A DNA stretch of 64,000 bases, from contig VRMN01000008.1 of assembly GCA_008690995.1 (NCBI GenBank), positions 434,001 to 498,000 on the forward strand, in the 5' to 3' direction. A program made the translations under genes and the position numbers. Position 1 is the stretch's first letter. Each line of letters begins with the position of its first letter. This stretch comes from Porphyridium purpureum (lineage: Eukaryota > Rhodophyta > Bangiophyceae > Porphyridiales > Porphyridiaceae). Below the pieces are notes generated by a model. The model saw only the letters and a program-made list of their open reading frames with translations. It ran no database searches and was not told the DNA's origin. Shown here piece after piece: positions 1-64,000 of this stretch.

Positions 1-1525
<1,525 letters not shown>

Positions 1526-1977
1526 CCCTACCTATCCTCTCTCCCTCTCTCTCTCCTCTTCCTCTCCACCCACTCCACACGTCACACACCTACCCACCTC
1601 CCACTCGCAGCCCACACAACCCCTTTCCCTCTCCTCTTCCCCTCCTCTGTCCCTTCCTTCTCCCCCCTCCACCGCAACTCAATACCGTCCTCATAAACTA
1701 CCACACCACACCCCCCAACCAACCAACCAACTATCAACCCAACCGGCTATCGCCGCGCGCCCACGACTTTCCCCCCTCCCTTCTTCCCCCCCTCCCCCGT
1801 TTAATTATAAAACCGGGTTTCACGGCCGCCACCCAAACGCCCACCACCGCCCACCACCGCCCACCGCCCACCGCCCGAAGGATAACGCGCTCACATACCG
1901 AAACACACGCGTTGACGTGCGCCCCATCGCACACGCCGCGTGCCGCAGCATACAAAAACTTACAACGCTTACGCAAG

Positions 1978-2011
1978 TCCGTCCGTCCGCCCGTCCGTCC
2001 GTCCGTCCGTC
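1978..2011. repeat. CCGT tetranucleotide tract
   Basis: About eight near-perfect copies of a CCGT/GTCC unit in the helicase upstream region, one of them altered to CCGC. Confidence 0.8.
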
Positions 2012-2060
2012 TCTCATGTCCCGATCCATTCACAAATAAGCACAGAAACACACAAGTGGG

Positions 2061-2113
2061 GTACAGTGGAGCTGCACTCAGTTCGGAGCGTGGAGGTTCA
2101 GCTCGTACTGTAC
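2061..2113. promoter_or_regulatory. inverted pair of the GTACAGT element
   Basis: GTACAGT at 2061-2067 and its reverse complement ACTGTAC at 2107-2113, facing each other about 540-590 bases upstream of the helicase start. It is the same 7-mer that recurs upstream of many genes in this window. Confidence 0.45.
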
Positions 2114-3309
2114 CGCTTGGAATCGAGCGTCGGTGGAGGTACACGGTAGGGTGTACTGCGGAAGGTCTGGCTCGTGCCCCGCGCAAGCGTAGATTGTACG
2201 CGCGGTCGCAAACGACGCATAGCATGGCAACGGGGGCGTCCGCTTGATGCAAACCAGTCAGAGAGGTCAAGGCGTGCCTTCAGCGGAACCACGCGTGCAC
2301 ATTCAGTGCGGAACGAGATGGCGGCTTGATCTGGAACGTGGGCAAAACGCGTCGTCATGCGTATGCGGAATGGCTTCGTTTCACACGCAATTCAAGTGGC
2401 GGGTGTTGCGTCTTGTATACGCAACGAGCGTCGCTTCAGCTGGCGCGGTGCGTGCAAAAGTTGGACGCTGCCCAAAAGTGGCGCTCGGTGAATGTGTTCC
2501 ACGAGGCGAAGAGGTTTTGTGCGTCTCGTCTGCGTGAAGGATGGTGTCAGCGCGAATGCATCGTGTGCCGCTATCGGCTCGGGCCTGACGGAATGGTTCA
2601 GAGCGAAGGCCATTTGGCGCTACAGCGCCATGTGCACGGTCTACTTGCGTGCTTGAGTATGCTCACCAAACGCAGTGGCGCTGGCCGGGACCATGCATTT
2701 TTCGCTGTGCAAAGACGTGTTGTCGAAACGTACGCAGCTTTTCCAACTGAAGCTGTGCGACCTTCATTGTGCCCTAAGATTGGGAGCGGCTCGATTGACG
2801 AGCTATGCATGCTTCATTTCCGCTCCAAACCGCGCCTCATGCTGCGCATTCTTTGAGGTTGGCCGCAAACAATTGCGCGTATGCTTTGCACATGCATGTC
2901 TCAGCGGTTGACATGCCGTGCTCCTGCTCATACCGAGCTCACACGTAAGACCGTACCTCATGACCTTGGTTCACAGACGGCAAGAGCACAAGGTGCCTAG
3001 CTCTGGTCGTGCACCCGCGTGGCCGGCGAGCGCGCAACTCGGCATGGTGCGAAAGGTCGGTCGTTCGACTGACTCGTTGAGGCCCAATCGTGCTACACAC
3101 ACAAGGTCTCGGACATTGTTGGCACACAGACACCCAGATCTTGGCAGAAACCGCGAAATGTCATGCTCAAAACGTGACAAACACTCAAGGACAATTCATT
3201 TCTGCGATTGCTCACGAAATCCAGCAGTGTAGAGAGATCTTTCACATACTGTCGTGAAATTCGACGCCAAAAGAATGAATCGTATATTAATTAAGCGCTC
3301 GTTTGCTCG

Positions 3310-4104
3310 CTAGAGCGCTCGTGACCGCCGCACGAGCGTGATCGTTTTGTATGCTTCCCACAGCGCCATGGAAGCCGAGGTTGACAAGTTGAAGCTACGG
3401 AACTGCTCGGGGCTGTGCATGGGGTATGCGACAAAATTCGCAGGGTCTTCATTCGCATCCAGCCACCCTCGAATACTCGTAAGGCCTGTCACCTCGCTAC
3501 CGAATATAAGCACAGTCTTGGTAGAATCATCGAATGTAACATCAAGCATACTGGAGTGGGCATACTTGGTGAAATACAGGCGCCTTCCGAGTGTGGCGAG
3601 GGTGGGTAAGAACGCGTCCCACGACTCGTAGAACCTCAAGTCTACGTGCTGCCAGTAATCCAAACCGGCACGTCGCACCTGCTTGTCCTCCAGCGAGAAT
3701 CCAATGGGCCCGACAACATGCAGGCGCGCGCCAAAGCCCATGCAGGTGCGACCAATGTTGCCGGTATTCCAATGGATCTGCGGCGTCACAAAGACAATAT
3801 GGAGCAACGGCTCCCCGTCTGTATCATCCAGCAAGGGCTGATCAATCGCCGCGCCCTTCCCGAACGGCGCATGTCCATCTGCTCTCAACTTGATCGGCGG
3901 CAACGGCGCTGCGACCCGTTCGTTCTGTTCGACACAGCATGCCAAGCGGCACCTCGTGCTGCGCAACCCACTGCTCACGCCACCGCGCAAGCCATTCTTC
4001 CCTGGTACCACACTGCCGCGAGAGACCACGTCTAGACGCGTCGGGACAAGCGCGGTAAATGCCACCGCAGGCCGTGGCGAAATGTAGCCATCCATCTCTG
4101 TCAT
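3310..4104 (-). CDS. TrmL-like tRNA (wobble C/U34) 2'-O-methyltransferase, SPOUT family
   Basis: SPOUT (TrmH/SpoU) methyltransferase most like bacterial TrmL, which 2'-O-methylates the wobble nucleotide of tRNA(Leu) using SAM. The catalytic domain is the C-terminal two thirds of the 264-aa product: LLHIVFVTPQIHWNTGNIGR at its start, GFGARLHVVGP, LIFGSEVTGL, and the knot-forming end RSFNLSTSASMALWEAY, matching the family's N-x-G-N-I-x-R, GSE and S-x-N-L-S motifs. The first ATG of the open frame is 4104 (a second is at 4095). The roughly 80-residue N-terminal extension is basic and Ser/Arg-rich with few acids, so it could be an organelle transit peptide, which would fit a bacterial-type enzyme. 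It is head to head with the QCR10-like gene, with two GTACAGT elements in the 339-bp gap. Confidence 0.88.
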   Translation of the reverse strand: MTEMDGYISPRPAVAFTALVPTRLDVVSRGSVVPGKNGLRGGVSSGLRSTRCRLACCVEQNERVAAPLPPIKLRADGHAPFGKGAAIDQPLLDDTDGEPLLHIVFVTPQIHWNTGNIGRTCMGFGARLHVVGPIGFSLEDKQVRRAGLDYWQHVDLRFYESWDAFLPTLATLGRRLYFTKYAHSSMLDVTFDDSTKTVLIFGSEVTGLTSIRGWLDANEDPANFVAYPMHSPEQFRSFNLSTSASMALWEAYKTITLVRRSRAL

Positions 4105-4185
4105 CTGTCCCCGCGTCCCCGCGATTCCACTCGGCCTCGCTTCCTCTCTCTCGCCATGTCGTGCGCACACCGACGCAAGCACGGA

Positions 4186-4218
4186 ACTGTACACTATCAA
4201 CGAATCCAGTCACTGTAC
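4186..4218 (-). promoter_or_regulatory. paired GTACAGT elements in the TrmL/QCR10 divergent promoter
   Basis: ACTGTAC on the plus strand (GTACAGT on the minus strand) at 4186-4192 and 4212-4218, 82 and 108 bases upstream of the TrmL start codon, in a 339-bp head-to-head gap. No TATA box is seen. Confidence 0.5.
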
Positions 4219-4443
4219 CCACGTAGCATTGCTAGGGTTCCTGTACTTTACAAGTAAAAAAGCCCATTTTACTAGGAACACTGGAAGGCCCGAGAAAGAA
4301 CGGACGCCAAGTGCCAAGCCACAAGCGGTCGGTAGGGAGAGGAAAGAAGAAAGGCGAAAGGAGAGGAAAGGTTGTAGCGTGCGGGGTCTGGGTTGGGCTC
4401 GAGGCTTGGGTTTGTGCGGCGTGAGCAGATCGACGTGGGAAAA

Positions 4444-4909
4444 ATGTCGCTGGTCTTGCGCAAGCTCCAGCAGCTGAACTTTACGAGCGTCGGCGACCCG
4501 GCGTTTGCGCGCGCGGCTCAATGGGCCGCCAAGAACGTGTCTGGGCCGGATATTCGCGCAGCTGCGGGCTGGGGCGTCTGCTTGGGCGTCACAGCGTTTT
4601 GGTTTATTGGTACGTTTTGATGCGCGCCTTCGTTTGCGAGGTTTGATGGTTTTTTAATTTTTTCGGCCACACGCCCCGTGATTCATTCATGGCTTGTGGA
4701 GCTCAAACGTGCACAAAGACACTTGCATACACACACACGCACGGAAGAGCAGCGATGGAATACTAACGCTTGTGATAATGGCGCCCCGCGCAATTTCTTC
4801 TTCCCCCCTGTTCTTTTCAACCTCTTCAGAGCCCTACGATTTCTTCCGCAGGGAGTTTGGCTTCAACTTTGGGCCGTTCAAGGCGCCAGAGGAGGTAGCT
4901 GCAGAATAG
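4444..4909 (+). CDS. complex III small subunit, QCR10 / 6.7-kDa type (two exons)
   Basis: Exons 4444-4609 and 4830-4909 join to an 81-aa product: MSLVLRKLQQ... WFI|EPYDFFRREFG... EVAAE. The stretch IRAAAGWGVCLGVTAFWFIEPYDFF matches the plant 6.7-kDa subunit of ubiquinol-cytochrome c reductase (family signature I-Q-A-A-A-G-W-G-I, one membrane helix, then a short basic tail). It should therefore be a single-span inner mitochondrial membrane subunit of complex III. The intron (4610-4829, 220 nt) has donor GTACGT and acceptor CTTCAG; splicing gives an in-frame E codon at the junction. Without splicing the frame ends four bases into the intron's own TGA. The gene is tail to tail with RMI2, 116 bp apart. 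Function rests on pattern match to a very small family. Confidence 0.78.
4610..4829 (+). other. spliceosomal intron of the QCR10-like gene
   Basis: GTACGT donor, pyrimidine-rich 3' end and CAG acceptor; removal restores a homologous C-terminus (phase 1). Confidence 0.8.
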
Positions 4910-5025
4910 TTGGAGCTGGCGCGGTGCTCTTTGGTCCGCATGGGACCTGTGGCATGATGGTCAGTAAAGAACAAACCTGCACTCCGGGTATTCATTCCGA
5001 CGCTTTGTCGTGGTGGCCCGCCAGG

Positions 5026-5442
5026 TCATGACTCACGCGAGACGGCGATCACTTCGAGGATCCAAACCGCTTGTGATTCTACACTGGTCGACAGGTCGCG
5101 GACCGTGCGCGCTGAAAGCTGCACACGCGGCGACGGGCTCCCGGTTGGAAAGGACTCGACAGAACCCACAACCATGAGGTACATGCCTACGCACAGCTCG
5201 CCGGAAAGCTCTCTGAAGCGCGCCGTGTCCAGCAGCACCTCGATCACGCCCGTCCCGTCGTCCAGCAGCACGCGTTGTGTAATTGCGCGAGCACCACACC
5301 ACACCAGCACGCCCTGCACCCACACAAGTGGCGGAACGCGCGCCGGCTGCCGCGCGATCAACGAGACAAAAGTTTTCCGCGAGCCCTCCCGGTCGCTTGG
5401 CTTGCCGCCCGAGGATTGTGTGACGTTGGACACGGAATCCAT
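5026..5442 (-). CDS. RMI2: RecQ-mediated genome instability protein 2 (RMI2)
   Basis: OB-fold partner of RMI1 in the BLM/TOP3A-RMI complex that dissolves double Holliday junctions. The 138-aa product, about the size of vertebrate RMI2, shows the family order: VWVQGVLVWC, RVLLDDGTGVIEVLL, GMYLMVVGSVES, VQLSARTVRDLS, and the end WILEVIAV (human: W-M-Q-G-R-V-V, L-R-D-P-S-G, G-K-Y-V-M-V-M-G-V-V, M-T-D-L-S, W-E-L-E-V). The first ATG is 5442; the frame is open slightly further but without an ATG. A match to the putative RMI1 at 34.9-36.3 kb makes the identification stronger: both subunits of the heterodimer are in this window. RMI2 is known from animals and plants and absent from budding yeast. Identification is by motif pattern only. 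Confidence 0.72.
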   Translation of the reverse strand: MDSVSNVTQSSGGKPSDREGSRKTFVSLIARQPARVPPLVWVQGVLVWCGARAITQRVLLDDGTGVIEVLLDTARFRELSGELCVGMYLMVVGSVESFPTGSPSPRVQLSARTVRDLSTSVESQAVWILEVIAVSRES

Positions 5443-5574
5443 GCCGGCCAAGGGAAGTTCGAACAAACAGGATGGGTGTAACGGATGGGAACATTTCTGC
5501 GCTTTTCATTTCATCTAAACACTCTAAATCCTCCCTGTCAAACACAAAGACTGCTACAACACATGCTATATGTG

Positions 5575-5703
5575 CTACTGCTTCGGACACGTGCACCACT
5601 GCCCGCCCTTGGCCTCAACAGACTTCTTCAAGGACTCGACATGCATCCCGCAGCCTCGCCATGTCGTCTTCTTGCACGTCGCACACTCCACTGGCATACA
5701 CAT
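5575..5703 (-). CDS. 42-aa cysteine-rich small protein
   Basis: A short gene, MCMPVECATCKKTTWRGCGM... CTCPKQ. It resembles a widespread family of 35-45-aa proteins in fungi, algae and bacteria with the pattern M-C-x(3)-C-x-x-C-x-K-x-T-W-x-G-C-G-x-H ... C-x-C, probably a metal-binding knuckle; its function is unknown to me. Six cysteines and one histidine sit at the conserved places. A clear TATAAATA lies 179 bases upstream of the ATG at 5882-5889 on the same strand, which supports a real transcription unit and picks this ATG over the longer open frame that runs up through the TATA box. Confidence 0.7.
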   Translation of the reverse strand: MCMPVECATCKKTTWRGCGMHVESLKKSVEAKGGQWCTCPKQ

Positions 5704-6763
5704 GCTGAAACGGCGCCGCGAAAGCTTTACCGCTGCGATACGACACACACGACCGGTACGCTTCTTGAAGAAAAGTGCTTGTCTCTGTGGTTTTCCTTGC
5801 CGACTGCCTCGCGTTCGCCCTGTGTCTCTCGTCTCCACCTTTCTACCGGTCGCTCGCAGTCCATCAGAAGTGCGCGCGCCGTATTTATACCGCGTGCGGA
5901 GCGCTTGCGAATTTCTTCTTCGCGTTCCGCACGTGGTCCGGTCCCGGAATTTGGAACGAGTGTGGAGATGGTGACATGCGTGGCATGGAAGCATTGGATG
6001 GGCGGATGGAATCCGACCAGAGCACGGGCCTCATGAGCGACGTTTCCTACTCCTCGAGACAGGTGCAGCACACATGGCGTCAAGTGCAGCTTCCGCGCGA
6101 CCCTATGACAACCATCAGTGATGGAAGTGGTCTGGCCTCGCGGAAACATGCGCAGGCACCTCTGCGAAACACTTGCATGCACTCGCGCCGTCGCCGCGCT
6201 TCATCCCATGCTTTGGTAACGGACGAAGGTCGAGGAACGACGACTGTGGGAATGGTGGCGTCGGACCGCACAGCAGATGATGTTTCACGCGTTTGCAGGA
6301 CAAGGTCGTGCGGCTCGCTCAATACTGATATCAGCACCAACTCTTACTCTCACAATCGCATGCATTCTGTAGCCGGGGCGCAAAACGCATGCGTGCCTCC
6401 TTAACTTTATTGTTCTTTCAGCTCGCTAGGTTCGGGTAGCATGAACGCCATCAAGCTCAATGGACCAGTAGCGGCAAAGCTTTTGCGCGATCCTGCAAGA
6501 CCCGCCAGACGGATTGCTTGTTTTCTTAGTGCCTGTACGAGTTCCTGATGAGCAGGTGCCGCCGTTCGTCAGCCAGAGGTCAAAGGGATTGAGCGTTCTG
6601 ACGTATTCTGTCAGGATGGGCAAGATTGAGTGACACTGTGAATTTCTGGAACAGCGTTTGTTCTGTGTAACAACGACCAGATTTACTTAGTGACTAATAC
6701 TCAACACAAAAGGCTGGGCCGGAAGATCTATTGTAGACTAAATATGCCGCGGGCAAACTATTC
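5704..6763. other. intergenic region between the 42-aa protein gene and Hsp70 3' end
   Basis: About 1.06 kb. It holds the TATA box of the small-protein gene at 5882-5889. The plus-strand open frame over about 5775-6404 has no convincing ATG or composition. Nothing else is recognised; the part nearest Hsp70 (6600-6760) is AT-richer and is probably its 3' UTR. Confidence 0.5.
5882..5889 (-). promoter_or_regulatory. TATA box (TATAAATA) of the 42-aa protein gene
   Basis: Consensus TATAAATA on the minus strand, 179 bases upstream of the ATG at 5703. It is one of few clear TATA boxes in the window. Confidence 0.6.
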
Positions 6764-8731
6764 TTAGTCGACCTCGTCGACTTGGACACCTCCAGTGCCT
6801 CCGGCCGCGCCGCCTGCTCCTCCCATGTCGGGCATGCCTCCCATGTCCGGAGCTCCACCACCGGCCTGGTACATCTTGGTCATGATCGGGTTCACCACGG
6901 CTTCGAGTGCCTTTTGCATTGAGGTGTATTCTTCAGTGCTTGCCTCCGAGTTGTCCTCCAGCCATTTGAGGCACTCCTCTACCTTATCCTCAATGGCCTT
7001 CTTGTCGTCGGCATCAAGCTTTCCGGCAATCTTCTCGTCTTGGATGGTGTTTCGCACGTTGTATGCGTAGTTCTCCAACCCGTTCTTTGCCTCTACGCGC
7101 GCCTTCATGATCTCATCCTCCGCCTTGTACTTCTCGGCATCCTGGACCATCTTCTCGATCTGGTCCTTCGACAGGCGACCCTTGTCGTTCGTGATTGTGA
7201 TCTTGCTCTTGTTTCCAGTCGACTTGTCCTCGGCAGACACGTTCAAGATACCGTTAGCATCGACATCAAAGGTCACCTCGATCTGCGGAACACCGCGGGG
7301 CGCCGGTGGAATACCAGACAGCTCAAACTTGCCGAGCAAGTTGTTGTCCTTGGTGCGCGCACGTTCACCTTCAAAGACCTGAATAAGCACACCTGGCTGG
7401 TTGTCAGCGTATGTCGAGAAGATCTGCTGCTTCTTGGTGGGGATCGTCGTGTTGCGCTTGATCAGCGTCGTCATCACACCACCAGCGGTCTCCAGACCCA
7501 GCGACAGTGGGGTCACATCGAGCAGCAAAAGATCCTGCGTCTTGGACGACGTATCACCTGTCAGAATGGCGGCCTGCACCGCAGCACCGTAGGCAACGGC
7601 CTCATCTGGGTTGATGGTCTTGCACAGTTCCTTGCCGTTGAAGAAGTCCTGCAGCAGCTGCTGCACCTTTGGCACTCGCGTAGAGCCGCCCACCAGCACG
7701 ATCTCGTCGACCTCCGACTTGCTCACCTTCGCCTCCTTCAGCACATGCTCTACGGGCTCCAACGTGCCGCGGAACAGGTCCATGCACAGCTCCTCAAACT
7801 TGGCGCGCGTGATGGACGAGTAAAAGTCAACACCGTCGTACAGCGCGTCAATCTCAATCGATGTCTGCGTGGCGGATGACAATGTCCTCTTTGCGCGCTC
7901 GCAAGCCGTGCGCAGACGGCGCATGGCGCGCGCCGAGTTCGGGCCCTGGGTGAGATCCTTCTTATTCTTGCGCTTGAATTCTTGCACAAAGAAGTTCACC
8001 AGACGGTTGTCAAAGTCCTCACCACCCAAGTGCGTGTCACCAGCGGTGGCCTTGACCTCAAAGACGCCCGTGTCGTCAATGCTCAGAAGAGACACATCGA
8101 ATGTTCCACCTCCCAGATCGTAAATGAGCACCATCTTCTCGGAGTGGGAGCCGCTTGCTTCCTTCCTGTCCAACCCGTAGGCAATCGCAGCCGCCGTTGG
8201 CTCGTTAATGATTCGCAACACATTCAGACCAGCAATCTGACCGGCATCCTTGGTGGCCAGACGCTGCGAGTCGTTGAAACGCGCAGGTACGGTCACAACC
8301 GCGTTCTTCACCTCCTTGGCAAGGTATGCCTCTGAGATTTCCTTCATCTTACCCAGCACCATGGCCGAGATTTCCTCTGGCATGAATGTCTTGGTCTCGC
8401 CCTTGTACTTGACCTCAATCTTGGGCTTGTTGTCCTCTGCGCCCACCACCTTGAACGGGAAGTGCTTGAGGTCCGCCTGCACGGACGGCGAGTCAAAGCG
8501 CAGACCAATCATTCGCTTTGCGTCAAACACCGTGTTGTGCGGGTTCATCGCCACCTGGTTCTTTGCCGCATCGCCGATGAGACGCTCCGTGTCTGTGAAC
8601 GCCACGTACGACGGCGTGGTTCGATTTCCTTGGTCGTTCGCAATGATCTCGACGCGATCATTCTGCCACACGCCCACGCACGAGTACGTGGTGCCCAAAT
8701 CAATACCCACTGCAACTCCTGTTGCCGCCAT
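6764..8731 (-). CDS. HSP70: cytosolic/nuclear Hsp70 chaperone
   Basis: ATP-driven protein-folding chaperone of 655 aa, the usual length. ATPase domain motifs: [12 protein letters not shown] near residue 9, [37 protein letters not shown]. The substrate-binding domain follows ([17 protein letters not shown]) and then a helical lid and a Gly/Met-rich linker ([14 protein letters not shown]). The C-terminus is VQVDEVD, a conservative variant of the EEVD tail that binds TPR co-chaperones and marks cytosolic members. There is no signal or transit peptide and no ER retention motif. The start ATG 8731 is followed directly by [13 protein letters not shown]. The upstream region has a TATA box and a heat-shock element, so heat induction is likely. 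Confidence 0.98.
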
Positions 8732-8877
8732 CTTGTCTTTCTCTCTGTGTGTACCTGCACTCTGTATCCTTTCCTCTCTGTGACAACGTCTCTCCTTCCG
8801 ATCTGCTGCGTTCTATCCTGCTTGACTCGTCTTCCCCGCGCGCGGACGACCGCAAGAAACTCGAGCCGCGGCCCGCC

Positions 8878-8884
8878 ATTTATA
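8878..8884 (-). promoter_or_regulatory. TATA box of Hsp70
   Basis: TATAAAT on the minus strand, about 150 bases upstream of the Hsp70 ATG, at a spacing very like that of the 42-aa protein gene. Confidence 0.6.
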
Positions 8885-8986
8885 CCAAGCCCACCAGCCG
8901 CGCAGTCGCGCCGGCTCTGTTGTTTCGCGGCGGTTTTGCAAGAACGGCCTTCGCGGTGGAACCGTCTAGTCGCTTCTGGCGCTCGT

Positions 8987-9001
8987 CTTCTAGGAGCTTC
9001 C
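8987..9001 (-). promoter_or_regulatory. heat-shock element upstream of Hsp70
   Basis: The plus strand reads cTTCtaGGAgcTTCc: three alternating 5-bp units of the nTTCnnGAAnnTTCn consensus with one mismatch (GGA for GAA). It lies about 105 bases upstream of the TATA box. A further TTC at 8974-8976 may add a weak unit. Confidence 0.5.
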
Positions 9002-9006
9002 AAAGA

Positions 9007-9074
9007 TGTCATCCGAAGAGTCGGTCTCAAAGATGACCGGATGACATAATGTCATCTGGAGTTGGGAAGAAGGA
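9007..9074. promoter_or_regulatory. GATGACA/TGTCATC repeat cluster with a 17-bp palindrome
   Basis: Several copies of TGTCATC or its complement upstream of Hsp70. 9040-9056 is a perfect inverted repeat, GATGACAT-A-ATGTCATC. The same unit is reiterated at 36.48-36.65 kb. The shape suggests binding by a dimeric factor (bZIP-like), which is inference. Confidence 0.4.
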
Positions 9075-9646
9075 CATGTCATCATGTTGGCGCGAGGAGG
9101 GTTGGCAGAGAGCGGCACGCGTGGTGAAGCGATGCCTCGGGAAGAAGCAGGGGCTCATGCGGCTCGGGTCGGTTGGAGAAGACGCGTAGGCTCGCGTGTC
9201 GAGGGTCAGGAATGGCAGTTTACTCGCAAATGTTTGGGCGTGGGGGGGTTTTACACGGGCACAGTGTGTATCGTAGCGCCGATTTCTGTCCTTGCGCCAC
9301 GACTCTGCATCAGCCGCAGGATCAAGCTGGGGCTCTGAAATCGAGAGGCGAAGGTTTGGACTGTGATCGTGTTTGGGCATTATGTGCTCTATCCCAACCT
9401 GCGACGCGACGTCTTACTCCTTGCCGCAGGTAAAGACATTCGTTGCCAAAGTAAATATTGCCCGCGCACTGGCCACACGGTCGGCCTCCATTGGCCAGTC
9501 CCTGCTGGAGATTGAAGAGGAGGCCGCTCCAATGTCAATGCCAGATGGACCGCATGGTGCATTCGCATGGAAGTGTTCCCCATGACCGCATGCACCACCA
9601 TCCAGCCCGAGATCTGTTTCTGTGTCTCACTGCTACGTCTGGGCAG

Positions 9647-10342
9647 TCAAAAAGGTTCATAGTGACCGAATTCGACAAACTTATCGCCCATCTGAAGAAC
9701 ATTCAGTGCCTCCAGGGCCCGACTCGCATCATGATCCGACTCAAACTGCGCAATCCAGCATGCGACTTCGCCGAGCGTGAGCCTCACCTTTTCTGACAAC
9801 GTCTGTGAGATGCGCCCTGCAAAAGGTGCCAGCTTCTCGTCCAACTCCTGTTCGGACACGTCACCACGATCGCCGCCGCGCACCGAGACAAATAGTAGTC
9901 GCGCAGGCGGAACGGCTGCTTCTTGTGCTTTCGGCAGAATTTGTTTCTTCGTGTTTTGTTGTTGGCGCTGCTGCTGCTGCTGCTTGCTCTTGGCCTTTGA
10001 AATCCCCAGCGTTCCGTCGATCCGCATGACTCGTTCCGAGGCGTGCTTCCCAAACTGCACGACCAACGGCTTCCCCAAAAACGCACTCCCGTTTAAGTTC
10101 AGCCGCGCCGCAGCAGCCGAGGCGACGTCCTCAAAGGAGACGAATGCCTGACCGCGCATCTTCTGACTGCGACTCACAAATACGTCCATCACACGGCCAT
10201 ACTGCGAGCCAGCCACGTACAACAGCTCGCGCAGCTTCTGCTTGGGTATATGATCATCGAGATTCTTTATGTACAACGTCTGATTTGGCCGTGGCGCGGC
10301 ATTCTCTGTCCCGCCCGCTTGTTCAGATGCCTGTGCCGCCAT
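9647..10342 (-). CDS. U1A/U2B''-type snRNP protein (two RRMs)
   Basis: Spliceosomal U1A/U2B''/SNF protein that binds stem-loops of U1 and/or U2 snRNA. 231 aa. RRM1 at about residues 18-98: RNP2 LYIKNL and RNP1 RGQAFVSF, with the family's SRSQKMRGQAFVSF context. A Q-rich linker follows (about 110-130), then a divergent RRM2 to the end (RLLFVSVRGG ... EVACWIAQFES ... FVEFGHYE). One protein may serve both snRNPs, as Drosophila SNF does; sequence alone does not say which. The first ATG is 10342 (MAAQASEQAGG); the open frame upstream has no ATG. Two GTACAGT elements lie 213-267 bases upstream, and no TATA box is seen. A spliceosome is present even though introns are rare here. Confidence 0.9.
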   Translation of the reverse strand: MAAQASEQAGGTENAAPRPNQTLYIKNLDDHIPKQKLRELLYVAGSQYGRVMDVFVSRSQKMRGQAFVSFEDVASAAAARLNLNGSAFLGKPLVVQFGKHASERVMRIDGTLGISKAKSKQQQQQRQQQNTKKQILPKAQEAAVPPARLLFVSVRGGDRGDVSEQELDEKLAPFAGRISQTLSEKVRLTLGEVACWIAQFESDHDASRALEALNVLQMGDKFVEFGHYEPF

Positions 10343-10554
10343 CGTGGCCTTTCGGAAGACCCACGCGCCGCAACGATCCAAACCACGCGAGCCGGCGCCG
10401 CATTGAAACGCAGAAATTGATCAGACGCACTAATGAGCGTCGGGTGTGCAGGTGCGTCCTCTGGAACCACGGCGGCGGGAACCAGTTCTCCGCACGGACG
10501 CCCTCCCGCTCCCGACATTGCTCTGATTCCCCACATCCCCGCAGCACCAACAAA

Positions 10555-10609
10555 GTACAGTGAAGCTGTACTTTCGGAGCACAGAACACGAGCCCGCACA
10601 CAGTACAGT
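10555..10609. promoter_or_regulatory. two GTACAGT elements upstream of U1A/U2B''
   Basis: GTACAGT at 10555-10561 and 10603-10609, with a diverged inverted copy (GCTGTAC) at 10565-10571 between them, 213-267 bases upstream of the ATG at 10342. Confidence 0.5.
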
Positions 10610-10861
10610 TACCGTTACTTTCCGTGCGTTGCTGTGTGCCGACGCGTGTGCGCTTTGAATCTGCTCGCCGAATTCTTGGCCCTGTTCTGAAATCGGCGCA
10701 AGCGATGATTTTATGATTTCGACGTGGTGGTTCCGCTAGCGATCGTGGTTGACGGACGGACGGACCGACTGCGTGAACGATGATGGAAAACACGACGCAA
10801 GCGGCTCGCTCGCCTGGATGAGCTGACGAGCCGGCTTGCAAGCTGCTGGTTTGGCTCGCTG

Positions 10862-10905
10862 GCTTGTTGGCCTGTTGGCCTGTTGGCCCGTTGGCCTGTT
10901 GGCCT
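10862..10905. repeat. GTTGGCC-type minisatellite
   Basis: Five tandem near-copies of a short unit (gttggcct/gttggccc) in the spacer. Confidence 0.75.
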
Positions 10906-11264
10906 ATGGGTCCGTCAACTGCGGGCATGTTTCATTTGGCAGCTTGAGCTGTCAGTGGAGTAGATAGACATGGAGGAGCGTATTATGATTGATCGGTGGT
11001 ACACACATATATGCGAGACGCGAGTGTGTGTAACAGACGAGCCGGGTTTGCGCGGTATCCAATCTAGTTTGTCTTCTCACTCGCCAGTCCAAGGCGGTGC
11101 TGAAAATGAATGTCGTCTTGCCAGTCATAAATAAGCCGCGGTAACCGGTAGAGCGGTTAGTAGTAGTAGGAGGAGTCATATGTAGTCATACTCAGTAGGC
11201 ATAGGTGCGTGTGAGGGACCGACTTCTTGTCGTTGGTGCTACGGTGGTGGGTTTTGACTTTTTG

Positions 11265-11325
11265 AAGGAGGGAGGAGGGAAAGAGGAGAGAGAGAGAGAG
11301 AAAGAGGGAGAGAGAGAGAAGGAAC
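11265..11325. repeat. polypurine GA tract
   Basis: An almost uninterrupted run of G and A on the plus strand, mostly GAGAGA, about 260-320 bases upstream of the TIR-kinase ATG; it may lie in the promoter or 5' UTR. Confidence 0.7.
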
Positions 11326-11582
11326 GAGAACGACGGAAGGTGGGAAGGCGGGGAGAAGGGAAGGGAGTTGGAGGGGTGGTGGGAGGGAAAGTGGACGGCG
11401 GTGGGCCAGGGGAGGGAGGATTCGGTGTGTACGGGTGTGAGTGAGAGTGTGTGTAGTTGTGTGTTAGGGCGGAAGAGGGAGTGGGGGTTTCGGGTGAGAG
11501 AAGCAGAGTTGGGTGGTCGGGTAGACAGAGGGTGGTGGGGGACCCGGTGTGGGTTTCCAACAGGGATCGGCCGGTGGGTGCG

Positions 11583-14090
11583 ATGGGGAAGGGCAAGGGG
11601 AATGTGGTGCTCACAAAAGATGCGAGTCGGAACGAGAAGCACGGGGACACGGCGGCCCCGGCGAAAAAGCGGTTGCCGTTCATGAGGCAGCGCTCGTCAA
11701 AGGTGGCCAGCACCGCGGGTGGGAGCTCGGCGCCCACATCTGCGCCGCCGTCGACGAATGCGACGTCAGGTAAGGATTCGGCGAGCAAAGCAAGTCCCGC
11801 GGCGGCGGCTTCAGTGCCGGACAACAGCAAGACCGCCGCGGCGTCTGCGCAGAATGCGGTAACGGCCGCAGCCGACACGCCGTCGGAGAAGGCGGGTGCG
11901 GCGGCGGCTGGAGCAGTTCCACAGGATCCGGAAACTGGCGGCCCGCGAAAGATCGGGCTGAAGCACATCGACTTTATCAACGTTCACCGCAAGAACTACA
12001 CGGGCAGAATCGAGCTTCTGCAAGGCTCGGTTGAATCATTGTCACCCGCTGATGAGACCGACTTGCTCATCGTTTACCTTCGCGAGCGTGGCGCACACAA
12101 GGCCAATCGCGACTCTGCATTGGCGGCGCTGAATCGGGGCGGCGTTTCGCTTGCGCAACTCGAGAAGGAGTCCAAACCCCAGCCGTCGTATCGCAGACAC
12201 TACCACTGCTGGCTCAGTCGGCAGATTCCGAAACCGCGTCCGGTAGGCTTTGAGTACAAGCGCCTACTTGTGTACGAGGATCCGGGCGAGGAGCTCACGC
12301 GCGACGACAACATTGTGCTTGACATCATGAAGTGCCTTACCACCGTGATTGGTGGTGATGTGCAAATTACCTCGGTCATGCTGCCGCTCTCTGGCGCTCT
12401 CTTGAGTGCATCCCTGCGAAAACACTTTGTCAAAGCGGCCGCCGAGGTATGCTTTGCGTGGATGACAATGGGTCTGCCGCTCCGCAACGTGCGCATTCTG
12501 CTGCCTGAGACCGATATCGGCAAGGATATTGTCGTATTCCAAGAGGTCAAGGAGAAGTTGCTGTCGCGCGGCCCCGAGATGTTTTTGGCCTCCACAAAGT
12601 ACGATGTCTTCTTCAGCTACGCCAAGGAGGATAAGGAGGCGGCGCATGAGATGATGAATTTTCTGCAGAGCAAGAACCCGGCGGTTCGCCTGTACGACGC
12701 GGAGCCGCGAGACATCAGCGTGCGCCAGCGCGGCGTGGTGCATGCACCTGTAATGGAAGCGATCAACCAGTCACGCGTGTTCCTGTCGCTGCTGTCTGAT
12801 GACTACTTCCACTCGGTCGAGTGCACAGAGGCGTTTTCGCTCGCATACTGCCGCGATTTCGACTCGCAAGGCAATTTCATTATTCCGCTCTTTTGGCGTA
12901 GCTGCGATTTGACACCGCTCGCCAGACGTCTGGTTGCAACCGAAGGTGTGGACTGTCGTGAGGCGTCGTTTGAGTCTGCCAAAGTTTTGCTAGAAGAAAT
13001 TCTGGCGGCGCTTGAGTCGCCCGCATCCCGAGATGGAACAGGCCTCGACGGAGACGAGGAAGGGCGGTCGCTGAACTCGGCCACGCGCGTGGATGAAGAC
13101 AAGGAGAAGATTAACATTGCGGAGAAGCTCATGATGATGAAGGACGAAAACGTCGAGCAGCAAGGCTTTGAGGTGCATGATATGCCTCAGGAAGAGGAAA
13201 CGGTAAGCCAAATCTTCTTTGACAAGGCGTGGCGCGACCAGTGGGCGATCGATTTCCGCACGCTTGTGTTTGGGCCACGCATTGGCGCGGGTGGTTTCGG
13301 TGAAGTTTACAAGGCGAAGTACAGGAACGAGATGGTGGCGGTCAAGACACTGCAAAAAGTGGACGACGACGATCAACAGGCGGTGATCGCCGAATTCATG
13401 GTGGAAATGAAACTCATGTCCAAGTTGAAACACCCGAACATTGTACCATTTTTGGGTGCTAGTGTGCAGCAGCCCAACCTGGCGATTGTCCTGGAATTCA
13501 TGCCGGGCGGCAGCTTGTACCGCGCGATTCACCGCAGGAGAAGGAATCATTTGGGGCCCTTCCCTCTGTTGAAGACCTTGTGGATTGCGTACGGTATTTC
13601 CAAGGGTATGGAGTACCTGCACTGCCAGTATCCGGTGATTATCCATCGCGATCTCAAGTCGCCGAATATTCTGCTGGGCTCGAACGTACACGAGGTGAAA
13701 CTAACTGACTTTGGCCTTTCGCGTCTGCGCGTCGCCACATACGTCAATACAGGACCGGGAGGCACACCCGAGTGGATGGCACCCGAATTGTTGCGGCAGG
13801 ATCCGTTTGATGAACGGTCCGACGTCTTTTCGTTCGGCGTCATCTTGTGGGAGCTCGTTGTGTGCGAAAAGCCCTGGCGAGACGACCACCCCATGCAAAT
13901 TGTGTTCAAGGTTGGCTCACGCGGCGAGAAACTGCAGGTACCGGCGGGTACGCAGTGTCCACCGGAACTCAAGGCAATGATTCTCGCGTGTTTCCAGGAA
14001 CAACCGACAAAGCGCCCGCGCTTCGGCGATCTGACCAAGCAGCTTGAGGTCATGGTGCAACAAGTGGAAGCAACGCGTAACAAGAAGTAG
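11583..14090 (+). CDS. TIR domain - TKL (Raf/MLK-like) protein kinase fusion
   Basis: 835 aa from the ATG at 11583 (MGKGKGNVVL); the open frame upstream has no supporting homology. Order: an Ala/Ser-rich basic tail (1-120); a globular region (about 123-330) resembling the domain that precedes TIR in some bacterial proteins (CWLSRQIP, ITSVMLPLSG, GLPLRNVRIL); a TIR domain (about 339-480) with KYDVFFSYAKED, SDDYFHSVECTEAF and NFIIPLFW, the middle block close to the SDDY..S.EC of animal MyD88; an acidic linker; and a kinase domain (about 558-830) with IGAGGFGEVYKAKY, VAVK (K588), HRDLKSPN (D690), DFG (D709), GTPEWMAPE and SDVFSFGVILWEL. All catalytic kinase residues are present. The kinase class is tyrosine-kinase-like Ser/Thr. 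Role is unknown: signalling, perhaps stress or immunity, is inference. Confidence 0.9.
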   Translation: MGKGKGNVVLTKDASRNEKHGDTAAPAKKRLPFMRQRSSKVASTAGGSSAPTSAPPSTNATSGKDSASKASPAAAASVPDNSKTAAASAQNAVTAAADTPSEKAGAAAAGAVPQDPETGGPRKIGLKHIDFINVHRKNYTGRIELLQGSVESLSPADETDLLIVYLRERGAHKANRDSALAALNRGGVSLAQLEKESKPQPSYRRHYHCWLSRQIPKPRPVGFEYKRLLVYEDPGEELTRDDNIVLDIMKCLTTVIGGDVQITSVMLPLSGALLSASLRKHFVKAAAEVCFAWMTMGLPLRNVRILLPETDIGKDIVVFQEVKEKLLSRGPEMFLASTKYDVFFSYAKEDKEAAHEMMNFLQSKNPAVRLYDAEPRDISVRQRGVVHAPVMEAINQSRVFLSLLSDDYFHSVECTEAFSLAYCRDFDSQGNFIIPLFWRSCDLTPLARRLVATEGVDCREASFESAKVLLEEILAALESPASRDGTGLDGDEEGRSLNSATRVDEDKEKINIAEKLMMMKDENVEQQGFEVHDMPQEEETVSQIFFDKAWRDQWAIDFRTLVFGPRIGAGGFGEVYKAKYRNEMVAVKTLQKVDDDDQQAVIAEFMVEMKLMSKLKHPNIVPFLGASVQQPNLAIVLEFMPGGSLYRAIHRRRRNHLGPFPLLKTLWIAYGISKGMEYLHCQYPVIIHRDLKSPNILLGSNVHEVKLTDFGLSRLRVATYVNTGPGGTPEWMAPELLRQDPFDERSDVFSFGVILWELVVCEKPWRDDHPMQIVFKVGSRGEKLQVPAGTQCPPELKAMILACFQEQPTKRPRFGDLTKQLEVMVQQVEATRNKK

Positions 14091-14650
14091 AGATGTGCGG
14101 CAATGAAGAGGCGCGAGAGCCAGCATGCATTACACAGATGACGGCTTGGCGACTGCTGCGAGGTTCCCACCGATGCTTCTCCGCCCTCTCTCCCTCCCTC
14201 CTTTTATGATTTTTTTTCGTCTGGTGGAGAGAACACTTGTTGCTTGAAAGAAAGAAACTTTTATAATATGTTCAAAATCAACACTCTCCGCTCGTTCGTT
14301 CGTGCCCTTTATGAAACATCGCGGTACATGAAGTCTAGACATGCGTAAGCATAGACGGTGTGAAAGGCTTGGCAAGGCCGCCAAGAACGAGTCCAATTGC
14401 GCCTTAATGAGCTTGCGGTCAACAGTTGCGGAAGTGCCAAGTTCCTGTGCGCACTTTCCGAGCATCGCAGCGAGACATTGACGTTTCTAAGAATACGCAA
14501 ATGCGCTTTTCCATCCACTGGTCATCCGCCTCTTCTCTCCCCCTTGACCATGTAGGCATCTTCCTCTGGGCGTACACATTAGGAAAGAATCAGTCAAACA
14601 GGCCGGCCGCTTCCTGTGCTCTTTGCGCCAGTGTGGGAACTCGCAAATCT
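14091..14650. other. convergent intergenic spacer
   Basis: 560 bp between the stop codons of the TIR-kinase and CDGSH genes; no gene seen, presumably two 3' UTRs. Confidence 0.6.
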
Positions 14651-15481
14651 TTACTCTTTCGCAAACTGAATCTGCTTGAGCGTGTTGTGGACGCCTGTGC
14701 AGTAGATCGTTTTGCTGTGTCCGCAACGACAAATCATTACGCTCTTGTCCTCCTCTGCTTTCACCCTAATCGGCTCATATGAGGTGCCTCGCTCCTTGTT
14801 GACGTACGTGTGAAACCCGCCGCAGTATGGCTGCATATTACTGACGCCGCATGCGCAAAAGGAAACGACCTTGCCTTTCTTAAGGTCTTCTGCCCATGGT
14901 CCTTCGCCGTCATAGTCCACTGGCGGCTGACGTGCTGATTCTCGCGCATAGCAGGCACACTTTTTGGAAAAGTTTTCAGATCCTTCGCTGCAAACAAACC
15001 CGACATCAGGCTCGGTGAGCACCGCGCCAGCCGCAGCACGAGCGACCGCTTTTTGCTTCTTGACGGTCGAAATGAAAGCGCCCTTGGTGTCCGTACCCCC
15101 GCGGCGCACAGAATCTACCACACCAAGCCCTGAGCAGATGCTGCACTTCAGCACGCCCTTCCCCGAGCAAATAATGCACGTGCCAAGAGGGTCCGAACCC
15201 GACCCGCCGCAAGACTCGCACGTCATCTTTCCAGTTTCCTCACAAAATGGACACGGCTCCATTCCGGCCTTGTCCACACCTGGCGTGCGGATCACCCGCT
15301 TGATCAAATTCTCAAAAAAGCCGTTCTTCTCCGCACCCATCACCGTCACTGCGCGGCGCTCTACCTGGCCTCGATCACATCCAAACGCCCGTCCACCGCA
15401 AACGGCGCGCACGTCCACCGTCGCGACTTTTCCCCACGCACGTCGGCTGGGCCACGGCCCGCCACATACAAATCCCAACAT
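14651..15481 (-). CDS. DnaJ-type zinc finger fused to two CDGSH-like iron-sulfur motifs
   Basis: 276 aa. The N-terminal 50 residues are Arg/Ala/Val-rich and could be a plastid or mitochondrial targeting peptide. Residues 77-120 carry four C-x-x-C repeats (CPFCEETG, CESCGGSG, CIICSGKG, CSICSGLG) as in the DnaJ/BSD2 cysteine-rich domain. After a basic Ala-rich linker come two CDGSH-like motifs: CACGVSNMQPYCGGFH (209-224), which keeps the C-x-C-x2-S-x3-P-x-C-x2-x-H ligand spacing but has GGF in place of DGS, and CRCGHSKTIYCTGVH (251-265), which has all 3Cys+1His ligands but one residue fewer between Ser and the third Cys. CDGSH proteins bind redox-active 2Fe-2S clusters, so an organellar iron-sulfur or redox-chaperone role is plausible. 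I do not know this fusion from characterised proteins. Head to head with Sm D2. Confidence 0.82.
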   Translation of the reverse strand: MLGFVCGGPWPSRRAWGKVATVDVRAVCGGRAFGCDRGQVERRAVTVMGAEKNGFFENLIKRVIRTPGVDKAGMEPCPFCEETGKMTCESCGGSGSDPLGTCIICSGKGVLKCSICSGLGVVDSVRRGGTDTKGAFISTVKKQKAVARAAAGAVLTEPDVGFVCSEGSENFSKKCACYARESARQPPVDYDGEGPWAEDLKKGKVVSFCACGVSNMQPYCGGFHTYVNKERGTSYEPIRVKAEEDKSVMICRCGHSKTIYCTGVHNTLKQIQFAKE

Positions 15482-16025
15482 GGCCCAACCGCCCCACTTC
15501 GCGAATGACTCGGTGAGTCCGCGAAATCTCCTCGATCAATCCTTCCCGTGTCGGACGAGCTTCTCGGCGGACAAGTCCACGACTTCGACAAGCCACGCGT
15601 GCTAAGCACGACCGGATGAGACAGGCAAGCTACTCGAGATGCCTGTGTGTCCTTTCACGCCGAGCGACAGCGCCCACACAGGCCACGACAGCTCCGCACC
15701 CCAACCACCCCAACCACAAAAATCTCGCGCCGCCGCGCTCGTCTCGCGAACCCGAACAAAATTTACTCACCACAGGCCACTGTACATCAAGCACTGTACT
15801 TTCCGTGTTAAACAGAACAAAATTCATTCGACCAGTATTAATAAAATGGTTTAACTTATCGCATTTATTTATATTATCACTGTACTTGGGGGAGGAAGGT
15901 GAGGTACAGTATGTCGATGTACAAAGGGTTCAGTGGGTTTGGGTAAAAGAAGGGACAAGAGCGGGTCTCCCGGGGGAAGGACGACTGAGGTAAGTAGAGG
16001 TGGTGAGCTGGTTGGTGGCGGCGGC
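15482..16025. other. divergent promoter region CDGSH / Sm D2
   Basis: 544 bp. Contains four GTACAGT-type elements. Its central part (15830-15885) is AT-rich (tttatttatattat) but shows no canonical TATA box. Confidence 0.6.
15779..15910. promoter_or_regulatory. four GTACAGT/ACTGTAC elements
   Basis: ACTGTAC at 15779-15785, 15793-15799 and 15879-15885 and GTACAGT at 15904-15910. The last is 116 bases upstream of the Sm D2 ATG. Confidence 0.55.
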
Positions 16026-16415
16026 ATGGATGTGGGTAGGAGTGGGCGCAAAAGGGCGGGCATGGTTGGTGCCGCGGATACGCGAAGTGGGTTTCACGAC
16101 CCGGAGCAGACGCTCGGCGCTGTGGACGTAGAGCGCGCCGACGAGTTTAAAGAGGGCCCGCTATCGTTGCTGCTGGATGCGGTCAAGATGGAATTGCCAG
16201 TGCTCATCAATTTGCGCAGTAACCGAAAACTGTTTGCTCGCGTCAAGGCCTTCGATCGCCACTTTAATATGGTGCTAGTCGATGTCAAGGAAATGTGGCA
16301 AGAGACCGTCAAGACAAAGGGCGAAAAGGCAGGCCCGGTCATGCGCGAGCGATTTATTTCCAAGATGTTTTTGAGAGGCGACTCTGTCATTTTGGTGCTC
16401 AAGAACCCGCAATGA
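16026..16415 (+). CDS. SNRPD2: small nuclear ribonucleoprotein Sm D2
   Basis: Core Sm protein of U1, U2, U4 and U5 snRNPs, part of the heptameric ring on the Sm site. 129 aa from ATG 16026 (another ATG in frame at 16062 and an open frame further up to 15933). Sm1: [45 protein letters not shown]; Sm2: [20 protein letters not shown]. The D2-specific insertion between the two motifs ([16 protein letters not shown]) is present. The N-terminal 30 residues (Gly/Arg-rich) are lineage-specific and the exact start is uncertain. Identification by the near-complete match of both Sm motifs to animal Sm D2. Confidence 0.95.
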
Positions 16416-17258
16416 TCATAAGCGTGGCGTGTCTTTTTTATATCAGCCGCCAGAGATCCACGCAAGAACTTGCTCCACTGCGCCTGGACCACGTCGAGAG
16501 CGTGAAAAGCGAGATCACTGATCGTCATGGCTCCGACGAGCTCGAGCACAGTTCTCACCAGGCCTGCTGTGATCGCTGCGGGACACGCGATCAGGCAAAA
16601 ATTGAGCAACGCCAATCAACTGGAATCGCTCTGGTATCAGTCCGTTCCTACTCTTCTCTGGACATCAGAATGGACCAAGCATCGAGCCGCCCAAGTGTCA
16701 GGGCAAAGTACACCGACTGCCGTATATTCTGCAACCCGTTGTCGAGACGCGGCAAATTGTGTGTCAACATATCATACTGTATCACAGCACAGCACACCTC
16801 AGGCAGAGCGGCCACGTCTATTCCCGCGCGCACAGATCTGACGACGTATCGTTTGGCGTCCTGCATGTGCAGCAGCTCCACGTCGAGTCTTTCATGCGCT
16901 CGACTTGCGCTTCAAGCGAAGAGTCGACGCGCCCACCCACTGTACCTTCCTCTTGTTCCCCACTGTACTCTATTCATTAACAGCCGTTCTTTGTCACTGG
17001 AATCGGCGACGTTGTTGAGTGCTCTTAGCCGCGGAGCGTTGACTCCGGAGAAGGAAAGGAAGCGGCTCAGGTTTGGGGGTTGTGGAGCAACATCACAGTC
17101 TGTCTCGCATTGGTGGCAGTCGACGACGGCGGCACAGGCTCACGCAGTGCGGAAACCGCGGCGTCCGGTTCGATCTGCGCGCGCGCGAGACTTTGCCATC
17201 CCGTGTGTGCGTTCACCGCAGGGTGCATGCGTCGCAACTCGAGACGAACCAAGGCAAC
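16416..17258. other. intergenic region upstream of MO25
   Basis: 843 bp between same-strand genes. Contains ACTGTAC at 16939-16945 and 16962-16968. No supported gene. Confidence 0.6.
16939..16968. promoter_or_regulatory. paired ACTGTAC elements upstream of MO25
   Basis: ACTGTAC at 16939-16945 and 16962-16968, about 290-320 bases upstream of the ATG at 17259; each sits in a CCCACTGTAC context. Confidence 0.5.
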
Positions 17259-18446
17259 ATGTGGAGCCGCGTGTACTCGAGCGTGTTCGGCAGCTCGCAC
17301 GGGCAGATGACCGCGAGCGATTATGTCCAGGCGATGCGCGATGCGATCAACCAGGCCGAGGATGAGAGCCTTGCGGAGCAGGAGCAGAAGAAGGCGCGAG
17401 AAAAGGTCGCCGAGTGTGTGGACATGTTGCGCGCGATGCTGTTTAGTCCAGAAATAATGCTACGGTCGTCGGCAAGTATGGGCAAGGGGGCGGGGAAGGA
17501 CGCGGATCAGGCTGATTCTGCACATAGCAGGTCTACCAGCACGAAAAGCATCGACGCGGAAAAGGGTCCGCCAAGGTATGGCGGCTCGCCGCCGCATGGG
17601 GATAGCGCCGAGGCGATCAAGCACAGGCAGCAGGTGGATGATCTTGTGCACATGGCTGCCGAGGACGACCTTCTGCTGCTGGTCGGCGGGCATCTAGACG
17701 CAATGGCGTTTGAGACACGCAAGCACGCCGTGCAGGTGTTCAATAACCTGATTCGCCAAGAGGTGGAACCGGGCGTGTCCGTGCTTGACGTCGTTTCCAC
17801 GAAGGACATTGGGCTAGAGTTGGTGTGTACACTTGCCCGAGGATACGACTACCATGAGGCTGCGCTAAACTGCGGTGCCATGCTGCGCGAGATGCTCCGC
17901 AGCGAAGCGGCGGCCAAGTTGATTCTGAATGACCCGCTCATGTGGCGGTTGTTTGAGTGGGTGCAAGTGAGCGACTTTGATGTCGCGTCCGATGCGCAAA
18001 CCACATTTAAGGATCTACTCACACGGCACACTTCGTCAGTGGCAGAGTTCATCGAGCTCGAGTATGACCGCTTCTTCGAAAAATTCAACGCGCTGCTGCG
18101 ATCGCAAAACTACGTGGCTCGGCGCGTCTCTCTCAAGCTACTAGGCGAAATGCTGCTCGAGCGCGCAAACTTCAATGTGATGACGCGCTACATTGCGTCC
18201 GCGGACAACCTGAAACTCATCATGAACCTGCTGCTCGACAATCGCAAAAATATTCAGTATGAGGCCTTCCATGTATTTAAGATCTTTGTGGCCAACCCAA
18301 ACAAGACGCCGCAAGTGCGCAGCATTCTCGTGAAGAACAAGCAAAGAATGGTCGACTATCTGAATGTGTTTCTGACGGACCGCGACGACGAGCAATTTCA
18401 CGAAGACCGGATGATGATTATTGCAGACATTGAAGAGCTAGAATAA
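17259..18446 (+). CDS. MO25/CAB39-like scaffold protein
   Basis: Armadillo-like helical repeat scaffold that in animals activates LKB1 and STE20 kinases and in fungi (Hym1) acts in cell polarity. 395 aa; the family is about 340. Recognised by LAEQEQKKAREKVAECVDML, DDLLLLVGGHLDAMAFETRK, CGAMLREMLRSEAAAKLIL, FDVASDAQTTFKDLLTRH, RVSLKLLGEMLLERANFNVM, KNIQYEAFHVFKIFVANPNK and the end RDDEQFHEDRMMIIADIEEL. The extra length is a Ser/Gly/Lys-rich insertion at about residues 70-115, between helices. Start ATG 17259 (MWSRVYSSVFG) chosen because homology begins shortly after it. An AATAAA overlaps the stop codon (18442-18447) and could be the polyadenylation signal. Confidence 0.93.
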   Translation: MWSRVYSSVFGSSHGQMTASDYVQAMRDAINQAEDESLAEQEQKKAREKVAECVDMLRAMLFSPEIMLRSSASMGKGAGKDADQADSAHSRSTSTKSIDAEKGPPRYGGSPPHGDSAEAIKHRQQVDDLVHMAAEDDLLLLVGGHLDAMAFETRKHAVQVFNNLIRQEVEPGVSVLDVVSTKDIGLELVCTLARGYDYHEAALNCGAMLREMLRSEAAAKLILNDPLMWRLFEWVQVSDFDVASDAQTTFKDLLTRHTSSVAEFIELEYDRFFEKFNALLRSQNYVARRVSLKLLGEMLLERANFNVMTRYIASADNLKLIMNLLLDNRKNIQYEAFHVFKIFVANPNKTPQVRSILVKNKQRMVDYLNVFLTDRDDEQFHEDRMMIIADIEELE

Positions 18447-18758
18447 AGGCAAATCGTATATGGCTTTAATCGACAGCAGTGCACCATTCCGTTTCAGCAG
18501 TTCCTTTCGCCGCCTTTCCTTCATTTTGATTCTAATGGATCATTTGCGTTGCTTAGTTTTGCCGCCAAGGTAAACATTTAACATTTCAAGAGCGCGTATC
18601 CCTGAAAAGCCCATCGTCGTGCTGTGAATCAATTTAGTTTTCTGTCAATCTTGCTTAGTTCGCGTCTCTACCCAGGTCAAAGTGCCTAACGAGGCTCGCC
18701 GAAAAGACCGAGCAGAAGCTCTACAGTTGCGTCCTAGCTACCCTTCCTCCTACAACAC

Positions 18759-19667
18759 TCAGGCTCGGAGCGTTTGCGCCGCGATGCACCCATGAGGTTG
18801 CGTCGGCGCGCTTAATCTATCGCCCAACTGAGGGCAGTCGTAGTGTATGGTTGAAGTGCAGCAATCGCCTGTGGCAGTGCACGCGCACACTGCGTCAAAC
18901 TGCTGTTGCAAGTCGCGCAGCTTCACAGCATCCCACATGTACCCAGTATACAGGGCAAAGCACATATCGTGCTGCTGCCTCGTACGATCTGCACAACAAT
19001 CCTCGACCAGCGTGACACCGTAGCCTCGGCAGAAGGCGCCGTGGGCCGTATGCTGTACGCACGCAGAAGTCACCAAGCCGCACACCAAAACGTGGCTTAC
19101 ACCCATCTCCGTCAAGTACTCATGGAGTGCTGTATCGTGGAACGCGTCCCAAACAGGCTTGGCGATCACCATTTCGTTCGGCAGAGCTGCAGCAAACGGT
19201 TCCGGATTCTGGATGCCGTCCACGCGCGCCATCTTGTTCGGGTTCAGCGCAACAAACTGAGGTATCATGCGGCTTCGTGCTCCGTCATCATACACTGCCC
19301 GAATGTGCACAACAACGCAATCTGGGTCGCGGCGCGCCAACTCTAGCAGTCGTGCAATGTTGGGCGCAAATTCAGGAAACTCGCCACGAATCTGCGCGTT
19401 CAGACTCCAGTATTCTTGTTGCACGTCTACAACCAAGAGTGCGTGACGGCTACGCAGCGCCGGCAGCCGCGGGACCACTGGAACCAACCTGGGCGCCACA
19501 GAAGTTTCCGAAGCAGCTGCCATTGCCGATTCGGCTTGCGCGTCTTTGGCCAGGACTGTCGCCGGAGCCGCGGCTTCCGCTGAAACGCCGCGCTCAGGTT
19601 CGCTGGAAATGTGCTCCAACGAACAGTCTGGAATGAGCGCGCGCGCTAACGCTTCGTTCGGACTCAT
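18759..19667 (-). CDS. isochorismatase-fold cysteine hydrolase
   Basis: Cysteine hydrolase of the isochorismatase/nicotinamidase superfamily, 302 aa. The Asp-Lys-Cys triad is visible: D81 in LLVVDVQQEYW, K170 in MVIAKPVWDAF and C203 in GLVTSACVQHTA, with the cis-peptide-type GLVTSACV segment. The C-terminal helix region (GYGVTLVEDCCADRTRQQHD) is typical. The N-terminal 70 residues are Ala/Ser/Glu-rich and not part of the fold. Substrate unknown: the family includes nicotinamidases, ureidoacrylate amidohydrolases and isochorismatases, and the metal-binding residues of nicotinamidase are not clearly present. Tail to tail with MO25. Confidence 0.88.
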   Translation of the reverse strand: MSPNEALARALIPDCSLEHISSEPERGVSAEAAAPATVLAKDAQAESAMAAASETSVAPRLVPVVPRLPALRSRHALLVVDVQQEYWSLNAQIRGEFPEFAPNIARLLELARRDPDCVVVHIRAVYDDGARSRMIPQFVALNPNKMARVDGIQNPEPFAAALPNEMVIAKPVWDAFHDTALHEYLTEMGVSHVLVCGLVTSACVQHTAHGAFCRGYGVTLVEDCCADRTRQQHDMCFALYTGYMWDAVKLRDLQQQFDAVCACTATGDCCTSTIHYDCPQLGDRLSAPTQPHGCIAAQTLRA

Positions 19668-20375
19668 TCACTCTTTGGCCCGCTCGGCTTGAGGAGAAGA
19701 AGCACTCCACCGACGACCACCAGCGCCTTCTGCACGCTTGTGTCCCCTGTTCCGTCAAGCCCGACACAATGCCTTGCCGTATCCCCCGATGTGTCAGATA
19801 TTACGACGAGAACGTCACCAAAATGACACACAATCCGCACAAGAGACTGCTCTTGCCGTTACGTCAGCCTTGACGCTTCCCGCCTCGAGAATTACGACCA
19901 CGCACCTTTTCCCCCACCCAAATCAGCTTACATCCACTTTTCCCCACACCCGCAGCGCTGTGTGCAATACTTTGAAACGAATACCTGAACTGGCGCGCAC
20001 ACGATTCCTCTCGCTGCTTATAAGCGTCCTCGACCCTCGCACGTCCCAATGCCGTTCGCACTGTCTCCTCTCTCTCCAGACCCTGCTCTGCCTCCAGCGC
20101 CACTTTATAATTCCGGCGTGAGCTTATCTCAGTTTCTTCTCGGTTTTTTTCTTTCTCTCGGCCACACGGCACAGGCAAGGCCGCTTTCTCTCCTTCGTGT
20201 GCCTGCGTGGTTTCCAGCACACACACACCTCTCGCACGCCGCAACCTCGAACGCAGCGCCAATGCCGTCACGTATATTGTCGTCTATCTCGCAGCACACA
20301 TCCCATCCATCATGCACCAGGCGCAGCTGCAGCGGCAGCAGACGCCAGAAAGCGCGCGTGCACGCCCACACGCAA

Positions 20376-20401
20376 GTGTGTGTGTGTGTGTGTGTGTGTG
20401 T
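20376..20401. repeat. (GT)n microsatellite
   Basis: Thirteen uninterrupted GT units. Confidence 0.9.
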
Positions 20402-20798
20402 TTTTCCCTTCTTCACCGCAAAACGCCCATTCCATTCTCGCCATCCATTCACCAAACATACAAAAATCAAAAAAGAAAAACCCAACCCCAGTTTGAAAAA
20501 AGAGGAACCGAGTAGGAAAGTCACGTGCCATTAATAATGACACCTGCTCTTACTACTATTACCACAAAAACTACCAAGTTGCTTCCTTTTACATGGGCCG
20601 TGCACTTAGAAACCCCACAAAATGAACGCGATTCGTCATGACAAGCGCCAGTAGCAATACTAGTGACAAACGGTCAACCGGAAATAGAATTGGAACCACA
20701 GCCAGAACGATGCGGACAGCGGCAGTGGAGGTACTGTTGTAACCGTACTTTTCATACACTATCCACGCGCGGGGGAGTCAGTGTAAGCGTGGAAAGAA

Positions 20799-20837
20799 GT
20801 ACAGTGAGTACAGATGTGGACGGGGATGAGGTACAGT
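20799..20837 (+). promoter_or_regulatory. paired GTACAGTG elements upstream of the P-loop gene
   Basis: GTACAGTG at 20799-20806 and 20831-20838, 108-146 bases upstream of the ATG at 20945; a shortened copy, GTACAG, lies between. Confidence 0.5.
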
Positions 20838-20944
20838 GTATCTGTGCGGAGGTACTGCGTTGGTGTGTGTGAGTTCGAGGTGGCGAATGGCGCGCAAGAG
20901 GGGAAGAGAATGGGGATGTCGATGCCGACGGGGTGAGGATTAGA

Positions 20945-21868
20945 ATGGCTGCGGATTTGTGGGAGGGTTCAAGCACGGCTGCGCCTGACATGTGTGGATC
21001 TGGGCTTGGGTTTGTGGCGGTCGGCGCAAGTGGAAAAGGCGCGCATGGAGAATGTGCACGGGTTGGAACGCGATCTCCGGCCGCGCGCACAGATCCGTGC
21101 AGGAGTAGGAGCTTATGCACGCGCCGTCGGCGCAGCTCGTGTCTGGATGTGCAGGTGAGGCTCCAAACACGTCAGGCTGTTCCCATTCAGGCATCTGTAG
21201 ATGTCGCCGCATTTGATCACGCTCTCAATCAAGGGTCGCTGCGTCTGGCCTTTGTTGGCATGTCCAATTGCGGAAAGTCGTTTCGCACCTCGCAGTTGGA
21301 GCAGCAGGCTCAGTTTTCGCGCCTGAGCGTGGATGAGGAGATCGAAAAAGTAGTTGAGCCGGAACTGCGCGCGCTCGGGTACGCCGGCATCGAAGGCATG
21401 GCCGAGTGGATGGGCTACCCGTATGACCCCCAGAACGCTGCGAATGTGGCGCGCTACCTTGACATCGAAGACTCCATCACTGCAAATGCGCAGCCAACGG
21501 TGCCTGCGAAGAACTTTTGCCTCGACACCACGGGCAGCGTGATCTATTTGCCGCAGCCCACCCTGCAGCGGCTGCGCGACGAGTTTCTAGTGGTGCATCT
21601 TGAGGCCTCTGACGATATGCTGGACGAGATGACCGAAAACTACTTTGCTACGCCCAAGCCTGTGGTGTGGGGCGACGCGTTCAAGCAGCGAGACGGCCAG
21701 TCAGGCATAGACGCCCTGCGCGAGTGCTACCCCAATCTGCTCCAGCAGCGCCGCAAGCTGTACCGTGCGCTCGCCCACGTCAATCTGCCTGCGCGCGTTT
21801 CACTCGGCCGCGAGATTGGCTGCGCGGACTTTCTTCACACGCTGAGAAAACTCTTGCCGGATCAGTAA
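20945..21868 (+). CDS. shikimate-kinase-like P-loop protein
   Basis: 307 aa from ATG 20945. The Walker A motif GMSNCGKS is at about residues 105-112, followed by RLSVDEEIEKVVEPELRALG, YAGIEGMAEWMGYPYDPQN, NFCLDTTGSVIY and PKPVVWGDAFKQR. This is the layout of a poorly characterised shikimate-kinase-like family of about 200 residues found in bacteria and scattered eukaryotes; the true substrate is unknown, and the classical shikimate-binding residues are not obvious. The first 90 residues are Arg/Ser/Ala-rich with few acids and could be a plastid transit peptide, or the true start may be further in. Tail to tail with the next gene (109 bp). Confident in fold, not in reaction. Confidence 0.75.
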   Translation: MAADLWEGSSTAAPDMCGSGLGFVAVGASGKGAHGECARVGTRSPAARTDPCRSRSLCTRRRRSSCLDVQVRLQTRQAVPIQASVDVAAFDHALNQGSLRLAFVGMSNCGKSFRTSQLEQQAQFSRLSVDEEIEKVVEPELRALGYAGIEGMAEWMGYPYDPQNAANVARYLDIEDSITANAQPTVPAKNFCLDTTGSVIYLPQPTLQRLRDEFLVVHLEASDDMLDEMTENYFATPKPVVWGDAFKQRDGQSGIDALRECYPNLLQQRRKLYRALAHVNLPARVSLGREIGCADFLHTLRKLLPDQ

Positions 21869-21977
21869 ACCGCGCGGCGGCCTTGTGACCAGTCTATGGG
21901 GATTCATATGTCAGCGCGCTTGAAATGATAGTTTAATCGACCCCATCGCACGCGGCGACGCAACACACAAGGCGCTT

Positions 21978-23621
21978 CTAAAACGGCCCTAGCAGTTTCT
22001 GCAAGCCATCCATTTGATTCTGAATTGTCCGAAGCGCCATGTTGGTTCGTCGCTTGACTGCCTCGCGATGCTCGGCACCTTCGGGAGAAACCGGTGCAGA
22101 ATCCTTGCGTTCCGACTGATTCTCTAGCTGCCTCACCTTTTCTTGCAAGTGGGCTATTTCGCGCCGCAGCCGCTCCACCTCCTTTGATTTTGTCACGCGC
22201 GCGCTCCTTTCCGTCAGCTTTTCGCGCAGGCGTGCATTCTCCTGCCGCAGCTCACGCGCGATCTCTTCAACTGCGCGCTCGCCGTCGGCGTCGCGCTTCA
22301 TTTTCAGCTCGACCCGCAGGTACTCATTTTCCTGCTCGAGAAGCTCCATATCTTTTGTCACAAGCTCAACGAGCGCAGCTGAAGACTCGGCGTTTCGCAA
22401 GAAGCACCCACATATGCACTCGTTTCCAGCAGCTGCGGGACCTTCTGGCGCTTTCCGACTCGGCGACCTCAAAACCCTTCCGGGCACTGCTTTGCTTTTG
22501 CCTGCCTTTGAGATCGTCGGCCCCAGTCTACTCACGGGCAATGAAGGACTTGTGCGCGCCGGTGGCGGCGGCGGCGGCGGCGGCGGCGGTGCCTGTATTC
22601 TCGTGTCGGCATAATACTGCGGCGCCGTTGGTCCGGTCTTCAAGAACTCATCTTCTAGTTCAGAGTAGGAAGAAACGTGCGCCGATTGCGAAGGCGGCGG
22701 ATAGTGCATCGTGCCTGGGTATCCATACCCGGGCGCGTTGCCCGAGAGCGAGTACAAAGGCCCGCTCATTCCCATGCGCTCCGAATGCACAGACCCGGAC
22801 GCAGAGCTTGAAGCGGAGACCTGTGGATGGTCTTGCACCGCCTCTGAGCTTCTCTTCAATTTTGCCAACATTGCCATTTCCCGTGGAGACTCGCTTGCAC
22901 CATAGCCGCGCGGGCGAACACTAGACGCGGGCGCCGGTGCGTCGCCTGTGTTCGGAACATGAGGAGCGTTGACTTCGTCCGAGGCAGCCGGCGTCCCGCT
23001 TGCCTGGCTCGTGCGATTTGAGAAGCCGGGCAGGCTGCGCAACAGCGTGTGGTGAAAAGCAAACTTTGCCCTGTCGGCTAAACTGAGCAGTCTTCGCTCG
23101 GTCACTTCGAATATGATGCGCAAATCTCCGTATGATCCGGTGAAGTACGCCGACGGCTCACTCTCTTCCTGAGTGGACGATTGCATGTCTGAATAACTGC
23201 AGCACAAGAGCAAGATACCCCTATGCTCTGCGGATACCCTGGGGAGCATCCATACCGCTGTGCTTTTGGAGTGGATTTCTCTGTCAACTGACTGCTGGTT
23301 GAGTCCTTCGTCATCCATACTCGTATCCAACGAAATCTCGAGAAGCACTTCGCACACAAGCTCCTTGATGTTCGAGGTGCGGATCGAGCAGCGGCCATTG
23401 AAACTTCTTCGCGGCGCCTCGACCACTACGACTGGTTCCGCGCCTGATGCGATTCGGCGCTCCTTCTCGAGATCGTCTCTGCTAGGTAGCTCTACCTTGA
23501 TGTAGAGGACGTTGTCGCGAAGTGCGTACTCCCAGCTCACGCCCTGTTCCGATGGTTGCGCCCACATACTAGCTTCAACATCTACCTGGCGCAAAAGCGA
23601 TTCCAAAGGTGAAGCTTCCAT
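21978..23621 (-). CDS. uncharacterised protein with C-terminal coiled coil
   Basis: 547 aa; not recognised. Residues 1-220 look like a globular beta-rich domain (LYIKVELP, VVVVEAPRRSFNGRCSIR, LVCEVLLEISLD, GDLRIIFEVTERR). Residues 220-385 are disordered, Ser/Pro-rich, with a run of ten prolines encoded by a GGC/GCC tract near 22560-22592. A Cys pair (CICGCF) precedes a long heptad coiled coil at about 415-510 (ELLEQENEYLRVELKMKRD, LRQENARLREKL, LRREIAHLQEKVRQLENQ), and the tail ends IQNQMDGLQKLLGPF. ATG 23621 is the first in frame and fits a compact N-terminus. A scaffold or trafficking role would be typical of this make-up, but that is a guess. Confidence 0.75.
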   Translation of the reverse strand: MEASPLESLLRQVDVEASMWAQPSEQGVSWEYALRDNVLYIKVELPSRDDLEKERRIASGAEPVVVVEAPRRSFNGRCSIRTSNIKELVCEVLLEISLDTSMDDEGLNQQSVDREIHSKSTAVWMLPRVSAEHRGILLLCCSYSDMQSSTQEESEPSAYFTGSYGDLRIIFEVTERRLLSLADRAKFAFHHTLLRSLPGFSNRTSQASGTPAASDEVNAPHVPNTGDAPAPASSVRPRGYGASESPREMAMLAKLKRSSEAVQDHPQVSASSSASGSVHSERMGMSGPLYSLSGNAPGYGYPGTMHYPPPSQSAHVSSYSELEDEFLKTGPTAPQYYADTRIQAPPPPPPPPPPARTSPSLPVSRLGPTISKAGKSKAVPGRVLRSPSRKAPEGPAAAGNECICGCFLRNAESSAALVELVTKDMELLEQENEYLRVELKMKRDADGERAVEEIARELRQENARLREKLTERSARVTKSKEVERLRREIAHLQEKVRQLENQSERKDSAPVSPEGAEHREAVKRRTNMALRTIQNQMDGLQKLLGPF

Positions 23622-23919
23622 GCCAGCGGCGTCCTTCTGTCGGGCTCAAAACCGAACGTGCGCTTCGGACGATATCTCAGCCCAGCCTGATGCGTACACG
23701 GCCGGGTGCAACGGCGTTCAGAGCCGCGCGCCTGAAACGAAAAACAAAGAAAAGAAAGGAACACGACGCGCGGAAACACGTCGCGCGGTCGTTTCGAGCC
23801 AGCACCCTGCACGCAATGCGGGTCGCCCTTCTGCGCAAGAAACCGGTTGAACTGAATGGCAAAAGTCGATAAACCGTTTATGAGCGGGTCAAAAGCTAAA
23901 AGCACCTAGCGCGCACAAA

Positions 23920-24897
23920 CTAGCGGACATATGCCCGGTTGGCTTCCGCTAGCTTGTGCTTATCGTCACGCATCTTCCGCGCGGCGCCTTCCTTCTTGTG
24001 GAGCGCAACGAGCTCGGCGGCTAGTTTGTGATCACTATTCTTACGCCCCACTCTCCTCTTGTCATAAACAGCGCGACTAGAGCGGATTCGAAAACACAGA
24101 CGGACAAGGAGATTCAGTTGGATGAGTCAGTCAGCATCTTGCGCGAACAGAAGACATGTGGTGAGCGGCTGCCGTGTACAGCGACACAGGCTGTGGAATT
24201 TGCGGTCCTTGATACAGGGGCGCCGGTTGCGACACTGGACGAAAGAGAAATCATCTATCGTCCTTCTAGAAACCATGCGTCTTGCACATGCATGCTTTTC
24301 CTTCCATGTGCAGCACAGTCACATGGAGGCAGCTCGACAGAGAGACAAATGAACGTACGCTATAAATCGCAGCGCCAGCCCTTCTTGACGTTTCGGGCCG
24401 ACTGCTCGCGGCTGAGGCACTCGCTTGGAGCCGATATTCAAGGGCTTGGTCTCCACCAGCGGTTTGGCATTTTGTACGGCTTCATAAAAGAACCTGACCG
24501 GTCTAAGCTCCGCAGCCGCACCATTCCGCGCCGAGACAAAACAAGGAAAGGACGCAGAGAAAACAAAGCGGGTCAAGCAATACAAATGGAAACGTGCATA
24601 TTGTCAGCATTCTGTAGTACATCACGTAGTGCCCAAGCGCGCACGATCTGTTGTCGATCACCGCAGACGAATCCGAACGTACTCTTGAACTTCATGATTT
24701 GTCTTGAGGATCTGGAAGGCGCTGTCGATGATTGCGAGCGCCTTGCCAAACCGTCCATGCTTCATATAGCACCGCGCAAAGCGCTGCACCAAATGATCAT
24801 TCGGGAACAGCGACATGTTCTTCCCATACACCGCGACCTCTGCTCTGCCCTCCCCTCCGCTCCCTCCTTCCCTCTTCTCCTTCTCCCCCGCCCGCAT
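23920..24897 (-). CDS. mitochondrial ribosomal protein uS7m (three exons)
   Basis: Bacterial-type small-subunit protein uS7, read from three exons: 24897-24683, 24493-24359 and 24076-23920. The joined product contains NDHLVQRFARCYMKHGR ... AFQILKTNHEVQ|E-FFYEAVQNAKPLVETKP ... RQEGLALRFIA|RAVYDKRR ... HKLAAELVAL, GAARKMRDDKHKLAEANRAY. This matches uS7 block by block: the first helices, KPLVEVK, ALRWI and the C-terminal MAEANRAF signature. Both introns have GTACGT donors and the phases fit. As red-algal mitochondrial genomes generally lack rps7 while plastids keep it, a nuclear copy is most likely mitochondrial (inference). The 5' end is uncertain: ATG 24897 gives 168 aa, ATG 24816 gives 141 aa; neither start gives a classical targeting peptide, so another 5' exon is possible. 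Confidence 0.8.
24077..24358 (-). other. intron 2 of uS7m
   Basis: 282 nt, donor GTACGT, acceptor CTCTAG. Splicing joins LALRFI|A|RAVYDKRR in frame. Confidence 0.8.
24494..24682 (-). other. intron 1 of uS7m
   Basis: 189 nt, donor GTACGT, acceptor GGTCAG. Splicing joins ...HEVQ|E|FFYEAVQ in frame and restores uS7 homology. Confidence 0.8.
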
Positions 24898-25925
24898 TCC
24901 CCACCCACTCACCCACTCTGCACCCCCAACGCAATAACACACTCCTTTGCAATGTCACATTCTTTTGTCATTCCAAATTCCCACACCGCGCACCATCTGT
25001 CAAGCTTATTGGCTGTACCTTATCCTCCACCCACACTGTACTTCGATCCCGATGGATTCATGTTGGCAGAGTTCTCTCGTATTTTTGCGTGCAGCTTTCC
25101 CGTGACAAACGCGGTCTGCGCCAAAACGTTGCAAATCTTCGTACAAAAAGGGAAACCAGAACTCATTTTTCACTTTTCTACTTTTTTTCGTGCGGGTTTT
25201 TGGGGTTTTCGGCGGAATTTCAGCGGGATTTCGGATTTCGGGTTTCGGGTTTCGTGGTGTTGGCGTGTGCGTGTGTGTGTGTTTTTTTTTCTGCACGGAA
25301 TTCGGACACCAAATTCGGATGTTTTCATCTTGGTTCAGCGTCGGAATTTGTTAGAGGCGTGTGTGCGTGTGCGTGTTCGTTGTTGGGGTGGGTGGGTCGA
25401 TGAGGCGATGCGTGCCGAGTCGGATGGAACAGAGGTGTGGTGGGCGTGTAGCGCGACAAGCGTGACGTGTGGATTGCCGCGGTGATAGATAGTTAGGTGT
25501 TCTCTCGATTGGTTGTGCCCGCTGCATGAGCCTCGGCTTCAGACTTGAGAGTTTCTGCATTGCAGACATCTGGCCCCGCACCTGAGTGAGCCTCAGAAGG
25601 GGGACAAGAGGCCTTTAAAAATAGAACGCGCGCGTCGATAACATCTGTCACCTGAGAGAAGTGGGAGCGTGGATTCAAGAGGGACAACACGCTACCACCG
25701 GTATCCGTGCGAGCGGCGGGAGCATGTGTGTGAGCTGCGGCGAGACCCCGGAATAGACACAGCACGTGGCGGAGGACCGGTGCTTTTCGCCGCTGCGTTT
25801 CATCTCGACGCCGCGGAAAAGCCGCGACGCACTTTCGCGTCTTTGGTGCGGGAAGAGCTGGCACGCAGTGTGTGCGCGCCCCGACGCGCCGAGCGCGCAG
25901 CGATCACAGCGTGGTCCTACGCACA
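24898..25925. other. divergent intergenic region uS7m / 25926 gene
   Basis: 1.03 kb. A pyrimidine-rich stretch lies at 24840-24900 on the plus strand. ACTGTAC at 25035-25041 lies about 140 bases upstream of the longer uS7m start. A T/G-rich stretch lies at 25175-25290 (repeated ggttttcgg/ggatttcggg). No gene supported; a long open frame over about 24028-25485 on the plus strand is the shadow of this low-complexity DNA and of uS7m. Confidence 0.5.
25035..25041 (-). promoter_or_regulatory. GTACAGT element upstream of uS7m
   Basis: GTACAGT on the minus strand, 138 bases upstream of ATG 24897 and 219 upstream of ATG 24816. Confidence 0.45.
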
Positions 25926-27470
25926 ATGTCCGGCGTAGAAATTGTCCGCGCCGAGACAATTCCGGTGTCGGCGACCGAGTTGGGCAACATAAACCATCGC
26001 TCCAGCCTCGACTACGCGACATACAAGGTATCGCCGGGTATCCTGGGCGTGGACCCGGACTTTTCTCTCCCTGAGTCTGGCTCAAGCGACTGGGCGCTGT
26101 CGTATATCCTGTTTGGCACCAACGCATGGCGCCTGCAGCTGTCTGACTTTTTCCGCGCGCTGCAGGGCCTCGAGGTGATGCTGACGATGGACTACGCCGA
26201 TTTGAGTCGCAGCGCACTCAAAGACCTCTTCAAATGGATTTTGGACGCGTCGGAAGCGTTTTGCGACGCGCTCGACTTTAGCTCGTTCGTGCTGGAGCCG
26301 GTGATTCTGGATCGGGCGTTCGCCACAGCTTCTGCGACTGGCTCTGCACAGGTGCGCGCGGAGACGTCGGAATCGTTCAACGAGAACGACCGCGTGTCGG
26401 ATCTTTTCGTGACGCTCTGTGAAGAGCGCGAGGCTCTGGCGTCCAAGCTCACACACATACAGAGCATGCGCAAGTCGCTCGGACTCGTGCGCGAAGAGCG
26501 GCTGGTTCCAGAGCTGATGAAGCGCAGCGTGGTGTTCATTGTCCATGCCCTTGGTCATGCTGCGCGCGAGGAGGAGGTTTATGCACCATTGCTGCGAGAG
26601 TGCTTTGGTTCGTGGGAGCTTCAACAACTCATCGACGCGAAGCGCATTTTCTACAATAAGCTGACCAGTTCAAACGCGTATCTGCGAATGGTTGCTCGAG
26701 GCACGCACTGGCAGAATCGCGACGAGGCCTCGCGCTCGATGCAGCTGTACGTGAGCGGTCTGCGCCAACGTGTCATGTACTCAGTGGCAGTCGCGCAGGT
26801 CGATGCGAAGCGGGAACTTTTACGCAAGCTGTTCGAGGCGTCGTTCCGCCCTCGCCGAGGTGGTAGGTTTGACGACGTGCTCTCGCGCGCCGGCAGCAGC
26901 GTCACAACAGACCGCTCTGGCAGCACGGGCATCCTGCGTGGTATGTCCAACGGCGCTCATGGCACGCGGCGGAGGTCGCTTGATGCAGAGTTTGATGAAA
27001 TTCGGCAGGTGCAAGGCGAGACGCGCACGCGCGCCTCGCTCGATACGGGCACCGCCAATCTACCGTACAGTGCGTCGCGCATCCGCACCGAGCGCTCGGA
27101 GCTGGAGCACTCGCGCCTTCAGCAGGAGCGCGCACAGCAGCAGCAGGTAACGGTGGTGGTTGGAACACCACACAAGGAGCGGGTAGTCGCTCCAAAGCCG
27201 CCCACAGTACCTTCCAAGCAGCAGTCACACGAAGTGCGTTTTGATGTGGCAGCCCTTATGCGCCAATCGCCAGTCTCAACTCCAGAAGACTCGCAAGTGG
27301 ACATCGCTGCCCCGCAAGTTCTGGATGATCCGCCTGAAGCGAAGTACGACTCTGACCGAGATCTGCCGTCGATTGAGTTTGAAGACATTGAGGATGACGG
27401 TTTCAGCGGAACACCCTCTGGCACATCATATCTTCCTTTTTCGACGCGCATGAGCGATGCGATTGCCTAG
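25926..27470 (+). CDS. uncharacterised protein, helical domain with acidic disordered tail
   Basis: 514 aa from ATG 25926 (MSGVEIVRAE); the four-codon-phase open frame upstream starts in a different composition. Residues about 35-310 are largely helical (WRLQLSDFFRALQGLEVML, LFVTLCEEREALASKLTHIQ, RVMYSVAVAQVDAKRELLRKLFE). One segment, VFIVHALGHAAREEEVYAPLL, looks like the H-x-x-x-E helix of hemerythrin-type domains, but the other ligand helices are not clear, so iron binding is not claimed. Residues 320-514 are disordered, with Ser/Arg-rich and Gln/Glu-rich stretches and an acidic end (DSDRDLPSIEFEDIEDDGF). Family not recognised. Confidence 0.7.
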   Translation: MSGVEIVRAETIPVSATELGNINHRSSLDYATYKVSPGILGVDPDFSLPESGSSDWALSYILFGTNAWRLQLSDFFRALQGLEVMLTMDYADLSRSALKDLFKWILDASEAFCDALDFSSFVLEPVILDRAFATASATGSAQVRAETSESFNENDRVSDLFVTLCEEREALASKLTHIQSMRKSLGLVREERLVPELMKRSVVFIVHALGHAAREEEVYAPLLRECFGSWELQQLIDAKRIFYNKLTSSNAYLRMVARGTHWQNRDEASRSMQLYVSGLRQRVMYSVAVAQVDAKRELLRKLFEASFRPRRGGRFDDVLSRAGSSVTTDRSGSTGILRGMSNGAHGTRRRSLDAEFDEIRQVQGETRTRASLDTGTANLPYSASRIRTERSELEHSRLQQERAQQQQVTVVVGTPHKERVVAPKPPTVPSKQQSHEVRFDVAALMRQSPVSTPEDSQVDIAAPQVLDDPPEAKYDSDRDLPSIEFEDIEDDGFSGTPSGTSYLPFSTRMSDAIA

Positions 27471-27702
27471 AGTTCGGGGAAGCTGCTTTTGATGACTCTA
27501 ATTGATTGGTCAGACTTGCCGGGCGTGCTCCGTCTGGCAATGCTGGCGCGCGCTAATTCATAGATTTTGTTGATTTACAGACATTTTCACATGGGGCGGT
27601 GACCTCATCGGTTCTTTTGTTCGTTTTCGCATGTCCCAACCCTGAATCATCCGTCTCTCCATGGTGGATAGCACGCCTTCGCGTTCCAAAAAGGCGCAGA
27701 CT

Positions 27703-28485
27703 CTATGAACTGTCCTCCTGATTGTCCCCACGGAGCGCTAGCGCGGTTCCCAGATTCTCCGCCAAATCACTGCACAGGGCTGCATAGTGCTTAAAGTATT
27801 CGCCAAGCCCGGAGTGGATGGCCGTAACGAGCGCCTCGGCCGTGGCAGCGATCTGCGTCGAAATGTCGCGCCACTCGGCCTCGACGACGCTTGCTTCGTC
27901 CTTGATTGCGAGGCTACGCACCGGGTCCGAGCTGTCGCCAATCGCAACCAGTTTTGCTCCATACAGCTTCTTCTTCTCGGCGTACACGCGGCGCAACGGA
28001 AGGAGCGTCTGCAGTCGCTTTGACTCAAACTCGTTTCTGAGCATTTCAATGGGTGCCGAAATCTGGTCGGCAAATGCTGTTTTCGCGTGTGCCTCGCTCA
28101 TATGGCTCGCCGCCAAGCTGAGCTGTGCCAGAATACGGTCAGAGTCGATAAACTTTTCCATGACTGGCTGGCAAACGCCAGACGTGGACGCCAGCGCCTC
28201 ACCTAGTGCGCGGTGCGAGGCCGCAGACTTGTTAAGCATCTGGGCATGATGCTTGATCGTTGTCTCGGCTCGTTGCAGCAGCTGCTCCGCACTCTCGAGT
28301 TCTCGAATGGGCACACGCAGCGGCTCGTCGTGCGCAAACAGCTCGTCTGGCCAGACGCCAGGTTTTGGCGTGTTACTGCCGGCAAGCGCCTCGTTCAGTT
28401 TTTTCCCAGCCGAGTTCAGCTCTGCTTCGAAGCGGCTCGACGCACCCTTGAGCGACTCGCCCAATCCAGAGAACATGGACGTCAT
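27703..28485 (-). CDS. BAR-domain-like protein
   Basis: 260 aa, all helical. MTSMFSGLGESLKGASSRFEAELNSAGKKL begins with an amphipathic segment, then a roughly 200-residue three-helix pattern: ELESAEQLLQRAETTIKHHA, HRALGEALASTSG, FADQISAPIEMLRNEFESKR, LLPLRRVYAEKKKLYGAKLV, AEWRDISTQIAATAEALVTA. The L-R-R-V-Y-A-E-K-K-K-L-Y segment and spacing are typical of BAR domains, which bind and curve membranes in endocytosis. This is a fold-level call; no exact subfamily. Divergent from the MRM1-like gene with only about 113 bp between the likely starts. Confidence 0.68.
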   Translation of the reverse strand: MTSMFSGLGESLKGASSRFEAELNSAGKKLNEALAGSNTPKPGVWPDELFAHDEPLRVPIRELESAEQLLQRAETTIKHHAQMLNKSAASHRALGEALASTSGVCQPVMEKFIDSDRILAQLSLAASHMSEAHAKTAFADQISAPIEMLRNEFESKRLQTLLPLRRVYAEKKKLYGAKLVAIGDSSDPVRSLAIKDEASVVEAEWRDISTQIAATAEALVTAIHSGLGEYFKHYAALCSDLAENLGTALALRGDNQEDSS

Positions 28486-28598
28486 CTCACACCTTGCCTT
28501 TGCGCACCCCGCGATGTCCGTCGCCAGACGACATCAAACTTTCGGCCGCTCTGAGGAGCAGCAGTTGGTCGGGACGGAAAGAAAGAGGGATCTCAGAG

Positions 28599-29852
28599 AT
28601 GATGGCGTTTGTCGTAAGCGTTGGCGTGGCAGGCAAGCACGCGCGCACGCTGTGCCATGGTGCGCCGCGCGCCGTGGTAATCATGTCCTCTGGCAACGGA
28701 TGGAAAGGGCAGGAGCGTAGCAGCGCGTCGTCGTCCAGGCCGCCCAAGTCGAATACAACGTATTCGTCCGGAAGGCAAGCTCGTTATGCGCCGCGAGACG
28801 GAGGAGGAGGAGGGGGAGGGGGAGGAAACGGTGATCGTCCAACCGGTGCTCGCCGAGGGCGCCCACAGGGACGTGAGAGGTCTGGAGTGCGCGAGGATGC
28901 GACGGCGTTTGCGCCCCGGTCTGGGGACGACGGTGATTGGGACTCCGACTATGGCAGTGAGAATTATGGCAGGCCGTACGGAGCGCAAGCAGAGCGAGAC
29001 ACGTATGCCTCGCAAGAGCGGTCAAGGCTACAGAAGCTAATTGCTTCAAGTGATGACTTTCTGTACGGTGTATCGTCCGTGCTGGCGGCACTCAGCGCCA
29101 ACCGACGGACATTCCATGCGCTTTTCATTCAGGACTCAATTGATCTCACCAAGCGCAAGGACAAGACGTCTGTTGAAAAACTGAACGAACTGGCTGCAAA
29201 GCGGCGCGTACGTGTCGAGTACATGAACAAGGGTGATTTGAACAATCTGTCCGGGGGCAGGCCGCACCAGGGCTTCATCCTACAGGCTGACCCACTCGAG
29301 TTTGTGCCACTGCCGGAGCTTCCGCCGATCGACCAAGAGTCAGCAAGCACTCGCATGGCACCGCTGTGGTTGATTTTGGACGAAACGCAAGATCCCATGA
29401 ATCTTGGCGCTCTTTTGAGGACGAGCTGGTTCCTCCGAGTGGACGGCGTGGCTGTCTGTACCAAAAACAGCTGCGGATTGTCAGCCACAGCCAGCAAAGC
29501 CAGCGCAGGAGCGTTGGAGCTAATGCCGGTACACAGCGTATCCAACATGCCCAAGTTTCTGCAGGCGGCAAAGCAGTGTGGATGGCGCGTGCTAGGTACC
29601 AGCCTCGATAAATCAGCAGTGGACGCCCGCTCTATTGTTCTTGACCAACCGACCATCCTGTTGCTAGGAAACGAAGGACACGGACTGCGCACAATGGTGG
29701 CGAAGGAGTGCGACGCGCACGTTCGCATCCAGACCATTCGCGGTTCCGAGCAAGTAAATGACATTGGCACTGACACGTTTGTGGACACGGTTGATAGTCT
29801 GAACGTCTCTGTAAGCGGCGGTATGCTTTTGTACCAGCTTTTGGGTAAGTGA
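28599..29852 (+). CDS. MRM1-like rRNA 2'-O-ribose methyltransferase (SPOUT/TrmH)
   Basis: Organellar-type rRNA Gm methyltransferase (Mrm1/RlmB group). The catalytic part has FLYGVSSVLAALSANRRTFH (the RlmB-type substrate-binding N-domain), GGRPHQGFILQADPLEF, LILDETQDPMNLGALLRT (motif 1), TILLLGNEGHGLR (motif 2) and SLNVSVSGGMLLYQLLG (motif 3). About 417 aa from ATG 28599; ATG 28683 is an alternative, and the frame is open to 28494. The N-terminus MMAFVVSVGVAGKHARTL could target to mitochondria or plastid; a Gly/Arg-rich disordered stretch with GGGGGGG follows. Divergent from the BAR gene. Confidence 0.88.
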   Translation: MMAFVVSVGVAGKHARTLCHGAPRAVVIMSSGNGWKGQERSSASSSRPPKSNTTYSSGRQARYAPRDGGGGGGGGGNGDRPTGARRGRPQGRERSGVREDATAFAPRSGDDGDWDSDYGSENYGRPYGAQAERDTYASQERSRLQKLIASSDDFLYGVSSVLAALSANRRTFHALFIQDSIDLTKRKDKTSVEKLNELAAKRRVRVEYMNKGDLNNLSGGRPHQGFILQADPLEFVPLPELPPIDQESASTRMAPLWLILDETQDPMNLGALLRTSWFLRVDGVAVCTKNSCGLSATASKASAGALELMPVHSVSNMPKFLQAAKQCGWRVLGTSLDKSAVDARSIVLDQPTILLLGNEGHGLRTMVAKECDAHVRIQTIRGSEQVNDIGTDTFVDTVDSLNVSVSGGMLLYQLLGK

Positions 29853-30671
29853 ATACTGTGGGGCACACGTACTTTAGGCTAAAAACTAAACTTGAACTTG
29901 ACGAGGACGGAATGGCAGCGTAAAATTCATTCCGAACCAACTCGAAAGAAGCAAGACAGTCAAGTTCACTTCCGGTTTCCAGTGCGGCTATCAAGGATGT
30001 GTATGAATTTAGGCGGCCTTGCCACACCCTCAGAATGTTCAGCGCCATTGATTAAAATTCCTTGCGAGCGTATGGTCACTCACATTGTCGGCAATCATCC
30101 GCAACCCCGAGAAAAAGGTCGAAAAGGTCGGATTCCACACGCCTAGAGAGTGAAATGCGTGCGGGAAAGAACAAAGAGGGTGGAGACAGGCTTCTAGGCA
30201 GCGTCCTCGAGTCGATATGAACATACTTTTGGCCTCGCTTGCAACTTTTGACCAGACAGATGGCACAAGGAATGTCCTATTTCGCACGCAGTACATACAG
30301 ACCGGTACACCTTTCGGCTAGCCATGTGCACGTGCAGTAGCATCGCAGCATTCCTGACACACGGCAATACTCCGCTCAGCTCGATTCGTTGGGCCGACGC
30401 AACGAATGCGCCTTTTGCCAGGAACGCAGCAAGGATAATTCTGCATCCGACTCATCAAGCGCTGACGTCCACGCAAAACCGGCGACTTCGTGTCACACTC
30501 TGGTGAGCCAAGATTTACGTTCCACGAATCGCTTTCTTGGGCGGGAGTCGGGCGGGTGTGGCGACAAAAATCATGACGTTGAAACAAGGCACTCCTGTCC
30601 GCACTTTGACGCGGCCTTGAGACTCGTCAAGAATAGCGACGAGGTTTCTCGAGGGGCTGGACACCGTTTCT
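29853..30671. other. convergent intergenic region MRM1-like / GET4
   Basis: 819 bp; several short open frames on both strands, none with recognisable composition. Nothing supported. Confidence 0.5.
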
Positions 30672-31715
30672 CTACCTTTGCGGGCCTGCAAACATTCCTC
30701 GCATCATGTCTCCCATCAGGCTTCCAAGCATATTGGGCGGCGGCGCTGGTGCAGCCGGCTGAATATGGAACACGTGCACTGCAATTTTGTCGAGAAGCTT
30801 ATCCAGCGCCGGGTCGCGGCACAACGAGGGCTGATAAACCGATCTCGCCAGCTGGAACAATTCTGCTCGCTCACGCATCGCGGCCTCGCCTACAAACTCG
30901 ATGAAGTGGAGCAGGGGCTCCTGGCGCGCCATGACAGAGCCGTGGTCCGTCGTGCCATTGTCGGGGCCCGCGACCATACTTTGGATACATTCAGAGAAGG
31001 AGCGGGCGCGTGCCACAGTACGGTCCATGTCGTTCCCAAATACCGAACTGTGTGTCAAGATCAGCAGGAAACAGCGCGCAACGATGAGCGGGCGTTCCGA
31101 TCGCACTTTGCACGCCATGCACCAGTCCCATACCATCCTGGCCAAGTCAGCCGAGCTCGCGCTTTTCAAGAAGTACGCCTGCGAGTCTCCAAAACGGTGC
31201 AATCTCCACTTGACGGTTGCCATTTGCTCGCACAGCTCGCGATGGTACTCGGGGCGATGCTGGTCAATCGTTGCGGCAAGCACAAGTTCCAACGTCTTTT
31301 GCAGGGCCTTGGACATCTCGGACAGCTGCGACATGGCTTCGCTTTCCTCACGCGGCGCGTCTGCCGCAAGTTGAAGGGACGCGTTCGCTTGGGCCTCCCA
31401 GACGGCGTACATCGATCTCAGCATGCGCATTGCGGACTCTAGACTGCCTCCATGTTCCTGCCCATCACCTGCATCGTGCTTGACCACAAGAGGCATCAAG
31501 ACGGCCACCGATCCGAGCTGGCTGTGCGCAATCAGCATGCTGCATCCTTCATCAAGCATCTCCAGTGCATGCGCCTTGGATGTGCCTCCCTTACCATGCT
31601 GGGCGCCCGCAAGCTCCCGACGGTACGCACTCTGCAAAGCCTGCTCGGCGTCATAATACTCGCCTTGCTCCATGCTCCGCAAGAAGCGCTTCCACTGTGC
31701 CCCGACTCCCGCCAT
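30672..31715 (-). CDS. GET4: GET4, guided entry of tail-anchored proteins factor
   Basis: Cytosolic alpha-helical repeat protein; with GET5 (and BAG6 in animals) it hands tail-anchored proteins from SGTA to the GET3 ATPase. 347 aa from ATG 31715 (MAGVGAQWKRFL); the frame upstream uses no ATG. Features: EQGEYYDAEQALQSAYRREL near the start, AHALEMLDEGCSMLIAHSQL, HRELCEQMATVKWRLHRFGD, CFLLILTHSSVFGNDMDRTV, PLLHFIEFVGEAAMRERAEL, and the end NMLGSLMGDMMRGMFAG, nearly identical in pattern to the GET4 C-terminus (M-L-x-x-L-F-x-x-L). Length fits (human 327). Confidence 0.9.
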   Translation of the reverse strand: MAGVGAQWKRFLRSMEQGEYYDAEQALQSAYRRELAGAQHGKGGTSKAHALEMLDEGCSMLIAHSQLGSVAVLMPLVVKHDAGDGQEHGGSLESAMRMLRSMYAVWEAQANASLQLAADAPREESEAMSQLSEMSKALQKTLELVLAATIDQHRPEYHRELCEQMATVKWRLHRFGDSQAYFLKSASSADLARMVWDWCMACKVRSERPLIVARCFLLILTHSSVFGNDMDRTVARARSFSECIQSMVAGPDNGTTDHGSVMARQEPLLHFIEFVGEAAMRERAELFQLARSVYQPSLCRDPALDKLLDKIAVHVFHIQPAAPAPPPNMLGSLMGDMMRGMFAGPQR

Positions 31716-32571
31716 GGCCACCCTCACAACTCTCGTTTGACGTTCCACTCTCCTGTGACATCAATGTGACCTTCTTAATCGTGTAGCTTGAGTTTGTTCC
31801 TGATCGTGTGCAGTGGACAATGAAGGGAAGAGGCCTCGGTCAGCGCGCTCGCCACGGCCGTAACTTTGCGCTCTGGGCCCCAGCCGGAGGCGTGTGCGCA
31901 GGAACTGGAGGTTGTGTGCTTTGAACAGGTCGAGGCTACTGGAGGAATACGCTGCAGTCGTCGACCGTATGAAATGTTTGTGGAGCCATGGGGTCATAGT
32001 CCGATGAGCGGTGGTGTCCGTGCTGGTGTAGAGTCGATCGTACGCGCTGGTTCATCTTGGAATCATTCACCGTTTACAGGTATGGGAAAAGTGCATCGCG
32101 ACTAGCTTCACAGTACGAGGGACGTCTCTCGTTCATCAGTCCGGATTTCTCAGACCTGGATCGCGAATTTGCCCAGTGACGGTCAGCGATGCTGGCTTGC
32201 GCGGACTGCATTCCATCGGACCATTCTTTCTCCCGTCAGTTTCACAGGTCTTGAATCATTTACGCTTGCAAGCGAAACCAGGACCTTGGGCCCACTCAAA
32301 AGCGGCCATTGAAATCCACGCGTGCAGATAAACGTTTCGGTCAGCCAGCTAGGGAAAATATTTCGTGTCCAAGCGATTTCGTCAATCGCACAAGTTGTGA
32401 ATGAAACTGGACGACGCTCTTGATCGGATGACTTTTCATCTGGCTCGCGCAACGTCCGAACCGTTGCTTTCGGTCTGCTTGGAGAGACTGAAGCGTGAGC
32501 CAGCACGCGCTCGTTTCGAGCCGCGGAAGAATGGCTCAACGGCAAGCGGGATTTTTGGTCTCTGTTTTGCT
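31716..32571. other. intergenic region upstream of GET4
   Basis: 856 bp between GET4 start and the 3' end of the next minus-strand gene; no GTACAGT element, TATA box or gene seen. Confidence 0.5.
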
Positions 32572-33522
32572 TTAGTTATCAAATGTTACTTTCGTACTAC
32601 GCACAAGTCCTTGCTTCAACAATCGGACGACATCGGACGGCAGCCAAGGCCCCGCTCTTGGTAATTCTGAACTACAATCCCTGCCGCCAAGACCCTGGCT
32701 GCTTGGCGATGCAGCAAAACTCCATCGGCTGTGTTCTCGGGCGGCTTGGATCCATGAGGCCCTTAAAGCAGCGGTTTGCGGAGTGAACGAGCTGCTCCAT
32801 GATTTGTCTTCGGCAGAGTGCACGCGCGCTGGGGACACGAAACCAAGCGCTTCGGCGGCCAGGTCAATGTGGCTTAGATGCTGCTCGAGTGACATGGACG
32901 ATTCTGGAGTTTCGAATGGTTCAAAGTTTGCTTGCGCAGCATCCATGTCGTTTAAGAGATCGGCAAGATCTTCAAACGAATGGTCATCACCAATCTCCTC
33001 GCTGAAGTGTGAGATGAATGAATCTTCCAGCTTGGAGTGCGCGTCCGCCTGCCGCGGCTGCGGAGCCGATTGCATGACCGCAGGAGCGCTGACAGCCCGT
33101 GCGTCGTCCATCTCTTTGTTATCTTGCTCGAGCGCTTCTGTCTCGTTACCTTGTCGCGGACTGGGAAACGCCTGACTCCTCCGCAGCGAGTCATTCAGCG
33201 CGTCCAGTGACATCAACGACAAGCGCGACACTGTCGGGTGCGCGAACGCACCGCCGTGCTCACCGCTGTTACTCCTGCCGCTGCCCTTGCGCGACACGCT
33301 CGGCTGCGGCGTCGACAGCGTGCACGAGGACGCCGCCGTGACGGCCAACACCGCGGACGGCTCCTTTCCGTGCCGCGCACTCGAGCGGCCGCCCTTCTCG
33401 GAACACGCCGCGCCGGGCGCGACGCACCTGCCCCACTCCTCATACGCGCGCTCCAAACAGCCCTTCATCCCCCCTGGGAACAACATGCCCAGCGCCACTC
33501 GCCGCTCGCACTGCCCACTCAT
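32572..33522 (-). CDS. hypothetical acidic/Ser-rich protein
   Basis: 316 aa from ATG 33522 (MSGQCERRVA); not recognised. The N-terminal 40 residues hold a hydrophobic-aromatic patch (MLFPGGMKGCLERAYEEWGR). Then come Ser/Gly-rich disorder and a central acidic stretch (ISHFSEEIGDDHSFEDLADL, LNDMDAAQANFEPFETPESS), a repeated leucine pattern as in activation or docking domains. The tail has HLSHIDLAAEALGFV and ends VVRLLKQGLVRSTKVTFDN. The codon pattern and the long uninterrupted frame suggest a real gene; regulatory protein is a guess. Confidence 0.5.
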   Translation of the reverse strand: MSGQCERRVALGMLFPGGMKGCLERAYEEWGRCVAPGAACSEKGGRSSARHGKEPSAVLAVTAASSCTLSTPQPSVSRKGSGRSNSGEHGGAFAHPTVSRLSLMSLDALNDSLRRSQAFPSPRQGNETEALEQDNKEMDDARAVSAPAVMQSAPQPRQADAHSKLEDSFISHFSEEIGDDHSFEDLADLLNDMDAAQANFEPFETPESSMSLEQHLSHIDLAAEALGFVSPARVHSAEDKSWSSSFTPQTAALRASWIQAAREHSRWSFAASPSSQGLGGRDCSSELPRAGPWLPSDVVRLLKQGLVRSTKVTFDN

Positions 33523-34882
33523 CTCACGCCGTGATCCATCCACCCTGCCCGAGGCGCTCTCCGCTGCTCTCCCTTCTTTCAACCGCGCGAACACACCTCA
33601 ATCAGCACTACAGCTCCACTCTCGCCCAAACTCTTATCTTACGCCGCGCTGTGCCACATTTTATGCGCGTCGGTCAGAGTAACCACCACCACCGCTATCA
33701 ACTTCAGCAACTCCTCCAGCCGCCCCCCCCTCTTCCCCACCCCCCTTTTTTTCAAGGAGAAAGAAAGGAGAAAAACATGCAAGGTGAGGAAAATCAAACC
33801 AGTTGAAGTAGAAAAAATACACGCAAGTCGCTCACACGCATACTCGCCAACTCGCGGTCACGGTCATTACCAAGCGTGCCGCGCTGTCGATTAGCACAGC
33901 ATCACCCTATTTTGTTATGAGACACGATCACAAACACAGACCACATGGAACACGCTTAGCCCACCACCAAACGGAACACAGTTTGTTGCGCGACGCGCTG
34001 GATGGATCGATTGATTCATTGGTGTGTTTGTTGATGTTTGGCGTGCTCCGATGCATGCGGAAGCGGAGCATCATCATGATAATTCATGGCGTTGCTGAGA
34101 GGAGGATACCAAGGATGGTAAAGTGAAGGCGCGATGATAAGAAATGATGACCAAGGGATTTCTCCCGCTTTTCTGGGGGGGGGGATGGGTGGTGATTCGC
34201 GTGAGCTGGTAAGCTTGTGAGCTTGTTTGTGTTGGTGCGTTGGTGTGTTGTTTTGGGTCGGCGTCGAAAAAGACAGCGCTGCACGAACGCGCGGAGAAAG
34301 TGGCTCGCGCAGACGTGGATTTCGGAATCGAGACGCGCGGCCCGATGGTGCTGACGCCGGCGTGTCGCTGGAATGAACCGCGGCGGGCCGGAAGAAGAAA
34401 CAAGTGCACGCGGTGTCCGAGCAGTGGTTGAAGCTGTGTGGCTCCACTGCGGTACGGAGGGAATTTGATTTCAAGAAGGGTGATGAGGCTGGACGTTCTG
34501 GCGCTGCGCAACGTGGACGCACGCGATGACGATCAGCGCGGGAGCCGTTGTAGCTGCGGCGGGAGATAACGTACTTGCTTGGACACGGCGTCATGGTGCG
34601 CCGTGAGCGAAGGGGCCGCCGTTTACAGATTGGGGCTTGTGGAGGGAGTAGACAGGAAACGGCAACAGATGCGGCTTGGAGTGTGCAACCCGCCCGCAAC
34701 CGCATTCGTGCCTTCATTGCGAGCCATGTGGAGACTGTGAAACGGACACGACACTGCACGCATTCCACCGGCACGACCAAATGCGATCCCGGCAGATCGA
34801 GCTGTGTCAGTCGCAGAGATCTTGCGCTCGCTCCCGGTGCCGATCGCCTCGGTCAGCTGCCTTCATGACTTTGGCCACGTGC
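33523..34882. other. gene-poor region 5' of the hypothetical gene
   Basis: 1.36 kb. Poly-C/poly-T stretches lie at 33720-33755. Plus-strand open frames at about 34213-34431 (Lys/Arg-rich, no ATG) and 34575-34868, and a minus-strand frame at 34016-34780, show no recognisable domain. A GTACGT on the minus strand at 34568-34573 could be a splice donor, but I cannot build a gene around it. Confidence 0.4.
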
Positions 34883-36295
34883 TTAGCGCGTCTTGATGTG
34901 GTTTAGTGGCTGAGCATTATTCACATGAGGTTCTAGCTTGGTCGTGGCCGCGGCAGTGGCCGCCAGAAGGCTGCGCGCCATCTGCTGCCATGTCGCGCCG
35001 TCCATGCTCACCTTCCAAAGCAGCAATCTTGGATGGCTCGGACGTGACTTTTGCACGTCGATCGCTAGCGTCATGAGCCCGTGCATGGCGCGCAGGCGCG
35101 CTCGAATAGTCTCGAGCTCGGACGCGTCATCCGCCGCTGCCGCCGATGTCACGAGCGCGTCAGCAGACGCAAACGCCGTATCACGCACAATCTCATCACG
35201 GAGCGCGTCGCAGAGTGTCACCTTGTGCAGCTCGCCCGACCCGTCATCGAGCCGCACATTGAGCACGACGTGGTCATGGCCCTTGCTGCTTGTGCGCGGG
35301 TGCACACAGCTGTAGACATACGCACGCACCAGCACGGCGCCAGGGTGCGTACGCAGCCGTTCCAGTCCTTCGCGAATGGTCTGGCAGCACATTGGCAATT
35401 CCGGCTCCTCCGGTTCCCAGGTTTCTACGTCTTCGTCGGGTCTTTTGACTTTTGACTCGGCGTGGCTCGTAGTGTTCCAGGTCTCACGACGAGCCTCGTT
35501 TGCGTAATGGTCCTCCACGACGACCACCTCATCCTTGCTGACCGCAGCGCCCCCGCCAGCTCTGGCTGCCGCTTCCACATGCTCAATGAGCTCGAGTTCG
35601 GCGCTGTCCAGCAAGTCGTCTCCGTCCTGTTCTGGGAGTCTGCGCGTAGGTAAATGCGCATTCTCCACGCCTTCCATTCTGGCATGTCCTTGGCCGCTGC
35701 TCTGATTCGGACTCACGTGCCGAGCTTCCAGCTGGGGCGCTGGCGCGGATTGGGTTTCGTTGACCCAATCGTGAGTAAACCAATCCTCATCGAGCTCATC
35801 GCTTGCCAGCCCCATGCTGATGCCGATCGGCTGTATTTCTGTTGAACCTTTTCCGTGCGGATCCAAAGCCGCATCGGCCGCAGCGCGTGCATGCTGATCC
35901 AGCGTTTTGACGACGCCGCCCAGGACTCTCACGTGCTCGGGTCTCAGTAGAATGAGCGAGCCGCGTACCACACAGTCCCGATGCAGCAGCAGCTTGCATC
36001 CGCGCTGAATATGCGCTCCGAGCTGTGGGCACCGCACCCACTCGAGCGCGTTCATTTCAAACCTTCCATCACTGACGACGAGCTTCAGGCAGCGCCCCGC
36101 AGAATCCAGCTGCTCGCTCGGCTCGGCAGACGCGACGTTCTTCATATCGTCCACCTGCACCACCACATCATGTTCCAGCGTGCCATCGCAAACCACCTCT
36201 TCCCACCGCTCTCCCACACCACTACGTCGCTCTGCCGCACACACCAACACCCGAATATCGGTATCCAGCGTCTGCCGATCCCACACCTCACCCAT
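34883..36295 (-). CDS. RMI1: RecQ-mediated genome instability protein 1 (RMI1)
   Basis: OB-fold scaffold of the BLM-TOP3A-RMI dissolvasome. From the first in-frame ATG (36295) it has 470 aa. OB1 is at about 30-135: HDVVVQVDDMKNVASAEPSE, CLKLVVSDGRFEMNALEWV, HIQRGCKLLLHRDCVVRGSL, LILLRPEHVRVLGGVVKTL; this follows human RMI1 (A-L-Q-I-N-S-L-V-D-V-S, L-x-L-x-L-T-D-G, P-G-T-K, L-L-x-P-E-N-V-x-V-L-G-G). After an acidic linker, a second OB-like domain (about 320-460; VLVRAYVYSCVH, HVVLNVRLDDGSGELHKVTL, LLLWKVSMDG) corresponds to the RMI2-binding OB2. RMI2 is encoded 29 kb away. The N-terminal three-helix domain of human RMI1 is not seen in this frame; the frame stays open to about 36454 without an ATG, so the 5' end is uncertain. 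Confidence 0.78.
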   Translation of the reverse strand: MGEVWDRQTLDTDIRVLVCAAERRSGVGERWEEVVCDGTLEHDVVVQVDDMKNVASAEPSEQLDSAGRCLKLVVSDGRFEMNALEWVRCPQLGAHIQRGCKLLLHRDCVVRGSLILLRPEHVRVLGGVVKTLDQHARAAADAALDPHGKGSTEIQPIGISMGLASDELDEDWFTHDWVNETQSAPAPQLEARHVSPNQSSGQGHARMEGVENAHLPTRRLPEQDGDDLLDSAELELIEHVEAAARAGGGAAVSKDEVVVVEDHYANEARRETWNTTSHAESKVKRPDEDVETWEPEEPELPMCCQTIREGLERLRTHPGAVLVRAYVYSCVHPRTSSKGHDHVVLNVRLDDGSGELHKVTLCDALRDEIVRDTAFASADALVTSAAAADDASELETIRARLRAMHGLMTLAIDVQKSRPSHPRLLLWKVSMDGATWQQMARSLLAATAAATTKLEPHVNNAQPLNHIKTR

Positions 36296-36462
36296 CCTCG
36301 TGTACCACCCACCAAACCCTGTCCCACTCCACTCCCAACCCCTTCCCTCACCTCCCTCTTGCTCTTGGTCTCCCCATTCAAGCCCTTCTCTTCTCGCGCC
36401 ATTTTTCCCGAAATCCCCGCTTGATCCGCAGTCACCACCACCACGTGAGTACACGCCATACG

Positions 36463-36469
36463 GTACAGT
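36463..36469 (+). promoter_or_regulatory. GTACAGT element upstream of RMI1
   Basis: Within GGTACAGTT, 168 bases upstream of the RMI1 ATG, on the opposite strand. Confidence 0.4.
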
Positions 36470-36474
36470 TCCTT

Positions 36475-36650
36475 CTCTGTCATCCTGTCATCCCACATTC
36501 TCTGTAAACCATATTCCTGTCATCCCGTCATCCCGTCATCCCTGAACTATTTATTCTCTCACCCTGTCATTCTTCAATCCCTTCATCTTGTCATCTTGTC
36601 ATTATTGATGACACTGGAGACGGCTTGAAGATGACATGACATGACGTGTT
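36475..36650. repeat. TGTCATC repeat array (promoter region)
   Basis: About ten copies of (T/C)(G)TCATC(C) on the plus strand, including three in immediate tandem at 36516-36537, followed by complementary GATGACA units near 36606 and 36630-36645 (atgacatgacatgacg). The same unit sits upstream of Hsp70 at 9007-9074. Confidence 0.6.
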
Positions 36651-37110
36651 GCGCGCGTTTCAAGGAGAAAGTGACGGGTTTTGTGTGGACCAGATGCTTT
36701 ATGGTCAAACGCGCACAACCGATCACAAGACACGCGAGCGTTATGTCTGAATCCGAGTGTGATTTTGTTGGTGGATCTCGGCGCCGTTCTCAGTGGGAAG
36801 GGCGGTGCGCAAGCAGCGTTTTCATGATTTCGGTCGATGATTTTCTTGATTTCGTGCCTTGTTGGCATGGCATGGCATGGTGTGTGTGTGTGTGTGTAAT
36901 GGATGGATGTTTGTTATGGTGAGGATGATGAAGGGTGCTGCCAAGCAACGTGATATGTGTGGCGTGTGGGTCAACCATGGGGGATTAGGTGGTTGGTGTT
37001 TGGTACTGGCAAAGGAACCTTTGCGTTGGACAGTGTGGCTCAGCGTTTCGTGGATCATGACGTGACGACAGCAAGGCATGTCACTCGCGGAACGAGGCGC
37101 TGCACACGTC

Positions 37111-37118
37111 TATAAGAA
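37111..37118 (+). promoter_or_regulatory. TATA-like element of the VIT/VWA gene
   Basis: TATAAGAA, 137 bases upstream of the ATG at 37248; spacing resembles the two better TATA boxes of the window. Confidence 0.35.
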
Positions 37119-37247
37119 CGACGCGATGCCCGGCTGCGGTGGATCGGGTTGGAGCGAGCTGGTGGATCATAAGCGACAGAACGAAGGCGGAGTGGTGTGT
37201 GCAGGGAAGGAGAAGGAGGTGAGCGGTTGGATTGACTTGGAGTTGAA

Positions 37248-40223
37248 ATGGCGCCGATAGAGGGAATGCGAGTGCTGCGCGTGGATCACACGCTAGGGGA
37301 TGAGACCGTGACGGCGCATGGCGAGTCGCACCTCGGCGCGTTGGTGGTGGTCGACGCGCACGCTGGCGAGACGCCGTTGCCGTTGCAAAAGGTCGTGGTG
37401 CGTGCGTCCGTGACTGGCGCAGCATGCGAGACACATGTGACGCAGGTGTTCAGGAACGACGCTGCATCGCACATGAGTGCGACGCATTTGTTCCCTCTGC
37501 CCCTGGACGCAGCGGTCACACACATGGTGCTGAAAGCAGGCGATTTGGTGGTTCAGGCAGAGACACGCCCGAAACAGGCCGCGCAGGAAGAATTTGAGCA
37601 GGCAGAGCGCACGGGCCACCGCGCCGCGTTGATGAGCAAGGAGGACGGTTCGGACGTGCACCGTCTCCAGGTCACCAACCTGCCGCCCAACTGCGACGTC
37701 GAGGTGCAGTTTACTCTGGTCCAAATGCTCAAGTGCGTGGACGGAACGCTTCGCTGGCGCTTTCCAACGGTTGTGGCGCCCAGATACACGCCGAAGCATC
37801 AAAGCGACCACCAGCCAGAGCTACCGGTTGCCAGCGACGTGGACGGTGAAAAGCGCGGGCTCCCGGGGTTGCCCATTTGTGGGACCGCGACGGACGCTCC
37901 AGTCGCCGTCGAGTGGCCGCAGCCACCTCTGCGTCTGTCCGGGGGCACCAGATTGGACCTCGAACTCATTGTGCAGGGCGCCGTGAAAACGCTGACGTGT
38001 TCGCAACACGCAGTGAGCATGGAGCTGGGCGAGAACATCGTCAAAGTGCGCCCTGCTGGCATCGCAACGCTGAACAAGGATTTCGTTGTCTCGTTTAGCA
38101 CCGCCGCCAGCAAAGCGATTGCGACAAGCGCTTTCACCAATTCAGAATACTCGGCCGTGGTGGTGCAGGCACCCGCCAGCATGGTGGAGGCGAGCAAGCT
38201 CAGACTGCGCCGCCAGGCCGTGTTCATCATCGACATCTCCGGATCCATGGGCGGTTCAAAGATCGAGACATCCAAACGAGCTCTCGTCTCGGCGCTCCAC
38301 GCACTGGTTCCGGGGGACGAATTCAAGCTCATTGCCTTCGATAATCGACTCGAACTCTTTGAGCGTGGCCACCTGGTCGAATATACTGACGCCAACGTCA
38401 AACGGGCGGACGCATGGATCTCCAAGCTGGAGGCACGTGGCGGAACAGAGATGCTCCCCGCGCTCAAGGAGGGCTTCAACACATTTTCTAGCGGCGGGGC
38501 GATCTCACGCGCAGGAAGCATCGTGAGTGGCGTTGTGGCGTCGGTGATGCCAGGCGGCAGCAAGCCAGAGAAGAGCAATTTGCCTGCATTCCGCTCGCTG
38601 CTCTTTATCACTGACGGGCAGTCGTGGGATGAGGCTCGGCTCGTGCAAGAAGTGGCCGCGCTTCGCGACGCGAGCCGCGACGCCAATGGCACACCACCGA
38701 CTTTGTTCACGCTGGGCATCGACACGGCGGTGAATGAGTCGCTCCTGTCGCGCCTCGCTCGAATTGGAGGTGGTGTGTGTGAGCTGGCGACTCCGTCAGA
38801 CGATATTGAAGCGATTATCATGCGCATGGAGACCGACTTTGGCGGTTCAGTGCTGCAAAAGGTCGAGGTGGTTGGCTCCGGCCTGTCTCTGCCGTACGCT
38901 GCACTGCCAGGCACCAGCCCGGGCCTTTTTGTCTCAATGAATGCCATGGAACTGTACACGGGCCGTCCGCTGGTGTTCTTGCTGCGGGGCGGCGCTGGTC
39001 TTTCGCAAGTCACTGTTCGCGGCATCGACAAGAATGGCCAGCTCGTGGAATTGATGACACCCGTTGTGACAGTACAGCAAAGTGGCGCAGCGTCGACCGA
39101 GGCACTTTTCGAGCACGCGTCTGCGAATTATGGCGCGTTGTTCGCCAAGCAGCGCATTTTGTATTTGGAGGATGTGATGATGGTCCAGCCGGATCTGTCG
39201 CAGGCCGCCAAAGCTGAGATTGAACGTCTGGGTCTAGAGTTCAAGCTTGTCACCTCTGAGACCAGCAAAGTGGCAGTGGAGAAGAGCACTTCGGTGCGCG
39301 ATCAGAGCGCACCGCTTGTGCACGTGATGCAGCCGGTCGAGCTTCCAGAGTCGTGGGATCAGGGTTTCGTCGCCGGAGGGGTTTACGGCGCAGGACCAGC
39401 TCGCCGCAACAGGTCTGGTCTGCAAACGGATGCATTTATTTGTCTGTCAGGTGCATCTGTGCCGCCGGCCATGTGCATGGCTGCGCCACCACCACAGTGT
39501 GCTCCGGCAGGAGGTATGGCCACGGGCGAGCAATGCAAGCGTGCAGACGTGGGAATGCCTCCAGCCAAGAGCAAAAAGAAGGGCGGCTTTATCGGTGGCA
39601 GCGGATTTATGTCTAGCATGGGAGGGGCCGTCTTTGGTGCTCGTGCGGGTCGAATGTCGGCACCAAGGTACGAGGCTGCGAGAGCTGCAGCACCAGAGGG
39701 CGTCTGCTACGAGGCACCGGCGGAAGATGATTGTGAATTTGAAGCGGGCAACGCCTTGCTTGAGCAAGAGGAGGCCGCAGTGAAAGAATCTTGCTTCACA
39801 GACTCCAGCGAGGCTTCTGTCGAAGCAGCACCCAAGGCCAGGAAACGCCAGGAGAAATCTGCGCCTAAGAAGACGATGGCCGACGCCGCTGGAGAGCTCG
39901 CGCGTTTGCAGAGTGCCAACGGGTCCTTTGATAACAATAGCGTTGAAGCGACGTGCTTCGCAGTGCTGGCGCTGCTCTTGCTTGGTCACACGACGGCGAC
40001 TGGCATTCGCCAGCGAACTGTGCTGAAAGCTGTGACGTGGCTGTCGTCACAACCGTCGAATGCGCTGATCCAGCAGACGCTGCAGGCGCTGGAGCGCGTG
40101 GAAGACGGCGAGCCGAGCGTGTCTGTTTGCATGCCCGTCGCGCGCTCTGCGCTCGCGGCGTCTGCGCACAAGAGCGCGGCGGTCGAGGAAGTGCTCGCAT
40201 GCGTTGTCGCGCAGTGCGCGTAG
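37248..40223 (+). CDS. VIT + von Willebrand A domain protein (VWA5A-like)
   Basis: 991 aa. N-terminal VIT domain (about 20-165): VRASVTGAACETHVTQVFRN, ATHLFPLPLDAAVTHMVLKA, EFEQAERTGHRAALM, VTNLPPNCDVEVQFTLVQML. VWA domain (about 323-520): VFIIDISGSMGG carries the DxSxS metal site (D329), RGGTEMLPAL the MIDAS Thr, LLFITDGQ the following strand. A Gly/Pro/Cys/Met-rich linker comes next (about 710-850). The C-terminus (LARLQSANGSFDNNS ... CFAVLALLLLGH) resembles the end of VWA5A/PARP4-type proteins. No signal peptide is seen, so it is intracellular like VWA5A. Role not known; VIT-VWA proteins include vault-associated PARP4, but no PARP domain is present. The long frame has no introns. ATG 37248 is the first. 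Confidence 0.9.
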   Translation: MAPIEGMRVLRVDHTLGDETVTAHGESHLGALVVVDAHAGETPLPLQKVVVRASVTGAACETHVTQVFRNDAASHMSATHLFPLPLDAAVTHMVLKAGDLVVQAETRPKQAAQEEFEQAERTGHRAALMSKEDGSDVHRLQVTNLPPNCDVEVQFTLVQMLKCVDGTLRWRFPTVVAPRYTPKHQSDHQPELPVASDVDGEKRGLPGLPICGTATDAPVAVEWPQPPLRLSGGTRLDLELIVQGAVKTLTCSQHAVSMELGENIVKVRPAGIATLNKDFVVSFSTAASKAIATSAFTNSEYSAVVVQAPASMVEASKLRLRRQAVFIIDISGSMGGSKIETSKRALVSALHALVPGDEFKLIAFDNRLELFERGHLVEYTDANVKRADAWISKLEARGGTEMLPALKEGFNTFSSGGAISRAGSIVSGVVASVMPGGSKPEKSNLPAFRSLLFITDGQSWDEARLVQEVAALRDASRDANGTPPTLFTLGIDTAVNESLLSRLARIGGGVCELATPSDDIEAIIMRMETDFGGSVLQKVEVVGSGLSLPYAALPGTSPGLFVSMNAMELYTGRPLVFLLRGGAGLSQVTVRGIDKNGQLVELMTPVVTVQQSGAASTEALFEHASANYGALFAKQRILYLEDVMMVQPDLSQAAKAEIERLGLEFKLVTSETSKVAVEKSTSVRDQSAPLVHVMQPVELPESWDQGFVAGGVYGAGPARRNRSGLQTDAFICLSGASVPPAMCMAAPPPQCAPAGGMATGEQCKRADVGMPPAKSKKKGGFIGGSGFMSSMGGAVFGARAGRMSAPRYEAARAAAPEGVCYEAPAEDDCEFEAGNALLEQEEAAVKESCFTDSSEASVEAAPKARKRQEKSAPKKTMADAAGELARLQSANGSFDNNSVEATCFAVLALLLLGHTTATGIRQRTVLKAVTWLSSQPSNALIQQTLQALERVEDGEPSVSVCMPVARSALAASAHKSAAVEEVLACVVAQCA

Positions 40224-40781
40224 CGCTCTTCTGCGTCGTGCACGCGCACACCAACAATAGTCCGCAACACCATAATAGTCGAACGTCTCTCATAAACCTG
40301 AACGCATCCTCAAACCCCGCTTCTGAAAGCCCACCCGCACTCGCCGCTCACCACCGCCACCGCACCACCACCAGTACCTTCTTTTCGGTCCAAAGGTTCA
40401 GCTGACGAGCTGTCCCTCTGCGCAACTCGCGTTCACAAGCCAGCATCATTTTTCTCGCACTCTTTTTTATCGAACCCCTAGGTATGTCTGATTGAATGGG
40501 TGCGTTTACATAGAAGAAGAAGAAGAATAATAATAATAATAGCCCAAATTGGTAGTACTGGTAGTACTAGTAGTAATGGTCCCGGCAAAACGTGCTGCGC
40601 GAACTGGTGTGCTGCGCGGTTGAAACGGGTTGGTGGTTGAGAGAGAGAGAAAAGGGACAAGGAGAAGAGGATGAGGGGGGAGAGAGAGAGAGAGAGAGTG
40701 CGGGAGAGATAAGGAAGGGGGAAGAGTGGGTGGGAGCGGATTGGAGGGGTGGGGTGGGTGCTTCATGCAAGTGGGGCTGCG
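40224..40781. other. intergenic region upstream of clathrin heavy chain
   Basis: 558 bp between same-strand genes. Contains a GAA/TAA trinucleotide tract at 40513-40543 and a GA-rich tract at 40638-40700; no GTACAGT element or TATA box. Confidence 0.6.
40513..40543. repeat. (GAA)n(TAA)n trinucleotide tract
   Basis: Four to five GAA units run into five TAA units. Confidence 0.85.
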
Positions 40782-43700
40782 ATGGGCGATCCGGTCGAGG
40801 TGCATGAGCACCTGAACCTGACGAGCGCCGCGGCGATCGACGCCGCGAGCCTGTCGTTTGCTACCGTGACGCTGCAGTCCGAGAAGTATGTGTGTGTGCG
40901 CGACAGGAACGCCGCGTCCGGCAGCGCAGAGCTGGTCGTCGTGGAATTGGACACCGCGGGCTCAGGTGTCATGCGCAAGCCCATGGCCGCAGATTCCGCC
41001 ATCATGAACCCGCGCGCCAACATCATCGCGCTCAAGGCCGGCATGGCGCTCCAGATCTTTGACCTCACGAAAAAGCAAAAAGTCAAGGCCGTCCAGATTT
41101 CGGAAAATGTCGTCTTCTGGAAGTGGATTTCCGACAAGACCATCGGGATCGTGACCGAGACGGCCGTCTACCACTGGGCGCTCAGTGACGCCGCGGGCGA
41201 CCCCGTCAAGATGTTCGACCGGCACAACTCCATGACGCGCGCACAAATCATCAACTACCGCGCGGACGCGAGCGAGCAGTGGCTCGTGCTGGTGGGCATC
41301 GCACCGGGCGCTGCAGCGGGTGCGCCGGTCACTGGACGCATGCAGCTCTACTCGGTGGCGCGCAAGATGAGCCAGGCGCTCGAAGGGCATGCTGCCACAT
41401 TTGCCTCCATCTCTTTGGGCGGGTACGACACCAGCGTGCTTGCCTTTGCCTCACTACCCGCCGCTGCTGGATCATCGCCAGTCATGCACATGATCGAGGT
41501 GGGTACAGAACGCAAGCCGGAGAACGCACCGCGCTTTGACAAAAAGTCGATTCCGCTGCAATTTCCGCCACAATGTACAGCAGCCGGCGACTTTCCGATC
41601 GCAATGGACGCCAGCACAAAGTATGCCGTCGTGTTCATGCTTACCAAGATGGGCTTTTTGTACGTGTACGAGATCTCAACGGGCACTTGCTTGTACACGC
41701 GTCAGGTGTCAAACACCAGCGTGTTTGTGACCTGCGCAAATACCGAAACAGGCGGCATTTTTGGCGTGAACCGGGCCGGGCAGGTGCTCTCCATCCAGCT
41801 TGTTCCTGAAAGAGTGATTCCTTACGTCATGAGCAGCACGAGCGCAGGCAGCGACCCAGCAATCGTAGCTCGTATCGCGGCACAGTCTGGCTTCCCTGGT
41901 GCAGACGGTTTGTTTGTCAACAAGTTTCGACAATTCTTTGACGCCGGGCGGCTGCGTGAGGCGGCGCTCGTGGCGTCACAGTCGCCCGGCACGTCCGTAC
42001 GCAACAAGCAGACCATCGAGCTGTTCAAGGCGCTACCACAAGAGGAAGGCCAACCGCCCGCGCTGTTGGTGTATTTCCAGGTGCTGTTGGAGCGCGGTAA
42101 GCTAAACAAGCTTGAAAGCATCGAGCTCGCTCAGCAGGTGATTGCGCTGGGCCGAGTGCAGTTGCTTGAGAAGTGGATTCAGGACGATAAGATGGAATGT
42201 AGCGAAGAGCTAGGCGACTTGCTCAAGACGCGGGCCGGCAATCTCCCGCTTGCCATGACAGTGTACGTCAAAGGTGGCGCTCATCACGCGGTATTGCGCG
42301 CGCTCATTGAGAACGGCCAGACTGCCAAGGTCGTGCCTTACGCTCAGCGAGTCCAGATGAGCTCGGTGAACATTCCGGAGCTCGTGCAGCTCGCGTCCAC
42401 GCACGGCTCCCCGCAAGCCGCACTTGAACTCGCAAATGCACTCCAGCAGTCCGGTCTCCCCACCGCATCCGCGGCGAGTGCGGCCGGCGAGCGCAGTATG
42501 CAGGACATCGAGTCGATGTTTCATATGTTTATGCAAAAGGGCATGCTGCAAGAAGCTACGGCCTATGTTGTCGATAATCTCGGCGAGGACGTACCAGAAG
42601 CGGGGCACTTGCAGACCACCGTGCTGAAGGCTAATCTTGCCAACGCACCACAGCTCGCGGACGCCATTCTGAAGCGCAAGATATGGTCTCATTACAACCA
42701 CGTCGAGGTGGCACAGCAATGTGAGCGCGCCGGTCTATACTCGCACGCGCTGACACACTACAAGGACATCACGGATGTCAGACGCGTTCTGTCGAACACA
42801 ACACATACGCTCGAGCCGGAGCTCGTGCTTGAGTACTTTGATAGATTACTGCAACCCGTAGCTTCGGGCGACGGCAGTACCAGTACGAGTCCGGCGAATT
42901 CAAACATAGCGCTGGAGTGTTTGGACGTATTGCTTCGTGCAAATCCACGGGGAAACTTGGGGTTGTGCGTGCAAATTGCTGCGGCGCACGTAGACGTCCT
43001 AGGTGCCACTGCACTTATGGGCGTCTTTGGCAAGCTGAAGCAGCCGCAGCAAGCACAGCAGGCAACTTTTGCACTCTTGCAAGGCATTATAAACAAAACG
43101 GACGATGCGGACGTACACTACGCTTACATTGAGCTGGCCATCCGGCTCGAGCAGTTCGGCGAAGCTGAGAAAGTGACCCGCGAGAGCGAGCACTACAACC
43201 CGGAAAAGGTCAAGAGCTTTCTCATGTCGGTGAAACCGCGGGACCCGCGCCCGCTGATCAACGTGTGTGACCGCTTCAGCTATGTGGAGGAGCTCGTCAG
43301 GTTCTTGATCAAGAATAACCAGCCTAAATTTGTGGAAGGGTACGTTACGCGGATCAACCCAACGCGCGCATCGACGGTATGTGGTATCTTGCTCGACCTG
43401 GACTATGAAGAAGAGTTCATCAAGAATCTGGTGATGCAGGTCAAAAACACGGTGAATGTTGGTGAGCTCGTCGTGACGTTTGAGAAGCACAACAAGCTCA
43501 AGATGTTGCTGCCCTTCTTGGAGGCTAAGCTGAACGACGGCGGTAGCGAGGACTCGGAGGTCTGCACAGGACTGGCAAAAGTGTATGTGGACGCTAACAT
43601 TTCACCCGAGCACTTTCTCGAGACCAACGAGTTCTACGACCCTCGCGCCGTCGGACAGTACTGCGAAAACCGTGATCCTTACTTATCGGTTCTGGCGTAC

Positions 43701-46052
43701 CGCCGCGGAAAAGGTAGCTGTGACGCGGAGCTTTTGAATGTGACAAACAAAAACGCACTGTTCAAGGAGCAAGCCAAGTATGTAGTCGAGCGCGAGGACG
43801 CAGCGCTATGGGCGCAGGTGCTGAGCGACAGCAATACCAACCGCAAGCTCTTGGTGGATCAAGTGATGTCTTCCGCCTTGCCTGAGCAGCAAGCACCAGA
43901 AAAGGTTTCAGCAACCGTCAAGGCTTTCATGGCAGCCGACTTACCGCAGCTGCTTATCGAACTGCTTGAGAAGCTAGTCCTGTCGTCGTCACCTGGCAAC
44001 GCGGTCTTTGCGAAGAATCGCAACCTCCAGAATCTGCTCATCCTCACCTCGATCAAGACCGAAAAGGATCGCGCGATGGAATACATCAAAAAGCTCGAAA
44101 ACTATGATGGGAATGATATTGCCCAAATTTGCCTGGGTGCCGAGCTGTACGAGGAGGCATTCACAATTTTCTCGCGTTTCAACAAGTATGATGAAGCCGT
44201 CGGGGTGATCTTGGACGAAATGAACGACTTTCCTCGCGCCGAGGCATTTGCGGAAAAGCTGGATCGACCGGAAGTTTGGTCTCGCCTAGGCAAGGCGCAG
44301 CTGAAGAAGCGCGACATGGTGGGTAAAGGCGTGACGAGTCTGTTGCGTGCCAAGGACCCGGGACCCTATGAGAGTGTGATTCACGCGTGCAAAGACTTTG
44401 AGCCAGACGCCGCTACATACGATGCGATTATCAAGTATCTTAAGTTTGCGCGCACGAAGGTTCAAGATGTGATTGCAGTTGACACTGAAATCGTAGTGGG
44501 ACTCGCGCGATGTGACCGACTGACCGAAGTGGAAGAGTTCCTGAGCATGCCGAACCATTCTGCAGATTTGGATGAAGCCGGCGAGCGCTGTCTGGCTCAG
44601 GACCTGCTCAAAGCAGCCAAGCTGCTGTTTTCGGCCACCAACAGCTACGGCCGTCTCGCAGTGGTGCTGGTCAAACTGCGCGATTTTGCCGGGGCAGCCG
44701 AATCGGCGCGCAAGTCGAACAAGGTGGCGACGTGGCGCAGCGTGTGCTTTGCGTGCGTAGATGCTGGCGAGTTCCGTCTCGCTCAGATCTGTGGTCTGCA
44801 CCTTGTTGTCGAGCCAGACGAGCTGCAGGACGTGCTGACTTACTACCAACAGCGAGGTTTCTTCAACGAGCTCCTGGATCTGCTGGATGCGTCGTTGAGT
44901 ATGGAACGGGCACACCAGGCCTTGTTCACTGAGACTGGCGTCATGTACACCAAGTATCGGCTGGTTGAAGAGCATAAGGTCATGGAGTTCATGCGCATGT
45001 GGTGGCAAAGATGCTCGGTGCCCAAGTTGATTCGCGCGTGCGACGCTGCCGCTGCCTGGCCTGAGAAAGTGTACCTGCATATCCAGTATAATGAAGCCGA
45101 GAACGCCTTGCAATGCATGATGGAGCACCCAATTGGCTGGGACCACGCGGTGTTTCTTCAGGCAGTCAACAAGGCGTCCAATACTGACGTACTGTACCGC
45201 TGCATCTCGTTTTACATGAATGAGCACTTTGATCTGCTGCAGGAGCTGCTGGTAGCTTGCGCCTCTCGCACTGATCCGCAGCGCGTGATAAGCATGCTCA
45301 AAACGTCTCGTCTTCTGCCCGACGCGCACCAAGAACTGGGTGATTTCGGGGTACTGCCCTTCTTCAAAACCTATTTGCTGAAATTGCAGGAGAAGCAGAA
45401 CATTCCGGAGGTGAATGAAGCGCTCAACGAGGTGTTGTTGCTGGAGGAGAATGTCGAAATGCTGAAGGAATCGATCAAGAGTCATGTCCATTTTGACCAG
45501 CTCAAGTTTGCCCGCAAGCTTGAACACGCTCAAGCAATTGAGTACAGGCGCATCTCGGCAACCTTGTACACAATGAACAAGAAGTTTGAGCAGGCCGTAG
45601 AAGTGTCGAAGCGCGACAAATTGTGGAAGGACGCGATTGAGAGCGCTTCAGTGAGTAAGGATCCAGAATTGGTCGACTTTTTGTCACGATTCTTCCTGGA
45701 CAATGATTTGCGTGAGGGCTTTTCGGCCACGCTGCTCGCTTGTTACGAATTTTATCCTCCCGCAGCGGCGCTCGAGTACGCGTGGATGTATAATGTGATG
45801 GATTTTGCCATGCCGTTCTTTGTACAGACCATGGACGAGATGTTCAACCGCGTGATGGGACTCGAACAGGTGGAAAAGGAGCGGGTGCTCGCACACGAGG
45901 CGGAGAAAAAGGCGCTCGAGGAGACAATCAACGACGACCCAAGCGTGCTTCTGCACGGCGTGCAGGGCTCCCCGGCAGCAGCGATGCTCGCAAATCTCAG
46001 TGGCGCTGGTGCCAGCGGCACGGGTCAGCTCGCCTTAGGCTGGCAAAGTTAG
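40782..46052 (+). CDS. CHC: clathrin heavy chain
   Basis: Triskelion leg of clathrin coats in endocytosis and trans-Golgi traffic. 1756 aa (usual about 1,680-1,700) in one exon, from ATG 40782 (MGDPVEVHEHLNL). N-terminal beta-propeller: LNLTSAAAIDAASLSFATVT, SEKYVCVRD, MNPRANIIALKAG, FWKWISDKTIGIVTETAVYHW, then the linker, ankle, leg repeats (CENRDPYLSVLAYRRGKGSCDAELL is at about 1000) and trimerisation domain. The 'uncoating' C-terminus ends GSPAAAMLANLSGAGASGTG. Extra length lies mostly in short Ala/Gly loops. The first in-frame ATG lies 33 bases earlier (40749) but homology starts after 40782. Confidence 0.98.
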   Translation: MGDPVEVHEHLNLTSAAAIDAASLSFATVTLQSEKYVCVRDRNAASGSAELVVVELDTAGSGVMRKPMAADSAIMNPRANIIALKAGMALQIFDLTKKQKVKAVQISENVVFWKWISDKTIGIVTETAVYHWALSDAAGDPVKMFDRHNSMTRAQIINYRADASEQWLVLVGIAPGAAAGAPVTGRMQLYSVARKMSQALEGHAATFASISLGGYDTSVLAFASLPAAAGSSPVMHMIEVGTERKPENAPRFDKKSIPLQFPPQCTAAGDFPIAMDASTKYAVVFMLTKMGFLYVYEISTGTCLYTRQVSNTSVFVTCANTETGGIFGVNRAGQVLSIQLVPERVIPYVMSSTSAGSDPAIVARIAAQSGFPGADGLFVNKFRQFFDAGRLREAALVASQSPGTSVRNKQTIELFKALPQEEGQPPALLVYFQVLLERGKLNKLESIELAQQVIALGRVQLLEKWIQDDKMECSEELGDLLKTRAGNLPLAMTVYVKGGAHHAVLRALIENGQTAKVVPYAQRVQMSSVNIPELVQLASTHGSPQAALELANALQQSGLPTASAASAAGERSMQDIESMFHMFMQKGMLQEATAYVVDNLGEDVPEAGHLQTTVLKANLANAPQLADAILKRKIWSHYNHVEVAQQCERAGLYSHALTHYKDITDVRRVLSNTTHTLEPELVLEYFDRLLQPVASGDGSTSTSPANSNIALECLDVLLRANPRGNLGLCVQIAAAHVDVLGATALMGVFGKLKQPQQAQQATFALLQGIINKTDDADVHYAYIELAIRLEQFGEAEKVTRESEHYNPEKVKSFLMSVKPRDPRPLINVCDRFSYVEELVRFLIKNNQPKFVEGYVTRINPTRASTVCGILLDLDYEEEFIKNLVMQVKNTVNVGELVVTFEKHNKLKMLLPFLEAKLNDGGSEDSEVCTGLAKVYVDANISPEHFLETNEFYDPRAVGQYCENRDPYLSVLAYRRGKGSCDAELLNVTNKNALFKEQAKYVVEREDAALWAQVLSDSNTNRKLLVDQVMSSALPEQQAPEKVSATVKAFMAADLPQLLIELLEKLVLSSSPGNAVFAKNRNLQNLLILTSIKTEKDRAMEYIKKLENYDGNDIAQICLGAELYEEAFTIFSRFNKYDEAVGVILDEMNDFPRAEAFAEKLDRPEVWSRLGKAQLKKRDMVGKGVTSLLRAKDPGPYESVIHACKDFEPDAATYDAIIKYLKFARTKVQDVIAVDTEIVVGLARCDRLTEVEEFLSMPNHSADLDEAGERCLAQDLLKAAKLLFSATNSYGRLAVVLVKLRDFAGAAESARKSNKVATWRSVCFACVDAGEFRLAQICGLHLVVEPDELQDVLTYYQQRGFFNELLDLLDASLSMERAHQALFTETGVMYTKYRLVEEHKVMEFMRMWWQRCSVPKLIRACDAAAAWPEKVYLHIQYNEAENALQCMMEHPIGWDHAVFLQAVNKASNTDVLYRCISFYMNEHFDLLQELLVACASRTDPQRVISMLKTSRLLPDAHQELGDFGVLPFFKTYLLKLQEKQNIPEVNEALNEVLLLEENVEMLKESIKSHVHFDQLKFARKLEHAQAIEYRRISATLYTMNKKFEQAVEVSKRDKLWKDAIESASVSKDPELVDFLSRFFLDNDLREGFSATLLACYEFYPPAAALEYAWMYNVMDFAMPFFVQTMDEMFNRVMGLEQVEKERVLAHEAEKKALEETINDDPSVLLHGVQGSPAAAMLANLSGAGASGTGQLALGWQS

Positions 46053-46310
46053 TTAGGTAGGTTGAATGTGGGAAATACATTACTCAGAAAGAGTTTGAAA
46101 ACCTCCCTTGTGCAAGACTAGTGGTTGAAAACGGGGCGAACTTCACGGCAACAAAGCAGATCCGTCCTTTTGCTTCCGTGCTCAGTGAAGAAGCGTTTCT
46201 GGCACCCATGGAGATCTCACAAGACACGGGCGACTGACGTTCAGGAGAACTTGCACACGTGCGTGACGGGCAGAGCAGCTCGACAAGGACAGCAGGGCAA
46301 CACGTAAGCA

Positions 46311-47945
46311 TTAGCCCACTTGTTCAGGCACATTTGCCAGGGAGGGCGACGGCCGTATTGAGCGAAAGATGCGCATGCGACCCGTCTGCGTACCGTAAAT
46401 CAGGACGCCGCTGCTCGTCCCGGCATGCGCCAAGTTGAAGAGCGCCACGTTGATTTCGTCCGCGACTCCGTTCATGTCCATGTCTGCCTTGAGCGACCGG
46501 ATCATGCTCAACTGCTTGCGCAAGCAGAAGATCTTGACCACATCTAGCTGGCTGCGCAGCGCCGGCGCATCATCCAGGTGCTCGTTGTGCCAGCGCAGAA
46601 TTGGGTTTGGATGCCGAAAGCTAAAGCCAGCGAGCACGTGCACAGAGCTCGAGGAAAAGCGAATGTTTGTAAGCGCACTGGCGTGACCTGCATCCAGCAA
46701 TAAACTGTACAGGCACAAGCCGATTTGATAATGCGGCACCTGACCGCGACCGATCCCTCCTGGCTGCAATGAGTCTGCATTCACAACAAAGACAGACAGT
46801 TGGAAAGTGCCGTTGTGCTCAGCTGGGTCGCATGGTACGCACGCTGCGAGCAGTTTACCGTCAGGCGAGAAATGCAAGCCCGCGTCGTTGTAGGCCACAG
46901 CGCGCGGAACCGTCAACTGCACCTCGCCCAGTCGGGGCGCCGGACCAGGCACGAATAAACGCACATCCAAGCGAAGCGTAAACTGCTCTGTCGGTGAGCT
47001 CGCGAGATTCTTTTCGCCAACCGCCACTAACCTGCCGTGTGGATGAAAAGCAACCACACGTACATCGGCATTGCCTTGGTGCACAAGCTGCGGCACGGAG
47101 CTCGGCTCCATGTAATCAACCCACATGTACACGTTCATGCCGCTGGCAATCGCCAACGTTCCGCCGTCCGGATGGAATGAAAGTGAGCATATGCTTGCTC
47201 GCTGTGTCTGGCCCTGAGTTGGCGCAAGCATGAAGCTCCGAACGCACTTGCGCTGCGAAGTGCTCCAGATACATACCTCATTGCCGAGGCATCCAGACGC
47301 CAACAAGTCCGAGTTGTGAGGGTGGAATTTAACCGCCCATGGTGTGCGTTGATGCCAGTGCAGAGACGCTTCCAGCTTTGCGTCGGGCATAGTGAATATC
47401 TTGACTGTATGGTCTCCGTGCGTAGACGCAAAGAAGCGCGCGTCGTGTGCAAAGTCGATCGAAATTGTTGAGCGCACCGCGCCCCTGGACGCCTTCAAGT
47501 CCACATATTCTCCCAAGTCGAGCTCCTGCAGCGCGCTGTGCTCCACGGTTTGGCATATTCCGGTTCTCTGTATTCTGCTCAGTGGGCCGTGCAGCTCACG
47601 GTGCCGCAACCGCTTTAGTACTTTTTCGGTCCCGCAGCTAACTTTGCGCGATTTTCCGAGGGCGTACCGCAGCGCAGACGGTTCGCTTAGCCTCTGGTTC
47701 ATGAACTCCCTCCGCTCAGGTCGTACTTGGCTGTTGTCAGCTGCCGTGCGGCCGTCATTACCAGCACCGCTGTTCACATCGTCATCCTCTAATCCTCCCT
47801 CTGAAAACGTGTACACGTCTGAATCGAGAGGCTGCTCATCGTGCTCGTCAACGGATCCGTTCCATTCAGACCCGCACTCTGAAGGCACTTGCGCATCGCT
47901 TATAGCGCGCATCAGCGAGTCGTCATCATCACTCTCCATGCGCAT
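46311..47945 (-). CDS. AMBRA1-like WD40 protein (DCAF3 type)
   Basis: 544 aa from ATG 47945 (47939 alternative); upstream frame uses no ATG. Acidic disordered N-terminus (about 1-110), then WD40 repeats: FAHDARFFASTHGDHTVKIF, WHQRTPWAVKFHPHNSDLLA, SGCLGNEVCIWS, SICSLSFHPDGGTLAIASGM, NVYMWVDY, VRVVAFHPHGRLVAVG. The run H..R-T-P-W-x-V-x-F-H-P ... L-I-A-S-G-C-L-x-x-E-V-x-I-W is diagnostic for the AMBRA1 N-terminal propeller, a substrate receptor of CUL4-DDB1 and a regulator of autophagy in animals. The second half of the split propeller is represented by FSPDGKLLAACVPC and TNIRFSSSSVHVLAGF near the end. Human AMBRA1 is about 1,300 aa; this is a short form. Tail to tail with clathrin. Confidence 0.8.
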   Translation of the reverse strand: MRMESDDDDSLMRAISDAQVPSECGSEWNGSVDEHDEQPLDSDVYTFSEGGLEDDDVNSGAGNDGRTAADNSQVRPERREFMNQRLSEPSALRYALGKSRKVSCGTEKVLKRLRHRELHGPLSRIQRTGICQTVEHSALQELDLGEYVDLKASRGAVRSTISIDFAHDARFFASTHGDHTVKIFTMPDAKLEASLHWHQRTPWAVKFHPHNSDLLASGCLGNEVCIWSTSQRKCVRSFMLAPTQGQTQRASICSLSFHPDGGTLAIASGMNVYMWVDYMEPSSVPQLVHQGNADVRVVAFHPHGRLVAVGEKNLASSPTEQFTLRLDVRLFVPGPAPRLGEVQLTVPRAVAYNDAGLHFSPDGKLLAACVPCDPAEHNGTFQLSVFVVNADSLQPGGIGRGQVPHYQIGLCLYSLLLDAGHASALTNIRFSSSSVHVLAGFSFRHPNPILRWHNEHLDDAPALRSQLDVVKIFCLRKQLSMIRSLKADMDMNGVADEINVALFNLAHAGTSSGVLIYGTQTGRMRIFRSIRPSPSLANVPEQVG

Positions 47946-48108
47946 AGGTCGGGTGACTACCGACGGTTTCAAGTGACGAAGCGCCCAACGTCCCCTTCTT
48001 ACCTGTCGGTTCGCAAGGCAACATCGGTTATGCTGTGCGATCTGCTGGCAGCGGCAGCGAGAGCGACGCGAGATCTCAGTCCTGTGAGACACAAGCAAAG
48101 TTCAACAG

Positions 48109-49194
48109 ATGGATCGGCGTGAACTCAAGCCGCCGCGGCTGGGCGCGGAGAATTTGGGGAGGCGGGTGGTGGACTACCGCCCCATGCGCGCGGGGAGGCC
48201 ACGAGCGGAAGTGGAGAGGCTGGAAAATGGCAAGCTCGTGCTACATAATTATGGGCACGGAGGCAGTGGTTGGACAATTGGGCCTGGCGCGGCCGCGTAC
48301 GTGTGTGACCTGTTGATGCGACACGCAGACGGCGATCTGAACCTTGAAATTGCTGTCGTTGGCGCTGGTATACTGGGCTTGCTGACGGCGTACGAATTGG
48401 TGAACAGAGGTTACACAAGGATCAAGGTGGTGGCGGAGCAGTTTGAACGGCTGGTTTCGCACCATGCCGGCGCCTTGTTGGCACCTGTGTCGATGCAGAA
48501 TGAGCCAGACGCACTTGAGTGGGTAAACCAGATTGCGATGGACTCGTACAAGTTCTATGCGGCAGTCGCGCAAGGCAAAATGCCCGGTCTGCGCGCCGAG
48601 GGCACGCGCGCTCTGCCAGCGTACTTTGAGGATCGCGAAGGCTCGGGACTTGAGCCGTATGTTGAGCGCGGCATCATGGCTGCAGCGAAGGACGTCGAGG
48701 TAAGTTTTGGAAACGGCACAATACACCAGCTGGTGGTGTATGACGATTCGTACTACATGAACACTGCCATCATGATGGCAGACCTGCGCGTGTACCTGGA
48801 AGCCCATCATGTCGAGTTTGTGCAGCGGCGGGTGTGTGATCTTGCTCGGGACGTTGCAGAGCCGTTCGTGTTCAACTGCGTCGGGCTTGGTGCCGCAGAA
48901 TTGGGCGACACGCGCATGATTCCTGTGCAGGGCCATTTAATTCTGCTGCAGGGCCAGGTGGAGGCAGACATTCAGTACCAGATCTCAGTGTCGATGGAAT
49001 GCGGCGTGACCAGCCCGTCGGGCCATAAGATGAGTCGATATTTTTACATGTTCCCGAAGCAGATGGACGAGTTTACGGGCGTGTTTGGCGGCACGTTCAT
49101 CGTGGGCGCCGGTCGCGAGTTTCATGAGACAAACAATAGTGAGTTTGAGGTCATGATTCGCCAGGCGCGCGAATTCTTCGGGATCAAATCATAA
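48109..49194 (+). CDS. D-amino-acid-oxidase-like flavoprotein in permuted order
   Basis: 361 aa from ATG 48109. FAD-dependent oxidoreductase of the DAO fold, but the segment that is C-terminal in D-amino-acid oxidase comes first: VVDYRPMRAGRPRAEVERL and VLHNYGHGGSGWTIGPGAA (about 20-68) match the DAO end (F-R-P-x-R-P-x-x-R-x-E ... H-N-Y-G-H-G-G-x-G-x-T). The Rossmann FAD motif AVVGAGILGLLTAYELVNRG then follows at about 82-101, with AGALLAPVS, VEFVQRRVCDL, VFNCVGLGA, MIPVQGHLILL (the DAO middle), and YFYMFPKQMDEFTGVFGGTF near the end, which in DAO precedes the RPxRP block. The protein ends EFFGIKS. Nothing of the fold is missing; the order is rotated. Similar arrangements may exist in some bacteria, so transfer is possible. 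Substrate unknown. Head to head with the AMBRA1-like gene. Confidence 0.85.
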   Translation: MDRRELKPPRLGAENLGRRVVDYRPMRAGRPRAEVERLENGKLVLHNYGHGGSGWTIGPGAAAYVCDLLMRHADGDLNLEIAVVGAGILGLLTAYELVNRGYTRIKVVAEQFERLVSHHAGALLAPVSMQNEPDALEWVNQIAMDSYKFYAAVAQGKMPGLRAEGTRALPAYFEDREGSGLEPYVERGIMAAAKDVEVSFGNGTIHQLVVYDDSYYMNTAIMMADLRVYLEAHHVEFVQRRVCDLARDVAEPFVFNCVGLGAAELGDTRMIPVQGHLILLQGQVEADIQYQISVSMECGVTSPSGHKMSRYFYMFPKQMDEFTGVFGGTFIVGAGREFHETNNSEFEVMIRQAREFFGIKS

Positions 49195-49244
49195 AGCGTT
49201 CCTTGCCTTATTGTTCATTCATGCGTACATTATTCCAGTGTCAC

Positions 49245-49820
49245 CTATCTTGTGTTTTCCTTGTCGCTAATACACGAGTTGAGCAGGAATTTCTTCTCGA
49301 GCATGATTTCCTCGATGAACTCGGTGCTCATCTTTCCGTCTGCGGTGAATTCGCTCAAGCCCGCAAAAATGTACTCAGACTTTCGGTTGCGGACGAGCGC
49401 GACGCTGGGCATCATCCAGATTTTCATCGTGTCGACAAGAAACTCGCAGTGCTCCGCATCCAGCAGCACGAACTTTGCCTCGAGGTGCTGCGCGGCGATC
49501 CTTGTGAGGTGCTGGATCAGCTCGTCGGTGAAGCGATTGGGGCTCGCCTTCCTGTAGAAGACGGCGCACACGCGCTCGGACTTTTCGACCGCGTCGAAGA
49601 ACTGCATCTCTGTATCGATTGTCTGCAGGGACCCGTGACCCTGCGCGACCCACTGCTTCCGCTTCTCCGCGTCCCGCTTCATCTGCTCGACGCGGCGGCG
49701 GCGCAGCGCGTCATAGTCGTCGTCCTTCAGCGCGTCCAGCGCCTCGATCTGCGCGTCGACCTGCTGCTCCATTGCGCGCGCGGCCCCCAGCACCGCGCGC
49801 TCCACCGCCATCTTCTCCAT
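49245..49820 (-). CDS. TXNDC9/PLP3-type phosducin-like thioredoxin-fold protein
   Basis: Co-chaperone of the chaperonin CCT in folding of tubulin and actin. 191 aa from ATG 49820 (MEKMAVERAV; 49811 alternative). N-terminal helix and acidic box (MEQQVDAQIEALDALKDDDY), ALRRRRVEQMKRDAEKRKQW (the family's L-R-x-R-R-L-x-Q-L-K-K), VAQGHGSLQTIDTEMQFFDA, then the thioredoxin fold without the CxxC: VCAVFYRKASPNRFTDELIQ, HLEAKFVLLDAEHCEFLVD, WMMPSVALVRNRKS, STEFIEEIMLEKKFLL. The lack of a redox CxxC is normal for this family. Stop-to-stop distance to the DAO-like gene is only 50 bp. Confidence 0.9.
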   Translation of the reverse strand: MEKMAVERAVLGAARAMEQQVDAQIEALDALKDDDYDALRRRRVEQMKRDAEKRKQWVAQGHGSLQTIDTEMQFFDAVEKSERVCAVFYRKASPNRFTDELIQHLTRIAAQHLEAKFVLLDAEHCEFLVDTMKIWMMPSVALVRNRKSEYIFAGLSEFTADGKMSTEFIEEIMLEKKFLLNSCISDKENTR

Positions 49821-50340
49821 CCTTTCTCCCTTCCTTCCTTTCCCTCTCTCCCAGTCCTTCCCTCTCTCTCTCTCTCTCCCTCTCTCTCTCCCCCCTCCGT
49901 CCTCTGCCTCAACACTCCCACACACACACACACACTCAAACCTTCAAACCCGCTTTTTCGTTTTTGAACCGTCTTTGTCTCGCAGCAACCTTCGCGGCAT
50001 TTCATGACAAAACACCACCGTTTTCATTCATCCCTGTTTTGAAAAAACAAGAAGAAAAACCGACTGCTGCGTGTGGACTGGCCAGCCCATCGGTTCGATT
50101 TGCGCGCGGTTTCGCCCCTGACCGCGGCTGAAGTACAGTGCGTACAGTGTGCGTAAGCCAGCGTCGTCCGCTGTACCGTGTTTGCGGTGACTGTACCGCA
50201 TCGTGACCAACTGCGTTGCGTGTTCGGTGGTTTGAAGAAGCGTGGCGTGAGACGAAGATTTAGACTGAGGCCTTGAACAAGGTGGGGTTGAAGGGTTTGA
50301 AAAAGAGGGAGGTCGGGATGGGACGGACGAATTGTGAGCG
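49821..50340. other. divergent promoter region upstream of TXNDC9
   Basis: 520 bp. CT-rich tract at 49845-49900, (AC)n at 49918-49935, GTACAGT elements at 50133-50139 and 50142-50148, ACTGTAC at 50190-50196. Confidence 0.6.
50126..50196. promoter_or_regulatory. three GTACAGT-type elements with a conserved 23-bp core
   Basis: GTACAGT twice in tandem (9-bp period) at 50133-50148 and ACTGTAC at 50190-50196. The stretch 50128-50150 is identical to 54018-54040 upstream of prohibitin, starting at GCTGAAGTACAG. Confidence 0.6.
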
Positions 50341-50634
50341 ATGCTGAGGAGGGTGTGTGACACGGTGGAGATCAAGCAGGAGGACGTGGACGAGCTGCTG
50401 CAGGCTCGCGCAGAGCGGACGCAGCTCGCCGCGCGCAACGCGGGGACGGGCGACGCGCGCGCGGCGGTGCGCGACGAGCAGCGCGATGCAGGCGCGCCCG
50501 CCGCCGCCAGTACGCACTTGCACGTCACCGCCAGGCAGAGGATAGGCCTCGATCCGGCCCCTGGCACATTGGCTTCGGCGGCGCCGCGGGCGGCGGCGGC
50601 AGCGAGCTCCGCGGGGGATGCGGCGCGTCGGTGA
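50341..50634 (+). CDS. possible small Ala/Arg-rich protein
   Basis: 97 aa, MLRRVCDTVEIKQEDVDELL ... SAGDAARR. The first 45 residues read like a helical segment (IKQEDVDELLQARAERTQLA); the rest is Ala-rich. Not recognised. Supporting: starts 145-210 bases downstream of three GTACAGT elements. Against: high GC makes chance frames common here, and the elements could all belong to TXNDC9. It could also be the first exon of a longer gene. Confidence 0.3.
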   Translation: MLRRVCDTVEIKQEDVDELLQARAERTQLAARNAGTGDARAAVRDEQRDAGAPAAASTHLHVTARQRIGLDPAPGTLASAAPRAAAAASSAGDAARR

Positions 50635-53600
50635 GGCCGAGAAGCGTGTCGTCGCGGTGGCAAGCGCCGCCACGCGCGTGACCAGGCAGCGGACAGCACG
50701 GGCGTGTCCTCAGCCATGGACAAAACGTGCTTGCCACGTAACAACGCTCTGATGCAACTTGAGCGTCTCCGGGATCTTGCCCGGGGCTCAGCATTGGGTG
50801 CAGTCCTGGTGCACGATCCAGCGCGCCATAGTATGTTGCCCACGTCCAGTCCTCTGCACAAAGCTTTTTGGACCGCGATGCATCTACGAGTGAAGACAGC
50901 AGCACGATACATATGTTGGGTCGGTATGGTCATGATTCTTGTCAAACAGTGCAAGAACAGCGGAAAATAGTTCACGCAATGCCAAGCAAGTCATCGCGCA
51001 CGGTCACGAAGCAAAAATGGTGCTGCCGGCAGGTTTCATCCCTGCGGCAGGGACACCTGAAATGCGGGTTCATTTGGAGATTTTCACGCCTCGCGCATGG
51101 CTGAGTCCAGCTCTCACCCCAAGACGTACGACTGGATTGTCGCTCAGTGGCGCGCTTCAGGTACCCTCAAAATTGATCGCGCTTCCGATCACTGTGGTTC
51201 ATGCGTCCATTCGACGATATGGTCATGCGCTTTTGCTGGGCTGTTTATCGCTGGTTATGATTGCCGCGCCATTGCGAAAAATCGTGCCCAGGATGAGGTC
51301 TCACCGTATGATGCTCGACGAAATCATCACGGACATTGAAGTTGCGGGCGCCGGCACTAATCCAAGTGCTTGTGGCAAGGTTATACTGGATAGCCTCGGG
51401 CCAGTGCTGCAGAATGACTTTGCACTCGAGGACATTCATTATCGTCCTGTACGTGGTGCTCACCAGGTGCCTTTGCGAGTCGCGTCATTACGAAACAAGC
51501 AGGAAGAAGAGGGAGCGCGCGAAGCGCATGAGATCGCAGAGGCAGATGCACACCCTCGTTTGGGACCTACACGGTTGGTTCCTTGTGCACAGTAGTGCGC
51601 GTGAACTGATAAGCACAGCAGAAATCCCGTACTCTGACGATGAGCACGAATCATTTTTAACCCCTAACCCTATAGAAAAGTGACTGTCGTCTCTTGCGAT
51701 TTACTGGTACCCTGCAAACCACAACATCGATTCTTATGAAATCATGGCACCGCGAGCACTGCTGCGGCTTCGGTTTCCCAGCGACGGCAAACTGACGCCA
51801 GTCGCTATTCTTGCTATCGGTTTCCAGCTCCAGCGCATGCTAAACGATGATTCTCTGCACTGGCAGACCAGGCCATCGCTGTGACAGAAGCCAGTATTGC
51901 GGGCCGTTTACCCGAGATGGATTGCAAGAGCGCACAACAGAAAGCTTTGGGTCCGGCACCGGACCTGCCTGCCACCGCGGATACGTGGTTGACATGCAGA
52001 AGGCGGTCTTTGGGAATCCTTGCTGCTTTTAGACGGAAAAAGCAATTAAGACTCCCTCGTTTTCACGTCGCTCATCTCTGACCATTTTCACGTCGTCGCG
52101 GCTCGCTCCTGGAAGACGGAGCCCGCCATTTAGGCTACACACGAGGTGGGGCACTGTATGTCAGGCTGGCGAGGGATAAAGCCCCGGATATGACGACACT
52201 GATGGACCTGGATAACAGCTCTCGTCTGTCTACGTTCCAGGCACGATGCGACGTATATCTCATGCTACGGCGCCTCGAGAGAAAGAGGTTTCAGATAAGC
52301 GCCGCGCGCCCGTGACATGTAGTCGCACAAGTCTTGAACACAAGCCACGAAGGGCCTCAAGTTCTCCACAGCCTTCGACCGCATTTTCGCCTAAAAGACA
52401 AACTCTTCTGCGCTGGTCGGGATGTAAGATTTCCATGAAAGGGCCCTTACAGCACGGCGTCCCCTTTCCGAAGCGGTAAAGCGACTACTGCCCATCTTTT
52501 GTAGGCCTCGTTTCTGGCTCTTCTCTTTGCAGTCTCGCGACGCGATTCCTAAATTTTTATCACCACATTTGCAACAAAAAACATGTGCAATTCACGGTCG
52601 AGCAAGTGTTCCGTGCTCGACAATGATGTTTCCGACGTTCTTCTTGGAGAGCAAATTTAAGTACGTTAATGACCGTCTCTTCGAAGAGTATAAGCCTAGC
52701 ACGGCATTACCACAATGGATGCATCCTACTTGATACATGCCATAATGCACATATACACCTCGCTCGCGTGTCGGCGTGCTTCAACGTGGGATTCACACAC
52801 TGTCGACTGTGAAGCAAAGGCGGTAAGAGAATCTCCCTCGCTGCCTTGGAATCCAAACGGCCCTGTTCAGAGCCTTCCGCTATGTCGTGGCATTTTTTCT
52901 GGAAGCTTGCAGTTTGGCACGCGCGGTGGCGCATTCGTGATGCACGCAGCCAAACGCGTACAAAGGACTGTCGCGAATGTCGCCGGTCGCACTTGCCTTG
53001 CTGGTGACACAGTCGACTCGTGTCCCTCGGTTGTCGTGCCGTGCCTCCGAAACAGCAAAATTGAGAGTGTGAGTTGTCGAATATGGCAGTTTGCTTGTCC
53101 GCTTTGCATTGGCACTCCAACGAAAATCCACACTGCAGAGTATTCGACCAATGGGCTTGTTTTTCCTTCTTTGATGCCGTCCTTTTCCGCTCGAGAAATC
53201 TCGTCGGTAAGGAAATCCTCTGTGTTAAAAGTTCGCTTTTGAAACCCGCATTTCCAGACTGCACACCCAGCCGCGCGCAATCCTTTTTCGCTACGGCCTG
53301 TTTCGCCGCTGGTGTTGCGCCCTCTTCCAAAATTTGTACGCGCTTCACCTGTGTCTGTCCATCCAGAAGGTCGTCGGCACTTGTCTTGCTGGTCTCAGTA
53401 TTAGCGCCGCATCCTTTCGCTGCCGCAAGCCGTAGTGGCGAGAAATACAGTCGATCAGGCGGATGAATTTCTTTCGTCACAATGACAGCCTTGTCCCACG
53501 CTTCATCCATCACGGGCAAACCCTCGTTTGTAACATTTTTCCTTTTCAGGTGCTACGTGGGTGCTGTTCTTTGGCGTGCTGTACGGCGTGTGCTACCGAG

Positions 53601-54225
53601 AATCGGACCTGAAACCGACGCCGGACTGCTCGTACAAGCAGCATCTCTTGTCGCAGAATCCGGTCTCTACTATCACTTGAAAGTTGTAATACGGTCCCTT
53701 GATCATTCCGACGGAGACGCTCACCTACATTTACAAGTGCTCAGCTGTCTATGCACTTACAACGGTTCGTCTTCGCCTCACTGTTGTATTTTGGTTGTAC
53801 TCCAGCACGCCTGCCTCTGCAAGCAGCAAGCTTTTTGCCTTACATGCAGTAACACCGACTTCTCACCGACTCTGGGGCGGATTCCGAACGGCCATTTGTT
53901 CATTCAGCGTCCTGCTTGCCTTGCGAAAGCCTTTGCCGTTGCCTTTGCGTTTGCCAGTCTCTGAAGTCCCCTCGGGTTCGTCCGCCTGCTCCGTTTGCGC
54001 ACCTCGGCTGGGCGCAGCTGAAGTACAGTGCGTACAGTGTGTACAATCGGTACAGTAGGTACAGTTCTACACATGGCTGGATGAGCGAGCACGCGGCGCG
54101 CACTGGCGCGGCGTGCACGGCACAGCGGGGCGTGGAGCGGTGCGGCACGGACGAGCGGAGAGAAGCGTGGGGAGAAAGAGACCGGGGGGGAAGGGGGAGG
54201 CGGCGGCGCTGGAAGGACACTGATC
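50635..54225. other. 3.6-kb gene-poor region
   Basis: The longest stretch without a supported gene; lower GC than the surroundings, especially 51600-53400. Short open frames exist on both strands: plus 51414-51683 (hydrophobic N-terminus TFIIVLYVVL), and minus 52707-53519 (starts MPVMDEAWDKAVIVTKEIHP, ATG at 53519, no domain). A strong splice acceptor at 53549 (tttttccttttcag) is followed by a frame reading ATWVLFFGVLYGVCYRESDL and ending at a TGA near 53679, which looks like the last exon of a small membrane protein, but I find no first exon. Promoter elements for prohibitin occupy 54018-54065. Confidence 0.4.
54018..54065 (+). promoter_or_regulatory. four GTACAGT elements upstream of prohibitin
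   Basis: GTACAGT at 54023-54029, 54032-54038, 54050-54056 and 54059-54065, at 9-18-9 base spacing, 160-205 bases upstream of the ATG at 54226. The first two lie in the 23-bp block shared with 50128-50150. Confidence 0.6.
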
Positions 54226-55062
54226 ATGGCGAATCCTAATGTGCAGCAACTGGCCAAGGGGCTGAGCCGGCTGGCGGGGCTCTCGGTGGCGCTCGGAGTG
54301 GGCGTTTCGGCCGCACAGTCCTGCCTGTTTGTGGTGGATCCGGGCCACCGCGCAGTCATGTTCAACCGATTCAAGGGAATCGAGACCGACGTGAAGGGTG
54401 AGGGCTTCCACTTTCGTATTCCGTGGGTCCAGCGGCCGATCAAGTTTGAGATCCGCACGCGTCCGCGCGTGATAAACTCGGTGACGGGCACAAAGGATCT
54501 GCAGATGGTCAACCTCACGTTGCGTGTTCTGTCGCATCCGGATCCCGAGCAGCTGCCGACCATCTACAGTCGACTCGGCCTGGATTGGGACGAGCGCGTG
54601 CTGCCCTCTATCGCGAACGAGGTGCTCAAAGCTATTGTCGCACAGTACAACGCCGAACAGCTGCTCACACAAAGAGAAATGGTTTCGCGCGCCATCCGCG
54701 AGACCCTCACAGAGCGCGCGCGTCAGTTCAATATTTTACTGGACGACGTCAGTATGACACACTTGACGTTTGGAAAGGAGTTTGCGTCGGCAATTGAAAT
54801 GAAGCAGGTCGCCCAGCAGGACGCTGAGCGTTCCAAGTACATCGTCATGGTGGCTGAGCAGGAGAAAAACGCCGCCGTTACTCGCGCAGAAGGTGAGGCA
54901 GAAGCCGCTCGTCTGATCTCTACAGCGCTGGCCGAGGCAGGCGATGGTCTGATCCAGCTGCGCCGCATCGAGGCTGCAAAGGATATTGCCGCCACGCTGT
55001 CGTCAAGCCGCCAGGTCACTTACCTCCCAGACGGGGGTAATTTCTTACTGAACACAAACTAG
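54226..55062 (+). CDS. PHB1: prohibitin-1
   Basis: Inner mitochondrial membrane scaffold; PHB1 and PHB2 form a large ring controlling m-AAA protease, cristae and lipids. 278 aa, the usual length. Hydrophobic N-terminal anchor ([20 protein letters not shown]), then the SPFH domain: [119 protein letters not shown], and a coiled coil ([20 protein letters not shown]). The C-terminus ITYLP-like ([12 protein letters not shown]) and the lack of the PHB2 extension assign it to PHB1. ATG 54226 fits the family N-terminus. Confidence 0.95.
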
Positions 55063-55179
55063 AGCATATGATTCGGGTGCACGAGCAGAACTCTAAACGA
55101 AATCCGGTTTTCTATTGTATGCGAGCAGTCGCACTACCATTCCAAGTTTTGTACTGGCTCTGAGACATAAGTATTATTT

Positions 55180-56412
55180 CTATATGATCCCGAAGTGTTT
55201 CAAGCCGGTCAAGATCGATTGGGACGACAGATCCGCGGCCCGGAAGAGTCGTCCATCGGAATCTACATCGGCGTCGGTCTTCTGATATTAAAAGTCGCAA
55301 AAAGAAAAAGACAACGCAAACGAACCAGTGAACAAAACGAGAGTATTAGGGAATAGTTAGCGATCCGCATATACACGCAAGCGAAAACAGTTTCGTCTTG
55401 GGATTCGGCCTTAATCACTGAACGCGATGGCCATGCACAAGGGCTCATTTCGAGACTATGCTCGAACCAATTATTCAAGATCACGTCGGAAGCAAACTTT
55501 CGACACTCACTATTAACGAGATTCCACAGTTTGATATTAATCCTCGCCCTTTCGCGATCTGTCGATCCATTTCTTCAGGACGACACCCGCACTCAAAAAG
55601 CATAGCAAAGCTCAAAAACGTACCTCAGATGCAATCACTCGAAACGAGCTTTGCTGTAGGAGCTGCGTTGCGCATGCATCATCTGCAGTCACAAAAACCG
55701 TGCGGTCCGCGCTGGCCCCAATACCATTGCGGATAAACTCTGCTGCAAAGGGAACGCTGCCCTTGCTCGGCTGTACGCGAAAAATCACGCACCCAGTACC
55801 TTCCTCCTGTCTTACAATTCGCACAGAGCAGTTAATGCCCATGGAGTTCAGAGCATCATTCAAGCGCTTTCGTAAATCTTCCGGATCGTGTGCGCGCTTC
55901 ACAGTTCGAAGCAGAACACGAGCCTCTGGTTGCACAAAGTCTGGGTCAATGTACGGCGCGTCAGCGACGCCACCACCTTCAGTCTCCGAAAACAGCTTCA
56001 TCTGATCCTCATCTTTAAAGCTCGATTCGCAGATCCACTGCACCGGTTTGGGATCAAAGCCTTTCCAGACCTGCTCTGAGTAGTACGGGTCGCCGGTCTT
56101 GTAGCTTCTTTGATACACCGCCAATCCATTTTCACAGATCCAGCACGCAGGCTCCTCGAGCCCTGTACTACTTGCCAACACGACGTCGTGAGCCGAGACG
56201 ATATCGCGAGAGGTGGCGAACACTAGGAATGGAACATTTGTTTGACTTTGCAGGGCGGCGTGCAATGGTGATCCGTTCTGCTCTGTTGCCGTCCAAGCCT
56301 CAAAGTCCACCACAAGTACAGACTTGGCGGTCGAGGAGGGGGCAGCGCCGGTCCCATCGTGTTCGTCGTTTGCATCTGTGTTCCCGGGCTCAGACGGTTG
56401 CGTTTCCGACAT
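55180..56412 (-). CDS. sucrose-phosphatase-like HAD protein with altered active site (two exons)
   Basis: Exons 56412-55624 and 55281-55180 give 296 aa. Intron donor GTACGT, pyrimidine-rich end, acceptor TATCAG; phase 0. Layout of the sucrose-6-phosphate-phosphatase type of HAD hydrolase: SVLVVDFEAW (motif I region), VFATSRDIVSAHDVVLASS (motif II), ACWICENGLAVYQ (I-x-x-x-G), HDPEDLRKRLNDALNSMGI (cap), PSKGSVPFAAEFIRNGIG (motif III Lys), VFVTADDACATQLLQQSSFR (motif IV), and after splicing ILTGLKHFGII, the family's usual end. Key residues differ: motif I DxD is DFE, and motif IV GDSGND is TADDACA. It may therefore be a pseudo-phosphatase or regulatory subunit. Start ATG 56412; the frame is open further to 56646 without need. 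Confidence 0.72.
55282..55623 (-). other. intron of the SPP-like gene
   Basis: 342 nt, GTACGT donor, (T)n-rich 3' end and CAG acceptor. Splicing restores the family C-terminus; reading through ends after three codons. Confidence 0.78.
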
Positions 56413-56419
56413 GAAAATG

Positions 56420-56426
56420 ACTGTAC
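56420..56426 (-). promoter_or_regulatory. GTACAGT element immediately upstream of the SPP-like ATG
   Basis: GTACAGT on the minus strand ends only seven bases before the ATG at 56412 (AAGTACAGTCATTTTCATG). If 56412 is the start, the element would overlap the start site of transcription or the leader. Confidence 0.4.
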
Positions 56427-56815
56427 TTAGATGATGCGGACCATGAGAGCGCCGTGAGCCCTGCAATCGTCGCGGCCAAGAATAGCTGAAACGCCATGCA
56501 GACAAACTCCACCTCGAGCAGTGCCTCCGAACGCTGCCCACCCGCGCTGCGCCTACATTCAGATCGCACGCACCCAAAGCCACACGCGGTGCGTGTGGCG
56601 GTGCGGGTCCTACCACGAAACCGCACCTTGAACCATTCCAACTCATTGCTGCCTAATCATTCGACAGCCCCGCGGCCGCAGAACCTCGACGCTTAACGCC
56701 GCGCAATCGAATCACGCGAAAAGCAGGCCTGTTTCTGCGTCTCTGGCCGCGATCTCAACGGGCATCAAAGAAATGCAATCCGCGACTTGGAGTTGACTGG
56801 GTTGCGCCCACGGCG

Positions 56816-57088
56816 ATGACGATTGTCACCGTGCGCTCTGGTGCGGCTTGTTACTCTCTCTCCAGGTCACGACCGACGCCGAACGGAGAGACCACGGTTC
56901 CAAAAAAAAGAGTGGGAAAGAAAGACAAAAGAAAATACCTGCGCCACCCGGAATTCCCGAGTGATCCCTCACCTCAGTACTACCCGGGCGCTAGCGGACT
57001 TAGCTTCCCTGTGCGAGATGGGAAGGGGCGCATGTCCAGCTGCTATGAGCGCAGGTTGAAAGGTGGGGGAAAATTAAATATTATATAG
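56816..57088 (+). CDS. possible small basic protein
   Basis: 90 aa from ATG 56816: a Ser/Arg-rich N-terminus, a Lys/Arg-rich middle (VPKKRVGKKDKRKYLRH), then SPQYYPGASGLSFPVRDGKG, MSSCYERRLKGGG. Not recognised. A very good splice acceptor (ttactctctctccag) ends at 56865, so the second two thirds could instead be the final exon of an unseen gene in the same frame. No donor or first exon found upstream. Confidence 0.35.
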   Translation: MTIVTVRSGAACYSLSRSRPTPNGETTVPKKRVGKKDKRKYLRHPEFPSDPSPQYYPGASGLSFPVRDGKGRMSSCYERRLKGGGKLNII

Positions 57089-58345
57089 CCTACTAAAATA
57101 AAGCTGTACCGCGAAGACGGGAAGGTACAGCGCGAGCTTGAACTTGAATTGCGCGAGGAGCGCAGCGCGCAGGCGCAGACGCTTCGTAGCTGGTCGTGTT
57201 TGTTTGATGTGATAGTGCTGTTGGTGGTGTGGTGAGCGGTGGCTACCGTGGACATGCGGTGCGCTGCGGTGTTGATGAGATGGCCGGGCGCAAGGCGCAT
57301 TTGGCTTTGCTGGTCTGCCGACGCGCGCAGTGCGCAATTCTGTTGAAGGACCTCGCGCGTTCTCGTGCACAACACTGGATCTAAATGAGGTCGTCAAGCG
57401 CGCACAACGATACGCCTGAATGCGACGCGCATGTTCCGTAGGTCATCGTATGACGCGCTTTGAAACTGTCCTGATTGCACATCCGCGAAGTGTGGAAATA
57501 CTGGATTGTCCGAGAATACGCGGACACGCCAGAGCCGTGTTCGGTTTGTCGCGGCAAAAATCGCAGTTGGGGCTGTGAGCGGCGCGCAGCCGATGGAATA
57601 TTTTCATCACAAGCCAGAGCCGTACATATAATGACGAGCATATTGGGATATTCAAAATCATAGTGACGCCTCCAAAGTCGTTTGCGCCTTCACCGCTTTG
57701 CATCGAGCACAACGTTGACTTTTGCACAGCAGCGATTGGCTGCACTTGAGTGTCATGCGGCTCACGACGTGTCTAGAACTGCGTGGATGGAGACTTTCAA
57801 AAACGACGGAAAGGAGAAAGTGCCAGGAGCCCGACTCATAATGTTGTCAGGAACGTGTGCCCTGAAAAGCGTCCACCGAAGACTCATATTTGCGTGGCAC
57901 GAAGCCATTGAATACAAGCAGAGAGAGTATCGCCGACATCTTTTCGAGGCCAAGTTAGCAAGCAGAGCCACAAGCGCCCCGCAAGGTAAGTGCGCGTCTC
58001 CCCCGCACGCGTGCGTGCAAACAGTAAAGAGAGTCCAGAACCACCCTGACCCCCTTGGCGAAACAGCGAAGGTTCGGCAGCACGCGATGCGTCGCTTTTT
58101 TGAACGCCGTCGGGACACCAAAGTTCGGCTGAGGTGCAGTCACCGACAGGCGCAGCGGTTGGGAAGAGGGGAGCTGTTGCACGGAAGACCAAGAACCATG
58201 GAACACCGCTATTTCTTTCAGCATTCTTGAATCCTCAGGAGTTTCACGTGGCTCCTCGTCCACCCTTCGCCCACGGCTCGATTACCCTCGCGTGAAAACG
58301 AAGGGAAAGACGCGGCTCGCGGCAAGAGCTTGAACTTCCAGGAGC

Positions 58346-59953
58346 ATGGGAAAGGCCGGCAAGCTGAAGAAGAAGAGGCTCCGACTCTTGAACGGGACCG
58401 CTGCGCCCGGGTATGGCGCTGAGCAGAATGACAGCGAGGAGGAGGGCCGCCGCGAGGACGAAGGCCCTTTAGGTATTTCGGACGGAGAGTTGGCGGCCGC
58501 GTGCAGGGTGCTCGGTGCAATGGCGCAGCACCCCGACGTATTTGCGAAGCGGAAGGAGTTCCGCGTCCTGCGTACACTCCTGCACAGCATTCGTCAGACT
58601 CCAGAGGGTCTGACCCTGCTGGGTGTCACCGGAGGGTCGCATTCGCGGGAGGCGTCGGAGCAGCAGCTCGTCAGCGACGCCATCCGTGATTTGCGCTTTG
58701 AAGAGGCACGCCGCGTGCTTGTTGGCATGCAGGCAAGGCAAAAGGTCCCTCCACTGGGAGCCATTTGTAGGTGGGTGAGAGATTTGGACGGCACCGCTGA
58801 GATCAGTCATGAAAGTGACGGTGACGGCGCCGGAGTGTCCCCAGACGCTTCTAGTGAGCACGACAGACAGAATAAGCTTTTTATGCAGATGCTTAGTGAG
58901 GTTATCCGCACGTGTAGCCCCGAGCAGGTAGGTTGCATCGTCCCTACAGACCGCTTTGAGCTCCGAAACTGGAAGAGCGTGCGGTTATGGCTTCCTCCGT
59001 GGAAGCCAGAAGCTGTCACTGACTCAGAAAATGGGATTGCAAGCAGTGCCGGTGAACAAGCAGAAGCGCTGTCTGACCAAGAGCTCATGCACTTTTGGGT
59101 GTGTTCACGAGTGAAAGGGCCGGATCGTCTTCCGCCGAACCGGCATGATCTCGCGATCCACGCGTCATCCGACGAGTTTTTACTTTCTCCATTGTCCTTA
59201 CCCGCGAAGGAGCTGGGAAAATGTCGCGCGTACAGTGGAAAAGAGTTCTTGGGAGATGCGGGGGCCAGAGCTCATGTGACGCTGGTCGAAGGTTTCCTCA
59301 CCGCGCACGAGTGCAAACGGATAATCTCAGTCGCCGAAAAACTAGGCTTCGACCCAGATGAACCACTGAGTCGTAGCTTGCCAGTCAGTACGCGGTCGAC
59401 GCTCGCACATGCATGCGTGTGGCTGCAGAGCAAGCGAGAAAGCGAGCGACTGTGGGCGAGGATTAAGTATATACTTCCTCCGCTATTGTACAACGCTCGC
59501 GGCGTGCGCTTGCAGCCGCGCGGCCTTAACCGTCGTTGGCGCGTGTACAGATACTCTCAGAGCGCGGTCTATCGTCCACATATTGACGGTGCGTGGCCCG
59601 AAAGTGGGCTGGACGATACCAAGCAGTACGTGTATAATGTGAACGAGCGCTCGAGCAAGCATGTGTGGAGCAAGCTGACTTTCCTCATGTACTTGAGTGA
59701 CGATTTTGAAGGCGGTGAAACGACGTTTTTTGCGCCTGTCGTCAAAGCGCTCGAGGAAAGCAATTCTGTTTACATGGATGCGCGCGGCGTTCGCCCTCGG
59801 CAAGGCTGGGCACTTGTATTCCCACACGGAGAAGCCCACGGAGCGTGGCTCCACGAAGGCAGTCCTGTCACCCATGGCGTGAAATACGTGGTGAGAACAG
59901 ACGTCTTGTATGAACCGATGAACGAGTGTCTCGGATCAATCACAGTTCCTTGA
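58346..59953 (+). CDS. prolyl 4-hydroxylase-type 2-oxoglutarate/Fe(II) dioxygenase
   Basis: 535 aa from ATG 58346. The catalytic P4Hc domain is in the last 230 residues: VTLVEGFLTAHECKRIISVA, YRPHIDGAW (iron ligands H412 and D414), LTFLMYLSDDFEGGETTFF, LVFPHGEAHGAWLHEGSPVTHGVK (third iron ligand H503 and 2-oxoglutarate Lys K513). All required residues are present. The N-terminal half (1-290) has a Lys-rich start (GKAGKLKKKRLRLL), a helical segment (ELAAACRVLGAMAQHPDVFA) and no signal peptide, so a cytosolic or nuclear P4H is more likely than an ER collagen-type enzyme. Substrate unknown. Family is sure; the role of the N-terminal domain is not. Confidence 0.9.
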   Translation: MGKAGKLKKKRLRLLNGTAAPGYGAEQNDSEEEGRREDEGPLGISDGELAAACRVLGAMAQHPDVFAKRKEFRVLRTLLHSIRQTPEGLTLLGVTGGSHSREASEQQLVSDAIRDLRFEEARRVLVGMQARQKVPPLGAICRWVRDLDGTAEISHESDGDGAGVSPDASSEHDRQNKLFMQMLSEVIRTCSPEQVGCIVPTDRFELRNWKSVRLWLPPWKPEAVTDSENGIASSAGEQAEALSDQELMHFWVCSRVKGPDRLPPNRHDLAIHASSDEFLLSPLSLPAKELGKCRAYSGKEFLGDAGARAHVTLVEGFLTAHECKRIISVAEKLGFDPDEPLSRSLPVSTRSTLAHACVWLQSKRESERLWARIKYILPPLLYNARGVRLQPRGLNRRWRVYRYSQSAVYRPHIDGAWPESGLDDTKQYVYNVNERSSKHVWSKLTFLMYLSDDFEGGETTFFAPVVKALEESNSVYMDARGVRPRQGWALVFPHGEAHGAWLHEGSPVTHGVKYVVRTDVLYEPMNECLGSITVP

Positions 59954-60239
59954 GCACTTTATTTCCGCTAGCATCATGAATACACGAAGACGTCATGGTG
60001 CAGTGGTCCTCAGAAGCTCTCGTAAGATCCAAATTTTATTTGTCGGCAGGATGCAAACGAAATCTTTCGCGGCCTTCAGTACAGTGCAATGTATGCTTGG
60101 CAAATGGGAGTTCGCGTCGCATATCATCTTCTGCATCCGTAGCTTTTTTTTTAATTTTTTCTTTTTCTCTCTTGACTTTTCATTTACAATTGCAACGCGG
60201 AACGACCAACCCGAGCCCGCTTTCTTTCATTCAGGCAAT
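59954..60239. other. convergent spacer P4H / GT61
   Basis: 286 bp; T-rich (60145-60175). Holds one GTACAGT at 60079-60085 that is not upstream of any gene I call. Confidence 0.6.
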
Positions 60240-62345
60240 TTAGTCCACCTGAACTTCATCTACACCTGCAAGTCGATGCTGATTTTGAAATGGCTTTTCC
60301 CCACTATCACTTCTGCCTTCCTCACCGGCGTCAGCGCCAGGCTTGGAACATTTTTGTTTCCAAGAATCGCGCGCACGGACAAGCACTTCCCGCAGGTTTT
60401 CAGTTGTCACATACAAGGGCACGCTGCCTACCAATACTTTCCGGCACGGTGGGCTATTCCAGCATGCCGCAGGTTCCTTTTCCACAAATGGCTGCTTGAT
60501 CTTCAAATTGTCAAAGTGATTGTGGAAGGCCGTTTCGTTTTCTTCCTGGTAGTCAAAGTAGTTTAGACCCAGCGAGACAGCCATGCGCATGTAGTCTTTG
60601 TCGAAAACACGTGACGGCAAAATTTCCACAACGTGAGACTCGCGCGGTAACCAGGCAATATCACCAGACGATTTCATGCCGTTCACAAGCAACACAAAAG
60701 TGGCACTGTTCATCATGCGCACGCGCGTCCCGAGATCTGCGTCAGAGACGTCCACCGTCTTGATGTGCGGGCCAGAACCCAGCACCTCACGTACCAGCTT
60801 TAGAATCTCTACGCGGTTGAGCAGCATGGGGCGACGCACGTAGTCAATGAGGAAATAAACATCGCCATGTGTGTGCTCGTCCGCACAATGCTCTACCAGT
60901 GGCGGATCACCTTCAGTCTTGCCAAACATGGGCGCGCGTAGAAGCAGGGCATCCTCTGGCTTGCGCACCAGGCCAAAATAGTCAGTGCCGAAAGAGACAA
61001 GCGATTTGAAGCAAGTGCTCACCATGGACAGATCCGTAAAAGAGCGCGGATGCAGCGAAACGCGAAGTGACTTGGCCATGACATCCATAAGCTCTGCCTC
61101 GGCTGAGTCCTCCGCAGGCGTGGTGCCAGCGTCTGCGAATACTTGCACTTCGTTGAGCGTGGAACGATCCTTTTCGAAGAAGAGCCGCAAAATGGACCAC
61201 AAGGGCAGGCCGTGCTGGTAGAATGTTGGGAAAGACACAGAAAGGTCGCATGTACCGCGGCACAGGATCACAGGTTTCTCCATGTACTCATAGTCGTGCA
61301 GACTGAGCCTCGGCATGCCAATCGTCATGGTCTCGACCTGCCGATCGCGCAAGACTGCGAGCGGCATGTTGGCCTCATCATCTGGATGGATCTGGAATTT
61401 GCGGGCTTCTGCATCATAGCAGACGTTCTCGAGCGCCCATATGGAGCTGAAGTCACCCCCTCGATTCTTCCACTCGCCAAGAATCTGAAGCAAATTCGCA
61501 GATGAGGAGCGCTTGGTGACAACAAGGGACGCACGCCACATTGCTTCCTTTTCTGATGCTGCCTTGGACGCCGCCTTGTCGACACTGCGTTTGGTCTTGC
61601 GCTCCTTCAATTCACTCTCCAGTTTGTTCACCACAGCCTGCTCTAATTTCTTTGCCCTCGCGCCAAGCTCACTCACTTCGTCCCGAAGCTTTTTGGCGTT
61701 GCCCTTGACGCGCGCGTTCAATGTCCACCCATGCTTTGCCCCTGCGCCGCCGCCGCCGCCGCCGCCTCTTTCATCTTCTACGGCGAATAAGTCCGGAACA
61801 CTTCCCACTGCGGCATCCACGGAGCTGTCAGCATCCGTGTCGGCCTCGTTGGGGATGAGCGCTAGCATAAGCAAAAACACCAGAGCAAGCAGCACTACGA
61901 CTAGTGCGGCTGCCTTTCGCACTGTCAACTGGGACGGCGACAGCAATGATGCAATTCCAGCAACGGGCTTGGCATCAGCATCTTGTCTTCTGAACAAACG
62001 CACCGCCTGTTGTAAAAGAACACTCAAGCGTGTGTTGATGGCCTTCCAGGAGGCATACGAGCCGCGGTTCAGCTCCAAATCATCGTCCTTTTTATCCGTT
62101 TCGACCTGGCGCGAGGACATAGCACTCGCTGCCATACCCGCCGCAGAAACCGAGGCCCGCAAAGCAGACGGCTGCTGAGCACCGATGACGGCATCTCCAG
62201 CCGCGCGTTTTGAGCCGGACGTCGAGGTCGGCTTCTTCTTGGTGCTGGTGGTCCTCACCAACTTCCTGCCCGAATTGGACCGCGCCGCGGTGCCGCCTTG
62301 CTTGCTGGATGCGGCCGGCAATGGCAGTGACGATTCTCGCTCCAT
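60240..62345 (-). CDS. GT61-like type II membrane glycosyltransferase
   Basis: 701 aa from ATG 62345 (MERESSLPL); the frame is open upstream without ATG. Cytosolic Ser/Thr/Lys-rich N-tail of about 143 residues, one membrane helix (AALVVVLLALVFLLMLALIP, about 144-165), a poly-Gly/acidic and coiled-coil stem, then the lumenal domain. The latter has KPVILCRGTCDLSVSFPTFY, HGLPLWSILRLFF, MNSATFVLLVNGMKSSGDIA and WLPRESHVVEILPSRVFDKD, the pattern of GT61 (DUF563): x-G-x-x-x-N-x-x-F and the V-E-I-x-P end. In plants GT61 adds xylose or arabinose to wall xylans and N-glycans. Here a Golgi role in cell-wall or mucilage polysaccharide is likely but unproven. Two ACTGTAC elements lie 127-186 bases upstream. 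Confidence 0.75.
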   Translation of the reverse strand: MERESSLPLPAASSKQGGTAARSNSGRKLVRTTSTKKKPTSTSGSKRAAGDAVIGAQQPSALRASVSAAGMAASAMSSRQVETDKKDDDLELNRGSYASWKAINTRLSVLLQQAVRLFRRQDADAKPVAGIASLLSPSQLTVRKAAALVVVLLALVFLLMLALIPNEADTDADSSVDAAVGSVPDLFAVEDERGGGGGGGAGAKHGWTLNARVKGNAKKLRDEVSELGARAKKLEQAVVNKLESELKERKTKRSVDKAASKAASEKEAMWRASLVVTKRSSSANLLQILGEWKNRGGDFSSIWALENVCYDAEARKFQIHPDDEANMPLAVLRDRQVETMTIGMPRLSLHDYEYMEKPVILCRGTCDLSVSFPTFYQHGLPLWSILRLFFEKDRSTLNEVQVFADAGTTPAEDSAEAELMDVMAKSLRVSLHPRSFTDLSMVSTCFKSLVSFGTDYFGLVRKPEDALLLRAPMFGKTEGDPPLVEHCADEHTHGDVYFLIDYVRRPMLLNRVEILKLVREVLGSGPHIKTVDVSDADLGTRVRMMNSATFVLLVNGMKSSGDIAWLPRESHVVEILPSRVFDKDYMRMAVSLGLNYFDYQEENETAFHNHFDNLKIKQPFVEKEPAACWNSPPCRKVLVGSVPLYVTTENLREVLVRARDSWKQKCSKPGADAGEEGRSDSGEKPFQNQHRLAGVDEVQVD

Positions 62346-62957
62346 GGCGCCCAGTCCACTGGCTCGCGAAACACACCGCGGCGCGATCGCCACGGAGCAG
62401 TTTCCCTGGGTACGGCATCAGCCGAGCATGCGGTCAGCGATTCAACGCGTGATGCACCAGCTGATCATACACTGTACCTCCAAATGTCCTAGTAAAAACG
62501 CGTGTTTAATCACAGACGTCGTGCACTGTACCTCATCCACATGCGACTTGGCGGCTGCTCGCAGCGGTGGGACGCTTCCGAGCTCCACCGTTGCGGTTCC
62601 GACGCACGTTCGGCTGGACAGCACCAATTTGACTGGAGGATACGCAAAACTAAGTTGTCCATCGAAACGCAGCAATGTGATGCAACTGCGCCCTCCTCGG
62701 ATCTGATCACAACCAAATTTGCGGACACTGATGCTGTCTCGCCGCTGCTGTGCATCTTTTGCCGCAAGGTGGGAACCGATGGCAATGAAAATCCGGCAAG
62801 AGGTCGGGTGCTAGGCTTCTTTTGGGCGCCGCGGGCTGCGCGTACGCATGGGCAGATTGATACTCCTCTGGGGTATCAAATTGAGCGGAATTCACTCGTA
62901 CCCCATGTGTACAAGCAGAGAAAATATCGGAAAGGCAGATACGTCACTGTCGAAATT
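62346..62957. other. intergenic region upstream of GT61
   Basis: 612 bp between the GT61 start and the NOP53 stop; holds ACTGTAC at 62471-62477 and 62525-62531. No gene seen. Confidence 0.6.
62471..62531 (-). promoter_or_regulatory. paired GTACAGT elements upstream of GT61
   Basis: CACTGTACCTC occurs twice (62470-62480 and 62524-62534), which is GAGGTACAGTG on the coding strand, 127-186 bases upstream of the ATG at 62345. Confidence 0.55.
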
Positions 62958-64000
62958 TTATCTGCGAGGCACAATCATTCGCTTTTCTTGCATGCGTAAG
63001 AAGCTTTCCTTCATCAAGCTGCCCGAGCCAGCGTACTTCACGGTGCGCAGATGCGGAGTGAGCTCGTCGGTGAGCAAGACGTCCACCTCGCGACGCGCTA
63101 TTACGCGCCCGGCGAACAAGCGGCTGCGCGTGTGCGCGCGAGTTCGGTCGCGCAGTACGTTCTGCCGCGCTGCGTCGCTCTCCACTAGCTTATGCACTAT
63201 TTCTTTTGCTCGGCCAATGTCCTTGTTCTTCCGCTTCTCAATCCCCGCTGACACTTCGGCGCGCCGGTTCTCCTTGGCTCGCCGCTGCTTGTTGCGCTCC
63301 GCTCGCGTCTTGACGCGCGCAGTCAGCGGAGCTCTCACCCGGGAGCCGGTATTTCCGTGGCCATCATCACTACTGCTCCCATCACTATGCTCTTCAGCAG
63401 CTGGCGAGGCTGCAACTACCATGCCCGTGATATTATCCACGCCAATCTCATCTGCGACATGATGTTTCACTGACAGGCGGTCTTTCAAAATGCGCTCCCT
63501 CTCCTCTTTGAAGTACGCGTCTGCAACGGCCTCAGCCAGCCTGTGCTGGTGTGCGCGGTGCTCTGGGTTGACGCTCAAGCCGTCAAGCACTTCGGGGTCT
63601 GCTGAAAAGAGCGTGTTGGTGTCAGCCTCCCATCCCACGCTACCTCTTTTGCGAGCCGACGAGGCGGGTACCGCTTCCAACTCGGCAGAATTACCCACGC
63701 TCTCGCCCCACAAATCAACGAGCGCTGAGTTTACCTGTGGCTTTGGTCCTGAAACCAAAGCCTGTCCAGATACGCGCTTGCGCTGCGACTTTGCTTTCCG
63801 TCGCAGCGTTGGCGGCTGCACGGGCACAGTATGCGGATTGGGGTTGAGCGCCTGCTCACCTCTACGCGCCTTGCTCTTCTTCGCCAGGCGCAACTGCTCG
63901 CGCGTGCTGCTTGCAATGCCCTGCCTGAGCGCCTCCTCGCTCTGCGGCGTGGCGTCGAGCACAAATAGCGCCTCGTCTGGCTCGGCCCCCTCGGCCGCTG
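62958..64000 (-). CDS. NOP53: NOP53 ribosome-biogenesis factor (3' part; runs off the right edge)
   Basis: Nucleolar 60S-assembly factor (human GLTSCR2/PICT1), which docks the Mtr4-exosome for 7S pre-rRNA trimming. The C-terminal 347 residues are in the window. Typical elements: an acidic/hydrophobic start at the edge (EALFVLDATPQ), a basic stretch (SKARRGEQALNPNPHTVPVQ, with P-N-P-H-T-V-P in place of the family's N-P-S-x-x-x), a coiled basic region (KTRAERNKQRRAKENRRAEV), and the C-terminal signature LLTDELTPHLRTVKYAGSGS, LMKESFLRMQEKRMIVPR (human: S-D-E-L-x-x-S-L-R-x-L-K-P-E-G-N-L-L-x-D-R). The 5' end lies beyond 64000. Confidence 0.85.
   Translation of the reverse strand, partial: AAEGAEPDEALFVLDATPQSEEALRQGIASSTREQLRLAKKSKARRGEQALNPNPHTVPVQPPTLRRKAKSQRKRVSGQALVSGPKPQVNSALVDLWGESVGNSAELEAVPASSARKRGSVGWEADTNTLFSADPEVLDGLSVNPEHRAHQHRLAEAVADAYFKEERERILKDRLSVKHHVADEIGVDNITGMVVAASPAAEEHSDGSSSDDGHGNTGSRVRAPLTARVKTRAERNKQRRAKENRRAEVSAGIEKRKNKDIGRAKEIVHKLVESDAARQNVLRDRTRAHTRSRLFAGRVIARREVDVLLTDELTPHLRTVKYAGSGSLMKESFLRMQEKRMIVPRR

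Follow-up and report, generated by a model that had tools for sequence, protein, structure and literature searches.

In animals, TIR signals reach kinases via adaptors, and many plant and bacterial TIRs are NADases. The animal relay is divided between two separate proteins, MyD88 and IRAK, which are joined by death domains; IRAK belongs to the TKL kinases. TIR and kinase have also been predicted within one protein. In the red alga Pyropia yezoensis, two transcripts, py01330.t1 and py08661.t1, are recorded as TIR+Pkinase (Tang et al. 2019, Table 1, PMC6928737). During infection by the oomycete Pythium the former was up 1.51- and 1.59-fold, and the latter, with values of 1 and 1.27, was not marked as changed (PMC6928737). 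A survey of plant R genes likewise names TIR-Pkinase among its classes (PMC4234491). Another red alga, Chondrus crispus, has a TIR-NBARC-WD40 protein, in which NB-ARC and WD40 stand in place of a kinase (PMC9806590), and in Thoeris systems with a TM-macro ThsA the macro and TIR functions are linked by NAD-derived signals (PMC11204291).

Here we describe a protein of the red alga Porphyridium purpureum, encoded in a stretch of 64,000 nucleotides that was analysed as a whole (the window), in which an N-terminal domain (N-domain), a TIR domain and a protein kinase follow one another in one open frame. Compared by printed domain names, it resembles the Pyropia proteins in having TIR and protein kinase in one predicted protein, and it resembles animal MyD88 and IRAK in placing a TIR upstream of a TKL-type kinase. 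It is unlike Thoeris, where macro domain and TIR enzyme are found in separate proteins, and its own N-domain is macro-like only as a candidate. The initial annotation of this DNA called TIR-kinase fusions unusual, which is fair, although the combination has been published for a red alga (PMC6928737) and as a plant R-gene class (PMC4234491). Among the matches listed in the open-licence literature, we found no protein combining this N-domain with TIR and kinase, and no loss of the catalytic Glu in a TIR-kinase. The protein thus appears to be a variant of a thinly described TIR+kinase kind, notable for a co-linear bacterial relative and an apparent loss of NADase chemistry.

Results

The gene occupies positions 11583 to 14090 of the plus strand as one uninterrupted frame including the stop, from an ATG at 11583 to a stop codon at 14088-14090, and encodes 835 amino acids (aa) with no internal stops. 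The frame is open upstream as far as 11457, and the ATG at 11583 is the first within it. Read from DNA alone, this single frame spans all of the domains, in agreement with the one exon initially proposed. Codon log-odds were calculated in sliding 300-base segments with three window frames (HSP70, clathrin heavy chain and Mo25) as the reference. In the gene frame, 16 of the 17 segments scored above zero and only the last, which extends beyond the stop, did not; both other plus-strand frames were below zero in 17 of 17, and the sequence 5' of the ATG scored -0.36 per codon. Reverse frames gave slightly positive values in 5 cases out of 51, and in the first segment a reverse frame reached 0.16 against 0.15 for the gene frame, so the Ala/Ser/Pro-rich low-complexity tail lying there (aa 1-123; 11583-11951, plus strand), which is without family match, is the least certain part of the gene. 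Within the 64-kb window, tblastn (E ≤ 1) found no second copy of the gene.

The C-terminal kinase (aa 563-821; 13269-14045, plus strand) matches Pfam PK_Tyr_Ser-Thr with an E-value of 1.6e-59 and retains its Gly-rich loop, the VAVK lysine (K588), HRD (D690), DFG (709-711) and APE motifs, from which it is predicted to be active. Among the best 60 of 306 PDB matches, the closest solved kinase domain is that of plant CTR1 (240 bits), followed by a chain labelled EGFR (174 bits), MLK4 (168 bits), MAP3K9 and MAP3K12, and then by ABL and RAF (RAF1 about 145 bits). By similarity, then, we assign the domain to the plant-type Raf-like (CTR1) TKL kinases, and the description of it as a complete kinase of the Raf/MLK class holds good. 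To our knowledge, CTR1 itself has no TIR. Kinase matches were also obtained in phage records, and these reflect general kinase similarity. An acidic linker (aa 481-562; 13023-13268, plus strand) connects the kinase to the TIR domain and has no family match (13023-13260 searched).

The N-domain (aa 124-335, about 210 residues; 11952-12587, plus strand) was initially described as bacterial-looking, with a profile search of residues 123-330 as the suggested check. Such searches were empty: aa 121-340 matched nothing in Pfam, PADLOC, NCBIfam or PDB, and tblastn and scans with the window sequence gave no usable relative of the domain. A bacterial relative was found by another route, using as bait a consensus of our own for a bacterial family. 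The bait matched 22 of 396 genomes (E ≤ 0.01), and of the nine matches looked at, one (L099) was the family sought and eight were macro-type proteins, a single one of which (L100) was tested with Pfam. L099 is a frameshifted gene in which the C-terminal piece of the family leads into the opening of a TIR (YDVYISYAHAD); this C-terminal piece, used as a query, matched 2 of 299 genomes, its own and that of L122 (G441). L122 is an intact bacterial frame of 462 aa composed of N-domain and TIR. The genomes of L099 and L122 are actinobacterial by sampling route, being of the phylum of G001, the genome of the Streptomyces locus L005. The front domain therefore does precede a TIR in bacteria, intact in L122 and frameshifted in L099.

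L122 is co-linear with aa 124-477 of the window protein, at 110 bits without composition correction (93/357 identical, 26%; 164/357 positive), and the N-domains alone give 63.9 bits with composition correction (51/183 identical). The two N-domains score 139 against each other, as compared to a mean of 30.3 (sd 4.8, maximum 56) over 500 shuffles, and the two TIR domains 147 (500 shuffles: mean 27.9, sd 4.8, maximum 62); cross-domain controls scored 25 and 23. Since the co-linearity covers both domains, the N-domain and TIR are an old inherited unit, and this homology places the window protein within a module that it shares with L122. L122 differs from the window protein in having no kinase in its 462-aa frame, a Glu in the catalytic column, and an overlap with the frame upstream: L122 (1027-2055) and its neighbor (L122:2-1027) share the bases ATGA. 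The neighbor's product matches the PADLOC candidate PDC-S11 weakly (1.7e-9) and nothing in Pfam over the cut-off. On the strength of the overlap and the weak PDC-S11 match, the two genes may constitute an undescribed defence operon. A second PADLOC candidate, PDC-S66, matches both the window (12552-13022; 9.2e-5) and L122:1027-2055 (1.9e-10); with seemingly about 130 positions ahead of its TIR part, this profile may represent a related arrangement.

All of the bacterial genomes searched for the module were drawn from one phylum, and within these the unit seems to be rare. Queried with the L122 N-domain, 396 genomes gave one true match, in its own genome G441; two others (L124 and L125), which we take to be RsmI methyltransferases, are chance matches. 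Among 18 genomes of its order G441 was again the only match, and the broken copy in G252 did not score. Zero matches were found at E ≤ 1e-4 in 394 genomes of the class of G001, where an empty result is uninformative. Phages and viral contigs contained no match to the L122 N-domain, and whole L122 matched two plasmid records, both over the TIR part only. The window N-domain and TIR together had two weak matches in 296 genomes, L070 and L071, of which L071 is a TIR; L070 is not a TIR, reads to us like a short-chain dehydrogenase, and was removed from the column counts below. With the L122 N-domain, RecA and allophycocyanin were also matched, which we discarded as chance (7.7-bit pieces summed over repeats, or E 0.48). 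Two PHROGs matches obtained with the N-domain of the window protein (E 0.0088 and 0.26) were set aside, being short and absent from L122.

The fold of the N-domain may be macro-like, and we treat this as a lead rather than as membership. When the N-domains of the window protein and L122 were combined into a profile, hhalign aligned it over 54 columns with a profile of the eight macro-type proteins, themselves bait catches, at a probability of 13% and an E-value of 0.0021, which is below significance; the match sits at the equivalent C-terminal part of the N-domain, and the control alignment with TIRs had a probability of 0.2%. In the PDB, the L122 N-domain matched the macro protein DR_2288 at E 0.061, and the two-sequence profile of window and L122 found no macro chain. 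The Pfam Macro model matched neither the window nor the L122 N-domain, although that library does detect PF01661 in L100 (2.2e-43). Two stretches of L122, GDLT and STGD, resemble macro ligand loops; the window protein has GSVE and GALL in their place. A single-sequence AF2 model of the N-domain was too poor (pLDDT 43.7) for its Foldseek list to be informative.

The TIR domain spans aa 339-480 (12597-13022, plus strand), where it had been placed initially, and a profile search does find it there: Pfam TIR_2 (PF13676) matches aa 342-460 with an E-value of 1.1e-10 (5.2e-12 for the excised domain), and PF01582 reaches its cut-off with the excised domain only. Our own bacterial TIR HMM, the set for which still included the non-TIR L070, gave 45.9 bits. 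An AF2 model built from an alignment (A4) of 12 bacterial rows, visibly shifted in one helix, was weak (pLDDT 50, pTM 0.50). Foldseek of this low-confidence model returned the RPS4/RRS1 TIR first (E 4.3e-4), then L7, RPS4, TcpB/BtpA and TLR10, with two of the top-ranked hits at E ≤ 0.001. Among 36 bacterial rows the TIR of L122 is nearest to that of the window protein (raw score 147, the next being 91); lower scores mean little, because the non-TIR row L070 reached 79.

The likeness of this TIR to animal MyD88, on which the initial annotation had remarked, holds for a short block, SDDYFHSVEC, the counterpart of which in MyD88 is sddylqskec; the whole domain is closest to L122, and in the PDB plant TIRs rank ahead of MyD88 (0.0023 versus 0.03). 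It also scores higher with L122 than with the PDB chains of MyD88, the two scores being of different kinds and the comparison therefore a rough one. The order is reversed for the TIR of L122, for which TIRAP and MyD88 (2.5e-5 and 3.4e-5) precede plant TIRs (6.6e-4), and so part of the resemblance to adaptors may be a trait of the module family as a whole.

The block SDDYFHSVECTEAFSL (aa 405-420; 12795-12842, plus strand) contains the column of the TIR catalytic Glu, which in the rows compared we take to be the one in the C-x-x-E / x-E-W column of helix C. TIR NADases require a conserved Glu, as in SARM1 (E642) and RUN1 (E100) (PMC7282519). In a hand-picked subset of 35 bacterial rows, aligned in three MAFFT modes, the column holds E in 32, Q in 2 and a gap or N in 1; in a wider set of 89, L122 included, it holds E in 85, Q in 2 and a gap in 2. 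In both, the window protein has alanine, A417. The wider set leaves out L070, L087 (stop inside), L067-L069 (too short for the column), L002 and L072-L075 (places already represented by other rows), L121 and L123 (the genes of L099 and L122 over again) and L099 itself (falls short of the column); it counts two places twice (L005/L049 and L018/L054) and takes 43 rows from one close-knit set. An hmmsearch alignment likewise puts Ala in the column, but derives from the same bacterial set and so is not independent.

The initial annotation had nominated the Glu of ECTEAF as catalytic; this residue, E416, immediately precedes the column (E416 and A417, 12828-12833, plus strand). In the ungapped alignment with L122, CTEA of the window protein lies opposite CQEE, and E416 pairs with the other Glu of L122; because L122 has a Glu both in the column and at the position of E416, E416 corresponds to the non-conserved residue. 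A phmmer alignment to plant RPV1, however, places a gap exactly at E416/A417, so that a one-residue re-registration of the helix, making E416 serve, is conceivable. MyD88 also lacks the Glu, having Q opposite the E of L122. The structure prediction that had been recommended for locating the Glu yielded the weak model described above, and it was by alignment that the column was placed at A417. We conclude that the Glu expected of an NAD-cleaving TIR has apparently been lost, and the suggested coupling of NAD cleavage to phosphorylation is not supported, since Ala417 occupies its column.

Discussion

The architecture observed here is confirmed: N-domain, TIR and kinase in one frame. As to how such a protein might work, the TIR most likely has no enzymatic role and serves to assemble or sense, thereby driving the kinase; this would resemble MyD88 and IRAK combined in a single chain, though with a separate origin. 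The TIR would not cut NAD and would act in assembly or nucleotide sensing. After a trigger perhaps sensed via the N-domain, TIR-TIR contacts would cluster chains, permitting the kinase domains to trans-phosphorylate, and the clustered kinases would start a MAPKKK-like cascade; MyD88-plus-IRAK logic would thus have been arrived at separately, within one polypeptide. We give about even chances to the full proposition that the protein is a single-chain, immune-type signalling protein made of module and kinase, in which TIR-driven clustering starts such a cascade. In Pyropia, Pythium infection induces one TIR+Pkinase gene out of two, which suggests a role in defence. If correct, a bacterial-type TIR wired directly to a plant-type MAPKKK, its enzyme residue exchanged, would illustrate how an enzyme TIR becomes a pure signalling adaptor.

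One could further envision that the alga captured a bacterial defence module, consisting of a macro-like sensor and a TIR, that the NADase residue was lost and a Raf-like kinase gained, and that a one-chain pathogen sensor resulted. We offer this history tentatively, and are rather more inclined to doubt than to accept it. Under such circumstances the output would be phosphorylation and not NAD signalling, and the animal relay from TIR adaptor to kinase would have been independently reinvented.

Alternatively, the Glu-less TIR, the macro-like N-domain, or both could bind an ADP-ribose-type signal released by another TIR protein and so turn the kinase on, much as the macro domain of ThsA responds to what ThsB makes. 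We regard this as unlikely, as macro membership is below significance (hhalign 13%; DR_2288 at E 0.061; the two-sequence profile matching no macro chain) and the window protein departs from L122 in the stretches resembling ligand loops, but there is the weak macro-like match itself to consider, and precedent for both halves of the idea: macro domains of Thoeris ThsA bind ADPR/IAD and oligomerise (PMC11204291), and inactive TIR-class domains are described as nucleotide-binding sensors (PMC9503650).

An active NADase relying on E416, with NAD cleavage and phosphorylation coupled in one chain, is an improbable reading of the TIR. The distance of one residue from the column and the gap opposite RPV1 would accommodate such an enzyme; however, the ungapped L122 alignment gives Ala in the column, as does every MAFFT run with the bacterial sets, and of the two Glu residues of L122 it is the non-conserved one that E416 matches. 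There is likewise only a slight chance that the protein is a Raf-like kinase serving stress responses or development in general, for which the TIR module would serve as a dimerisation part and would have no immune role. CTR1 acts in plant hormone signalling, and the one Pyropia gene of the two that was induced was induced weakly, both of which would be compatible with such a kinase; against it is the bacterial N-domain+TIR gene's overlap with a neighbor that matches PDC-S11, weakly, at 1.7e-9. Finally, a mis-joined or chimeric gene, conceivable inasmuch as the gene is known here from DNA alone, is scarcely credible given one open frame with coding signal across all three domains, a TIR+kinase pairing reported in Pyropia (PMC6928737), and an order of N-domain and TIR that is conserved in bacteria. 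Because Porphyridium is transformable (PMC10866757), the proposed change of an enzyme TIR into an adaptor would be directly testable in the host.

Genomic context

The window carries eukaryotic housekeeping genes, several of them as single long frames, including those for HSP70, clathrin heavy chain, Mo25, a GET4-like protein, a DEAD-box helicase and Nop53. Its GC content is 56.6%; for Porphyridium, a GC content of 55.5% and only 235 spliceosomal introns are given (PMC10866757), and the window looks to come from a genome of this GC-rich, intron-poor kind. Adjoining the TIR-kinase gene, the minus-strand frame 14654-15535 has a zf-CDGSH (CDGSH iron-sulfur) match and, earlier in the frame, CPFCEETGKMTCESCGGSG, an odd pairing. 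CPFCEETGKMTCESCGGSG resembles a zinc finger of the DnaJ type. Farther along are a protein with an Isochorismatase domain (18762-19667, minus strand) and a VIT + VWA protein of the inter-alpha-trypsin type (37236-40220, plus strand), the latter in an intron-poor, protist-like genome. The sole Rfam match above its gathering score within the window is a 5S rRNA gene (56936-57056, minus strand; 100 bits).
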